A DNA stretch of 46,607 nt, taken from Thiomargarita sp. (GTDB lineage Bacteria; Pseudomonadota; Gammaproteobacteria; Beggiatoales; Beggiatoaceae). The stretch spans positions 1-46,607 of the forward strand of contig DYRG01000022.1 in assembly GCA_020718845.1 (NCBI GenBank). Reading direction: 5' to 3'. The translations under genes were made by a program, and so were the position numbers. The notes beneath the pieces were generated by a model. It saw only the letters and a program-made list of their open reading frames with translations. It did no database searches and was not told where the DNA came from. Shown here piece by piece: positions 1-46,607 of the stretch. The first letter of the stretch is position 1. Each line of letters starts with the position of its first letter.

Positions 1-609
1 GGATTCGAGCAACTGCGTTTGAACTTGCGTTCTAATATTTGGGTCAGCGCAACCTTGAGCAGGAGCAGGAGGAGGAGGAGGAGGCGGTGGTGGTGAAATA
101 ATGGCTGAAGTAGTGGTAGTAATAGATTCGATATGAAACGTTGTTTGATCAACGGCTAATTGGCGCAAATTCACATCAAACTTTTTAGGTTCGGTAGGAA
201 TTTGGACATTTGGTGGAATAATTATTACTTGAGGAACGGACACACAAATATTTAATTTACCGCCATTTGAAAATAAAGAATCACTGAAATCATAACGGGC
301 ATGATTGGGATCAAAGGTACTGTTAAATTTGGTAAAAACTAATTTATTGCCAACCAATTGAAAATCATCAACGCCCGCCATTTGTTGTAATTCAGCACTA
401 AAAACGGCGATTTCACCGGTTGGTTTTCCGCTCATCGGTTCTAACAAAGCAACATCTAACGCGGGAATCGTCACTGTTCTATTGGTAGTGTTGTAAGTTG
501 CGGGGGTAGGATTATTGGCACACGCGGTGGCATCTGCATAAGTTACATTGGAAACAAAGCCAAATAAAGTTAAAGCAATCGCAGAGTGCAGAGGTTTAAA
601 GTGAAACAT
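1..609 (-). CDS. Secreted protein with shared 136-aa-type domain, partial (C-terminus outside window)
   Basis: The reading frame starts with ATG at 609 and stays open to the left edge, so at least 203 residues are present and the C-terminus is missing. A good Shine-Dalgarno sequence (AGGAG) lies just upstream of the ATG. The first ~26 residues look like a signal peptide (hydrophobic AIALTLFGFV, then an Ala-rich cleavage zone after VTYADA). The next ~135 residues closely match the C-terminal domain of the neighbouring 816-residue protein: both carry GEIAVFSA, a DPxHARY segment, LFSNGG, VPQ(V/I)I(I/V)IPPN and LRQLAV. A run of nine or so prolines follows, then a new segment that begins with a cysteine. 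I do not recognise the domain. It is probably exported to the periplasm or cell surface. The gene probably belongs with the upstream paralogue, although a terminator separates them. Confidence 0.8.
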   Translation of the reverse strand, partial: MFHFKPLHSAIALTLFGFVSNVTYADATACANNPTPATYNTTNRTVTIPALDVALLEPMSGKPTGEIAVFSAELQQMAGVDDFQLVGNKLVFTKFNSTFDPNHARYDFSDSLFSNGGKLNICVSVPQVIIIPPNVQIPTEPKKFDVNLRQLAVDQTTFHIESITTTTSAIISPPPPPPPPPAPAQGCADPNIRTQVQTQLLES

Positions 610-640
610 AAACAACTCCTTTTGAATGAAATAAGAAAAC

Positions 641-695
641 AGTAGGTTGGGGGTGCTAACCCCAACATTTTGTTGGAGTTTCACTCCAACCTACT
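641..695. repeat. Hairpin-forming intergenic repeat
   Basis: AGTAGGTTGG at 641-650 is the perfect inverted complement of CCAACCTACT at 686-695. Between them lie two smaller hairpins, GGGGT...ACCCC and CAACATTTTGTTG. The AGTAGGTTGG-type ends resemble short palindromic elements that are common in the intergenic DNA of filamentous sulfur bacteria and cyanobacteria, recalled from general knowledge. It sits between two paralogous secreted-protein genes, so it may also promote recombination or mark a processed transcript end. No second copy was noticed in this window. Confidence 0.6.
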
Positions 696-720
696 TTATA
701 AATGATGTCATAACGTTATA

Positions 721-751
721 AAAGAAAACCACTCAATGGGCGATTGAGTGG
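721..751 (-). terminator. Rho-independent terminator of the 816-aa gene
   Basis: The 9-bp perfect stem CCACTCAAT (729-737) / ATTGAGTGG (743-751) has a 5-nt loop. On the minus strand it is followed by TTTTCTTT. It begins 10 bp past the stop codon of the 816-residue gene. Confidence 0.85.
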
Positions 752-760
752 TGTTAAAAA

Positions 761-3211
761 TTACGGATTAGCTGCATCGACACTTTCTACATGGAAAGTA
801 TCTGGAGAAACGGCTAATTGACGTAATGTCACAAGGTAGTGCTTTGGATCAGTGTAAATTGGCGTATTAGGGGGGATTACAATGATTTGAGGAACAGCAA
901 CGCACGTTTTGAGCAACCCCCCGTTGGAAAAAAGCCCCGTATTAAAGCTATAACGTGCATGGCTAGGATCGTAGGCTTTTGAGAAACTCAAAAATTGTAA
1001 AGAATTGGGTTTGATTTTGAAATCCTCAACGCCAGATACTTGCTCTAATTGGGCAGAGAACACCGCGATTTCACCGGTTTCTTTGCCATCGATAGGACTT
1101 AACAGAGGAATATCGATTTTGCTCAAACTAACGGTGCGAGTCGAAGTATCGTAAGTCGCGGGTTCAGCGCAATTGGTTTGCGGCACATTCAAACGCAATT
1201 CAAAAGTCGCCACTACACTAGGGTCGGCTTGCGAAGTCGCCGTAATCGTAATGGTGGTGCTTTCTGTGGACAAATTGGCGGGCATCACAACGCTTAAATC
1301 TAACGGCGCAGATTTCAAACCATCCACTGTTGCGCTGGCAGGTAATCCATTTACCGTTACCCCATCTTGGGTGGTGGCTTTTAAAGTATAAGTATCTACT
1401 TTGGGACCCGCGTTTCTCAAATCTAATTGAGCATTAATTGTTTCGCCCGCTTTTACTGTAAATTGAGAAGAACCGCTAATCGTTGCATGATAAATAATCT
1501 TTGCACCACTTCGCGTCACGCCGTTGGGTGCACTCACTAAACTTTCAATCGTTACACCCGCATCAAGCAATAAATTATCGGTAAAGATTTCAACTTTATC
1601 CCCTGCTTTGAAAATATTCGCGTTATTTCCTCTCAAATCAATTGTCCCGCCCGCGCCCGTCGCTAAGATAATTTTACGACCCGCCACAATAGATTCTGGA
1701 CGTAAATCTTCTAATTTTAGCAGCCAATCATCACCACCATAAATTGTAATATCTTGATCAGCAATTAAGGTAGTGTCACTGTTAAATATTGAAATAGAAG
1801 GATCAATCCAAATGGAACTTCCCTTATATGTACCACCATTGAACATGAATGCACCATTAGACATTAAATCACCAGCATCTCCCCCTTGTATCTTATAATT
1901 ACACCCACCAGCATAAGGAACGGGATTGCTTGCACTGTGTAAACACCCTTGAGTTACAGTAACATCCCCTCCTGCTCCACTTAATGTAAAGGAATTTGCT
2001 GTTGTAATAACTTTTCCTACTCCAATGCCTACGGAAATACTAATATCTCCCCCATCCCCTCCTGCTTTAAAATCTTTACCCCACTGATAATAATGGTAAG
2101 ATTTATCAAATGAAAGGTTTCCTCCATTTCCAGTTTCAACAAGCCCACTATTAACATAATGTGCTACATCTATATTTACACTCCCCCCATTTCCTCTTAT
2201 ATAGGATACATAAGAGCTATCTGTTAATCCTGCTGTGTCTGAAAAGTGTTTGCTAAAACCACTTCCCGATTTAATTGAAGCCTCATTATAAAATACTCCA
2301 AAATATTCGCTACAACTGTTTACTCCGTAAGCATTTTCATATTGTGCTGAACAAGCTGGTTCTGAACTTTGCATTATCTCAACAAACCCTCCATTAGCTT
2401 CACCTGTTGCATTAGCACTTACAATTTTTCCCATTTGAGAAGAAGCTACTTTAAGGTTTCCAAAAAAATCGTTATACGTTATAGATAATGGCTGTGCTGG
2501 GTTAGTTGTAAGTAACGTACCGTAATTACATACTGTGCGCACATGAATAGGTGCAGTTAGTGTTAAAGATACGTTAGGAGCAATTACCAGAATTGTGTTA
2601 GGTGTTACAGAAGGAAGGGTAGTGGTACTGCTAGTAATTTGTACAACATTACTTCCTGTAGGTAGCGAAGATGATGTTCCACAAGTATTATTAGCAATGG
2701 TCTTTACTTTATCAACATATTGTTGTTGCACTGCTGTTAAATTGAGAACAGGGAAGTTAATTGTAACTATTTCAGAAGCACCAGAAATATTGATAATCTT
2801 TGCATTTGTTTCTGATGCTAAATAAATAGGATTATTTACCATATCTGTTGCGACAGGTGAAAGTGGATCAACTCCTTGCCATACTTTATAGCTACCGACA
2901 GGTATATTTGTAAATTGGTAAGTGCCCGTTGTAAAGTCTGCATAAACAACTGTAGGACGTTGAGTAGCAGAAGCGGTTGTAGGTTTAAGGTAAATACCGC
3001 CACCTTTTACGGTAGAATCAACCCCTGAGTTATAAACATTATTTGAATTACTATCAACAAATCTAACACCGCTAATAGTCGCCGCGAAAGAACTAAGAGG
3101 GATTGCAGAAATGCCTAATGAAAGGGTGATTGCACAAGCAATCGTTTTTTTAGAGAAACGAGTTTCTAATAAATGTAATTTAGAAACGTCTTTTTTGAAC
3201 GTGATGTTCAT
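761..3211 (-). CDS. Large secreted/surface protein: SdrD B-like repeat, Gly-rich adhesin-like middle, shared C-terminal domain
   Basis: The protein has 816 residues. Residues 1-44 form a long signal peptide (KKTIACAITLSLGISAIP, predicted cleavage near SFA-A). Residues ~46-125 look like an SdrD B/carboxypeptidase-regulatory-like beta-sandwich (FVDSNSN near the start, FTNIPVGSYKVW near the end). Residues ~165-560 are rich in Gly-Gly-Asp turns (GGDGGDISI, GAGGDVTV, GGDAGDL) and in short beta-strand patterns, as in haemagglutinin-like beta-helix adhesins. Residues ~575-680 look like an Ig-like/CARDB-type sandwich. Residues 681-816 repeat the domain of the gene at 1-609. There is no sorting motif or visible membrane anchor. 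The middle (about 1780-3060) looks more AT-rich than the C-terminal part, which suggests a mosaic. A surface or extracellular role is inferred; the ligand is unknown. Confidence 0.75.
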   Translation of the reverse strand: MNITFKKDVSKLHLLETRFSKKTIACAITLSLGISAIPLSSFAATISGVRFVDSNSNNVYNSGVDSTVKGGGIYLKPTTASATQRPTVVYADFTTGTYQFTNIPVGSYKVWQGVDPLSPVATDMVNNPIYLASETNAKIINISGASEIVTINFPVLNLTAVQQQYVDKVKTIANNTCGTSSSLPTGSNVVQITSSTTTLPSVTPNTILVIAPNVSLTLTAPIHVRTVCNYGTLLTTNPAQPLSITYNDFFGNLKVASSQMGKIVSANATGEANGGFVEIMQSSEPACSAQYENAYGVNSCSEYFGVFYNEASIKSGSGFSKHFSDTAGLTDSSYVSYIRGNGGSVNIDVAHYVNSGLVETGNGGNLSFDKSYHYYQWGKDFKAGGDGGDISISVGIGVGKVITTANSFTLSGAGGDVTVTQGCLHSASNPVPYAGGCNYKIQGGDAGDLMSNGAFMFNGGTYKGSSIWIDPSISIFNSDTTLIADQDITIYGGDDWLLKLEDLRPESIVAGRKIILATGAGGTIDLRGNNANIFKAGDKVEIFTDNLLLDAGVTIESLVSAPNGVTRSGAKIIYHATISGSSQFTVKAGETINAQLDLRNAGPKVDTYTLKATTQDGVTVNGLPASATVDGLKSAPLDLSVVMPANLSTESTTITITATSQADPSVVATFELRLNVPQTNCAEPATYDTSTRTVSLSKIDIPLLSPIDGKETGEIAVFSAQLEQVSGVEDFKIKPNSLQFLSFSKAYDPSHARYSFNTGLFSNGGLLKTCVAVPQIIVIPPNTPIYTDPKHYLVTLRQLAVSPDTFHVESVDAANP

Positions 3212-3245
3212 AATAAAAATCTCCTAATGAGAAGTTGAAAAAAAT

Positions 3246-3283
3246 CGTGTCTTTAATAGAAAACTCTAACCTTTAAAGACACG
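3246..3283. promoter_or_regulatory. Inverted repeat in 5' region of the 816-aa gene
   Basis: CGTGTCTTTAA (3246-3256) pairs perfectly with TTAAAGACACG (3273-3283) across a 16-nt loop. It lies 35-72 bp upstream of the start codon of the 816-residue gene, so it may be an operator or a leader hairpin. No T-run follows the stem on the minus strand, so it is not an obvious terminator. Confidence 0.45.
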
Positions 3284-3733
3284 CGGTAAAATGACTACCA
3301 AAGCACTACCATGTTCAGAAATACATTTGGGCTTTGGTGAACATTGTAATAAGCCTTAATGGCATTAAAAAGCCTCGATTTGAAATAAACTACAAAATAA
3401 TTGAAAAATTTCAAAAAAATTGCAGAATGATTGTCTATATAATAATTTTCTTATATAATTTGTTGATTATAAGGATAATATTGTTTTTAAATAGGGACGC
3501 ACTTTTGGAATCAGCGAATTAAGAGGCAATATACTCGATAATGGATAAAAAGAAATAAGGTGATGATTTATTTAATTTAAAAATTTTAAAGAATTTCAAA
3601 AATTTTGAAATCTTTCGAAAAAAATTAAAATCATTTTTTGATTTAACTCTATGAATTTATTTGATTTTAAATATTGAAATCGTGGAATAATTTAAGATAT
3701 AATCGTGTTTTTAACCCAATTTGGAGAAAGGTC
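3284..3733. other. AT-rich intergenic region, no convincing gene
   Basis: This 450-bp gap separates divergent genes. A 62-codon open frame at 3334-3522 has no ribosome site and a low-complexity composition, so I do not call it. The only marked element is a 17-mer at 3483-3499 that recurs at the 3' end of moxR (listed separately). The stretch 3560-3670 is nearly pure A/T with runs of AAATTTT and probably contains promoters for the gene at 3734. Confidence 0.6.
3483..3499 (+). repeat. Left copy of 17-bp direct repeat (possible att site)
   Basis: GTTTTTAAATAGGGACG is repeated exactly, in the same orientation, at 8745-8761. The right copy contains the stop codon and last codons of moxR. The two copies bracket the AT-rich accessory genes. 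Direct repeats that duplicate the 3' end of a gene are typical of integrated elements, but no integrase is seen between the copies. Confidence 0.45.
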
Positions 3734-4792
3734 ATGTCCGATTACAATCCTAAAGCTATAAAAGAAGCTATTGATCAAAAAGAAGCAATGGATAAAAAAA
3801 ATAATATTAATGAAATAAAGATTAACAATAAATTACTTGCTATGAGAATTAACAACCATCTTAAAAAAAATGATGTTTCTGAAACGATAACGGCAGCAAA
3901 ATTAGGTGCATTACAAAATGGTGCTCCTGCACGTATCTTTTTACATGAACTCTTAGCATTAGCAGAGAAATTAGACTGCTTTGGGGTGGATTTTATAGAT
4001 GAGAAAGTTAAAAAATTGGGTAATTTTGAAGTAAGATTATTATCATTTGATAATGGATTAAAATATAATCAACATATTTTAGAATTAGAACAAGGAGGAA
4101 GAATTGGTATTTTTCCATTCTTTCCAAGCTATCCTTATCGTCCGATTGCTACATTCAATGAACAATCTATTTTATTTCAAAATACGTCTGAAACAGAAAA
4201 GCAGCGCATTCAAGCATTAATCAATGAAAATATTAAAATCAATGATCAACGTTTGGAAAATCTAAAACCCGATAAAAAAAATCCCAAGAAAGCGATTTCA
4301 AGTTCAACTGAATATTATACGATTGATAGTTTTGTTAAGTTTTTGTTCTCGCCTTTTGAAATCCCCTTAACAATAGAACAAAAAATAGCTTCTTTAGAAA
4401 GAATGAAATCGGTATTTAAAAATAATATGACAAGCCATTGTTTCTTTTACACATCAACAGACTATTATCAACGACAATATGCGGCGATGGAAATCTTAAA
4501 AACACATAATTTAGTGTACTTAAATTTACCGATTAGAAGCACTATTTTAGCAATTAAAAATAATAGTTTTTGTAATCAACTCGACCATTTTGTCACAACT
4601 ATTAAAATGGGAACTTGTTTTAAAACTACCAATGACAATAAAGAAGCTGTTGAATTATTAGAAGCGGGAATAACCTATTTAAAAACCCAAAAAAATCTGT
4701 TTTGTAGTTTCAAGGATTTCAATGATTTTAGGGAAAATTTAAAATCCGATAATTTAAAAGAACTACTCAAACTCGCATTTCCTCATTTGTAA
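3734..4792 (+). CDS. Hypothetical protein, possible N-terminal helix-turn-helix
   Basis: The protein has 352 residues. I chose the ATG at 3734 (MSDYNPKAIK) because GGAGAAAGG lies 7 bp upstream; an in-frame ATG at 3674 has no ribosome site. The first ~35 residues are charged and Lys/Asn-rich. Residues ~35-80 form helices with an HTH-like feel (LLAMRINNHLKKNDVSE, then ALQNGAPARIFLHELLALAEKL). The middle is mixed alpha/beta. A Lys/Pro-rich linker near residues 175-190 separates a second domain that contains SHCFFYTSTDYYQRQYAAMEI. No signal peptide, membrane segment or known catalytic motif is visible. I do not recognise the family. It is soluble, AT-rich, monocistronic and closed by a strong terminator. 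A regulatory role linked to the downstream ATPase operon is only a guess from position. Confidence 0.7.
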   Translation: MSDYNPKAIKEAIDQKEAMDKKNNINEIKINNKLLAMRINNHLKKNDVSETITAAKLGALQNGAPARIFLHELLALAEKLDCFGVDFIDEKVKKLGNFEVRLLSFDNGLKYNQHILELEQGGRIGIFPFFPSYPYRPIATFNEQSILFQNTSETEKQRIQALINENIKINDQRLENLKPDKKNPKKAISSSTEYYTIDSFVKFLFSPFEIPLTIEQKIASLERMKSVFKNNMTSHCFFYTSTDYYQRQYAAMEILKTHNLVYLNLPIRSTILAIKNNSFCNQLDHFVTTIKMGTCFKTTNDNKEAVELLEAGITYLKTQKNLFCSFKDFNDFRENLKSDNLKELLKLAFPHL

Positions 4793-4806
4793 AATATAGT
4801 GTAATC

Positions 4807-4848
4807 AAAAGACTGCCCATCTTTGTAAGGGTTGGCAGTCTTTTTTTT
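4807..4848 (+). terminator. Rho-independent terminator after 352-aa gene
   Basis: AAAAGACTGCC (4807-4817) pairs with GGCAGTCTTTT (4834-4844), and the T-run extends to 4848. It starts 15 bp after the stop codon. Confidence 0.9.
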
Positions 4849-4896
4849 CTCACCAAGCTCAACTTAGTAGTGAGTGTCAGAATCAAATGTAGATTT

Positions 4897-5007
4897 TCAG
4901 AGAAGATTCTGTATCATATTAAATATGACATAAACTGCTTCAATAATACCTGCATCAAATAGTTCCTTAATTTGTTTCACAACTTCATCACCCATGATTG
5001 CACCCAT
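4897..5007 (-). CDS. Possible small protein, 36 residues
   Basis: A short frame on the minus strand reads MGAIMGDEVVKQIKELFDAG followed by IIEAVYVIFNMIQNLL. It has an amphipathic, acidic start and a hydrophobic end, with mixed, protein-like composition rather than AT-driven low complexity. There is no strong Shine-Dalgarno sequence in front of either possible ATG (5007 or 4995). It lies alone in an otherwise gene-free region and points away from the ATPase operon. It could be a real small membrane-associated peptide or a chance frame. Confidence 0.3.
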   Translation of the reverse strand: MGAIMGDEVVKQIKELFDAGIIEAVYVIFNMIQNLL

Positions 5008-5211
5008 TCAATAAAGAGAGTTCCTACCAAGTAGAAAGAATAAATAAAATAGATTTTTCTCTATTTTCTGTATTTATTTCTACCCCGTTGTTTAAATCTT
5101 GTGAACATTATGGTCGGCGACTGGTGAAATACTGTCGTTAAATTTTAGTATTTTTCAAATTAAAATGCACAGTATAACTGATTGAAAAATATGATATTTT
5201 TTATTATACAA

Positions 5212-5227
5212 TGCACTGTGCAGTGCA
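5212..5227. promoter_or_regulatory. Near-perfect palindrome, candidate operator
   Basis: TGCACTG TG CAGTGCA is a 7-bp inverted repeat around a 2-bp centre. A related half, TGCACAGT, lies at 5166-5173. Such dyads suit a dimeric XRE-type repressor, and the downstream gene encodes an HTH protein. Binding is inferred. Confidence 0.4.
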
Positions 5228-5254
5228 GCAAAATAAAAATATATAAAAATTTTC

Positions 5255-5347
5255 GGTAGTGATCAAAAGCAAGAGATAATTTTACATATTTTGTGTTTAT
5301 TTTCAGTAAATTATAGATTTAATTAGCATCTCAATTTGATCACTACC
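5255..5347. repeat. 13-bp inverted repeat pair
   Basis: GGTAGTGATCAAA (5255-5267) is exactly inverted at 5335-5347 (TTTGATCACTACC), 67 bp apart. Both arms are flanked by AAATTTT-like sequence, so the symmetry extends imperfectly. It may be a pair of operators or the ends of a very small element. Confidence 0.5.
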
Positions 5348-5544
5348 AAATTTTCATCGCACCTTGAAAAATTTTATGATTTTGCATTTTTTACATAGTT
5401 ATTTGCGAGATTAGCATTTATTTTTAATCAAATGAAAATTTTACTCTTGTCATTTTATATTTTTTATGTTAATGGCTAAAAATTATTTTAAAAATTAATT
5501 GGTTAAAAATAATGAAAAATATTAAAATTTAATAAGGGAGTTTC

Positions 5545-5658
5545 ATGTTGTGCAAGGTAACTTATTGCGTAGCAATAAGTTGTTTTTTATTCATTAAAAT
5601 AGAGGAAAAGATATGTGTAAGCCAAATATGTGTGATCCAGCGTTTGCAACCGTGTTGA
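5545..5658 (+). CDS. Possible leader peptide overlapping the attenuator
   Basis: An ATG at 5545 with AAGGGAG 5 bp upstream opens a 37-codon frame that runs through the hairpin and into the start of the HTH gene in another frame. The product has six cysteines (positions 3, 8, 13, 24, 29 and 37). Translation through the hairpin could prevent its folding, as in attenuation, or could couple translation to the HTH gene. The good ribosome site is seen; the function is inferred. It may be fortuitous. Confidence 0.3.
   Translation: MLCKVTYCVAISCFLFIKIEEKICVSQICVIQRLQPC
5559..5588 (+). terminator. Terminator-like leader hairpin (possible attenuator)
   Basis: AACTTATTGC (5559-5568) and GCAATAAGTT (5572-5581) form a 10-bp stem with a 3-nt loop, followed by G and six Ts. 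It ends only 25 bp before the ATG at 5613, with no gene on this strand for 770 bp upstream. It is therefore placed to stop leader transcription rather than to close a gene. Confidence 0.7.
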
Positions 5659-6479
5659 AAAAGAAACTTGCTGAAAACCAATTCAGCGATGATAAATATA
5701 AGAAATTTTGTAGTCTAATGGGAGTTGGAGAACCTGCGCTAAAAAATTGGTTAGATTCTAGTAATTATCCAAATAAAAACAACATTCTTGAAATGCAAAA
5801 AGTCTTGCGTTTGAATATCGATGAACTTCAGCGTTTTCTGATGTTGGCAGAGAGAGCCCCATTAACGCCCGAAGAAATGAGGAATATTAAGGAAAATAGT
5901 TATATTTGGTATGCTTATCAAAAAGATTATGATGCGTATAAAAATATGGCAAGTCATAATGCTTTAGAAGAAATCGCTAAACATATTTCTAATCGTAACA
6001 ATCCATTGTTAGTGATTACCCCTAAAGCGCAGTTTCATAATATTCATGTCAAAGTTTTAAAAGGATTTATCGTTAATAAGTTTAAAGATGGGCGTTTTTT
6101 GGAAGTTATTCCTCCTTTTATTGAAGATGAAAACCAATATTTTTCTTCATTAGCGGAGCAATTAGATATATTTCAAAAAGTAGCCATTACTCATAATAAT
6201 GATTTTAAGAAATTGCTTTCAGATTTTATTAAAAGAAAAGATGCGCCTACTTTTCTTTTAATTCGCCATTTAGGCAATGTAAAAAACGCTGAAATTTTTG
6301 CAAGAATCTTACGTTCTATTGTTGATAGCTCAGGTGCAAAATATTTGTATCCGATTTGGATCGCGGGCGAAAAATTAGAAACCCTTGCAAATCAACCCAC
6401 TGATTCCATTTTTAGTATTGCAAGATTGCTTTACAATAAAGCTGAAATAGCTGATATTCAGTTATTGGCATACGATTAG
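5613..6479 (+). CDS. XRE-type HTH fused to a degenerate ATPase-like domain (ends at in-frame TAG)
   Basis: The product has 288 residues. The start has GAGG 7 bp upstream. Residues ~10-65 look like an XRE helix-turn-helix (YKKFCSLMGVGEPALKNWL as the recognition unit). After a linker, residues ~120-285 have alternating strands and helices like an AAA/STAND core. Where a Walker A loop would be expected there is LLVITPKAQFHNIHV, and where Walker B would be there is TFLLIRHLG. It therefore probably does not hydrolyse ATP. The frame ends with TAG at 6477, and the same frame stays open for another 121 codons with sequence that continues an ATPase lid (KIFELTGG, then H). The original gene was probably 5613-6845. 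It likely acts as a DNA-binding regulator or partner of the membrane ATPase just downstream. Confidence 0.75.
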   Translation: MCKPNMCDPAFATVLKKKLAENQFSDDKYKKFCSLMGVGEPALKNWLDSSNYPNKNNILEMQKVLRLNIDELQRFLMLAERAPLTPEEMRNIKENSYIWYAYQKDYDAYKNMASHNALEEIAKHISNRNNPLLVITPKAQFHNIHVKVLKGFIVNKFKDGRFLEVIPPFIEDENQYFSSLAEQLDIFQKVAITHNNDFKKLLSDFIKRKDAPTFLLIRHLGNVKNAEIFARILRSIVDSSGAKYLYPIWIAGEKLETLANQPTDSIFSIARLLYNKAEIADIQLLAYD

Positions 6480-6845
6480 GAAATTAAAGGCGTAAATTAT
6501 GACATTGCAAATAAGATATTTGAACTCACTGGCGGACACTATATGTCAGTTGAATTTTGCTTAGATTTTTTTAATCATAAAAATCAAATTCCTTCTTCTC
6601 AAATGCTCCAAGAATATTTATCGGGATTACCTCTTTTTAATGAATTTGTTGCGCAGAAAGAAATGTTAAACAAATTTTTACAACAAGAGATCATTAATGT
6701 TCCTGCTAGTCATTTAGCATTTTTATCAATTGTAAATACACTTTATTTTAGTGGATTGTTAAAGAAATTAAATGAAAAGAAATTTGCTTGGGTGAATCCA
6801 ATTGTTCGCCAAATTGGTTTAGATATTATGCAGTATATTTTATAG
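6480..6845 (+). CDS. C-terminal part of the interrupted HTH/ATPase-like gene
   Basis: This segment is in the same frame as the HTH gene and separated from it only by a TAG codon. Reading on from the stop gives EIKGVNYDIANKIFELTGGH and then YMSVEFCLDFF. That resembles the lid region of AAA/STAND proteins, where an LTGGHP-like motif precedes a helix. The first in-frame ATG (6543) would start a 100-residue protein in the middle of this motif and has no ribosome site, so separate translation from there is unlikely to give a whole domain. The C-terminal ~70 residues look like a small helical winged-helix-type cap. The segment ends with TAG 9 bp before the next gene. It is a nonsense-mutated remnant, a stop-readthrough product or a sequencing error. 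Confidence 0.65.
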   Translation, partial: EIKGVNYDIANKIFELTGGHYMSVEFCLDFFNHKNQIPSSQMLQEYLSGLPLFNEFVAQKEMLNKFLQQEIINVPASHLAFLSIVNTLYFSGLLKKLNEKKFAWVNPIVRQIGLDIMQYIL

Positions 6846-6854
6846 GAGAAAAAA

Positions 6855-8729
6855 ATGTTAAAAGGTATCATTTTTCTATTAATTGGTTGTTATTGTTTTC
6901 CGCTTTTTGCAGTAGATGCTGAACCTATTGGGAGTTTGATTATAGCTAACGAATCTTCGAGATGGATTATTTTTTGGGTGTTAATAGGATTAGTAGCCGT
7001 GTGGGTAGGTGTACGTGCGATGCGGCTTCAAAGTGATCCAGACCTAAAAGCTATTCTTGAAGACCCGCAGCATCTATTCAATGTGTCTTTAGAAAGGTTG
7101 GAAGTTATTATTAGACTTTTGTCTAAAATCCGTATGTTAAACAGAGTATTAGATGAATGTAACTGTAACGAAAGAACTTTAAGACAAGCCATTTCTTTTA
7201 CTAGAAGACATCCAGATACTATCTTTTATTTTAATATCCTACAAGAAAGAATTGGAAGAGAAATACATCAAAACAGAATTATTTCTGAAGATAATTCAGT
7301 GCCATTTTATGAGTTAGTATTACATCCTGATTTTCCTTTGCCTTTTCATTCAATGAATGTATATGTATTACCTTTTAATTTCAAAGCAGAAGAAATTAAT
7401 AAAATATCTGATACTGTTGTTAATAAATTAGGATGTATTCATCTTATTGTAACGACTAATAAAATATTACAAGAAGCTTTAGATGAATATCGTTTTGATC
7501 GTACAATTAATGTTATTATTCCTACTTTATCAGAATTAACGCAATTACTGTTATCTCCAACCCCGTTAAAAGTATTAACAACAATTTGTGCAAATCAATT
7601 ACATATTGCTCATATTTCACCTTATCAAACTGAGGCGGGTGTGCATAGAGAAATGAATTTCTTTGGACGGGGATCAATTTTAAGAAGAATTATGACCCCA
7701 CCTATCAATAACTACATTATATGCGGAGGACGACAATTAGGTAAATCAAGTATTTTAAAAGCAGTTGAACGTCATTATAGAAAACATAATTCTGTCAAAT
7801 GTTATTATATAATTCTTTCTGGTAATATAGAAAGTGCCGAAAGAGACTTGATTTCTGACTTTGCTAATGTGTTGGAATTAGATAAGAATTTGTCATTTGA
7901 TGATTTGATTTATTTTCTTAAACAACCGAGAGAATTTACCTATGTTTTTTTAATTGACGAAATCGATACTTTTATTTGTCATGATCGTTTAAATGGTTAT
8001 CGAGTTGTTCGCCATTTTTTAAGTTTAAGTCAGACAGGTAAGTGTTTCTTTATTTTTGCGGGTTTTTGGGAACTTTATACATCGACTTTCTTAGAAAACT
8101 TATCGCCACTTAAAAATTTTGGTGAATTTGTTCAAATTGAAGGGTTAGAAGAAAATGCTAGTTATGAATTGAGTACTATTCCATTAACATGGTTAGGTAT
8201 TGAATATGAAGATAAAGAGTTACCTTTCCAATTAATTAATTTAGTGGGACGGCGAGCGAACTTGGTTACTTCTATGTGCCATGAAGTATTACAACTTATT
8301 CCTTCTAATGTTTATAAGATTGAAGAAAAAGATATTAGAAGAGCTTCAAATAGTTCAGTTATAAATTCAAAAATATCAATGAGTTGGGGGAAACTGGTAA
8401 ATAACGTTCTTGATGCTCAACTAGATCGTATGATTATTTATATGTGTGCAAAATCTATAGAAAGATTAAATGCTAATGATATTAGAAAAGCTTTAGATAA
8501 GTATAAAGAATATCATTATATTTTTCCTCAATTTGAACAAGCGTTAAAACGTTTAGAATTAGCGTATATCATTAAGAGAAATTTAGACGATAATCGTTAT
8601 GATTTTTGTGTGCCACTTTTTGTAAGACAATTGAGAGAAACTCCCATAGATGAAATAATTGAACTTGAATTAATGGAATATCATTACCGTAAAAAACAAG
8701 CATACAAAACAGGCGTACAAATTTTATAA
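6855..8729 (+). CDS. Membrane-anchored P-loop (STAND/AAA-like) ATPase
   Basis: The protein has 624 residues, and AGGAG lies 7 bp upstream of the ATG. Residues 3-20 look like a signal peptide or first membrane helix, and residues ~36-54 (RWIIFWVLIGLVAVW...) form a second helix, so the rest is probably tethered to the inner membrane. Residues ~60-255 are an unrecognised mixed domain. FFGR (269-272) precedes the ATPase, as in cyanobacterial and sulfur-bacterial AAA-like proteins. Walker A is GGRQLGKSS (291-299), Walker B is VFLIDEID (364-371), and GRRAN (465-469) sits in a sensor-2/lid-like position. Residues ~515-600 look like a winged-helix. Partners are the HTH/ATPase-like gene 9 bp upstream and possibly the 352-residue protein. 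Function is unknown; conflict or signalling is inferred from the STAND-like architecture. Confidence 0.8.
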   Translation: MLKGIIFLLIGCYCFPLFAVDAEPIGSLIIANESSRWIIFWVLIGLVAVWVGVRAMRLQSDPDLKAILEDPQHLFNVSLERLEVIIRLLSKIRMLNRVLDECNCNERTLRQAISFTRRHPDTIFYFNILQERIGREIHQNRIISEDNSVPFYELVLHPDFPLPFHSMNVYVLPFNFKAEEINKISDTVVNKLGCIHLIVTTNKILQEALDEYRFDRTINVIIPTLSELTQLLLSPTPLKVLTTICANQLHIAHISPYQTEAGVHREMNFFGRGSILRRIMTPPINNYIICGGRQLGKSSILKAVERHYRKHNSVKCYYIILSGNIESAERDLISDFANVLELDKNLSFDDLIYFLKQPREFTYVFLIDEIDTFICHDRLNGYRVVRHFLSLSQTGKCFFIFAGFWELYTSTFLENLSPLKNFGEFVQIEGLEENASYELSTIPLTWLGIEYEDKELPFQLINLVGRRANLVTSMCHEVLQLIPSNVYKIEEKDIRRASNSSVINSKISMSWGKLVNNVLDAQLDRMIIYMCAKSIERLNANDIRKALDKYKEYHYIFPQFEQALKRLELAYIIKRNLDDNRYDFCVPLFVRQLRETPIDEIIELELMEYHYRKKQAYKTGVQIL

Positions 8730-8744
8730 ACTTGATACGAAATC

Positions 8745-8761
8745 GTTTTTAAATAGGGACG
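8745..8761 (+). repeat. Right copy of 17-bp direct repeat at moxR 3' end
   Basis: This is identical to 3483-3499 and overlaps the moxR stop codon (8749-8751) and its last codons. It marks the right boundary of the AT-rich island. Confidence 0.45.
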
Positions 8762-9675
8762 GGAAAACGTTGAATAATTTCTCGGACAATGGCTTCGGCT
8801 TGTTGTCCAGAAAAGCGGGCGTGAGAATCTAATTTCAAACGATGAGAAATAACTGGTACTGCAAGCTCTTGAATATGTTCAGGTAATATGTATTCTAAAC
8901 CATCAAATAAAGCCAACGCCTGCGCGGTTTTTAATAAGGTTAAAGAAGCTCGTGGACTCGCGCCTAATTGCACGCCAGAAACATTACGAGTTTCTCTGAC
9001 TAATTGCACTAAATAATATTTTAATTCTTCACTCACTCTAATAGTTTGAACTTGCTTTTTTAGTTCAATAATTTCTTCATGTTCAATACAAGGCTTTATA
9101 TTATTAATTTGATGCGCTTGATCTAATAATTTCACTTCTTCTTCTTGAGAAATGTAACCCAAACTAAACCTCATCGCAAACCGATCCATTTGCGCTTCGG
9201 GAAGGGGATAAGTCCCATGAAATTCAACCGGATTTTGAGTCGCAATCACAAAAAATAACTCACTTAACGGATAACGAATGCCGTCGATGCTGACTTGACG
9301 TTCCGCCATCGCTTCCAAAAGGGCAGCCTGCGTGCGCGGCGACGCTCGATTGATTTCATCTGCCAACAAAATCTCGGTGAAAATCGGTCCAGCGTGAAAA
9401 TTAAAATTCTGCGCGTTCGGATCAAAAATCGACACCCCTAAAATATCCGACGGCAATAAATCGGGCGTAAATTGAATGCGTTGGAATTGTGCTGCTAACG
9501 ATTGCGCAAGGGCTTTCGCTAAAGTTGTTTTGCCCGTGCCGGGTAAATCCTCCAACAGCACATGACCGCCCGCCGCAAACGCCGCTAACAATTTTCGAAT
9601 CGCGGGACGTTGCCCTTGCACGACTTGCTCGATGTTGCCGACGATGCGTTCATAAAGTGCTGTTGCGAGAATCAT
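8749..9675 (-). CDS. moxR: MoxR family AAA+ ATPase
   Basis: The protein has 308 residues, usual for the family. Walker A is DLPGTGKTT (residues 43-51), Walker B is ILLADEIN (102-109), and the sensor-1 asparagine lies in ATQNP (~148). The PLPEAQMDRFAMRF segment and the C-terminal helical lid are typical of AAA_3 MoxR chaperones. These usually activate enzymes or work with vWA-domain proteins; no vWA gene is adjacent here. The start codon directly abuts the rubredoxin stop codon, so the two are co-transcribed on the minus strand. The 3' end carries the direct repeat that borders the island. Confidence 0.93.
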   Translation of the reverse strand: MILATALYERIVGNIEQVVQGQRPAIRKLLAAFAAGGHVLLEDLPGTGKTTLAKALAQSLAAQFQRIQFTPDLLPSDILGVSIFDPNAQNFNFHAGPIFTEILLADEINRASPRTQAALLEAMAERQVSIDGIRYPLSELFFVIATQNPVEFHGTYPLPEAQMDRFAMRFSLGYISQEEEVKLLDQAHQINNIKPCIEHEEIIELKKQVQTIRVSEELKYYLVQLVRETRNVSGVQLGASPRASLTLLKTAQALALFDGLEYILPEHIQELAVPVISHRLKLDSHARFSGQQAEAIVREIIQRFPVPI

Positions 9676-9846
9676 CTAAATTGCTACCACTTCGAATTGA
9701 TCTTTGCCGACCTTGCATTCGGGGCAAATCCAACCGTTTGGCACGTCTTCCCATGCGGTGTGCGGCGCGATGCCGTCTTGAGGATAGCCGTCCTCTTCGT
9801 TGTACACAAATCCACACACCACGCAGATATAGCTTTGAGATTCCAT
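9676..9846 (-). CDS. Rubredoxin
   Basis: The protein has 56 residues. I chose ATG 9846 because AAGG lies 6 bp upstream and this gives the usual rubredoxin length; longer in-frame starts add non-conserved sequence. The iron is bound by CVVC (Cys8, Cys11) and CPEC (Cys41, Cys44), with the conserved DGIAPHTAWEDVPNGW segment between them. It is a one-electron carrier in the cytoplasm, often serving rubrerythrin, superoxide reductase or alkane/oxygen-handling enzymes; the partner is not in the window. It ends with TAG immediately before moxR. Confidence 0.95.
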   Translation of the reverse strand: MESQSYICVVCGFVYNEEDGYPQDGIAPHTAWEDVPNGWICPECKVGKDQFEVVAI

Positions 9847-10098
9847 ACTTAACCTTGTGTCGCTAAAAAAACCGCCAAGTATAGCTTGAGGCGGGTAAAA
9901 ATGCAGTAGTTTCTTGATAACAAGCGGTATTTGCAAAGGAAAATGTTGTCGGGATTTTTAAGTAGAATTTAAGAATATGCTAATATAAAAATATAAGAAA
10001 AATCAGATAGTTATTTTTTTTAGCAAAAGACTTGTTATTTGAGTTTATTAGGGGTACGATTCACGGCAGCGTAATTGTAGTTGTTCTACGACTACAAA

Positions 10099-10223
10099 GG
10101 GCGCGATTGGTGTTGTGCCAAATCATCAAAGGGCTGGAGAAGACTAAAACTATAATATTCAAATAATAAAAAAAGGCGCGACGTTTGTCGCGCCAAACCA
10201 CCAAAGGAGGATGGAGGAGACTA
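10099..10223 (-). ncRNA. Candidate small RNA with tandem anti-Shine-Dalgarno-like units
   Basis: Two similar ~48-bp units lie in tandem, 10175-10223 and 10099-10145. On the minus strand both read TAGTCT(C/T)CTCCA, then a CTTTG..TG.TTTGGC stretch, then a CGCGCC end. The first unit ends in a perfect GC-rich stem and seven Ts. The CU-rich UCUCCUCC and UCCUCCUU stretches could pair with Shine-Dalgarno sequences, as in known UCCU-motif regulatory RNAs. A promoter-like site lies ~140 bp upstream. No existing RNA family was recognised. Confidence 0.4.
10168..10194 (-). terminator. Strong intrinsic terminator
   Basis: GGCGCGAC (10175-10182) and GTCGCGCC (10187-10194) form an 8-bp perfect GC-rich stem with a 4-nt loop. 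On the minus strand it is followed by seven Ts (10174-10168). No intact protein gene lies directly upstream on that strand, which points to a short non-coding transcript. Confidence 0.8.
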
Positions 10224-10286
10224 TCTCTGACATCATGAACACAATCAAGATTCATGCCATCAGTCAAAAACCATGAAGAAACTACA

Positions 10287-10403
10287 TTAAAATTCAGCAA
10301 TTACTTCTTCCTGTTGCTGGGAAATTTCACCGTTAGCGTTTTGTGCGCTGCAACATTGGGAACAGATTACCACTTTCAGAAAATTTGTCAAGCTCTTTTT
10401 CAA
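10287..10403 (-). CDS. Possible small Cys-containing peptide (38 residues)
   Basis: A minus-strand frame starting at TTG (10403) reads KKSLTNFLKVVICSQCCSAQ, then NANGEISQQQEEVIAEF and TAA. The composition is protein-like, with a CxxCC cluster and an acidic tail. There is no ATG and no ribosome site, and a promoter-like sequence overlaps it. It is either a leader-like peptide, a remnant or a chance frame. Confidence 0.22.
   Translation of the reverse strand: MKKSLTNFLKVVICSQCCSAQNANGEISQQQEEVIAEF
10364..10391 (-). promoter_or_regulatory. Sigma-70-like promoter facing the small RNA locus
   Basis: On the minus strand TTGACA (10391-10386) is followed after 16 bp by TAATCT (10369-10364). The -35 box is perfect and the -10 box matches four of six positions. 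A transcript starting near 10357 and stopping at the terminator would be about 180 nt. Confidence 0.45.
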
Positions 10404-10428
10404 AATTATCTAAAAAACTTTCAACTCA

Positions 10429-10551
10429 ATGTCATCCATCCCTTTTTCCGATCATTTTTCCAGCCACGCGGTTTATCTTAAACATCGTCCCATCTATCCC
10501 ATTGAATTAGCTCGTTATTTATCAAATTTAACCCAAGGGACAGCACGTTGA
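10429..10551 (+). pseudogene. N-terminal remnant of a SAM-dependent methyltransferase
   Basis: An ATG at 10429 opens 40 codons reading MSSIPFSDHFSSHAVYLKHR, then PIYPIELARYLSNLTQGTAR and TGA. This matches the conserved opening of a class I methyltransferase family (FSxHAxxYxxxRPxYPxEL). The SAM-binding motif I that should follow (DxGxGxG) is absent from all plus frames I read downstream. The fragment is therefore a truncated gene, probably left by deletion. Confidence 0.7.
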
Positions 10552-10726
10552 AAATAATTATATCAACTTGTTATTTTCTTTTGAAAAATTACCGTTGCCC
10601 GCTTTGGACATTTTTACCGACATTGCTCTCTTGATCTCTAGTGGTTTTCCACTGTTTATCACTTCTATTATATTCGGTATAATAATATTATATCACCATG
10701 TTTAAATAGTGATATTTTAAAAAGTT

Positions 10727-11212
10727 TTAATCATTCCACACGCGAATAAATTTATCGTGTTGGCATTGAGGACAAACGGGAATTTTAGCGGGTTTTTGAA
10801 ATTGTAAAACGTGACCACATTTCTCGCACACTAAAGAACCTACGCCAGTAATTTCTCCTGTTTTCCAATGAGTTGCGATTTCTGCTTGATCCGCTAATTT
10901 ATCCAATTCTAATTGCGTATGATCAACCATTTTTTGAAAGACATTTAAAATTCTTTCTTCTAATAAATTTATATCAAAACGCAACCAAGTTGCTAAATCT
11001 TGGCGGGTTTCAACAATAAACTTTGCAGCATCTTCAACATCTCGCTGAATATAATCGCTAATATGCTCGGCTTCTTCACGGGTTAATTCCTCTAAAGTAA
11101 CCGCTTTTTCTACCGCTTGATCCAAATGTTGACGCAAACCGTTCCAATGGGTTAATTCTCCCAATCGTTGCATCATCGTTTGATAAGCGTGAACTTTCTT
11201 TTCTTCTGTCAT
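10727..11212 (-). CDS. DUF1451 zinc ribbon-containing protein
   Basis: The protein has 161 residues, and AAGGA lies 7 bp upstream of the ATG. The N-terminal ~110 residues are long amphipathic helices rich in Glu and Gln (likely coiled coil). The C-terminus has a zinc ribbon with Cys129-x2-Cys132 and Cys147-x2-Cys150 and ends in a tryptophan-rich tail, as in the DUF1451 family of gammaproteobacteria. The molecular role of the family is not established. It lies 11 bp downstream of the PIN toxin gene on the same strand and may share its transcript. Confidence 0.85.
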   Translation of the reverse strand: MTEEKKVHAYQTMMQRLGELTHWNGLRQHLDQAVEKAVTLEELTREEAEHISDYIQRDVEDAAKFIVETRQDLATWLRFDINLLEERILNVFQKMVDHTQLELDKLADQAEIATHWKTGEITGVGSLVCEKCGHVLQFQKPAKIPVCPQCQHDKFIRVWND

Positions 11213-11223
11213 GTTTTTATCCT

Positions 11224-11643
11224 TTAAATAAATTGCCTAACAAATTGTGATACAGAAATAACTTGTACGCCTGAATAACAATGTTGTTCAAAATCTTTAT
11301 CCCCTGTAATTAAAAAAGCGGGTGGTGGAAAAGTCGCCGCTAATTCAAGAAAAGGTCGATCTTTAGAATCTCTAATATATTCTTTATGATCAATTGGTTG
11401 TATTTCTACAAACTCAACTAACGTTTCTAAAAGTGCTAGAAATTTCTCTGGATCAACTTGTGCTCGCTGAAAGTATGGTTGAAATTTACGACGTTGTAAC
11501 ACTTCACTTAATTCCTGAAAAGTTACTTTGCTTACAACCGCAACCAAAATACCTTGTAATATTGCATCAACTATTTTGCCAGAAGTGCTTTGTTTATTTA
11601 ATAAACCAGAAACAAAAACATTTGTATCAACAATGATGCGCAT
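11224..11643 (-). CDS. PIN-domain toxin (VapC-like endoribonuclease)
   Basis: The protein has 139 residues and belongs to the PIN family typified by COG1569-type putative toxins. The acidic site is visible as D6 in VDTNVFVSGLL, E44 in TFQELSEVL, D92/D95 in RDSKDRPFLELA and D115 in ITGDKDF. It should cleave RNA in the cytoplasm when not bound by its antitoxin. The start codon lies 17 bp inside the 3' end of the upstream antitoxin gene, the usual arrangement for translational coupling. Confidence 0.9.
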   Translation of the reverse strand: MRIIVDTNVFVSGLLNKQSTSGKIVDAILQGILVAVVSKVTFQELSEVLQRRKFQPYFQRAQVDPEKFLALLETLVEFVEIQPIDHKEYIRDSKDRPFLELAATFPPPAFLITGDKDFEQHCYSGVQVISVSQFVRQFI

Positions 11644-11884
11644 ATTCGGTTCTTACTTCATCAACTAATTGAGAAATTTCTTCTTCAGTTGGAATACCTA
11701 ATGTTTCAGTTGCTTTACGGAGATTTTGCACCATTAACAAAAGTTGTTCTGTTGTTTTTGCTTGCGTTTCTGTTTCAATAATTAACCTATTTTGAACTCG
11801 GCGAATCGTCATATCTGGCGGTAAATCTACTAACCAAGCCACTGGAATCAATAAACCTTGTTCAGTTGCGTGCAATTTGTTCAT
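11627..11884 (-). CDS. Antitoxin of PIN toxin (AbrB/VapB-like)
   Basis: The protein has 85 residues. I chose the ATG at 11884 because GGAGG lies 6 bp upstream; an upstream in-frame ATG would place this ribosome site inside the gene. The N-terminal half (LHATEQGLLIPVAWLVDL, then RRVQNRLIIE) resembles the swapped-hairpin AbrB/SpoVT DNA-binding fold seen in antitoxins beside PIN toxins. The C-terminal half is helical and acidic and probably wraps the toxin. It overlaps the toxin gene by 17 bp and likely represses its own operon. Confidence 0.8.
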   Translation of the reverse strand: MNKLHATEQGLLIPVAWLVDLPPDMTIRRVQNRLIIETETQAKTTEQLLLMVQNLRKATETLGIPTEEEISQLVDEVRTEYAHHC

Positions 11885-11902
11885 TGTTTCCTCCAATTTT
11901 TG

Positions 11903-13207
11903 TTAATGTTGATCGATGTTTAAACCTAAACGAGAGGCTAATTCAACGAAGTCGGGAAAAGAGGTGGCGACATTCGCACAGTCTTTGATTTTAATGGGAT
12001 TTTTCGCTCGTAAAGAAGCCATCGCAAATGACATTGCAATGCGATGATCGCCGTGAGAATCGATTTCTCCGCCTTGTAATTGTCCGCCGCGAATAACCAT
12101 GCCGTCGGGGGTGGGTTGTGCGTCGATGCCGAGCACTTTTAAGCCGTCCGCCATGACTTGGATGCGGTCGCTTTCTTTGACGCGCAATTCTTCCGCGCCC
12201 GTTAAAATCGTTTCGCCGTCCGCGCACGCCGCCGCAATGAAAATCGCAGGAAATTCGTCGATTGCCAACGGAACGAGTTCTTCAGGGATTTGAATGCCTT
12301 TTAAAGTGCTTGATTTTACTAATAAATCTGCGACGGGTTCGCCGCCGATGTCGCGTTTATTTTGAATTTGAATGTTCGCGCCCATCAAATTCAAAATATC
12401 TAAAATTCCCGTTCGAGTGGGATTGATGCCGACGTGTTCAATGCAAAGCTCTGAATTTGTTGATATTGCTGCGCCGACTAAAAAAAACGCTGCCGACGAA
12501 ATATCCGCAGGCACATCGATGTTTTTTGCGAATAATTTGCCACCGCCTTTTAAACAAACTTTTGCGCCATGTCGTTGAATTTCATAGCCAAATCCTTGCA
12601 ACATGCGTTCTGAATGATCGCGGGTTGGAGCGGGTTCGATAACGCAAGTCGTGCCTTCGGCGTATAAACCCGCTAATAAAATGCTAGATTTCACTTGCGC
12701 ACTCGCCATTGGCATAACATATTCAATTCCTTGAAGTTTTTGATTGCCAAAAATCTGCAAAGGCGGCGTACCTTTTTCAGTGGCGGTAATTTTCGCGCCC
12801 ATTTTTGAAAGCGGATCGGTGACGCGGCGCATCGGACGTTTGGTTAAAGAAGGATCGCCCGTTAAAACCGTATCGAAATCTTGCGCGGACAATAAACCCG
12901 ATAACAACCGCATCGAAGTGCCTGAATTTCCTAAATAAAGCTCTTGATCTGGTTTTTTCAAACCGTGCAAACCCACGCCCTGAATTTTCACAACATCTTG
13001 ATTACGTTGAATTTTTACGCCCATTGCTTGAAACGCGGCTAAGGTCGCTAAGGTGTCTTCGCCTTGCAAAAATCCCGAAATGTAGGTTTCGCCTTCCGCA
13101 ATCGCGCCCAACATAATCGCACGATGTGAAATGGATTTATCGCCCGCCACGCGGCAGTGTCCGTGCAATTTGCCGTCGGGAAAAACTTGAAAGGTTACAT
13201 CAGTCAT
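11903..13207 (-). CDS. aroA: 3-phosphoshikimate 1-carboxyvinyltransferase (EPSP synthase)
   Basis: The protein has 434 residues. It catalyses transfer of enolpyruvate from PEP to shikimate-3-phosphate in aromatic amino acid synthesis. Seen motifs are GDKSISHR (22-29), LGNSGTSMRLL, TKRPM, ASAQVKS, RDHSE, NPTRTG, and ELRVKESDR with GDHRIAMSF near the end. The combination RDHSE, GDKS, SAQVK and NPTR matches what is described for class II enzymes rather than the E. coli class. The active-site loop keeps NSGTS. Antitoxin and toxin genes follow on the same strand after 18 bp. No shikimate-pathway neighbours are present. Confidence 0.96.
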   Translation of the reverse strand: MTDVTFQVFPDGKLHGHCRVAGDKSISHRAIMLGAIAEGETYISGFLQGEDTLATLAAFQAMGVKIQRNQDVVKIQGVGLHGLKKPDQELYLGNSGTSMRLLSGLLSAQDFDTVLTGDPSLTKRPMRRVTDPLSKMGAKITATEKGTPPLQIFGNQKLQGIEYVMPMASAQVKSSILLAGLYAEGTTCVIEPAPTRDHSERMLQGFGYEIQRHGAKVCLKGGGKLFAKNIDVPADISSAAFFLVGAAISTNSELCIEHVGINPTRTGILDILNLMGANIQIQNKRDIGGEPVADLLVKSSTLKGIQIPEELVPLAIDEFPAIFIAAACADGETILTGAEELRVKESDRIQVMADGLKVLGIDAQPTPDGMVIRGGQLQGGEIDSHGDHRIAMSFAMASLRAKNPIKIKDCANVATSFPDFVELASRLGLNIDQH

Positions 13208-13371
13208 CTTTTACAATCCTTTGTTTAAAAATTACCTTATAAATCAATAAATTACTTACAATTAAGCATTCATTATTTATAAACATTGAAAGTATTATAA
13301 AACTTACCCCACATAAAAGCGACAACATTAATTTAATTCTTTAATTTTCCTTTCTTTATATCTCGAAAATA

Positions 13372-13413
13372 GAAAACAAAAAACGGTGAAAAATCATTTA
13401 TTCTTCACCGTTT
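13372..13413 (-). terminator. Intrinsic terminator of the RCC1-repeat gene region
   Basis: AAACGGTGAA (13381-13390) pairs with TTCACCGTTT (13404-13413). On the minus strand the stem is followed by TTTGTTTTC. Ts also follow the stem on the plus strand, so it may be bidirectional. Confidence 0.75.
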
Positions 13414-13563
13414 ATTTTTGGATCAAAAAATTAGTTTTTAGCGTAATTCACTAAATCAAATTGAATGGCAGAAGGGTTTGAAACTAATTTCAAATCAACT
13501 CCGCACTTTACTTTTTTATTCGACGCTCGAGTTTGGAATAAGACAACGAGCGTCAAAGATGCT

Positions 13564-15489
13564 TTAGTTAGGGGTATATTCGTGACGGGAATAACGTTTA
13601 TTGGTTGTTACCGTGCTATTGTAAATCGATGCAATTGTGTTGTTGTTCATGTCAGTAAGTTTGGAACTTATGTTAATATCTGGCACAGAAACATGGAAGA
13701 AATTAACATCAATGCGTCCACTAATATCTTTCCAAATTTTACCAAACACTTCTGGATTATTGGTATTACCCCAAGAAACGTCAGCTGGATCAGCGTGAAA
13801 ATAACCCCAAACGACTAAATCACCGCGCGAGGTAAAACTAGTGCCACCGCCGCCGATTTTGCCAGCAATGTTTCCCTTTTCAACTGTTTTAATCGCACTA
13901 CTTGTAATTACATCGTATACTTTATCACGAGGATATTGTGCTTTAATAACGGACGCATTGCGGGTATCAATGACGGCTGCATTTTGAGTATTATCAGCAT
14001 TATAAGTATGGCGAATATATCGCTTATCAGTCGTAGCTGTATTAGTTAAAATACTATCATTACTACCATTACTTTTAGAGCTATAAACATCGATATTTGG
14101 TACAGAAACATGGAAGAAATTAACATCAATTCGTCCACTCACGTCATACCAAATTTTAACGTACAAATCTGGATTCTCCTTATTTCCCCAAGAAACATCA
14201 TCGGGATTAGCATAAAAGTAACCCCAAATTACACGATCACCCCGCGAAGTTTTAGAATCCCCACCTAATCTCCAAATAGCTTCAATTGCACCTTTTTCTA
14301 CACTTTGAATGGTTGCTTTGCTTGCTAATACGTCACCAGTTTCTGAATAGAAGAGAGGCATCGTTCCTTGTAGTATTACATCAGCAAATAAGTCATCTTC
14401 TGGTGTTGTAGGGGTTGTAGCTCCTTCCTGTTCGGGCACAGCATTGTCTATTTGTGGAGGTATTGATTGACCAAATTCTTGGAATTCACCAGTATTAGTT
14501 TTTCCTGCACCCCAACAAACAATACTACCGTCACTTTTGATGCCACACGCATGAAACATACCTACGCCGACTTGGATGAAATTACCTTGGGGCGGTATTC
14601 CTCCGTGGGTGCTTGGCCCCCAACAAACTATGTTACCGCCATCTTTTTTTATAGCACAAGTGTTATATAAATTCGTGCTAACTTGGGTAAAACTACCTGT
14701 GGGCGGAATAGATTGACCAAATTCAAAGTTTTTACCTGTATTAGTTTTCCCAGCACCCCAACACACTATACTTCCATCGTTATCTTTAATGCCACAGGTA
14801 TGTAAAGCACCCGCAGCAAGTTGAGTAAAACTACCCATGGGCGGAATAGATTGACCGTACTCATCATATCCATCATTGCTACCCGCCAGATTGCCTCTTG
14901 TAGTTTTCCCTGCTCCCCAGCAAACAACACTCTTGTCATTTTTTAGAGCACAAGAATGACTTCCACCAGATGTAATTTGCGTGAAAGAACCACTAGGGGA
15001 ATCAAGTTCCCCATGATCGTTATACCCCCAACAGACAATATTCCCATTATCTTTTAATGCACAGACATGACCAGTTCCTGCGCTTACTTGGGTGAAAATA
15101 CCTTTTGGAACACCTGTGACTCGATAAAACCCATCCGATCCCCAACAAACAATGTTTCCACTACTTTTTAAACCACAGGTATATTGAATATTTGCACTAA
15201 CGTAAGTAAAACTTCCTTGGGGTGGAATAGATTGACCCACCTCAGGAAATTTACCTGTATTAGTTTTTCCTGCACCCCAACAAACAATACTTCCATTATT
15301 TTTTAGTGCGCAAGAATGATCATAACCTGCACTAACCTGCTTATATGCAAACACTTGGCTAGGAATTAAACCAATAAAAATTAAACAAAGTAACTTGCCA
15401 ATAATCAGAAAGTTATTAAAATGGTTTTTTTGAGTGATTACATAATGTCGCAAATTACGCGTCCTATATTTTTTGAATCCGAATAACAT
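13564..15489 (-). CDS. Secreted protein with seven RCC1-like repeats and two tandem C-terminal domains
   Basis: The protein has 641 residues. I chose ATG 15489 because GGAGG lies 7 bp upstream. A basic N-region leads to a hydrophobic stretch (LIIGKLLCLIFIGLIPSQVFA), a signal peptide cut near residue 48. Seven RCC1_2-type repeats follow. Each has the pattern HxCALK or TCGIK, then G(S/N)IVCWG, so every repeat holds two cysteines that could form disulphides. After an acidic linker come two copies of a ~110-residue domain. Both contain SRGD, VWGYF.A(N/D)P.DVSWGN, KIW.D(V/I)SGRIDVNFFHVSVP and KRY.RH.Y. I do not recognise this domain. Export to the periplasm or cell surface is likely, with the propeller serving for binding. 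An additional open frame follows the stop codon. Confidence 0.8.
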   Translation of the reverse strand: MLFGFKKYRTRNLRHYVITQKNHFNNFLIIGKLLCLIFIGLIPSQVFAYKQVSAGYDHSCALKNNGSIVCWGAGKTNTGKFPEVGQSIPPQGSFTYVSANIQYTCGLKSSGNIVCWGSDGFYRVTGVPKGIFTQVSAGTGHVCALKDNGNIVCWGYNDHGELDSPSGSFTQITSGGSHSCALKNDKSVVCWGAGKTTRGNLAGSNDGYDEYGQSIPPMGSFTQLAAGALHTCGIKDNDGSIVCWGAGKTNTGKNFEFGQSIPPTGSFTQVSTNLYNTCAIKKDGGNIVCWGPSTHGGIPPQGNFIQVGVGMFHACGIKSDGSIVCWGAGKTNTGEFQEFGQSIPPQIDNAVPEQEGATTPTTPEDDLFADVILQGTMPLFYSETGDVLASKATIQSVEKGAIEAIWRLGGDSKTSRGDRVIWGYFYANPDDVSWGNKENPDLYVKIWYDVSGRIDVNFFHVSVPNIDVYSSKSNGSNDSILTNTATTDKRYIRHTYNADNTQNAAVIDTRNASVIKAQYPRDKVYDVITSSAIKTVEKGNIAGKIGGGGTSFTSRGDLVVWGYFHADPADVSWGNTNNPEVFGKIWKDISGRIDVNFFHVSVPDINISSKLTDMNNNTIASIYNSTVTTNKRYSRHEYTPN

Positions 15490-15637
15490 AAATTTCCTCC
15501 AATAACTTAAGTGATAGAAGTAGTGTAATCCCAATTAATTGAGGTTACAACAACTCTCGAAAATTGGGGCAAAAACTAGCCAACTCGATGACCTTGCATT
15601 GATTGCTTGTTAGCGTTTAAGCGGATAAAACACAAAG

Positions 15638-16537
15638 TTAGTGTTTAAGTTGTTCGATGTTTTCCTTAGAAAGCCCCGTGACTTCGATAATAAAATCCAC
15701 ATCGACTCCTTTAAGCAACATTGCTTTTGCGGTTTCTAACTTTCCTTTGAGAATACCTTTTTTCTCGCCTTTTTTCTCGCCTTTTTGAAAGGCAATTTCG
15801 TCGCAGATTTTCATGTTTTCCAAAAACATATTTAGCTCCTTTTCGGTTTGAACTTTATCCAATGATTTCCAATCTACTTCGTCGAGTTTTTTATGGTTAA
15901 AGAGTTGTTCAAAATAATTAAACAACATCGACACCATTTGATGATTATCTTGTTTGAGCAATTTTGATAATTCTTGAATTAACAAGGCTCTATCAAAATG
16001 CACTTCTCCTAAAAATAACGTAGAAACCACATTACCTATTTTCAAGAGTTGTTCAATAGCGATTTCATTTTCAGCAATTTTAAAATAGTTGAAATTAAGT
16101 GCAAACTCACCCAGTAATTCATTGTTTTCTATTAGATTATTTAGATTTGTGGGTGCTGTCCATTTTTCTTTTCCACTATACACAACAATAGGAAACACCG
16201 CTGGGAGTTTTTCAAAGGTTTGTTCGGATTCTTTCAAACGTAAATAAAAATTCGTAATGTAATGTAAAATCCGCAACGCCATGAATTTATCTGAACTCGA
16301 TTGAAATTCAATTAAAACAATAATATACGTTGTTTTGCCTCGTAATTGGGTTTTATAAATAACATCGCTTTCACGCTTTTCGTATTCTTTAGAAATAAAA
16401 GTTTTATCCAACAATTCACAATGCTCAAAATCTATTTCTTTCACCCATTCAAACGGCACAAAGGATTCTAACAATTGCTGAAAAAATCCTTTATTTGAAA
16501 AGAGTTTCTTATAACCACGATCATAAATTTGCGTCAT
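15638..16537 (-). CDS. Rpn family nuclease/putative transposase (PD-(D/E)XK), copy 1
   Basis: The protein has 299 residues. The N-terminal ~230 residues match the Rpn/transposase_31 family: YDRGYKKLFSNKGFFQQLL, then the catalytic strand pair with D58 (ESDVIYK) and E77-x-Q79 (LIEFQSS), then FPIVVYSGKEKW. Family members promote RecA-independent recombination through DNA cleavage. The C-terminus has a GEKKGEKKGILKGKLE linker and a helix-turn-helix-like tail (VDVDFIIEVTGLSKENIEQL). A paralogue lies at 17003-17938 with a small gene between them. No inverted terminal repeats were seen around it. Confidence 0.88.
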   Translation of the reverse strand: MTQIYDRGYKKLFSNKGFFQQLLESFVPFEWVKEIDFEHCELLDKTFISKEYEKRESDVIYKTQLRGKTTYIIVLIEFQSSSDKFMALRILHYITNFYLRLKESEQTFEKLPAVFPIVVYSGKEKWTAPTNLNNLIENNELLGEFALNFNYFKIAENEIAIEQLLKIGNVVSTLFLGEVHFDRALLIQELSKLLKQDNHQMVSMLFNYFEQLFNHKKLDEVDWKSLDKVQTEKELNMFLENMKICDEIAFQKGEKKGEKKGILKGKLETAKAMLLKGVDVDFIIEVTGLSKENIEQLKH

Positions 16538-16681
16538 TTATTTCTACCTATTAATAAAACATTGCGCGTGGTGTTTAAGGCATTTCATAACCCCTTCTCC
16601 TTTGAAATAAAAAGACTATTTTTTAACACATTTTCACAACCCTGTAAAAAATTATTTTTAACCACCAATAAAAAATCAAAT

Positions 16682-16960
16682 TCAACTTTTAAGTTGTTCT
16701 GTTTTTTGAGATTTTTTACGGTGATCTGCTCTCAGTGCCTCGACCGCTTCCGCGAGTTTTTCCTTAGTGTTGTAGACTTTACTAAAATACAAATCCATAA
16801 ACGCTTTTTCAGCCGCCTCACGTTTTTTAGCTTTTCTCTCTATAACAAAATCAAGTATTCTAATGAGTTCATCTTCGCTAAATTTATGAAATAATTCAAC
16901 GAGTTGTTTTTGTTCATCATCAGTAATTTCATCAATGTCAGTGATTTCATCAGTATGCAT
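16682..16960 (-). CDS. Hypothetical small acidic/helical protein between the Rpn genes
   Basis: The protein has 92 residues, and AGAGAGG lies 6-7 bp upstream of the ATG. It is highly charged: the start is acidic (TDEITDIDEITDDEQKQ) and the C-terminal half is basic (RKAKKREAAEKAF). It is predicted to be all helical. It has no membrane segment or recognised domain. It lies 42 bp downstream of the second Rpn gene and 144 bp upstream of the first, all on one strand, so co-transcription is plausible. Confidence 0.7.
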   Translation of the reverse strand: MHTDEITDIDEITDDEQKQLVELFHKFSEDELIRILDFVIERKAKKREAAEKAFMDLYFSKVYNTKEKLAEAVEALRADHRKKSQKTEQLKS

Positions 16961-17002
16961 CGTTAACCTCTCTGTAAAAGAGTAATTATATAAAAAATAA
17001 AC

Positions 17003-17938
17003 TCAATTAGTTTGATTTCTAAGTTGCTCAATCTCTTCCTTTGAGAGTTGGGTGATTTCTATGATTAATTTAATATCCAAACCTTTTAAAAGCATGGTTC
17101 GAGCAATTTCTCTATCTCGTTCAGCTTTTCCTTCAAGTTTCCCTTCAAGTTTCCCTTCAAGTTTTCCTTCGAGTTTTCCTTGTTTTAAAAGGTTGAGTTT
17201 TTCTTGTTTAATGGCTTCAACTAACATACTTAGTTCTCCTTTATCATGATACACTTGGTTAAGTTTTTCAAAGTCGGCTTCGGTAACTCTTTTGTTTTCA
17301 TACAAATGCCTAAACCAATTAAATAATAACGAGATTGCACTATGATCTTCTTTATCAAATAAAGACATAACCTCTTCTAACAATATATCAATATCGTAAT
17401 GAATTTCTGTAAAAAAGATCGTTGAAATAACTTTTTGAATTTTCAAAAGACTTTCTGCACTAAATTCATTTTCAGCAATTTTGAAATACTTAAATTGTAC
17501 GCCAAATTCGCCTAATAAATCATGATTTTCTATCAAATCTTTTATTTCAACAGGCGCAGTCCATTTTTCCTTACCATTGTACAAAACAATTGGAAAAACG
17601 GGCGGGAGTTTCTTTGGTTTGCCTTTTTGATTAATCAAATCCAAATAGAAACTCATCATGTAATGCAACACTCTCACCGCCATGAAAGGTTGAACGGTCG
17701 ATTGAAATTCCATTAAAATCACAATGTAAGCAGTTTGATCTTTAAGTTTAACTTTATAAATCAAATCGCTTTCATGTTTTCGATGTTTTTTTGAAATAAA
17801 AGTTTTATTAAGTTTCTCGATATTTTCAAAATCAATCTCAGAAACCCAAGGTTGTTTCACAAAAGTTTCTAACAATTGCCGAAAAATCACCTTGTTTGAA
17901 AACAATAATGAATAACTTAAATCATGCTCGTTCGCCAT
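17003..17938 (-). CDS. Rpn family nuclease/putative transposase (PD-(D/E)XK), copy 2
   Basis: The protein has 311 residues from ATG 17938; a TTG 15 bp upstream is a less likely start. It aligns with copy 1 along its whole length, with D58 (ESDLIYK) and E77-x-Q79 (LMEFQST) as the catalytic triad and FPIVLYNGKEKW beyond. Near residue 255 the linker has four direct GKLE repeats encoded by a 12-bp tandem repeat. The C-terminal tail again ends with an HTH-like helix pair (DIKLIIEITQLSKEEIEQL). No clear Shine-Dalgarno sequence is present; instead a run of 11 A residues ends 1 bp before the ATG. Confidence 0.87.
   Translation of the reverse strand: MANEHDLSYSLLFSNKVIFRQLLETFVKQPWVSEIDFENIEKLNKTFISKKHRKHESDLIYKVKLKDQTAYIVILMEFQSTVQPFMAVRVLHYMMSFYLDLINQKGKPKKLPPVFPIVLYNGKEKWTAPVEIKDLIENHDLLGEFGVQFKYFKIAENEFSAESLLKIQKVISTIFFTEIHYDIDILLEEVMSLFDKEDHSAISLLFNWFRHLYENKRVTEADFEKLNQVYHDKGELSMLVEAIKQEKLNLLKQGKLEGKLEGKLEGKLEGKAERDREIARTMLLKGLDIKLIIEITQLSKEEIEQLRNQTN
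17126..17182 (-). repeat. 12-bp tandem repeat encoding GKLE units
   Basis: Four near-identical 12-bp units (plus strand CTTCAAGTTTCC-like) encode GKLEGKLEGKLEGKLE in the linker of Rpn copy 2. The length is a multiple of three, so unit gain or loss would keep the frame. Copy 1 has a related but shorter GEKKGEKKG linker. Confidence 0.75.
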
Positions 17939-18016
17939 CTTTTTTTTTTTCAAAAATAATTAGTTTCAACATTACAATCGGTCGCTGCGTGTGCGAAGTG
18001 GACGTTTAAGGCATTA

Positions 18017-18721
18017 TTATAATACAATTTTAGGTTTTTCTAACTCATTCATTAATAAGGATAAAGAAGTTCTTTCTGGAATAGATTGTTGAATATGCAG
18101 CGTATTTTCCCAATCTTCTAAGGTTTTAAAATCAAGTTTTCCTTGAAATAATTGGAATTTTTCTTTGAGAGCATTTAAGCGTTCAACGGCTAATCTCACC
18201 GCCATTACAAATGTTTCTCGAATGCCTAGTTCTTCGAGGGTGGAGGTTTCCATAATTTTAATGGTTGGATTGATAAAGAAACGGTGTAATTTTTCTGTAT
18301 CTAAAGCGAGAGGAATATCTTGGAAATTTGCTTGAACTAAAAATAAAGGTGCGGGATCGGGTAATTGTTTGAGAAATTCCTGTAATTGGCGAAGATATTC
18401 CAATCCTAACGCCAATCCTTCGGGACGAGAATCTAAAATAAAAACAATTGCATCTGCTTGACTTAAAAGGAATTTTCGGCGTTGATGCCATTGTGGATGG
18501 CTAGGTGTGCTGAGGATTTGACAAGCAATTGGCAAATGATCATATATACCGCCTTGATATTCAAGAAGATTAATATCCAGATCGTCCGAATATTGCAAGA
18601 GACTATTGGAAGAGAGTTTGTGCGCCAACGCACGGATCGTGGCTGTTTTACCGACGTGCGGCGCGCCATCATAGACGATTCTAACGCGCACAACCCCGTT
18701 TTCCATATCAATTAACGCCAT
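18017..18721 (-). CDS. Small Ras/MglA-like GTPase
   Basis: The protein has 234 residues. I chose ATG 18721 because GGAG lies 6 bp upstream. The P-loop is GAPHVGKT (19-26). The Walker B/G3 region is replaced by LLEYQGGIYD, and the G4 position carries QANFQD instead of NKxD. This matches MglA-like gliding and polarity GTPases, which often show QANKRD. The segment ADAIVFILDSRPEGL also fits that family. Such proteins switch between GTP and GDP states at cell poles or in conflict systems. It stands divergent from the HAD gene, and no MglB (roadblock) partner is visible nearby. Filamentous sulfur bacteria glide, which makes a motility role attractive but unproven. Confidence 0.78.
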   Translation of the reverse strand: MALIDMENGVVRVRIVYDGAPHVGKTATIRALAHKLSSNSLLQYSDDLDINLLEYQGGIYDHLPIACQILSTPSHPQWHQRRKFLLSQADAIVFILDSRPEGLALGLEYLRQLQEFLKQLPDPAPLFLVQANFQDIPLALDTEKLHRFFINPTIKIMETSTLEELGIRETFVMAVRLAVERLNALKEKFQLFQGKLDFKTLEDWENTLHIQQSIPERTSLSLLMNELEKPKIVL

Positions 18722-18805
18722 TACTTTCTCCGTTCGCATCTATAATTTTGGTGCTTTTTGGTGTATTTTGCAGCGTTGTGCGCAATTCTTCAACTCAAAA
18801 ATACT

Positions 18806-19354
18806 ATGTTATCACGCCTCTTTTATAGTTTGCACCACGCATTCGCTCATCGCCGCTGTTTAGCCAGTGTTTCAAGCGCCAAAACCATTTGCGATATTGA
18901 TATAAATTTCCTTAAAAATCAAGAGATTAAAATTATTGTTTTAGATTTTGATGGGGTTTTGGCAGCGCATGGAGAAATTTTTCCTCAATCCGACGCAGAA
19001 CAATGGTTAATAAAATGTATCGCAATATTTGGAAAAGATCAGGTTTTTATTTTAAGCAATAATCCTTTTGCAGAACGCCAACGCTATTTTGAAGAACTCG
19101 GCGTGCGTTTCGTCACAGGTTTTAAAAAGAAGCCTTATCCCGATGGATTAAATTTTATTATTTCGCAAACCACTGAAAATAAAGAAAAAATTGTTTTAAT
19201 TGACGATCGTTTATTAACGGGTATTTTAGCAACCTGTCTTGCTCAAACCAAAGGAATTTTAATTACCGATCCCTATCAAAACCTAAAGAAACGCCCTTTC
19301 AAAGAACGTTTCTTTAGCATATTAAGATGGCTTGAACAACATTTCTTTCTCTAA
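18806..19354 (+). CDS. YqeG-like HAD phosphatase
   Basis: The protein has 182 residues from ATG 18806; a GTG at 18758 would add 16 residues with no better ribosome site. HAD motif I is VLDFDGVLAAHG with nucleophile D47 and D49. Motif II is ILSNNP, motif III is the lysine of KKPYPDGL, and motif IV is IDDRLLTGI. The pattern and length fit the YqeG/phosphatidylglycerophosphate phosphatase-like group, so a lipid phosphate or small phosphorylated metabolite is a plausible substrate. The C-terminus is basic and hydrophobic. Its last 4 bp overlap the convergent TonB receptor gene. Confidence 0.82.
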   Translation: MLSRLFYSLHHAFAHRRCLASVSSAKTICDIDINFLKNQEIKIIVLDFDGVLAAHGEIFPQSDAEQWLIKCIAIFGKDQVFILSNNPFAERQRYFEELGVRFVTGFKKKPYPDGLNFIISQTTENKEKIVLIDDRLLTGILATCLAQTKGILITDPYQNLKKRPFKERFFSILRWLEQHFFL

Positions 19355-21492
19355 AATTTATAACGGATTTCTCCAAATATTTCTCGTCCCGCTTTAGGAT
19401 AATCTCCTATGAGTCGAGCATCGCCGGGTTCTCGACGATCTTCATTTAATAAATTACGAACACCGATTGCAATGTCCCAAGGGTTGAATTTGGACATATT
19501 TTTGTAACGTAAAGTCAAATCTAATTCTACATAATCTTTTAAAAGCGGACGATCATCTCCTAATGGACGATCACGATTTGATACCCAATTGATTTTAGTA
19601 TTAAAAAACCAATTATTACCTAATAATAAATCATGGCGTACATAAGCTTGATGATGAGGATAATTACCCGCTTCGTTGCTATTTTCAGTTTTCACTTTTG
19701 CATAAGCATAATTAAACAATAAACTAGATTTGTTGTTAATTTTCCAGCGGGTTTCTAGCTCAAATCCACTTCCTTTTAAAGTTCCAATATTGTTATAGGT
19801 GTAAATACTGAAATTATTTAACTTAGTTAATGTGCGTTGAATCTTATCCGTTACGGTGTAATCAAAAACATTTAAAGCTAAGTTCAAATCACTATTCAAT
19901 CGATAATCAACACCTATTTCCCATGTCGAGCTAACTTCAGCTTTTAAATGAGGATTTCCAGCAGCGACTACGTTTGAGGCGGGCAAATACATTTCAACAA
20001 ACGATGGCGCACGAAATGCCTTTCCATACAATAGCTTAGCTGTAAGAGATGGCATAACTTGCCAAACTAATGCTGCGCGAGGATTGGTTGTTCCTTCAAA
20101 ATCAGAATACCAATCGTGACGAATGCCAGTTGTTAATTCCCAATTTGAATCAATATGCCAAGTATCTTGAGCAAAAAGATAGCGATTTTGGCGAGCATTT
20201 TCTGGAATAGAAACCATTCCTAACGCTCGAACATCAACCATAACAGGGCTTTGTTTATTTAAAAGATAAGACCATGTTGTTTTATATAATTCAGCATAAG
20301 AAGCACCGATACCTAACCTAATGATATGCTTATCAAATCCACGATATAGAGAACTTAAATCTAAGCGAGTTTGGCGTTGATAATAACCCACATTATTTGG
20401 AGCACCATAAGGTAATAACTCTCCATTTCTAATTGCACCCGGGCGTGCCGAGTAACTATTTAATAATTTGTCGTCAGCACCTTGATAACTTAATCGAGCA
20501 TTAATCCCCCAATCTTTAATTATTTGTGAGTTGTTATAAGCAATATCGGCTTGAATAAAATCTTGCTCATGATTTTCCTCTGGACTAATTACAAAAGTAG
20601 TACTTAGTCCTGCTCCTATGTTACGACCTCGCAACCAATACAAGTTGCTTTGCCAATTTTCTTTGCTTACATTTGCTTGGATGCTTAATTGCTTTTGTTG
20701 TAAATATGCTCTACCCTGTGCTTTGCTAACGTTTGTGCCCGATGCTTTGTCTAACAATGATTGCATATCTTGATACACGGTTTCTTTATGACCATCGGTA
20801 TCTAAATAATTTAAACTTAGCATGGTTTTAAAACCCTTATGTTCTCCACCATGTAATAACCAAGGATTATAGATTTGAAAACTTCCAGTTCTAAAACCGA
20901 TTTCTGTCCCATTAATGTCATCCGCTATTTTAGTAATAATATTCACCACGCCAGAAACCGCATCTGCACCATATAAAGCTGAGCCGGGTCCTCGAATAAT
21001 TTCAATACGACTAATACTTTGCACAGGAGGCGGCGACCATGCACCACCGCGTGAACCATCGATTATGCTTTTGATAGGAACGCCGTTCACCATCATTAAG
21101 ATTTCATTATTAGTTGAGGAGTGCATACCCCTCACATCGTACAAAGGAGCAAAACGATATTCTGATAAACTCACATGCATTCCGGGAACAGCTTCAAGAA
21201 CTTCCTCTAAATTTCGTGCACCCGTTGCTTCAATATCTTGCGAGGTTATTACAGTGGTAGAAGCCGGAGCAGTTGCAGTGCTTTGTTGAATACCCGAAGC
21301 GACTTTAACATTTTGAGGTTTTACTAATCCATCAAAAATATCAAAAACGTCATCGAGCTTAACTTCCACTTCACCGAGTTGTTCTATTTCTAATCCCATT
21401 AACGCATCTAAGCGTGCTTCTTTTTCTTCGTTAGATGCAAAAACTATCGTATTAAAACTTATTACTATCAAAATATTATAAATAAATTTCAT
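19351..21492 (-). CDS. TonB-dependent outer membrane receptor
   Basis: The protein has 713 residues. Residues 1-19 form a signal peptide. The plug domain spans about residues 75-185 (TTVITSQDIEATGARNLEEV, GMHVSLSEY, IEIIRGPGSALYGADAVSGV near its end), and the rest is a 22-strand barrel pattern ending in the aromatic ...EIRYKF. A strict TonB box is not obvious; EVEVKLDDVF near residue 45 might serve. It imports a siderophore, vitamin B12 or another ligand that cannot be told from sequence. The yfiR-type gene lies 12 bp upstream on the same strand, an arrangement often seen with cyclic-di-GMP signalling receptors. Confidence 0.92.
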   Translation of the reverse strand: MKFIYNILIVISFNTIVFASNEEKEARLDALMGLEIEQLGEVEVKLDDVFDIFDGLVKPQNVKVASGIQQSTATAPASTTVITSQDIEATGARNLEEVLEAVPGMHVSLSEYRFAPLYDVRGMHSSTNNEILMMVNGVPIKSIIDGSRGGAWSPPPVQSISRIEIIRGPGSALYGADAVSGVVNIITKIADDINGTEIGFRTGSFQIYNPWLLHGGEHKGFKTMLSLNYLDTDGHKETVYQDMQSLLDKASGTNVSKAQGRAYLQQKQLSIQANVSKENWQSNLYWLRGRNIGAGLSTTFVISPEENHEQDFIQADIAYNNSQIIKDWGINARLSYQGADDKLLNSYSARPGAIRNGELLPYGAPNNVGYYQRQTRLDLSSLYRGFDKHIIRLGIGASYAELYKTTWSYLLNKQSPVMVDVRALGMVSIPENARQNRYLFAQDTWHIDSNWELTTGIRHDWYSDFEGTTNPRAALVWQVMPSLTAKLLYGKAFRAPSFVEMYLPASNVVAAGNPHLKAEVSSTWEIGVDYRLNSDLNLALNVFDYTVTDKIQRTLTKLNNFSIYTYNNIGTLKGSGFELETRWKINNKSSLLFNYAYAKVKTENSNEAGNYPHHQAYVRHDLLLGNNWFFNTKINWVSNRDRPLGDDRPLLKDYVELDLTLRYKNMSKFNPWDIAIGVRNLLNEDRREPGDARLIGDYPKAGREIFGEIRYKF

Positions 21493-21504
21493 AAAAACAT
21501 TCCT

Positions 21505-22026
21505 TTAGCGTTCGACACGTTGAGAAATTTGCAATAATTTTGAACTAGCCTTGAGGTTATTTTCATCGAGAGTTTGAGGATCAATCATTAAGCGAATTTT
21601 GCCTGCTTGTAGATAAAATTGAATCATTCCTCCCATTATAATAAATTTCTCGGTATCTCCAACAGTTAAAATGGGTTTTCCTTTAAGTTTATCAAAAGCA
21701 GCTTGAAATTGAGATTGTTCTGTAAAATTGATAAATAAAATCGAGCATTGATTAACATCATCTAAAGAAGATTTTTTTTTAATCACGGCTAACTTATTTT
21801 GAAGTTTCTTTTCTTTTTTAGCGATCAAGTCTAAGTTTTCTTTAAACACATCTTGACCTAACACGCAGATTTCAAAGCTATCTTGTGAAGTCGCGGGCCA
21901 CTTAATAAAATTGCCCAAATTAAACAAATAAGCCGCTTTAATTTCATACTCTTCAGCCTCGCTAATCGCTAAAGAAATTTGTGGAATAAGAAATAGTAAA
22001 ATCAAATAAAAAAACGAGATACGCAT
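21505..22026 (-). CDS. YfiR family periplasmic protein (DUF4154)
   Basis: The protein has 173 residues from ATG 22026 (AGAGG 8 bp upstream). The first ~20 residues are a signal peptide (ISFFYLILLFLIPQISLA). The core motif YEIKAAYLFNLGNFIKWP is characteristic of the family, as is the C-terminal MIQFYLQAGKIRLMIDP. Well-studied YfiR acts in the periplasm as a repressor of a membrane diguanylate cyclase. No cyclase gene is in the window, and the immediate partner is the TonB receptor. Confidence 0.9.
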   Translation of the reverse strand: MRISFFYLILLFLIPQISLAISEAEEYEIKAAYLFNLGNFIKWPATSQDSFEICVLGQDVFKENLDLIAKKEKKLQNKLAVIKKKSSLDDVNQCSILFINFTEQSQFQAAFDKLKGKPILTVGDTEKFIIMGGMIQFYLQAGKIRLMIDPQTLDENNLKASSKLLQISQRVER

Positions 22027-22041
22027 ACTAAAACCTCTCAC

Positions 22042-22266
22042 TCTTAGAGTTACATTATCTTTAATATAGTACGATACTTACAAATTGGTGAACTAAAAAA
22101 TCTAAAGATAAAACAACCAGTCCTCGAAGGATTGATTATTTTCACAGCTTTTTTTTACAATTTAATTACTCAATTCTAGGTTTTTTGAAAAAATTAAAAA
22201 CATAAAAAAACCCCTCTTTTGTAAGAAGGGAATCACATATCAGGAGATAAAAAAGATAAAGAAAAA
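22042..22266. other. Intergenic region with the rpmG terminator
   Basis: Apart from the terminator at 22204-22230 it is AT-rich and holds the likely promoter of the YfiR/TonB receptor genes. I see no confident boxes. Confidence 0.4.
22204..22230 (-). terminator. Terminator of rpmB-rpmG
   Basis: CCCCTCTT (22211-22218) pairs with AAGAAGGG (22223-22230) with one mismatch. The minus strand then reads seven Ts (22210-22204). It lies 36 bp past the rpmG stop codon. Confidence 0.8.
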
Positions 22267-22422
22267 TTATTTAATTTTAGCTTCTTTATATTCCACATGT
22301 TTGCGCACCACGGGATCGTATTTTTTGAACGATAATTTTTCGGGAGTGGTGCGTTTGTTTTTGGTTGTGGTATAAAAATGCCCCGTACCAGCGGTTGAAA
22401 TCAATTTAATTTTGTCACGCAT
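22267..22422 (-). CDS. rpmG: 50S ribosomal protein L33
   Basis: The protein has 51 residues and reads [20 protein letters not shown], then [20 protein letters not shown] and an EYKEAKIK end. This is the typical gammaproteobacterial L33, with the GTGHFYTT(T) core. It has no cysteines, so it is the zinc-independent form. It follows rpmB by 14 bp on the same strand, the normal order in this class. Confidence 0.96.
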
Positions 22423-22436
22423 AAAAAAATTCTCCG

Positions 22437-22673
22437 TTAAACTTTAACGCCTTGTGCGCGTAAGTCTTGTAAAACCGCATCGATGCCGCGTTTGTCGATA
22501 GTACGCAAGCCTTTGGTGCTCAAGCGTAATTTAACATAACGGTTTTCGCTCGCCACCCAAATCCGATGGCTGTGTAAATTCGTCAAAAACCGACGAGACG
22601 TTCTATTGTTGGCGTGGGACACGTTGTTCCCAAAGGTCGTGCCCTTGCCGGTCACGTCACAAACTCTGGACAT
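22437..22673 (-). CDS. rpmB: 50S ribosomal protein L28
   Basis: The protein has 78 residues, the usual length. The motifs [26 protein letters not shown]-like [11 protein letters not shown] and [13 protein letters not shown] are characteristic. It is a structural protein of the large subunit, co-transcribed with rpmG. AGGAG lies 5 bp upstream of the ATG. Confidence 0.97.
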
Positions 22674-22824
22674 AAAAACTCCTAACTCGCTAAACCGCTT
22701 AGTTTAATTCAAACTCCCCCCTTTGTGCAAGTCTAATCTTATTAACCAACCTCGCTTAAAAAAAATTTGATTAAAATACCGTCGTCATTTGTTCGATTCA
22801 TTTTTACGCTAAAAATGGTTCATT

Positions 22825-22860
22825 AAAAAAACCAGCTAAGTTTTCAGACATTAGCTGGTT
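22825..22860 (-). terminator. Terminator of fabF
   Basis: AACCAGCTAA (22830-22839) and TTAGCTGGTT (22851-22860) form a 10-bp perfect stem, followed on the minus strand by Ts. T-runs flank it on both sides, so it could also work in the other direction. Confidence 0.85.
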
Positions 22861-22880
22861 TCTTTTTTTAAAATGAGAAA

Positions 22881-24128
22881 CTAAAGACGTTTAAAAATTA
22901 ACGTTCCATTTGTTCCGCCAAAGCCAAAAGAATTGGATAACACAATATCCATTTTCATTTGACGAGCAACGTTTGGAACATAATCTAAATCACAGTCTGG
23001 ATCAGGCGTGAATAAATTAATAGTCGGCGGCGCAACTTGATCGCGCAACGATAACAAACTAAACACCGCTTCAATGCCACCCGCCGCGCCTAATAAATGT
23101 CCCGTCATCGATTTGGTCGAACTCATCGCAATTTTATATGCATGATTTTTAAAGGCATTTTTAACCGCCATGGTTTCGGCTTTGTCGCCAGCGGGAGTCG
23201 ATGTGCCGTGCGCATTAATGTAATTAACTTGATCGGGATTGATCCGTGCATTGCGTAACGCATTGATCATACAGCGTGCTGCCCCTTCGCCACTTTCGGA
23301 CGGTGCGGTCATGTGATACGCATCGCTGCTCATTCCATAACCTATTAATTCTCCATAGATTTTTGCGCCACGTTGTTTAGCGTGTTCGTATTCTTCCAAC
23401 ACTAAAATGCCTGCGCCATCGCCTAACACAAATCCGTCACGATCTTTGTCCCAAGGACGGCTCGCGGTTTCGGGTGAATCATTGAGGGTCGATAAGGCTC
23501 TCGCCGCGCCAAATCCGCCTAATCCTAAAGGACTGGTCGCCATTTCCGCGCCACCCGCAAACATCACGTCAGCGTCGCCGTATTCGATTAAACGAGCGGC
23601 ATCGCCAATGCTGTGGGTTGCGGAAGCGCACGCGGTCACAATCGAGAAATTAGGTCCTTTAAACCCTAAACGAATCGATAATTGTCCAGAAATCATGTTG
23701 ATAATGCTACCTGGGACAAAAAAAGGAGAAATTTTGCGAGTGCCGCCTTTTAAGTAGGCTTCATAGTTTTTTTCAATCGACGGCAATCCGCCAATGCCCG
23801 ACCCAATGACTGCGCCGATGCGTTCGGCATTTTCGTCGGTGATTTGCAAACCTGAATCTTCGAGGGCATCGATGGCGGCTGCCATGCCGTAATGGATGAA
23901 AGTATCCATCTTTTTCAGGTCTTTAGAGGAGATGTATTTTTCGGATTGAAAATCAGGGACACTGCCACTAAAACGGGTCGCAAAGCCGCTCGCATCAAAA
24001 AAAGTGACGGGACGAATGCCACTTTTTCCGTTGACAATATTGTCCCAAGCAGTTTTAAGCGTTGAACCGACGGGCGATACGATACCTAAACCAGTCACCA
24101 CCACGCGGCGTTTATCTGCTAAATTCAT
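22881..24128 (-). CDS. fabF: Beta-ketoacyl-ACP synthase II
   Basis: The protein has 415 residues, the usual length. The catalytic triad is Cys167 ([12 protein letters not shown]), His307 ([12 protein letters not shown]) and His344 ([13 protein letters not shown]). It elongates acyl-ACP with malonyl-ACP in the cytoplasm. The acpP gene lies 92 bp upstream on the same strand, with an intrinsic terminator-like hairpin between them, so the two are probably expressed at different levels. The fabD/fabG genes often found upstream of acpP are absent here. Confidence 0.97.
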
Positions 24129-24150
24129 AGTGTTACATCCAACAAATTAA

Positions 24151-24182
24151 GACAAACAAAAAGCCGGTAAAAGTACCGGCTT
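24151..24182 (-). terminator. Attenuating terminator between acpP and fabF
   Basis: AAGCCGGTA (24161-24169) and TACCGGCTT (24174-24182) form a 9-bp perfect stem with a 4-nt loop. On the minus strand TTTTTGTTTGTC follows. It would allow more acpP than fabF mRNA. Confidence 0.75.
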
Positions 24183-24220
24183 AAAATATTAATCAATCGC
24201 AATAACGAAAACGCTATTAA

Positions 24221-24472
24221 TTACGCGCTTGGTAAATTATTTACAATATAATCAATAGCTTCTTGTACTGTGGTAATTTTTTCGGCGGCTTCATCAGGAA
24301 TTTCTGTGTCGAACTCTTCTTCCAGTGCCATCACCAATTCAACGGTATCAAGGGAATCCGCACCTAAATCGTCAATAAAAGAAGCAACGTTTTGGATTTC
24401 AACTTTATCGTCAACACCCAGATGCTCTCTCACAATTTTCTTGACACGTTTCTCAATCTCTTCACTACTCAT
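24221..24472 (-). CDS. acpP: Acyl carrier protein
   Basis: The protein has 83 residues. Ser40 in [18 protein letters not shown] is the phosphopantetheine attachment site, and the protein is highly acidic, as expected. It carries growing acyl chains for FabF, FabZ, LpxA and LpxD, all encoded in this window. GGAGG lies 11-15 bp upstream of the ATG. Confidence 0.97.
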
Positions 24473-24616
24473 AAAACAAAAATCCTCCCGGATATTGATT
24501 CAAAAATAAACGTCGGTATGCATCCACACCATAAAAATGACAATGCGGCGGATTATAATGCAATTTTGGCTTTTTCGTTTAATTTTTTATAACATTGGAT
24601 AAAAAGTCAAATAAAA

Positions 24617-25255
24617 TCAAGGTGTTGCAATACTTAATCCGACCGTTTCCCACGCTTGCATTCCGCCTCGATACCATTTTAATTTATGCGGCGGATAACC
24701 GTATTTTAATAAAGTTTTAATATTTAAGGCAGATTGTCCGCACCAAACCCCATTACAGAATAAAATCAAGGTCTTAGCTTGACTAAAATCCCACAATCCT
24801 TCTAATTCTTGCGCCCCAAAATTGGTTAAATGTTCTTTGACGGTCATCGGATCAGCGCCGCCGACGCTCGTACTTAATTGATCCCAAGGGATATTTATCG
24901 AACCCGGGATCGTTCCTTTTTGAACCCAATCCACCGTTCGAGAATCAATCACCAAAATAGATTTATCGCCATCTTTAATTTTTTTAAGAAAATCAATGAG
25001 TTCCAATTCACCCACTGTTTCAACGCCAATGCCTAAATTCATCGGTTGAATGCAAAACGGCGGGCACGGACGCGACGTTAAAATGAAATCGGGATTCATT
25101 AAATTAAATTGATCTTGATTGCGATCAATTGTAAAAGGTTTTCCTTTGTGTAAAACGTCGGCTTTTTCCATTTGAGAAGTGATTTTAACCGCGTTTTCTG
25201 CCATCACATTTGAAGAAAAAACCATTAAAAAACTTACTAAAATATCTCGTTTCAT
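24617..25255 (-). CDS. Periplasmic rhodanese-domain protein
   Basis: The protein has 212 residues. Residues 1-19 are a signal peptide (ILVSFLMVFSSNVMA). A Cys64-x3-Cys68 motif (RPCPPFC) precedes the rhodanese domain (~80-210). That domain has VIDSR, the GSINIPW substrate motif and catalytic Cys167 in CNGVWCGQS. A second cysteine in the loop (Cys172) could form a disulphide or persulphide relay. Rhodaneses move sulfane sulfur; an exported one in a probable sulfur-metabolising organism may handle thiosulphate or persulphide, which is inferred. Confidence 0.85.
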   Translation of the reverse strand: MKRDILVSFLMVFSSNVMAENAVKITSQMEKADVLHKGKPFTIDRNQDQFNLMNPDFILTSRPCPPFCIQPMNLGIGVETVGELELIDFLKKIKDGDKSILVIDSRTVDWVQKGTIPGSINIPWDQLSTSVGGADPMTVKEHLTNFGAQELEGLWDFSQAKTLILFCNGVWCGQSALNIKTLLKYGYPPHKLKWYRGGMQAWETVGLSIATP

Positions 25256-25280
25256 GTTATGTATCCTTATTATTTAAAAT

Positions 25281-25311
25281 AAAAAAACCCGACATTATTT
25301 ATTCGTCGGGT
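25281..25311 (-). terminator. Terminator after the TerB-like gene
   Basis: ACCCGAC (25287-25293) pairs with GTCGGGT (25305-25311). The minus strand continues with six or more Ts. It separates the TerB-like gene from the rhodanese gene. Confidence 0.8.
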
Positions 25312-25330
25312 AAGTTTTTTAGGAGATTAA

Positions 25331-25543
25331 TTAGGATGAAGCCTTTTCACATTCTTCGATAAGTGCATCTAAAGATTTAACAGCTGATTTTGCTTCAGCT
25401 TTGACTTCTTTTAAGAAATCTAATTCACTTTTTGAAACCTTTCCGTCTGCAAAAATTTCGGTGCGTAAAATAGAAACTTCTTTTTCGCTTACATGACCAT
25501 CTGCTAATGCAAATGCTTTTGCAGTTTTACGCCAATCAGCCAT
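25331..25543 (-). CDS. Small TerB-like helical protein
   Basis: The protein has 70 residues, and AGGAG lies 7 bp upstream of the ATG. Two short repeats, ADGHVSEKEVSILR and ADGKVSKSELDFL, resemble the metal-binding helix-loop-helix of TerB or EF-hand-like proteins (DG.VS..E). The rest is helical and charged. It is cytoplasmic. Its role is unknown; the NYN gene is 42 bp upstream on the same strand. Confidence 0.65.
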   Translation of the reverse strand: MADWRKTAKAFALADGHVSEKEVSILRTEIFADGKVSKSELDFLKEVKAEAKSAVKSLDALIEECEKASS

Positions 25544-25585
25544 AGTGTGATACTCCTTTAGTTTAGTAGAAAAAAATAAGAAAAA

Positions 25586-26161
25586 TTAAGCCCAACGGGG
25601 AGAAGGTGGTGCGGAAGGAATGATTGGAACTGGCGCGGGTGTTGGCTCACGATCTGATACCCAACGTTGATCCTTTTCTAAGCAATCGCGCAAACTTTGG
25701 AAATCCACATAGTGCATACCAGCGACTTCACGAATTTCTTTTGCAACAAAGCCTTGGCTTGACATGACTAAGAATTTTCTTCCCCGCGCTTTTAAGAGTT
25801 TTAGAGGACGCTCAAAATCCCCATCGCCGCTCACTAGAATTGCCATATCGTAGTTTTCAATGGTATTAAACATATCTAAGACGATTTCAATATCTAAATT
25901 TGCTTTTTTCTTTTCAGTTCCATCTTCTTGAATAATGGTTTTCAAATCTTTTCTTTCGATAGAAAAACCAATATTCATCAGAAATTTAAGATAATCATCT
26001 TGATTTTTAGTTGAATCGACCCCGACATAATAGGTTGCATCAACTACTTCTCCTCTCGTTGCAATATGGTCTAATAACTTTTTAGAATCGATCCACCATC
26101 TTAAACAATTTTTTTGCAAATAAAAGAAATTTGCACCATCCACAAATACAGCTATACGCAT
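25586..26161 (-). CDS. NYN domain (LabA/DUF88-like) predicted RNase
   Basis: The protein has 191 residues. The PIN-like acidic site is visible: D8 in AVFVDGANFF, D90 in KANLDIEIVLDM, and D113/D115 in LVSGDGDFERPL. The fold and spacing fit LabA-like NYN proteins, thought to act in RNA processing or decay. The C-terminus is a proline-rich tail (PTPAPVPIIPSAPPSPR). It is divergent from the RNase G gene, so two RNA nucleases share a 123-bp intergenic region. Confidence 0.88.
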   Translation of the reverse strand: MRIAVFVDGANFFYLQKNCLRWWIDSKKLLDHIATRGEVVDATYYVGVDSTKNQDDYLKFLMNIGFSIERKDLKTIIQEDGTEKKKANLDIEIVLDMFNTIENYDMAILVSGDGDFERPLKLLKARGRKFLVMSSQGFVAKEIREVAGMHYVDFQSLRDCLEKDQRWVSDREPTPAPVPIIPSAPPSPRWA

Positions 26162-26284
26162 AAAATTTACCTCAATAAAAAAAAATTAGGCTTTCCAAAT
26201 TAAAAGTTGATTGTGCCATGCCAACAGTTTGATTACAATAGGGTTGTAAAAAATTCTTTTAACAGGGCAGCGGTTGATAATCAC

Positions 26285-27760
26285 ATGGAAGAGGTTCTCA
26301 TCAATGTAACTCCCCGCGAAACCCGCGTGGCGATGGTGGAAAATGGTGTATTACAGGAAGTTCTAATTGAACGGGCAAGCAAACGGGGATTAGTGGGTAA
26401 TATTTATAAAGGTAAAGTGTGCCGTGTTTTACCCGGTATGCAAGCCGCATTTGTTGATATTGGATTAGAACGTGCTGCATTTCTCCATATCGGTGATATT
26501 AATAATAATGCAGCGCATAATATCAGTCAAGTATTACATGATGGTCAAAATTTATTGGTGCAAGTGATTAAAAATCCGTTGGGAACAAAAGGGGCGCGCT
26601 TAACAACTCAAATTTCAATTCCTTCGCGTTATTTGGTTTTAATTCCCGAAATTACCACTAATGTAGGCGTTTCTCAGCGAATTGTTGGCGAAGAACGCGG
26701 ACGTTTATTAAATATTGTCAATAGCTATTTAAATGGCAATCCAGTTTTTAGTTGTGGAAAAATAGAAGAAAATCAAACAAAACCTCGTTGTGGATTTATT
26801 ATTCGAACCGCAGCGGAAGGGATTTCTGAACTGACCTTACAATCCGATATGGATTTTCTCTGTCGAGTGTGGCATTCGATTTTAGAAAAAACCAAAAATT
26901 CTAAAACTATGTCGTTGATTTATGAGGATTTTCCGCTTAAAATTCGAGTAATGCGTGATTTGGTCGGGATGACTGTCGAAAAGATTAGAATTGATTCGCG
27001 TGAAACATTTGTCGAAATGAGCAAGTTTTCTGAAGAATTTGTCCCAGAATTGCTCCCTTTATTAGAACATTATACGGGCGAACGACCCATATTTGAACTC
27101 TATAATATCGAAGAAGAAATTGATCGAGCATTACATCAACACGTTGATTTGAAATCGGGTGGATATTTAGTTATTGATCAAACCGAAGCGATGACTACCA
27201 TTGATGTGAATACAGGTAAATTTGTGGGGCATCGTAATTTGGAAGAAACTATTTTTAAAACCAATTTGGAAGCAACTCAAGCGATTGCTCGACAAATTCG
27301 TTTGAGAAATTTGGGAGGAATTATCATTGTCGATTTTATTGATATGATTGATTCAGAGCACCGTCGTCAAGTGATTCGTTCTTTAGAAAAATCATTAGAA
27401 AAAGATCATGCAAAAACTTACATTAGCGACATTTCTGCGTTGGGTTTAGTTCAAATGACACGCAAAAGAACTCGTGAAAGTTTAGAACAAATGTTATGCG
27501 ATCCTTGTCCGCTTTGTCATGGTCGAGGAACTATTAAAAGTCCAGAAACCATTTGTTATGAAATCTTTCGTGAAATCATGCGTGAAGCAAAACAATTTGA
27601 AGCGCAACAATTTTTAGTTTATGCGTCTCAACCCGTTGTTGAGCTTTTAATTGAAGAATCAGAAACCGTCGATCAATTAGAAAAATTCATTGGTTGCAAC
27701 ATTAAATTTCAAATCGAGAATTTCTATCCCCAAGAACAATATGACATTGTTTTAATTTAA
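26285..27760 (+). CDS. rng: Ribonuclease G
   Basis: The protein has 491 residues from ATG 26285 (MEEVLINVTPRETRVA), matching the family's usual ~489; a longer frame from 26207 would add a non-conserved leader. It has an N-terminal S1 domain interrupted by insertions (GNIYKGKVCRVLPGMQAAFVD), the RNase H-like catalytic core with metal-binding aspartates in TTIDVNTGKFVG and GIIIVDFIDM, and the zinc-link CPLCHGRG near residue 430. It matures the 5' end of 16S rRNA and degrades mRNA. The ribosome site is weak. No maf or yhdP gene, its common neighbours, is present. Confidence 0.95.
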   Translation: MEEVLINVTPRETRVAMVENGVLQEVLIERASKRGLVGNIYKGKVCRVLPGMQAAFVDIGLERAAFLHIGDINNNAAHNISQVLHDGQNLLVQVIKNPLGTKGARLTTQISIPSRYLVLIPEITTNVGVSQRIVGEERGRLLNIVNSYLNGNPVFSCGKIEENQTKPRCGFIIRTAAEGISELTLQSDMDFLCRVWHSILEKTKNSKTMSLIYEDFPLKIRVMRDLVGMTVEKIRIDSRETFVEMSKFSEEFVPELLPLLEHYTGERPIFELYNIEEEIDRALHQHVDLKSGGYLVIDQTEAMTTIDVNTGKFVGHRNLEETIFKTNLEATQAIARQIRLRNLGGIIIVDFIDMIDSEHRRQVIRSLEKSLEKDHAKTYISDISALGLVQMTRKRTRESLEQMLCDPCPLCHGRGTIKSPETICYEIFREIMREAKQFEAQQFLVYASQPVVELLIEESETVDQLEKFIGCNIKFQIENFYPQEQYDIVLI

Positions 27761-27842
27761 GTAGTGTGCGCTTGAGGCATCAATAGTGAACAAAAAAGTA
27801 CTCGCTATTTATTTCTTTTCTTATTTCTAATTTAACCTAATT

Positions 27843-28820
27843 TTAAACCACACCCGCGCGCAGTAAATCGTGCATATTTAGAGCACCGATTAGATGTTGT
27901 TCTGCATCGGTAACTAATAAACCATTGATTTTATTGGATTCCATGAAATTTAAAGCGTCGACCGCAAGCATTTCTGGAGAAATACATTTTGGGGTTTTAG
28001 TCATGATTTGAGAAATCAATGTTTGTTTTAAATCCACGCCCATTTCAAATGTTCTTCTCAAATCCCCATCGGTGTAAATTCCGACGACTTTATTGTTATC
28101 ATCGACAACTGCTGTCATGCCTAGACTTTTGTGAGTCATTTCTAATAAAACGTCTTTTAATTCGACATTTTGTAAAACTTTGGGGATTTTATCATTTTTG
28201 TGCATTAAATCAACGACATGCAATAATAAACGCCGTCCCAAACGTCCCCCCGGATGCGAACGCGCAAAGTCTGCCGCGTTAAATTCCCGACATTCTAAAA
28301 GGGCAACCGCCACCGCATCGCCCATCGCCAACGCCGCAGTCGTGCTCGCGGTCGGCGCAAGTCCCAACGGACAGGCTTCTTTTTCAACGCTCACATCGAG
28401 ATTTACCGTCGCGGCTTGGGCTAAAGTTGAGTTTGGATTGCCAATCAGACCGATCAATGGCACGCCTAACCGTTTGATTAAAGGGAGAATTGTAAGGATT
28501 TCAGCGGTTTCGCCTGAATTTGATAACGCAATGACCACATCTTTGTCGGTGATCATGCCGAGATCGCCGTGACTGGCTTCGGCGGGATGCACAAAAAATG
28601 AGGGACTTCCAGTACTTGCAAGCGTTGCCGCGATTTTGCCGCCGATATGCCCTGATTTTCCCATGCCAATTACCACGATGCGTCCTTCGCAAGCCAATAA
28701 AATTTCGCAGGCTTTTTCAAATGCCGCATCGATACGCGGAATTAACGCCGCAATCGCTTGGGTTTCTATATCGAGCGTTCTCACTGCTGCTTGAGATATT
28801 TTTTCAAAATTAATTGCCAT
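27843..28820 (-). CDS. kdsD: Arabinose-5-phosphate isomerase
   Basis: The protein has 325 residues from ATG 28820 (E. coli KdsD has 328). It has a SIS domain (~40-175; IGMGKSGHIGGKIAATLAST, EASHGDLGM and ALSNSGET) and two CBS domains (~205-325). It converts ribulose-5-phosphate to arabinose-5-phosphate, the first step of Kdo synthesis for LPS. An upstream in-frame start at 28895 would give a non-conserved leader. It stands divergent from the thermonuclease gene, with an inverted repeat between them. The lptA/lptB/kdsC genes that often flank it are not here. Confidence 0.95.
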   Translation of the reverse strand: MAINFEKISQAAVRTLDIETQAIAALIPRIDAAFEKACEILLACEGRIVVIGMGKSGHIGGKIAATLASTGSPSFFVHPAEASHGDLGMITDKDVVIALSNSGETAEILTILPLIKRLGVPLIGLIGNPNSTLAQAATVNLDVSVEKEACPLGLAPTASTTAALAMGDAVAVALLECREFNAADFARSHPGGRLGRRLLLHVVDLMHKNDKIPKVLQNVELKDVLLEMTHKSLGMTAVVDDNNKVVGIYTDGDLRRTFEMGVDLKQTLISQIMTKTPKCISPEMLAVDALNFMESNKINGLLVTDAEQHLIGALNMHDLLRAGVV

Positions 28821-28826
28821 TTTTTC

Positions 28827-28892
28827 TTTCAAAGGATAATCTAATGCTGTGCATTTTACCATAATAGGGTATGATCTGTTTGTCCTTTGAAA
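28827..28892. promoter_or_regulatory. 10-bp inverted repeat between divergent kdsD and nuclease genes
   Basis: TTTCAAAGGA (28827-28836) is perfectly inverted at 28883-28892 (TCCTTTGAAA), 46 bp apart. A TATGAT box lies between the arms at 28870-28875 for the plus strand. The arrangement would let one factor bind both sides of a divergent promoter; no known operator is recognised. Confidence 0.4.
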
Positions 28893-28963
28893 CATAATTG
28901 GAGACTTTTATGAAACAACGCGATATCGAAATCCTTTTAAAATTCCTCACAAATGGAGAAAAT

Positions 28964-29431
28964 ATGAAACTTAAAAAAACCTCTTTCTTTGCTGTTCTTG
29001 CGGGCTTAGTTGCTCTCACTTTAAATGTGATTGCCAAAGATCATTTGATTGAAAGTTCGGATGAAAAAACCTTTGGAAATGCTATCGTCAGCGAGGTAAC
29101 AAGTATTTATGATGGCGATACTTTTCGCGTGAACATCGCAGGTTATCCCGATATTGTAGGACAACGGGTTTCTGTGCGGGTATTTGGCATTGATACGCCA
29201 GAAATAAAAGGTAAATGTCAAGCCGAGAAAGATGCCGCTCAAAAAGCTAAACAATTCACCGTTGAAAAATTACGCGCTGGAAAGAAAATTGAATTACGCA
29301 ATTTACGCCGCGATAAATACTTCCGTTTGCTCGCAGAAGTGTATATTGATAACAACAGCTTAGCAGAAATGTTGATCAAAGCTGGCTTAGCCATTTCTTA
29401 CGATGGTGGCACAAAGAAAAGTTGGTGCTAA
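28964..29431 (+). CDS. Secreted thermonuclease-family (SNase) nuclease
   Basis: The protein has 155 residues from ATG 28964 (GGAG 6 bp upstream), which gives a classic signal peptide (MKLKKTSFFAVLAGLVALTL, cut near AKD). A second ATG at 28910, also with GGAG, would add 18 residues before the signal; both sites look usable. Staphylococcal-nuclease motifs are YDGDTFRV, VRVFGIDTPE with R72, D77 and E80, and FRLLAEVY with R121. These match the catalytic arginines and glutamate of the family. It probably degrades DNA or RNA outside the cytoplasm, for example for nutrient recovery. Confidence 0.9.
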   Translation: MKLKKTSFFAVLAGLVALTLNVIAKDHLIESSDEKTFGNAIVSEVTSIYDGDTFRVNIAGYPDIVGQRVSVRVFGIDTPEIKGKCQAEKDAAQKAKQFTVEKLRAGKKIELRNLRRDKYFRLLAEVYIDNNSLAEMLIKAGLAISYDGGTKKSWC

Positions 29432-29441
29432 TTCATATAAA

Positions 29442-29479
29442 AAACCCCGACCGTCTTTAAAATGGTTGGGGTTTCTTTT
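29442..29479 (+). terminator. Terminator of the thermonuclease gene
   Basis: AAACCCCGACC (29442-29452) pairs with GGTTGGGGTTT (29464-29474) with one G-T pair, followed by CTTTTT. The A-run on the other side makes it a possible bidirectional terminator for the convergent DUF2892 gene. Confidence 0.88.
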
Positions 29480-29492
29480 TGAGCAAAAAGAT

Positions 29493-29699
29493 TTATTTTT
29501 TGTCGTCGGTTTTCTTAACAGGACAAGTATTTAAACCCAAAGGATAATACATTGGACAAATCCCAAACAAACCAGTGAAGAAAGGGATAATTCCAATCCA
29601 CATCCATACCGTTTGTAAGCCAATGAATACATTAGCAATTAAAGCTAATCCTACGATAATACGCAAAGCACGATCAAGACCACCCACATTACAAGTCAT
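29493..29699 (-). CDS. DUF2892/YgaP-like membrane protein
   Basis: The protein has 68 residues. The opening CNVGGLDRALRIIVGLALI and the two hydrophobic helices with GLFGICPMYYPLGLNTC near the end are typical of DUF2892 proteins, which are often fused to or near rhodaneses and sulfur-handling enzymes. Three cysteines (positions 3, 48 and 59) are conserved-looking. It is an inner membrane protein of unproven function. It follows the OmpA-like lipoprotein gene by 14 bp. Confidence 0.88.
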   Translation of the reverse strand: MTCNVGGLDRALRIIVGLALIANVFIGLQTVWMWIGIIPFFTGLFGICPMYYPLGLNTCPVKKTDDKK

Positions 29700-29713
29700 A
29701 CAATTCTCCAGAC

Positions 29714-30364
29714 TTATTTAGGTTGAGGAACACGATTTGGATCAACAGAAATTTTGATTTCAACTCGACGATTTTGCTCACGACCCGACGCGGTTGCATT
29801 GCTTGCAACAGGACGCGCAGAACCATAACCCGCAGAACTCAAACTTGCAATCCCTAAATTCTTTCCACGCAAATAGCTTTCAACGGATGCTGCACGACGT
29901 TGAGAAAGTTGCAAATTGTGGCTTTCTGAACCAGTAGAATCGGTATGACCTTCGATCATAACAATGTTTTCTGGATATTTCATAAAGACCGACGATAAAT
30001 TATCTAATTTAGCGGTTTCTGAAGATTTCAAATACGATTGATCAATATCAAACAAAACTTTTAATTCAGCATTAATGGTTTGTTGTTGTTGATCGTATTT
30101 GACGTTTTCAACACCTTTAACTTGTTGCAATTCCTTGGCTTGCGTGTCCATGCGTTGACCGATTAACGCGCCCGCAACGCTGCCCACCACGCCGCCAATG
30201 ACTGCGCCTTGGGTTTTGCTGCCGCCCGTCGCGCTGCTAATTACTGAGCCTAATGCCGCGCCAATTCCCGCGCCCGCTAAACCACCCGTTTCGGTGTTTG
30301 TTGCGCAACTATTTAATAATAAAGCAGTTATGCCGACTAATGCGACACGTTTCATAGCCTTCAT
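29714..30364 (-). CDS. OmpA-family lipoprotein with glycine zipper
   Basis: The protein has 216 residues. The lipobox LLLNSC places the lipidated cysteine at residue 20. Residues ~26-75 are a glycine zipper (GLAGAGIGAALGSV, AVIGGVVGSVAGALIG). Residues ~95-212 form the OmpA peptidoglycan-binding domain with MIEGHTDSTGS, LSQRRAASV and REQNRRVEI. It links the outer membrane to peptidoglycan. An internal ATG at codon 4 is possible, but AAGGA is better spaced for the first ATG. Confidence 0.92.
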   Translation of the reverse strand: MKAMKRVALVGITALLLNSCATNTETGGLAGAGIGAALGSVISSATGGSKTQGAVIGGVVGSVAGALIGQRMDTQAKELQQVKGVENVKYDQQQQTINAELKVLFDIDQSYLKSSETAKLDNLSSVFMKYPENIVMIEGHTDSTGSESHNLQLSQRRAASVESYLRGKNLGIASLSSAGYGSARPVASNATASGREQNRRVEIKISVDPNRVPQPK

Positions 30365-30467
30365 CTAAGATTTCCTTGATTTAAAAAAATTTAATTCTAA
30401 CACTTTCACACAGATCAAGGCTAGAAAAGCACGCTTTTTTTATAATTTGACAAGGATTTTTAATGAA

Positions 30468-31046
30468 ATGGATTTGAATATGGACACTTCTCGACATCAT
30501 TTGCCTGGTGATTTGGCGATTTGGATTTTTATTTTTGCCGAATTATCAGTATTTGGAATTTTGTTTCTCGCGTTTGCGTTTGCAAGAAAATATAACTTAG
30601 AAATGTTTAATGAAGGACAACTTGCTTTAGTAAAAACTTACGGTGCATTAAATACTTTAGTTTTAATTACCAGCAGTTATTTTGTTGTCAATGCCGTTAA
30701 TGCAATTAAATCAAATCTCTCAAAATATTGCTCTCGTTGGTTGTTTGCAGCATTATTTATTGGAAGCATTTTTATTATTATTAAACTCATTGAATATAAA
30801 GAAAAATTTGCGGCTGGTTATGATTTAGATACGAATGTATTTTTTATGTTTTATTTTATATTAACATTTTTTCATTTTATGCACGTTATTTTAGGTATGA
30901 TTATTTTAACGGTGGTCGCAATTAAAGCTCACAAAGGTGAGTATTCTTCTCAAAATTACACGGGCGTAGAAACCGGTGCTTCTTATTGGCATATGGTGGA
31001 TTTGGTGTGGGTGATTTTGTTTCCTTTAGTATATGTAATGCGTTGA
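30468..31046 (+). CDS. norE: Cytochrome c oxidase subunit III-like protein NorE
   Basis: The protein has 192 residues from ATG 30468; an in-frame ATG at 30480 is an alternative. Five membrane helices are apparent. The motifs HLPGDLAIWIFIFAEL, FFHFMHVILGMI and GASYWHMVDLVWVILFPLVY are those of the heme-copper oxidase subunit III family. The short length and the small partner gene 7 bp downstream fit NorE of nitric oxide reductase loci rather than a full oxidase operon. No norCB genes are in the window. Its role in NO reduction is helpful rather than essential in studied organisms. Confidence 0.85.
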   Translation: MDLNMDTSRHHLPGDLAIWIFIFAELSVFGILFLAFAFARKYNLEMFNEGQLALVKTYGALNTLVLITSSYFVVNAVNAIKSNLSKYCSRWLFAALFIGSIFIIIKLIEYKEKFAAGYDLDTNVFFMFYFILTFFHFMHVILGMIILTVVAIKAHKGEYSSQNYTGVETGASYWHMVDLVWVILFPLVYVMR

Positions 31047-31053
31047 GGTTAAA

Positions 31054-31290
31054 ATGTCGACATTCATTTGGATTGTTTTAATGTTGCTCACAATTTTGAC
31101 GTTATTTGTGGGAGAAACTGAATTAACCAGAAAACATATTATTTTAATTATTTTAGGCGTAACTTTCTTCAAAGTTCAAATGATCGTTGATTATTTTATG
31201 GGGTTAAGAAAAGTTCGTTGGGGTTGGCAAGTTGCAATGTTTAGTTGGTCTTTTTTAATCATTAGTCTGATTGGTTTTGCATTTTTATAG
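31054..31290 (+). CDS. norF: NorF-like small membrane protein (COX IV-like)
   Basis: The protein has 78 residues with three hydrophobic segments (TFIWIVLMLLTILTLF, IILIILGVTFFKVQMIVDYF and VAMFSWSFLIISLIG). FFKVQMIVDYFMGLR is the hallmark of the cytochrome C oxidase subunit IV/NorF family. It starts 7 bp after norE with no terminator between, so the two form an operon. Confidence 0.85.
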   Translation: MSTFIWIVLMLLTILTLFVGETELTRKHIILIILGVTFFKVQMIVDYFMGLRKVRWGWQVAMFSWSFLIISLIGFAFL

Positions 31291-31378
31291 CAACATTACA
31301 TGAAAGATAGAAATAAATATCTATGGAGAAAAGATAAGGCGATATTTTTTAATATGTAATCTAATATTACAACTCAAA

Positions 31379-31412
31379 TAAAAAACCCTACCATTTTGAA
31401 ATAGCAGGGTTT
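31379..31412 (-). terminator. Terminator of ilvC
   Basis: AAACCCT (31383-31389) pairs with AGGGTTT (31406-31412), extended inward by mismatched pairs. On the minus strand it continues with Ts. It begins 25 bp past the ilvC stop codon and may also serve the convergent norEF genes. Confidence 0.75.
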
Positions 31413-31436
31413 GAATTAATTAAATGAACTAAGAAA

Positions 31437-32459
<1,023 letters not shown>

Positions 32460-32956
32460 TTAATCGCCTTCGTAATCAATCGTAAAATCTTGGAATTATA
32501 ACACGCAACTAAGCAGCATGACAATTTATACTGAATTCACTAGCGAGATGAAAAGAGCAGAGAGTTGAAAAATAGGGCAAGACCTTAAAGAAAATTTCAT
32601 TCAAATTAGAGAAAATAGATTTGTATTGTGAAAACCGTTTTAATCGTTTTTAATAATCTTATAAATAAGTGCGATCATTGAAAAAATAGAAAGATAGAAA
32701 ACAGTCCTTTGTGGGTTATAAAAAACAACCGTTTGAGTATTTTAACATCTTTAACTTAGCACTTGATTAAAGGATTAAACAGTTGTATTCTAACCAAACT
32801 TCTTTGAATGAAGAAGGAGCATTGAGAGTTAGCAGTGCTATACGAACGCAGTGTAAGTGTCAGATTTTACTGGGTTTTCCCAATACGGTCTCCTATGTTG
32901 AAGCGTTTAGATGAACATGGAGTTTTTTCTATGCAAATCATAACTATAAAGCGTAC

Positions 32957-32987
32957 GCCTGCCAGAAATTGATAGCGGGCTTTTTTT
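32957..32987 (+). terminator. Terminator-like hairpin upstream of rpsB
   Basis: GCCTGC (32957-32962) pairs with GCGGGC (32975-32980) with one G-U pair, followed by seven Ts. It lies about 100 bp before the rpsB start, with no gene immediately upstream on this strand. It would end either a short RNA or a leader transcript (attenuation). Confidence 0.6.
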
Positions 32988-32995
32988 ATTCCACA

Positions 32996-33053
32996 CAGAG
33001 GTTAAATGTAAGGTTTTGTGGGTGCTCTTGCGAGTGCAAAATCCCAACCTCTG
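32996..33053 (+). promoter_or_regulatory. Likely S2 autoregulatory leader of rpsB-tsf
   Basis: CAGAGGTT (32996-33003) and AACCTCTG (33046-33053) form an 8-bp closing stem around smaller helices (GGTTTTG/CAAAATCC-like and TGCTC/GAGTGCA-like). It sits 33 bp before the rpsB start codon. Ribosomal protein S2 is known to repress rpsB-tsf through a structured 5' leader in gammaproteobacteria. The fit of this structure to that motif is inferred. Confidence 0.5.
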
Positions 33054-33085
33054 GAGGCTTAACCCTTTGTTTTATTGGAGTTTTT

Positions 33086-33826
33086 ATGGCAAACGTTACC
33101 ATGCGCCAAATGTTAGAAGCGGGCGTTCATTTTGGACATCAAACCCGTTATTGGAATCCTCAAATGTCGCCTTATATTTTTGGCGAACGCAACAAAATTC
33201 ATATCATTAACTTAGAACACACCTTGCCTTTGTATCAAGACGCGGCGAATTTCTTAGGAAAACTCGCTTCGAAACGCGGTAAAATTTTGTTTGTCGGCAC
33301 AAAACGCGCTGCTCAAGAAGCCGTTAAAGAAGCTGCTGATAAATGCGGAATGCCTTATGTTAATCGTCGTTGGTTAGGCGGAATGTTGACCAATTTCAAG
33401 ACCTTAAAATCTTCTGTAAAACGTTTGAAAGACTTAGAATTAATGGCAGTCGACGGTACTTTTGCAAAATTGACCAAAAAGGAAGCCCTTGATTTAACGC
33501 GTGAATGCGCGAAATTAGAATCTAGTTTGGGCGGTATCAAACACATGAACAGCTTGCCCGACGCATTGTTTGTGGTCGATGTCGGTCACGAAAACATTGC
33601 CGTCAGCGAAGCGCGTAAATTAGGCATTCCCGTGATCGGCATCGTCGATACAAATAACAGCCCTTTGAACATCGACTATGTGATTCCAGGCAATGACGAC
33701 GCGATTCGTGCGATTCAATTGTATTTAGGCGGCATTGCAGACGCGATTTTGGAAGGCATTCAAACTAATGCGCAAGTGAGTGCAAGTAGCGAAGATTTTG
33801 TTCAAGCAATGGAAGGTCAAAAATAA
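33086..33826 (+). CDS. rpsB: 30S ribosomal protein S2
   Basis: The protein has 246 residues from ATG 33086 (TTGGAG 6 bp upstream); a longer frame from 32969 would cross the leader hairpin. The start [20 protein letters not shown] and the motifs [10 protein letters not shown] and [19 protein letters not shown] are diagnostic. Its stop codon overlaps the tsf ATG (TAATG), so translation is coupled. Confidence 0.98.
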
Positions 33827-34704
33827 TGAGTACCCCTATTTCTGCTTCTTTAGTAAAAGAACTCCGCGAACGCACTGGCGCGGGCATGATGGAATGCAAA
33901 AAAGCCTTAACTGAAAGCAACGGCGACATCGAAGCGGCAATTGAAGCAATGCGCATTTCAGGTCAAGCAAAAGTTGCGAAAAAAGCGGGTCGGATTGCTG
34001 CGGAAGGTTTAATTATCGTTAAACAAAACGGCAATACTTCTGTAATGGTTGAAATCAACAGCGAAACCGATTTCGTTGCGAAAGGCGATGATTTTAAAGG
34101 TTTTTGTAATGACGTTGCCGACGCTGCATTAGCAAATCGTACCACTAATTTGGACGCTTTATTAGTCGCGCCTTTGAATGGAAAAACCGTTGAAGAAATT
34201 CGCAAAGATATGATTGCAAAAATTGGCGAAAACTTAAATGTTCGTCGAGTTTGTTTAGTTGAAAGTGATAATTTAGGCGTGTATTTGCACGGTGCAAAAA
34301 TCGGCGTAATTGTCGCAATGAACGGTGGCGATGTTGCTTTAGCAAAAGACATTGCAATGCACGTTGCAGCAAGTCGTCCCGTTTGTGTTTCTGACAAAGA
34401 TATTGATCCAGAATTACTCGCTAAAGAACGCACCATTGCAATGGCAAAAGCCCAAGAAAGCGGAAAGCCAGCAAATATCGTTGAGAAAATGGTTGATGGT
34501 CAAATCGCTAAATTCTTGAAAGAAGTGACTTTATTAGGTCAACCTTTCGTAAAAGACCCCGAAACAATCGTTGAGAAACTCTTAAAATCAAACAGTGCAA
34601 CTGTGGTGAGTTTTGAGCGTTTTGAAGTGGGCGAAGGCATCGAGAAAAAAGTCGATAATTTTGCCGAAGAAGTGATGCAACAAGTCAACGCGGCTGGGAA
34701 ATAA
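33826..34704 (+). CDS. tsf: Elongation factor Ts
   Basis: The protein has 292 residues. The N-terminal UBA-like domain carries [13 protein letters not shown], and the core has [11 protein letters not shown], contacts for EF-Tu. It exchanges GDP for GTP on EF-Tu. It overlaps rpsB by 1 bp and precedes pyrH by 5 bp, the conserved order in gammaproteobacteria. Confidence 0.98.
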
Positions 34705-34709
34705 AAATC

Positions 34710-35426
34710 ATGCCAGCTCTCGTCTATCAACGTGTGATGCTCAAATTGAGCGGCGAAGCACTCATGGGCGAGGGCGACTTCGGTCTCGATCCCCAAGTCC
34801 TTCAAAACACTGCACAATCTATTGCCGAACTCGCCGCGATGGGCATTCAACCCGCAATCGTGATCGGGGGCGGCAATATTTTTCGGGGTTCTGCGTTAAA
34901 AAACGTGGGCGTTCATAAAGTTACCGCCGATCATATCGGAATGCTCGCTACCGTCATGAATGCGCTGGCAATGAAAGATGCCTTGCAAAACAATGGGTTA
35001 GAAACTCGTGTTTTTTCATCGATTGAAATGCCCGACATTTGCGAAAAATATGTGTGGTGGAAAGCGTCGCGTCATCTCGACAAAGGTCGTGCGGTGATTT
35101 GTGCCGCTGGAACGGGCAATCCTTTTTTCACAACAGATACCGCTGCGGCTTTACGAGCCATCGAATTGAGCTGCGATCTGATGATCAAGGCAACCAAAGT
35201 CGACGGCGTGTACAGCGACGATCCCTTCAAAAACCCCAACGCCCAACATTATGAACGTCTTAGCTATTCGGAAGTCATTGATCGCCGTTTAGCTGTTATG
35301 GATACCACCGCAGTGGTATTATGTCGAGATCACCGCTTGCCGTTGCGCGTGTTGGACATGAGCAAACCTCACGCACTCTTACGCGCTGTGACGGGCGTGG
35401 CGGAAGGAACGCTGGTTCAAGACTAA
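34710..35426 (+). CDS. pyrH: UMP kinase
   Basis: The protein has 238 residues. The amino-acid kinase motifs are [44 protein letters not shown] and [13 protein letters not shown]. It phosphorylates UMP to UDP for nucleotide supply. A terminator-like hairpin follows before frr, so the downstream envelope genes may be partly uncoupled. Confidence 0.97.
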
Positions 35427-35440
35427 CGCTATTTCAAATC

Positions 35441-35472
35441 GGGCGTGCAATGATTTTGTACGCCTTTTTTTT
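35441..35472 (+). terminator. Terminator-like hairpin between pyrH and frr
   Basis: GGGCGT (35441-35446) pairs with ACGCCT (35460-35465), followed by eight Ts. The stem is short, so partial readthrough to frr is likely. Confidence 0.65.
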
Positions 35473-35491
35473 ATTAACAAGGATTTCTATC

Positions 35492-36052
35492 ATGACGGTT
35501 GAAACAATTAAAAAAGATGCCGAAGAACGGATGAAGAAAAGTTTAGAAACCTTAAAACATGACTTTCACAAAATCCGCACCGGACGCGCTCATAGCAGCT
35601 TATTAGATCATATCAAAGTTAGTTATTACGGTTCAGACGCACCTTTAACTCAAGTCGCTAATGTCACCGTTCAAGATGCTCGAACTTTAATGGTTATCCC
35701 TTGGGAGAAAAACATGGTTTCTACGGTCGAGAAAGCCATTAGAGATTCCGACTTAGGTTTGAACCCCGCAACTCAAGGAATGAACATTAGAATTCCTTTG
35801 CCCCCAATGACAGAACAACGTCGTAAAGAACTCATCAAAGTTATTCATAAAGAAGCTGAAATAGGAAAGACCGCCATTAGAAATGTTCGCCGCGATGCGA
35901 ATCAGCATTTCAAAAAAATGGTCAAAGATAAACAAATCAGCGAAGACGATGAGAAGAAAGCCGAAGATGCCACTCAAAAACTCACTGACAAATACATTGG
36001 ATTTGTCGATAAGTTAGTGCACGACAAAGAAACCGAGTTAATGGAAGTTTAA
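35492..36052 (+). CDS. frr: Ribosome recycling factor
   Basis: The protein has 186 residues from ATG 35492 (AAGGA 7 bp upstream). An earlier in-frame start lies inside pyrH and is not used. [30 protein letters not shown] and NVRRDANQ are family motifs. It splits post-termination ribosomes with EF-G. The uppS ATG follows its stop codon without a gap. Confidence 0.98.
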
Positions 36053-36793
36053 ATGTCGACAGAGGAATTTGCGAATTTGCCCCGCCACGTTGCAATCATT
36101 ATGGATGGTAATGGACGCTGGGCAAAAAAACGTTTTCTCCCTCGTTATGCGGGTCATCCGGCGGGGGTAGAAAGTGTGCGTCAAGCGGTGCAATTATGCA
36201 CTGATTTAGGCATTGAAGTTTTAACGCTATTTGCTTTTAGTAGTGAAAACTGGCGCAGACCACAACAAGAAGTCGGTTTATTAATGGAACTTTTCATTAA
36301 AGTTTTAGATCAAGAAGCAGAGAAACTTCATCGCCGAAATGTGCGCTTAAAAATCATTGGTGATCGCAGTGCATTTTCCTCAAAACTCCAAGATTACATC
36401 ACTCGTTCTGAAGCCTTAACTAAAAACAATACGGGTTTGCAATTAATTATCGCGGCAAATTACGGTGGGCGTTGGGATATTGTGCAAGCAACTCAAAAAC
36501 TCGCCGTTCAAGTCCAAAAAGGTCTTTTAAATCCGCAAGATATTACCTCTGAGCATTTAAATCAAATGACCAGTTTAGCCGATGTTCCAGAACCCGATTT
36601 GTTTATAAGAACGGGTGGTGAACAACGCATTAGTAATTTTTTATTATGGCAATTAGCATACACTGAATTTTATTTCACCGATACGTTGTGGCCCGATTTC
36701 AAACGTGATGCTTTCAAATTGGCTTTGAATTCTTTTGCTTCTCGCCAACGTCGTTTCGGTCAAACGGGCGAACAAGTTGAAAAATCTAAATAA
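36053..36793 (+). CDS. uppS: Undecaprenyl diphosphate synthase (isoprenyl transferase)
   Basis: The protein has 246 residues. The catalytic Asp18 lies in [13 protein letters not shown], followed by [26 protein letters not shown] and the C-terminal [15 protein letters not shown] and Y(T)[12 protein letters not shown] are diagnostic. It makes the C55 lipid carrier for peptidoglycan and LPS. It is directly after frr. In most relatives cdsA would come next, but here a nuclease-like gene lies between. Confidence 0.97.
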
Positions 36794-36808
36794 TATCAAG
36801 AGGTTATT

Positions 36809-37405
36809 ATGACAGATCAAGAATTAAGAGATTTAGTTGCCAGCCTTGCAGTTGCTCAAAAAGAAACTGATCTCCAAATAAAAGAAACTGGCAACCAGTT
36901 AAAAGAAACAGATCGACAACTTAAAGAAACCGATCGACAATTACGCAAACAAATGAAAGAATTAGGAATACAAATTGGTGGTTTAGGAAATAAATTTGGT
37001 AGTTTTACTGAAGGCATGGCGTTTCCATCAATGGAAAAAATTTTGCGCAAACGTTTTGGCATGGAAATGATTTCTCTACGAGCAAAAAAGATAAAAGGCG
37101 ATAAAATATTAGAAATTGATGTTTTAGCGTATGCAAATAGTGAGAAAAATGAAATTTATGTTGTTGAAGTAAAAAGTCATTTACATCATCGAGAATTAGA
37201 ACAAGTATTAAAAACAATGGAGGAATTTCCTAAATTTTTTACTGAACATCAAGATAAAAAATTATATGGGATTGTTGCAGCAATTGATGTGAGTGAAGAA
37301 ATGAAGAAACAAGTGTTAGAAAAAGGTTTGTATTTAGCTTTAATTCATGATGATCTATTTACGTTAAAAGTCCCTAAAAATTTTCAGCCTCATTGCTTTA
37401 ATTGA
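36809..37405 (+). CDS. Coiled-coil PD-(D/E)XK nuclease-like protein (DUF3782-type)
   Basis: The protein has 198 residues, with AGAGG 7 bp upstream of the ATG. Residues ~18-52 form a coiled coil of repeated KETDRQL units. The rest matches a PD-(D/E)XK fold: E71-less FTEGMAF helix, then D104 (LEIDVLAY) and E120-x-K122 (VVEVKSH), the canonical site. Such short coiled-coil nucleases are numerous in cyanobacteria and sulfur bacteria and have no established role. It sits in the middle of the conserved uppS-cdsA operon on the same strand, with only 15 bp before it and 8 bp after it. It is thus a late insertion that keeps the operon transcribed. Confidence 0.8.
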   Translation: MTDQELRDLVASLAVAQKETDLQIKETGNQLKETDRQLKETDRQLRKQMKELGIQIGGLGNKFGSFTEGMAFPSMEKILRKRFGMEMISLRAKKIKGDKILEIDVLAYANSEKNEIYVVEVKSHLHHRELEQVLKTMEEFPKFFTEHQDKKLYGIVAAIDVSEEMKKQVLEKGLYLALIHDDLFTLKVPKNFQPHCFN

Positions 37406-37413
37406 GATTTCAA

Positions 37414-38310
37414 ATGCTATTACAACGCATAATTACAGGAATTATTTTAGCCGCGATAAGTTTAGCGGTTATTTTTTATGGCGATGATTTTCAATTTATT
37501 GTTTTTATTGGGATTCTCGCAACATTAGCGGCATGGGAATGGAGTCGTTTAGCAGGTTGGGAGAAACTTTGGCAACAAATCCTTTATGCAGCATTCATTG
37601 GTTTCCTACCTTTTTTTCTCATTTTGTCTCCTAAATTCCTACCTTATATTGACAGTGCAATAATTGAAGAATTAGTCGCCATGATATTTTATGGTTCTCT
37701 AATGATGTACGTTTTTTTTCTCTTTGCAAGTCCCATTCTATGGGGATTAACTTTAATCAAATTAATTAATTACCAACGAGGAACAAATCCTAACATTGGC
37801 TTTAAAAGTTTATTAGGTTTTTGGTTTTTATCAACTGCATGGCTTTCTTTAGTTATTTTAAAAGATTTTGGACTCGAATGGTTGTTATTTGTATTGTGCT
37901 TAGTTTGGGTTTCTGATATTGGCGCATTCTTTGTTGGAAAAACATTTGGAAAACATAAATTAGCAGATCAAATTAGCCCAGGTAAAACCATTGAAGGTGT
38001 AATGGGAGCACTTTTATTTGGTGGATTGTTAGCAATCGCATTTGTAATGTGGAAAGGAGAAGCCACCTTTTTAAAGCCAAGAGCAGTATTTTGGTTTATG
38101 GGATTAGCATTTCTCACGGTGATTTTTTCAATTGTGGGTGATTTATTAGAAAGTTTATTGAAACGTCAAAAGAACATGAAAGATAGTAGCCAATTATTAC
38201 CAGGGCATGGTGGATTTCTGGATCGATTAGATAGTATTATTGCAGCCGCCCCGATTTTTTTAATCGGGATTTGGATATTACAAGAATTAAACTTAATTGT
38301 TTTTAGATAA
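37414..38310 (+). CDS. cdsA: Phosphatidate cytidylyltransferase
   Basis: The protein has 298 residues from ATG 37414; a TTG 12 bp upstream is possible but less likely. Eight or so membrane helices are visible. The CDP-alcohol signature SLLKRQKNMKDSSQLLPGHG followed by GFLDRLDS ends the protein. It makes CDP-diacylglycerol from phosphatidate and CTP at the inner membrane. The dxr gene follows after 6 bp. Confidence 0.95.
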   Translation: MLLQRIITGIILAAISLAVIFYGDDFQFIVFIGILATLAAWEWSRLAGWEKLWQQILYAAFIGFLPFFLILSPKFLPYIDSAIIEELVAMIFYGSLMMYVFFLFASPILWGLTLIKLINYQRGTNPNIGFKSLLGFWFLSTAWLSLVILKDFGLEWLLFVLCLVWVSDIGAFFVGKTFGKHKLADQISPGKTIEGVMGALLFGGLLAIAFVMWKGEATFLKPRAVFWFMGLAFLTVIFSIVGDLLESLLKRQKNMKDSSQLLPGHGGFLDRLDSIIAAAPIFLIGIWILQELNLIVFR

Positions 38311-38316
38311 CAAAAT

Positions 38317-39474
38317 ATGCAAACATTAACCATTTTAGGAGCGACAGGATCGATTGGTTTAAGCACATTAGATGTAGTGCGCCAACATCCTGATAAATAT
38401 CAAATTATTGCTTTGACAGCGCATAAAAGCGTTGAGCAAATGGCAAAATTATGTGAGGAATTTCAACCTCGGTTTGTCGTGATGGTCGATGAAAATGCTG
38501 CCGAACAACTTTCTCAAAAAATTAATAAAAATATTATTATTTTAACAGGAAAAGAAAATTTAAACAAAGTTGCAAGTTTGCCAGAAGTTACAACGGTAAT
38601 GGCGGCGATTGTCGGCGCGGCGGGTTTATTACCGACTTTAGCGGCTGCAAAAAATGGAAAAAGAGTTTTATTAGCAAATAAAGAAAGTTTAGTCATGTCG
38701 GGGCAAGTTCTAATAAATACCGTTAAAGAAAACGGTGCGACGTTGCTCCCGATTGATAGTGAACATAATGCGATTTTCCAATGTTTGAATGGGCAGGATC
38801 GAAAGGGATTAGAAAGGATTTTATTAACGGCTTCGGGCGGACCGTTTCGAACATGGAAAAATGAGGATTTACAAAGAGTTACGCCATCGCAAGCCTGTGC
38901 GCATCCAAATTGGAGTATGGGTAGAAAAATCTCAGTAGATTCAGCGACTTTAATGAATAAAGGTTTAGAAGTTATCGAGGCGTGTTGGTTGTTTGATTTG
39001 CCGCCAGAGAAAGTCACCGTTGTTATTCATCCGCAAAGCATTATTCATTCGTTAGTTGAATATAATGATGGTTCACTGTTGGCGCAATTAGGAAATCCCG
39101 ATATGAGAACACCGATTGCTTATTCTTTAGCATTTCCTCAACGGATTTCTTCGGGTGTGAAATCATTGAATTTATTTGAAATTGGACGTTTGGATTTTGA
39201 GCAACCTAATTTACAAAAATTTCCTTGTTTGAGATTAGCCTTTGAAGCAATGAAAATGGGAGGAACGGCAACCGCGATTTTAAATGCAGCAAATGAAATT
39301 GCGGTTGAAATGTTTTTGAATGAAAAGTTATCTTTTATAGAAATACCAAACGTTATTGAAGAAACATTAAGTCGTTGCAAAATTGAGGAAGCGACGGATT
39401 TGAAAACGGTTTTAAAAGCCGATGAGCACGCGAGAGAAATCGCAGAGGAATTTTGTCATGATAGAAATAATTAG
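38317..39474 (+). CDS. dxr: 1-deoxy-D-xylulose-5-phosphate reductoisomerase
   Basis: The protein has 385 residues, close to the E. coli enzyme (398). The NADPH motif is LGATGSIGLSTLDVV (7-21). LANKESLVMSG, PIDSEHNAIFQ and SMGRKISVDSATLMNKGLEV contain the metal- and substrate-binding residues. It makes MEP, the committed step for isoprenoids used by UppS. Its 3' end overlaps rseP by 17 bp. Confidence 0.97.
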   Translation: MQTLTILGATGSIGLSTLDVVRQHPDKYQIIALTAHKSVEQMAKLCEEFQPRFVVMVDENAAEQLSQKINKNIIILTGKENLNKVASLPEVTTVMAAIVGAAGLLPTLAAAKNGKRVLLANKESLVMSGQVLINTVKENGATLLPIDSEHNAIFQCLNGQDRKGLERILLTASGGPFRTWKNEDLQRVTPSQACAHPNWSMGRKISVDSATLMNKGLEVIEACWLFDLPPEKVTVVIHPQSIIHSLVEYNDGSLLAQLGNPDMRTPIAYSLAFPQRISSGVKSLNLFEIGRLDFEQPNLQKFPCLRLAFEAMKMGGTATAILNAANEIAVEMFLNEKLSFIEIPNVIEETLSRCKIEEATDLKTVLKADEHAREIAEEFCHDRNN

Positions 39475-40807
39475 TTTTATTTTAACGATTGTCATTTTGG
39501 TGATTGTTCACGAATGGGGACATTACATTGTTGCGAAGAAATTAGGGGTAAAAATTCTAAGATTTTCAGTGGGTTTCGGAACGCCGATCTGGACAAAAAA
39601 ACTCGGTGCAGATGAAACTGAATTTGTGCTCGCGCCGATTCCTCTCGGTGGTTATGTAAAAATGCTCGATGAACGCGAAGGAGAAGTCCCGCCAGATCAA
39701 GCACATAGAGCATTTAATCGTCAAAATTTGTGGGTGAGATCGGCGATAGTTTTTGCAGGACCTGGAATTAATTTTGTATTTGCGATTTTGGCGTTTGCGG
39801 CAATGTTTATGGTGGGTATGCCCGCGTTAAAGCCGATTATTGGAAATGTGACAAAAGATAGCCCAGCGGCATTAGCAAGCATAAAATTCGATGAAACGAT
39901 CATTTCTGTGAATGAAGAGCCCGTTAAAAGCTGGGATCAGGTCATTCAAAAAACAGTAACCGTAATTTTAGACGGACAGCCGATTGTTTGGGAAACTGAA
40001 GATAATCGTGCTTATAAACAAAAAGTTACGTTAAAATTGATGTTGACAGCCGATGAATTGACGCAAGGAGATTTGTTGGAAAAAATCGGGGTTCATCGCG
40101 GATCGCCGAAAATACCGCCGATTTTAGCAGAAATCACTCCGCAAAGTCCTGCATTTAAAGCAGATTTACGCGCTCAAGATACCATTTTAGCGATCAATGA
40201 CACGCCCGTGAAAATATGGGAAGACGTGGGTAAATTAATCAATGAAAATAAAGAAAATTCCTTAAATATCAAGGTGTTACGCGGATCGCAAACTTTAGAG
40301 TTTAAAATTACGCCAGAATATAGTGAACAATCAAAGCGTTATGTGATTGGCATTAAGCCCGCGCACGATCCAAAATTGTTTGAACGTTATATGGAAACTG
40401 AACAATATGGTATAGTGGCGGCTTTGCAGAAGGGAGCGGAAAAAACGTGGGAAATTACCGTTTTAACGCTCAAAGTATTGGCAAAACTCCTCACTTTAGA
40501 AATGTCGCCGACTAAAAATTTAGGTGGTCCCGTGACAATGGCTCAACAAGCGGGCGCGGCATTTAATCAAGGTGGATTGATTTTTCTTTATTTTTTAGGA
40601 TTTGTGAGTGCGAATTTGGCGATTTTTAATTTGTTGCCAGTTCCTATTTTAGATGGTGGTCATTTGCTCACTTACGCATTGGAAGCGATTAAAGGTTCTC
40701 CGCTTTCTGAAACAACATTAGATATAATGCAAAAAGCTGGTTTATCGGTGATTGCATTGTTGTTTTCATTTGCGATTTTAGGTGATGTGACGCGCTTATT
40801 TGGATAA
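39458..40807 (+). CDS. rseP: Site-2 intramembrane zinc protease RseP
   Basis: The protein has 449 residues from ATG 39458, giving the usual start MIEIISFILTIVILVIVHEW. The zinc site is HEWGH (18-22) plus LDGGH near residue 390. Two PDZ domains lie between the membrane segments (ITPQSPAFKADLRAQDTILAIN is in the second). It cleaves anti-sigma RseA in the sigma-E envelope stress response and removes signal peptides. Upstream in-frame starts lie inside dxr. Confidence 0.97.
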   Translation: MIEIISFILTIVILVIVHEWGHYIVAKKLGVKILRFSVGFGTPIWTKKLGADETEFVLAPIPLGGYVKMLDEREGEVPPDQAHRAFNRQNLWVRSAIVFAGPGINFVFAILAFAAMFMVGMPALKPIIGNVTKDSPAALASIKFDETIISVNEEPVKSWDQVIQKTVTVILDGQPIVWETEDNRAYKQKVTLKLMLTADELTQGDLLEKIGVHRGSPKIPPILAEITPQSPAFKADLRAQDTILAINDTPVKIWEDVGKLINENKENSLNIKVLRGSQTLEFKITPEYSEQSKRYVIGIKPAHDPKLFERYMETEQYGIVAALQKGAEKTWEITVLTLKVLAKLLTLEMSPTKNLGGPVTMAQQAGAAFNQGGLIFLYFLGFVSANLAIFNLLPVPILDGGHLLTYALEAIKGSPLSETTLDIMQKAGLSVIALLFSFAILGDVTRLFG

Positions 40808-40811
40808 CATT

Positions 40812-43109
40812 ATGATAAAACGTTTAATAAATAGCCTTTTTTTGAGCATTAATTTAGTAATTCCAACGATTGCAATTGCGGTCGATCAATTTCAAATCGA
40901 AGACATTCGTTTGGAAGGATTAGAACGGATTGCTGCGGGGACGGTTTTCAATTATTTACCTTTAAAAGCGGGCGATAAGTTCGATGATAAAACGTCTGAG
41001 CAAGCCTTGAAATCTTTGTTCAAAACAGGCTTTTTCAACGACATTCGTTTTGCTCAAGATAATAATATTTTAGTGGTGTATTTCACCGAACGTCCCGCGA
41101 TTTCAGAAATTGTCTTTGAAGGCAATAAAGAAATCGAAAAAGAAAATTTAGTTAAGGCATTGAAAAGTATCGGTTTTGCGGAAGGTCGAGTATTTGACCG
41201 ATCCATTTTAGAAAAGGTCGAATTAGAACTACAACGTCAATATTTTAGTTTAGGTCGTTATGCCGCTCGCGTGAAATCAACTGTCACCGAATTGTCGAGA
41301 AATCGCGTCAAAGTTCACATCGATATTTCTGAAGGAAAATCTGCTGCCATTAAACATATTCAAATTGTTGGAAATGAGGCTTTCTCAGATAAAGAATTGC
41401 TCGGCGAATTTGAATTAAGCCCTGCAACCTTTTGGTCTTTCTTTTCTAGTTCAGATCAATATGCCAAACAAAAACTCTCCGCTGATTTAGAAACTTTGAA
41501 ATCATTTTATTTAGATCGAGGCTATTTGAATTTCTCGATTGATTCAACCCAAGTTTCTATTACACCCGACAAACAAGATATTTATATCACCGTTAATATC
41601 ACTGAAGGTAAGAAACATCGAATCACAGATATTAAATTAGTGGGTAATTTGGTTGTGCCAGAAAAAGAATTGCGCGATAGAATTAAGATCGAAAATAACA
41701 GCGTTTTTTCTCGCAAACAAATCACTGCAACGGTTGAATCATTGGCGGAACGTTTAGGCGATGATGGTTATACTTTTGCAAATGTAAATCCTGTTCCCGA
41801 ACCGATTTCTCCAGAAAGCACCGATGTGGTTTTAACTTTCTTTGTTGATCCGGGTAAAAGAACGTATGTGCGTCGGATTAATTTTGCTGGCAATGCTAAA
41901 ACTCGTGATGAAGTGTTGCGTCGAGAAATGCGTCAAATGGAAGGCGCGTGGGCTTCGACCGCTAAAATCAAACGCTCAAAAGAACGCTTGGATCGTTTAA
42001 ATTTTTTCGATGAAGTGAAAGTCGAAACCGTTCCTGTTCCCGATCAACCCGATCAAGTGGATATAAATTATAGTGTTACCGAACGTCCGTCAGGAAATTT
42101 CATGGCGGGGATTGGTTATTCACAAACTCAAGGCGTGTTGTTTAATGCAAGCATTAGCCAAGATAACTTTTTAGGCAGTGGAAATCGCGTAAGTATCGGA
42201 TTTAACACGAGTAAAGTTCAAACTCTATATAGTTTTAGTTATTATGATCCGTATTTCACGGTCGATGGAATTAGTCAAAGTTTTGGATTATATTTCCGCA
42301 AAACCGACGCAGAACAAGCGAATTTAAGCAGTTACGCGCTCGATGCGTTTGGTGGAACGTTGGGTTATGGCATTCCGCTTTCTGAGCACGATTCGATTCG
42401 TTTTGGCATCGAACCTGAGCATTTGCAAGTGAAGTCAACGACAAATAGTGCGAAGGAAATCTTTGATTATATTGGAAAAAATGGCGATACTTTCAATATT
42501 TTCAAATTATCAACAGGTTGGGCGCACGACACTCGAAATCGGATATTATTCCCAGAAAGTGGTGTGTTACAATCTTTGGGCGGCGAAGTGGCAGTGCCAA
42601 TGGGCGGCGATAAACTCAAATATTACAAACTCAACGGCAAATTGGCGATGTATTATTCGATTGTGAAAAATTACACGTTAATGTTAAATGCCGATGTAAG
42701 TTACGGAAAAGCCTATGGAAAAACGGATTTTCCATTTTTTGAGAATTATGTCGCAGGCGGTCCTCGCAGCGTGAGAGGTTACAAAGAAAATACTTTAGGT
42801 CCACGCGATAGCAACGATCGCCCATACGGTGGAACTTTGCGGACATTAGGAAACGCCGAATTGTTCTTCCCGATGCCGTTCGCTAAAGAAAGTCAACGTT
42901 TTCGCTTGTCAACCTTTTTCGATGTTGGTAATGTTTATGCGACCCGCGAAGATTTTGATCGGAGCAATTTGCGTTATTCAACTGGTGTGGCGGCGATTTG
43001 GCTGTCACCGTTGGGAATGCTCAGTTTTAGCTTAGCTAAGCCTTTGAATACCAAGGTCGGCGACGATACGCAAGTGTTCCAATTTACAATTGGCGCAAAT
43101 TTCAATTAA
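40812..43109 (+). CDS. bamA: Outer membrane protein assembly factor BamA
   Basis: The protein has 765 residues from ATG 40812; an upstream TTG is not needed. Residues 1-23 are a signal peptide. Five POTRA domains follow (~28-425; for example IVFEGNKEIEKENLVKAL and ITDIKLVGNLVVPEKELR), then the Omp85 barrel with the lid-lock motif VRGYKENTLGPRD. The last segment reads FQFTIGANFN. It inserts beta-barrel proteins into the outer membrane. The gene lies 4 bp after rseP and 34 bp before skp. Confidence 0.97.
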   Translation: MIKRLINSLFLSINLVIPTIAIAVDQFQIEDIRLEGLERIAAGTVFNYLPLKAGDKFDDKTSEQALKSLFKTGFFNDIRFAQDNNILVVYFTERPAISEIVFEGNKEIEKENLVKALKSIGFAEGRVFDRSILEKVELELQRQYFSLGRYAARVKSTVTELSRNRVKVHIDISEGKSAAIKHIQIVGNEAFSDKELLGEFELSPATFWSFFSSSDQYAKQKLSADLETLKSFYLDRGYLNFSIDSTQVSITPDKQDIYITVNITEGKKHRITDIKLVGNLVVPEKELRDRIKIENNSVFSRKQITATVESLAERLGDDGYTFANVNPVPEPISPESTDVVLTFFVDPGKRTYVRRINFAGNAKTRDEVLRREMRQMEGAWASTAKIKRSKERLDRLNFFDEVKVETVPVPDQPDQVDINYSVTERPSGNFMAGIGYSQTQGVLFNASISQDNFLGSGNRVSIGFNTSKVQTLYSFSYYDPYFTVDGISQSFGLYFRKTDAEQANLSSYALDAFGGTLGYGIPLSEHDSIRFGIEPEHLQVKSTTNSAKEIFDYIGKNGDTFNIFKLSTGWAHDTRNRILFPESGVLQSLGGEVAVPMGGDKLKYYKLNGKLAMYYSIVKNYTLMLNADVSYGKAYGKTDFPFFENYVAGGPRSVRGYKENTLGPRDSNDRPYGGTLRTLGNAELFFPMPFAKESQRFRLSTFFDVGNVYATREDFDRSNLRYSTGVAAIWLSPLGMLSFSLAKPLNTKVGDDTQVFQFTIGANFN

Positions 43110-43143
43110 GTTTTTTTGATTAAATAACATGATGGAGTCACGT

Positions 43144-43653
43144 TTGAAAAAGTCACTTTTTTATTTTATGACCGCGTTAGCATTTAGCGCAGTTTCTCAA
43201 TTAGCCAACGCAGAAGAAGGCTTACGAATTGGGTTTGTAAATATTCCCAAAATTTTAGACGGCGCACCACAAGCAAAAGATGCTGATTCCCGTTTAAAAC
43301 AAGAATTTACCAACCGTGAAAGCAAGGTTTCAAAAGCTAAAGAAGAGTTACGTCGTTTGGAAGAAAAACTTCGTAAAGAAGAAGAAACCATGAGCACCGC
43401 CGAAGCGAATAAATTAACTCAAGATATTCGCACCAAACGTCGTGATTTAGAACGTGAATTGGACGTGTTTCGTGAAGATTTCAGCATTCGCCGTTCGGAT
43501 GAAATCAATAAACTTCAAAAAGATATTCTTAGCGCAATCAATGCATTAGCGAAAGAAGAAGGCTATGATTTAGTCGTCGGTGAAGGCGTGGTGTATGCCA
43601 ATTCTCGCGTTGATCTCACCGATAAAATCCTCGCCCGTTTGCAAGGCGAATAG
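43144..43653 (+). CDS. skp: Periplasmic chaperone Skp/OmpH
   Basis: The protein has 169 residues from a TTG start at 43144. GGAG lies 6 bp before this TTG, and the product then begins with a compact signal peptide (KKSLFYFMTALAFSAVSQLA, cut near ANA). In-frame ATGs at 43129 and 43132 have no ribosome site and would add five or four residues. After the signal peptide, IGFVNIPKILDGAPQAKDAD and long coiled-coil arms (KAKEELRRLEEKLRKEEE) are typical of the trimeric chaperone. It carries unfolded outer membrane proteins to BamA, encoded just upstream. Confidence 0.92.
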   Translation: MKKSLFYFMTALAFSAVSQLANAEEGLRIGFVNIPKILDGAPQAKDADSRLKQEFTNRESKVSKAKEELRRLEEKLRKEEETMSTAEANKLTQDIRTKRRDLERELDVFREDFSIRRSDEINKLQKDILSAINALAKEEGYDLVVGEGVVYANSRVDLTDKILARLQGE

Positions 43654-43672
43654 ACTTCTTTAAGGTGCGTCA

Positions 43673-44686
43673 ATGAAAAATCTTACTCTTGCTGCGCTCG
43701 CCGCGCACATTGGCGCACAATTTGATTCTTTTGATGATGATAAAATTATCAATGGAATCAAAGGCTTGCATGATGCGACCACTTCTCAGATCAGCTTTTA
43801 TACCAATCGCGCTTATCGCAAAGCCCTCAAACAAACCCAAGCCGCCGCCGTTATTTTAGCCCCGCGTGATCAAGCCGATTGCCCAGTTGCGGCGTTGATT
43901 ATGGATAATCCCTATTTAGGTTATGCAAAAGCGGCAGCGTTGTTTCAAGAAATTCAACCTTTTCAAGCATTTATTCATCCATCGGCGATAATTGATCCGT
44001 CCGCAAAAATTTCCCCAAACGCCCGCATCGATGCAAATGTGGTGATTGATAGAAATACGCAAATTGATGATTTTGTGCATATTTCTGCGGGTTGTGTGAT
44101 TGGAAAAGATATTTATATTGGTGAAAAAACCCTTATTTATCCAAATGTTACGCTGTATGATGGCGTAAATATTGGTAAAAACGTGATTATTCATGCGGGC
44201 GCGGTGATTGGCGCGGATGGATTTGGATTGGCACACAGTTCTGAAGGTTGGGTGAAAATTCCTCAACTCGGCAGTGTCGAGATCGGCGACGATGTGGAAA
44301 TTGGCGCGAACACCACCATTGATCGAGGGGCGTTGGGCAATACGGTGATCGGCAATGGCGTGAAACTCGACAATCAAATTCAAATCGCCCACAACGTTCA
44401 CATTGGCGATCACACGGCGATTGCGGCTTGTGTGGGCATTGCGGGCAGCACTAAAATCGGCGCACGGTGCATGATTGGCGGCAGCGTGGGGATTGCTGGA
44501 CATATAGAAGTCGTTGATAATGTTCAAATTACGGGCGGTACGATTGTCATGCAATCCATTTTAGAAGCGGGGATGTATTCCTCTGGCGTGCCTTTACAAA
44601 ATAATAAAGATTGGCACAAAAACTTTTTACGATTCAAGGATTTAAATGATATGATGCGACGTTTGCGGCGTTTGGAGAAACAATAA
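43673..44686 (+). CDS. lpxD: UDP-3-O-acyl-glucosamine N-acyltransferase
   Basis: The protein has 337 residues. The N-terminal uridine-binding domain is followed by left-handed parallel beta-helix hexapeptide repeats (~100-300). The catalytic histidine is in [12 protein letters not shown] near residue 240, and [10 protein letters not shown] contributes the second site histidine. It performs the third step of lipid A synthesis with acyl-ACP. Its stop overlaps the fabZ ATG (TAATG). Confidence 0.97.
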
Positions 44687-45138
44687 TGGACACGATGGAT
44701 ATTCACGAAATTTTGCAACATTTACCGCATCGTTATCCGTTTTTATTAATAGATCGGGTGACGGACTATAAAATTGGCGAATACCTGATCGCAATTAAAA
44801 ACGTTTCTTTTAATGAACCTTATTTTATGGGGCATTTTCCGGTTCGACCCGTGATGCCTGGGGTGTTGGTGGTCGAAGCGATGGCACAGGCAACGGGCGT
44901 GCTTTCTTTTAAAACCGCGAAAGCCCAACCTGATAATAAGTCATTGTATTATTTGGCTGGCATCGACCATGCGCGTTTCAAAAATCCCGTCGAACCAGGG
45001 GATCAGTTGATCATCGACGTGCGTTTGCAAAAAACCGCGCGGGGAGTCTGGAAATATGCCGCGACCGCCAAAGTCGATGGGAAAATCGCCGCGACCGCTG
45101 ATTTAATGTGCATCCACCGAGAAATCCCGAATGATTGA
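44686..45138 (+). CDS. fabZ: 3-hydroxyacyl-ACP dehydratase FabZ
   Basis: The protein has 150 residues. [11 protein letters not shown] opens the hot-dog fold, and the active site is H50 ([13 protein letters not shown]) with E64 (VVEAMAQ). It dehydrates 3-hydroxyacyl-ACP and so competes with LpxA and LpxD for substrate, which is why the genes are linked. A second ATG at codon 4 is possible. It overlaps lpxA by 8 bp. Confidence 0.97.
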
Positions 45139-45904
45139 TCCGCGCGCCCTCATCGACCCGACCGCGAAAATTGCTGACAGTGTCACGATTGGGGCATTTT
45201 CGATCATTGGCGCGGACGTGGAAATCGGCAAAGGCACATGGATCGGATCGCACGTCGTCATCAAAGGACCAACAAAGATCGGCAAAAACAATAAGATATA
45301 TCAATTTGCCTCTCTCGGCGAAGACCCGCAAGACAAAAAATACGCCGGCGAACGTAGCTTTTTAGAAATCGGCGATCACAACGAAATCCGTGAATTTTGC
45401 ACCATGAGTCGCGGAACAAGCGGCGGCGGCGGCATCACCAAAATCGGAAACCATAATTGGTTAATGGTTTATACCCATTTTGCGCACGATTGCATTGTCG
45501 GCGATCACACGATTTTTGCAAACAATGCATCATTGGCGGGTCACGCGATTGTCGGCGATTACGCGATTTTAGGCGGATTTACGGGTGTTCACCAATTTTG
45601 TCGAATCGGCGCGCACAGTTTCGTTGCGGGCGGTTCGATTGTCATTAAAGACGTTCCTCCGTATGTCATGGCGGCAGGAAACAGTGCAAAGGCAAATGGT
45701 CTAAATAAAGAAGGTTTGAAACGACGTGGCTTTTCTCCAGAAACTCTCAATTATTTGCGTCAGGCTTATAAGATCATTTACCGCCAAAACTTAACCACCA
45801 ACGCCGCCATTGAAACCTTAACACAAACCTTGCTTCCTCACTGCCCAGAAATCCAAAATTTCATTGATTTCCTACACAACGCCACTCGAGGAATTGTCCG
45901 CTAA
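45131..45904 (+). CDS. lpxA: UDP-N-acetylglucosamine acyltransferase
   Basis: The protein has 257 residues (E. coli has 262). Hexapeptide repeats form a left-handed beta-helix. Catalytic His119 lies in [13 protein letters not shown], and the [16 protein letters not shown] segment follows. A helical C-terminal domain starts near [12 protein letters not shown]. It performs the first acylation of lipid A synthesis. In many gammaproteobacteria lpxB follows directly; here unrelated short genes do. Confidence 0.97.
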
Positions 45905-45932
45905 AAAATGATAAATTCATAGAGATAATCAA

Positions 45933-46202
45933 ATGTCTTACCGTGATTTTGATTTAAAAAAAGTGCAACGTGAATTAGGTGTTGTTTTAATTGAGAAACC
46001 ACATCTTTTTTTGAACGCAAATAATGTCGAAATTAGCCCGTTTTTATTAGAAACTCTTCAAGAAAATGTGCCACTTGCTCGAGCAATTAATACCGAAAAA
46101 GCACGCACCGCTATACTAATCCAACAAATTTATTTAAAGCCGACTGTCTACCACCTTTTTCTAGTTTTACTTTATTTTAAAAAGAGGATAAATGATACCT
46201 GA
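45933..46202 (+). pseudogene. Truncated N-terminal part of a PD-(D/E)XK-like hypothetical protein
   Basis: The product has 89 residues. Residues 1-67 (SYRDFDLKKVQRELGVVL, VEISPFLLETLQENVPLARA and INTEKARTAIL) resemble the opening of a ~200-residue hypothetical family common in filamentous sulfur bacteria and cyanobacteria, which normally continues into a nuclease core. This is recalled from general knowledge. Here the sequence after residue ~70 turns into an unrelated hydrophobic tail and stops. The gene probably lost its 3' part. It occupies the place where lpxB is usually found. Confidence 0.5.
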
Positions 46203-46560
46203 TAGCAATGTAGTTAATTGGATTATTTCTCCAGCAGGAAATTGTGTAAAATATGTCGCTGAAGAAACATTTCATGCGTCAATCTTACACAAAGCAATTA
46301 TTAATTTTTCTGGGATGACACCATTTATTCAAATTGCGCGACAAAAATTTATAGAACATGGAAAAGATGATACTCAACTAAAAATACTGCAAAAAGAGAA
46401 CGAATTTTTAGAACAAAAAGCAAAAGAATTAATCGTGTCAAATTTTCATTCTATTAATGCACACGGACTAATTGGATTATGGTGTGCATTAGAAACAGCA
46501 GTAGAAGATACAATTGTGTTGATTCTAATTAAAGACTTAGGAGCTATAGATAGTTGGTAG
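46192..46560 (+). CDS. Hypothetical helical protein (possibly HEPN-like, truncated)
   Basis: The product has 122 residues. GAGG lies 4 bp upstream of the ATG, and the start overlaps the previous frame by 11 bp. It is mostly helical: SILHKAIINFSGMTPFIQIA, a charged helix (LKILQKENEFLEQKAKEL) and AHGLIGLWCALETAVEDTI. The last segment resembles an HEPN-like helix around a conserved Trp and Glu. The frame ends with TAG 47 bp before the window edge, so a longer original protein cannot be excluded. No function is assigned. Confidence 0.5.
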   Translation: MIPDSNVVNWIISPAGNCVKYVAEETFHASILHKAIINFSGMTPFIQIARQKFIEHGKDDTQLKILQKENEFLEQKAKELIVSNFHSINAHGLIGLWCALETAVEDTIVLILIKDLGAIDSW

Positions 46561-46607
46561 AGGTGCATATTGTGGTGATATAATAGGAGAGATTAACGAG
46601 CAGAGGA

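Follow-up and report, generated by a model that had tools for sequence, protein, structure and literature searches.

The two-gene locus described here is best read, on balance, as a reduced, probably decaying version of a membrane receptor split between two genes: gene B would sense outside the cytoplasm and gene A would deliver the output. The locus lies in a 46,607-nucleotide stretch of Thiomargarita sp. DNA (the window). The pair is a little-known signaling or defense system, in which B probably switches on A.

A first-pass annotation had placed the two genes 9 bp apart in one operon, pairing a helix-turn-helix (HTH) protein that carries a dead ATPase-like domain with an active ATPase. The genes do belong together and recur side by side elsewhere, but A is not one open gene in the window (Table 1). 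The A frame, 5613–6845 (+), is split in the open reading frame list into pieces of 288 aa (5613–6479) and 100 aa (6543–6845) by an in-frame TAG. The A stop and the B start are therefore 375 bp apart, and the 9-bp spacing holds for the read-through frame only. Sequence downstream of the TAG would belong to the A product only under read-through, or if the TAG is an error of sequencing. Recoding of TAG was ruled out because TAG terminates 5 of the 38 listed window genes, including the A frame itself at its final stop; what we take to be FabF-like and Dxr-like genes are also among them. Internal stops were absent from the 14 other A matches of a single-sequence family search. A profile search (E < 1e-50) lists one stop at each of three other places: a TAG in one A match (G032:C43, with coordinates from the profile search), a TAA in a partial match (G017:C145), and a third (G032:C436) that is the gene's own terminal stop.

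Table 1. Features of the A–B locus in window coordinates.
Feature	Position	Strand	Description and basis
Gene A, readable part	5613..6479	+	288 aa; XRE-like HTH and first half of pseudo-STAND ATPase domain
XRE-like HTH region of A	5637..5846	+	Model helices 9–78; family profile
Arg234 of A	6312..6314	+	Alignment; may complete B's ATP site in trans (putative role)
TAG stop interrupting gene A	6477..6479	+	In-frame
Continuation of A frame	6480..6845	+	Helical part with conserved GGH, then winged-helix-like end
Gene B	6855..8729	+	One 624-codon ORF; membrane-anchored STAND-type ATPase, intact Walker motifs
First hydrophobic segment of B, signal-peptide-like	6858..6914	+	Hydrophobicity; comparison with relatives
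Transmembrane helix of B	6951..7031	+	Model helix 33–59
Family-specific ~190-residue cytoplasmic domain of B	7032..7610	+	Profile and structure-sequence searches
Walker A of B, GGRQLGKSS	7725..7751	+	Alignment
Walker B of B, VFLIDEID	7944..7967	+	Alignment

The pairing of A with B exceeds chance, and the pair recurs. Of 80 public loci, 68 have A on the same strand as B and upstream of it. These co-linear genes often overlap: the gap is at most 100 nt in 53 of the 68, and 30 of the 53 are 4- or 16-nt overlaps as scored by script. In 9 of the 12 loci without such an A, the B frame starts less than 300 nt from the contig end, leaving no room for it. Across 42 host-family genomes, A is strongly matched in 21, B in 23, and both in 19 (Fisher p 5.8e-6, treating the 42 genomes as independent). 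Presence within genera is patchy: in the Acidovorax facilis genus 27 of 47 genomes are positive, and in the Stenotrophomonas genus 8 of 61. A class-wide search (E ≤ 1e-40) found matches in at least 3 of 369 genomes, one being the window's own and one from its family; this is a lower bound because at most three candidates were scored per genome. Plasmid searches with window B returned 10 records, all partial matches below 60% identity, and Delftia B matched no plasmid at E ≤ 1e-30. Viral contigs yielded three B relatives, two with a neighboring A, and no match to an A query; these contigs may be host DNA.

Gene B carries the intact ATPase of the pair. Two N-terminal hydrophobic segments, noted in the first-pass annotation, were recovered with a 19-residue window, one beginning at residue 2 and the other at residue 38. 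The Walker motifs it had read as intact are kept across 71 B proteins (alignment A5: 70 of the 80 plus window B), with GK, D368 and D371 in 71/71 and E369 in 67/71. An AlphaFold model of B (pLDDT 90.7) matches STAND/Orc-type ATPases over residues about 250–610. It shows the nucleotide-binding, helical and winged-helix arrangement of the archaeal ATPase 2qen (Z 22.7 over 317 residues), with further matches to the wheat G10 resistosome (Z 19.7), the NRC4 resistosome (Z 18.9) and CED-4 (Z 17.7). Hydrophobic segments, motifs and model together uphold the description of B as a membrane-anchored STAND-like ATPase. By sequence, window B passes none of the Pfam STAND models and hits a single chance-level chain in the PDB (E 0.79); one relative, L126, passes nSTAND1 (32.0 against a cut-off of 27.1). 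The ~190-residue domain passes no Pfam cut-off and matches no sequence of a solved structure at a meaningful level (best E 0.16), and fold searches with the B model scarcely cover it.

Gene A begins, as first proposed, with an XRE-like HTH: the family profile matches XRE-type structures such as 2kpj (E 1.8e-5). A role as a sequence-specific DNA-binding module is predicted from the HTH fold. The ATPase-like domain that follows lacks Walker A and B, as had been noted, and this absence is conserved across the family; in 50 aligned A proteins the Walker positions hold other, mostly conserved residues, which marks the domain as a pseudo-ATPase. That A nonetheless has an ATPase fold is borne out by its AlphaFold model (pLDDT 85.5), which adopts a STAND/Orc fold and matches 2qen (Z 14.3; 285 residues, 5.0 Å), the NRC4 resistosome (Z 13.1) and CED-4 (Z 12.5). 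Avs5 (9jap, Z 11.4) is the one bacterial immune STAND among the matches listed. The assignment rests on the VIA alignment, since Foldseek TM-scores for A are low (best 0.43 of the query, with large rmsd, among the 50 rows shown). Pfam AAA_35 matches 5 of 63 A proteins at E ≤ 0.001, below its cut-off where scores were shown.

The two genes are akin. Profiles of A and B align as homologs (hhalign E 5.1e-6, probability 86%, 245 columns), and both predicted models have an NLR/CED-4/Orc-like fold. By sequence profile and predicted structure, then, A is a pseudo-STAND paralog of B. An arginine before the sensor-1 strand is kept in 63/63 A proteins of alignment A4 (63 of the 66 listed, with L095, L098 and L134 left out as partial), in 49/50 of alignment A6, and in 68/71 B proteins; window B has leucine there. 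Because the residue lies before the sensor-1 strand, a role for the A arginine as an arginine finger is a guess.

Across the family, both ends of the pair are exchangeable. Among 67 A cores, the N-terminus is an HTH in 49, a TIR domain in 12 (one also with CHAT), an alpha/beta hydrolase in 2 and a two-helix membrane module in 2; the remaining 2 are cut at the N-terminus. The earlier suggestion of a signal running from membrane to DNA therefore fits one output, the HTH, but not the TIR, CHAT plus TIR, hydrolase and two-helix modules that also hold its position. On the B side, sequence and predicted structure give most relatives a common plan: a signal peptide is followed by an exchangeable ectodomain, a membrane helix and, in the cytoplasm, an active STAND ATPase, a topology inferred from the hydrophobic segments and a cysteine pair. 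The ectodomain is a WD40 or NHL propeller or a pilin-like sensor. Pilin-like ectodomains occur in Xanthomonadaceae, Comamonadaceae and Pseudomonas, with two C-terminal cysteines invariant in 18/18; the type IV pilin model PF00114 matches 9 of these 18 at E ≤ 0.5 (best 9.1e-6), and that of L126 scores above its cut-off (23.8 versus 22). This match concerns the relatives and does not apply to the window copy.

The commonest type in our sample joins an HTH to a pilin-like ectodomain. On the B tree, with labels assigned by hand, output changed at least five times and sensor at least five times. Across the set of 80, WD40 accompanies 15 of the 16 non-HTH outputs and is lacking beside 47 of the 48 HTH outputs, as scored with WD40 and NHL repeat models built from only 3 and 1 repeats. 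WD40 does meet HTH in the family loci L064 and L065, where A lies downstream, adjoining B or about 2.5 kb away, and in L061, where A is some 4.6 kb upstream. Sensor–output coupling is thus a tendency rather than a rule, and the loci are non-independent. In PADLOC, to which six relatives were sent, TIR types match TIR effector models, L127 matches LmuA (E 4.6e-15) and Delftia B weakly matches PDC-S01 (E 0.0011). Window A and B match no PADLOC 2023 model at E ≤ 0.01 and nothing in NCBIfam.

These features suggest how an intact pair may work. An extracytoplasmic stimulus would act on the B ectodomain; ATP-loaded B would then assemble at the membrane and recruit A through their common ATPase fold, with the conserved arginine of A perhaps completing B's ATP site in trans. 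Assembly would bring the A output modules together and switch them on. An HTH output would act on transcription, and enzymatic or membrane outputs would lead to NAD cleavage, proteolysis, lipid hydrolysis or membrane damage.

The window copy is unlikely to signal like its relatives, since it has lost the ectodomain, a stop codon truncates A, and B has diverged strongly. At the site of the propeller or pilin-like ectodomain, present in 70 of 80 related loci, window B has only 18 residues before the transmembrane helix, and its branch is the longest among the 71 B proteins (end branch 2.35 versus a median of 0.19). A serious contender, a little short of even, is that the pair is a relic that no longer functions in its host genome. 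The TAG in A, the missing ectodomain, the long branch, the loss of the conserved arginine in B and the pair's status as the only copy in its genome all point that way. Yet the 624-codon frame of B remains open and its Walker motifs are perfect, and truncated A retains its complete HTH. This and the other alternatives below are not mutually exclusive, and their likelihoods need not sum to certainty.

For the family as a whole, a bolder reading, less likely than not, is of NLR-like, membrane-spanning split receptors: an extracytoplasmic propeller or pilin-like domain would drive the STAND ATPase of B, and the pseudo-ATPase A would act in trans to fire TIR, caspase-like CHAT, lipase-like, membrane or transcriptional outputs. 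Such a pair could form a bacterial cell-surface innate immune receptor with an adaptor-effector. A rather unlikely alternative, though one with substance, is an envelope-sensing transcription regulator outside any conflict system: B would report on the cell surface, for example on pilin folding, A-HTH would regulate genes, and TIR and hydrolase outputs would be late recruitments. HTH predominates among the A cores and is the window type, and all 39 pilin-like B proteins with an adjacent A pair with HTH. The chromosomal sites of the HTH plus pilin-like type are also partly conserved, a pattern compatible with a settled regulator and with a conflict system alike. More than 1 kb of upstream flank is shared by 91/91 pairs of 14 Acidovorax-like loci and downstream flank by 36/78 pairs (13 loci), and among seven Stenotrophomonas loci flanks are common to 12/21 pairs upstream and 17/21 downstream. 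Against a regulator stand the patchy presence within both genera, the association of non-HTH outputs with WD40, the matches of TIR and hydrolase types to PADLOC effector models, and the lack of a common neighbor by eye across nine loci with crude ORF calls.

It is improbable that the TAG arose through faulty sequencing or assembly and that A is really an intact gene 9 bp before B. The stop is seen in one draft assembly of 123 contigs, and conserved residues (GGH and the winged-helix-like end) continue past it in the same frame; however, B independently shows relaxed constraint in its long branch, and broken B copies occur elsewhere in the family. That B is a transposition ATPase of the TniB/TnsC/MuB type with A as its regulator is very improbable: some relatives match TniB (PF05621; L062, 25.9 versus a cut-off of 22.4) and TnsC and MuB appear in the B structure list, but B comes structurally nearest to 2qen, Orc2 and NLR-type ATPases, its relatives possess a signal peptide, an ectodomain and a membrane helix, and no transposase was noticed by eye near nine loci.

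Pairs of active and inactive STAND proteins have already been published as nSTAND2 and iSTAND, but those profiles fail to match A or B. Like A–B, nSTAND2 (Kaur et al. 2021, PMC8195603) is described as a two-gene operon of two STAND NTPases, one of which has eroded NTP-binding motifs and bears variable outputs, in that system mostly GT4 or HEPN; its section in that paper makes no mention of a membrane-spanning active partner or an ectodomain, unlike the B relatives. GT4 and HEPN are not among the 12 families matched by the 63 A proteins (E ≤ 0.001), and in a search of 8 genomes the nSTAND2 profile PF20702 hits 3, each time away from any A or B locus. Kaur et al. (2020, PMC7159879; 2021, PMC8195603) present iSTAND and iSTAND2 as catalytically inactive STANDs with an N-terminal TIR, peptidase or EAD, found in multicellular proteobacteria, a subset of which is said to act near the membrane. 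The iSTAND ternary systems are built there on MoxR and vWA, whereas the A–B pair has a membrane STAND instead. Profile PF19995 hits other places in 4 of 8 genomes searched, at no A locus. A MoxR gene does adjoin B in the window (8749–9675, (−), convergent with B). We dropped a ternary link because this neighbor is not conserved: in blastp against ORFs of L046–L165, it weakly matches only L111 and L130.

Avs and bacterial NACHT receptors and the STAND targets diversified by DGRs likewise combine a STAND ATPase, an effector and a variable sensor. In the account excerpted from PMC10907252, characterized antiviral STAND proteins usually hold effector, ATPase and sensor in one chain; here sensor and STAND (B) are separate from pseudo-STAND and output (A). 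The same source predicts that some STAND-type DGR targets of one genome reach into the periplasm, which gives an extracytoplasmic sensor a predicted precedent. NLRs, CED-4, Apaf-1 and the archaeal ATPases 2qen and 2fna share nucleotide-binding, helical and winged-helix domains with the A and B models, and membrane anchoring sets B apart from them. Literature searches, largely confined to open-access papers, turned up no account of a membrane A–B pair.

If the split-receptor reading is true, the sensor lies outside the cytoplasm and the output is borne by an inactive version of the receptor's own ATPase, which would allow a direct test of whether pseudo-ATPases serve as adaptors in bacterial immunity. 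One receptor chassis bearing enzymes or HTH by lineage would also be a natural experiment on the interconversion of immune and regulatory signaling. The family is testable, since some members come from named hosts that can be grown in culture: Lamprocystis purpurea DSM 4197, Delftia acidovorans, Acidovorax facilis and Tahibacter aquaticus.

In protein B, 18 residues separate a signal-peptide-like segment from a membrane helix, which is followed by a ~190-residue family-specific domain and an ATPase whose Walker motifs are perfect; the first-pass annotation had likewise read N-terminal hydrophobic helices and intact Walker A and B. Its AlphaFold model (pLDDT 90.7) aligned over residues ~250–610 with the archaeal ATPase 2qen (Z 22.7), Orc2 (20.2), the wheat G10 resistosome (19.7), NRC4 and RPP1 (18.9 each) and CED-4 (17.7). 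A Pfam search of protein A gave nothing over cut-off. When A was aligned with 17 relatives, most sequences carried an N-terminal XRE-like HTH, and the residues at the Walker A and B positions were replaced, with GGH and other positions kept. The HTH part of the A-family profile matched the XRE-type structures 2kpj (1.8e-5) and 3op9 (1.2e-4). The AlphaFold model of A (pLDDT 85.5) aligned over ~285 residues with 2qen (Z 14.3), the NRC4 resistosome (13.1), RPP1 (13.0) and CED-4 (12.5); its Foldseek TM-scores were low. The description of the first gene as an XRE-type HTH joined to an ATPase-like domain without Walker motifs thus stands; structure prediction finds an ATPase fold in both proteins, and A is a pseudo-STAND. 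Profile comparison (hhalign E 5.1e-6, probability 86%, 245 columns) shows A and B to be remote paralogues.

B relatives were present in 25 of 95 genomes at E ≤ 0.001, own genome counted. Across the 42 host-family (Beggiatoaceae) genomes, strong A matches lay at 39 places in 21 genomes (E up to 1.4e-31; the two in genome G035 span the N-terminal part only) and strong B matches at 33 places in 23 genomes (E up to 1.6e-78), with both in 19 genomes. On these contigs, some of them short, 19 of the 33 B places had A on the same contig and strand, upstream in 17 (distant in two, at 7.0 and 6.8 kb) and downstream in two. With one genome per species, the best 80 of at least 145 B loci came from Beggiatoaceae-like sulfur bacteria, Chromatiaceae, Xanthomonadaceae, Comamonadaceae, Pseudomonas, Sulfurovum, Sulfurimonas, Spirochaetales and Aminicenantes. 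Conserved adjacency, as the annotation had proposed to search for it, was found: A lies upstream of B on the same strand in 68 of these best 80, separated by ≤100 nt in 53 of the 68, where overlaps are approximate because start codons were script-chosen. Nine of the 12 A-less loci have a B frame beginning <300 nt from a contig end, leaving L090, L102 and L115 as true exceptions. The pair is rare in the class, occurring in at least 3 of 369 genomes (the window's own, one of its family and one other).

Output modules at the N-terminus of 67 A cores comprised HTH (49), TIR (12), alpha/beta hydrolase (2) and a two-helix membrane module (2, assigned by eye), with two cores cut. Both hydrolase types matched PGAP1, and one LmuA too. 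By eye, a hydrophobic stretch starts two TIR types (loci L087 and L103), and the TIR-type A of L104 also has what we take to be an EAD-like N-terminus. One of the TIR types, from Thiothrix (L106:3292-5406, + strand), encodes CHAT (caspase-like), TIR and pseudo-STAND in a single chain. Ahead of the membrane helix, 70 of the best 80 B carry an ectodomain (pilin-like 40, WD40 26, NHL 4), calls with Pfam support; the search found none in the other 10, which include fragments and masked sequences. HTH types in this set face pilin-like (39), NHL (4), WD40 (1) or no detected sensor (4), and every TIR, hydrolase and two-helix type pairs with WD40, bar L118, whose N-terminus is masked. Contrary to this pairing, host-family loci L064 and L065 join WD40 to HTH. 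A tree of 71 B proteins, made by a quick method with hand-typed labels, requires at least five output changes (rows without a complete A excluded) and at least five sensor changes.

In three host-family genomes, a coiled-coil-like gene lies on the reverse strand between A and an ectodomain-less B (L046:5881-7032, L052:4970-6457 and L057:5160-6287). These genes, which also appear under handles L086 and L100, are mutually homologous and may replace or regulate the absent sensor. One host-family genome has two tandem A genes beside a single B fragment (L068:6922-8106 and 8317-9474, both −). Three IMG/VR contigs carry B (L169, L170 and L171), pilin-like in L169 and L170 and adjoined by A in L169 and L171; they may be misassigned host DNA.

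An arginine just ahead of the sensor-1 strand is kept in 63/63 A of one alignment, 49/50 of another and 68/71 B. Inactive partners assist active sites in other AAA+ rings. We consider it somewhat probable that B senses outside the cytoplasm, assembles when ATP-bound and then recruits A, whose retained arginine would likewise aid the ATP site of B; clustering of A would then trigger its output. The HTH/pilin type may be a settled regulator. Such a role fits the upstream flank common to 91 of 91 pairs among 14 loci of the Acidovorax-like genus (that of Acidovorax facilis) and the flanks of seven Stenotrophomonas loci (common upstream in 12/21 pairs, downstream in 17/21), but only 27 of 47 genomes of the former genus and 8 of 61 of the latter have the type. 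The Acidovorax-like downstream flank is common to 36/78 pairs (13 loci), and the flanks of three Delftia loci to 1/3 pairs upstream and 0/3 downstream.

Kaur et al. 2021 (PMC8195603) describe nSTAND2, like A and B a gene pair in which one STAND is active and the other inactive, the outputs there being GT4 or HEPN. Kaur et al. 2020 (PMC7159879) describe MoxR-vWA systems, a subset near the membrane, whose inactive STANDs bear TIR, as here, or peptidase or EAD; for one genome, PMC10907252 predicts STAND targets that extend into the periplasm. The active/inactive STAND principle is therefore already in print; in the literature searched, we found no description of an active partner that spans the membrane and bears an exchangeable ectodomain. 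Of the 8 genomes searched, the Pfam nSTAND2 profile matched 3 and the iSTAND profile 4, always elsewhere and never at an A or B locus.

For the window copy, the first-pass annotation claimed two genes 9 bp apart. The ORF list instead shows three open pieces; 9 bp separates the end of the read-through frame from B, and the actual gap from the A stop is 375 bp.

Features of the window around the A–B pair
Feature	Position	Strand	Remark
Orphan ORF	3674-4792	+	372 aa; upstream of pair, AT-rich stretch
Gene A, readable part	5613-6479	+	288 aa, ends with TAG (ORF list)
Internal TAG of gene A	6477-6479	+	sole in-frame stop inside A read-through frame
Downstream ORF, same frame as A	6543-6845	+	100 aa, separate entry in ORF list
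Gene B	6855-8729	+	624 aa (ORF list)
MoxR-family AAA ATPase	8749-9675	-	convergent with gene B; Pfam
Similar-looking gene 1	15638-16537	-	translations compared by look
Similar-looking gene 2	17003-17953	-	translations compared by look

The A read-through frame has 411 codons including the final stop, with one internal TAG. TAG is not a sense codon here because it normally terminates 5 of the 38 window genes listed. All 14 other A matches in a single-sequence search of the host family lack an internal stop; a profile search gave three other places at E<1e-50 with one stop (genome:contig G032:C43, G017:C145 and G032:C436), that of G032:C436 being, by coordinates, the gene's own terminal stop. 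With an unrecoded in-frame TAG and mostly stop-free relatives, A is broken unless that base is a sequencing error.

Window A and B are the sole matches to either protein in their genome. B still has a long open frame with its ATP motifs kept, lacks an ectodomain, has Leu at the arginine position conserved in 68/71 B, and ends a branch of 2.35, the median in the 71-protein B tree being 0.19; long rows are unsurely placed in that tree. From these sequence features, the pair is probably a reduced, decaying copy. Several B copies are split across two frames in sulfur bacteria (L070, L059, L072, L101 and L105), so decay of the pair may be common in the host family.

GC is 0.28–0.30 across 3 to 8 kb of the window, and for the orphan ORF neither a Pfam family over cut-off nor a homologue among the fetched loci was found. 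The two similar-looking genes are reminiscent of Rpn/PD-(D/E)XK transposase-like proteins.
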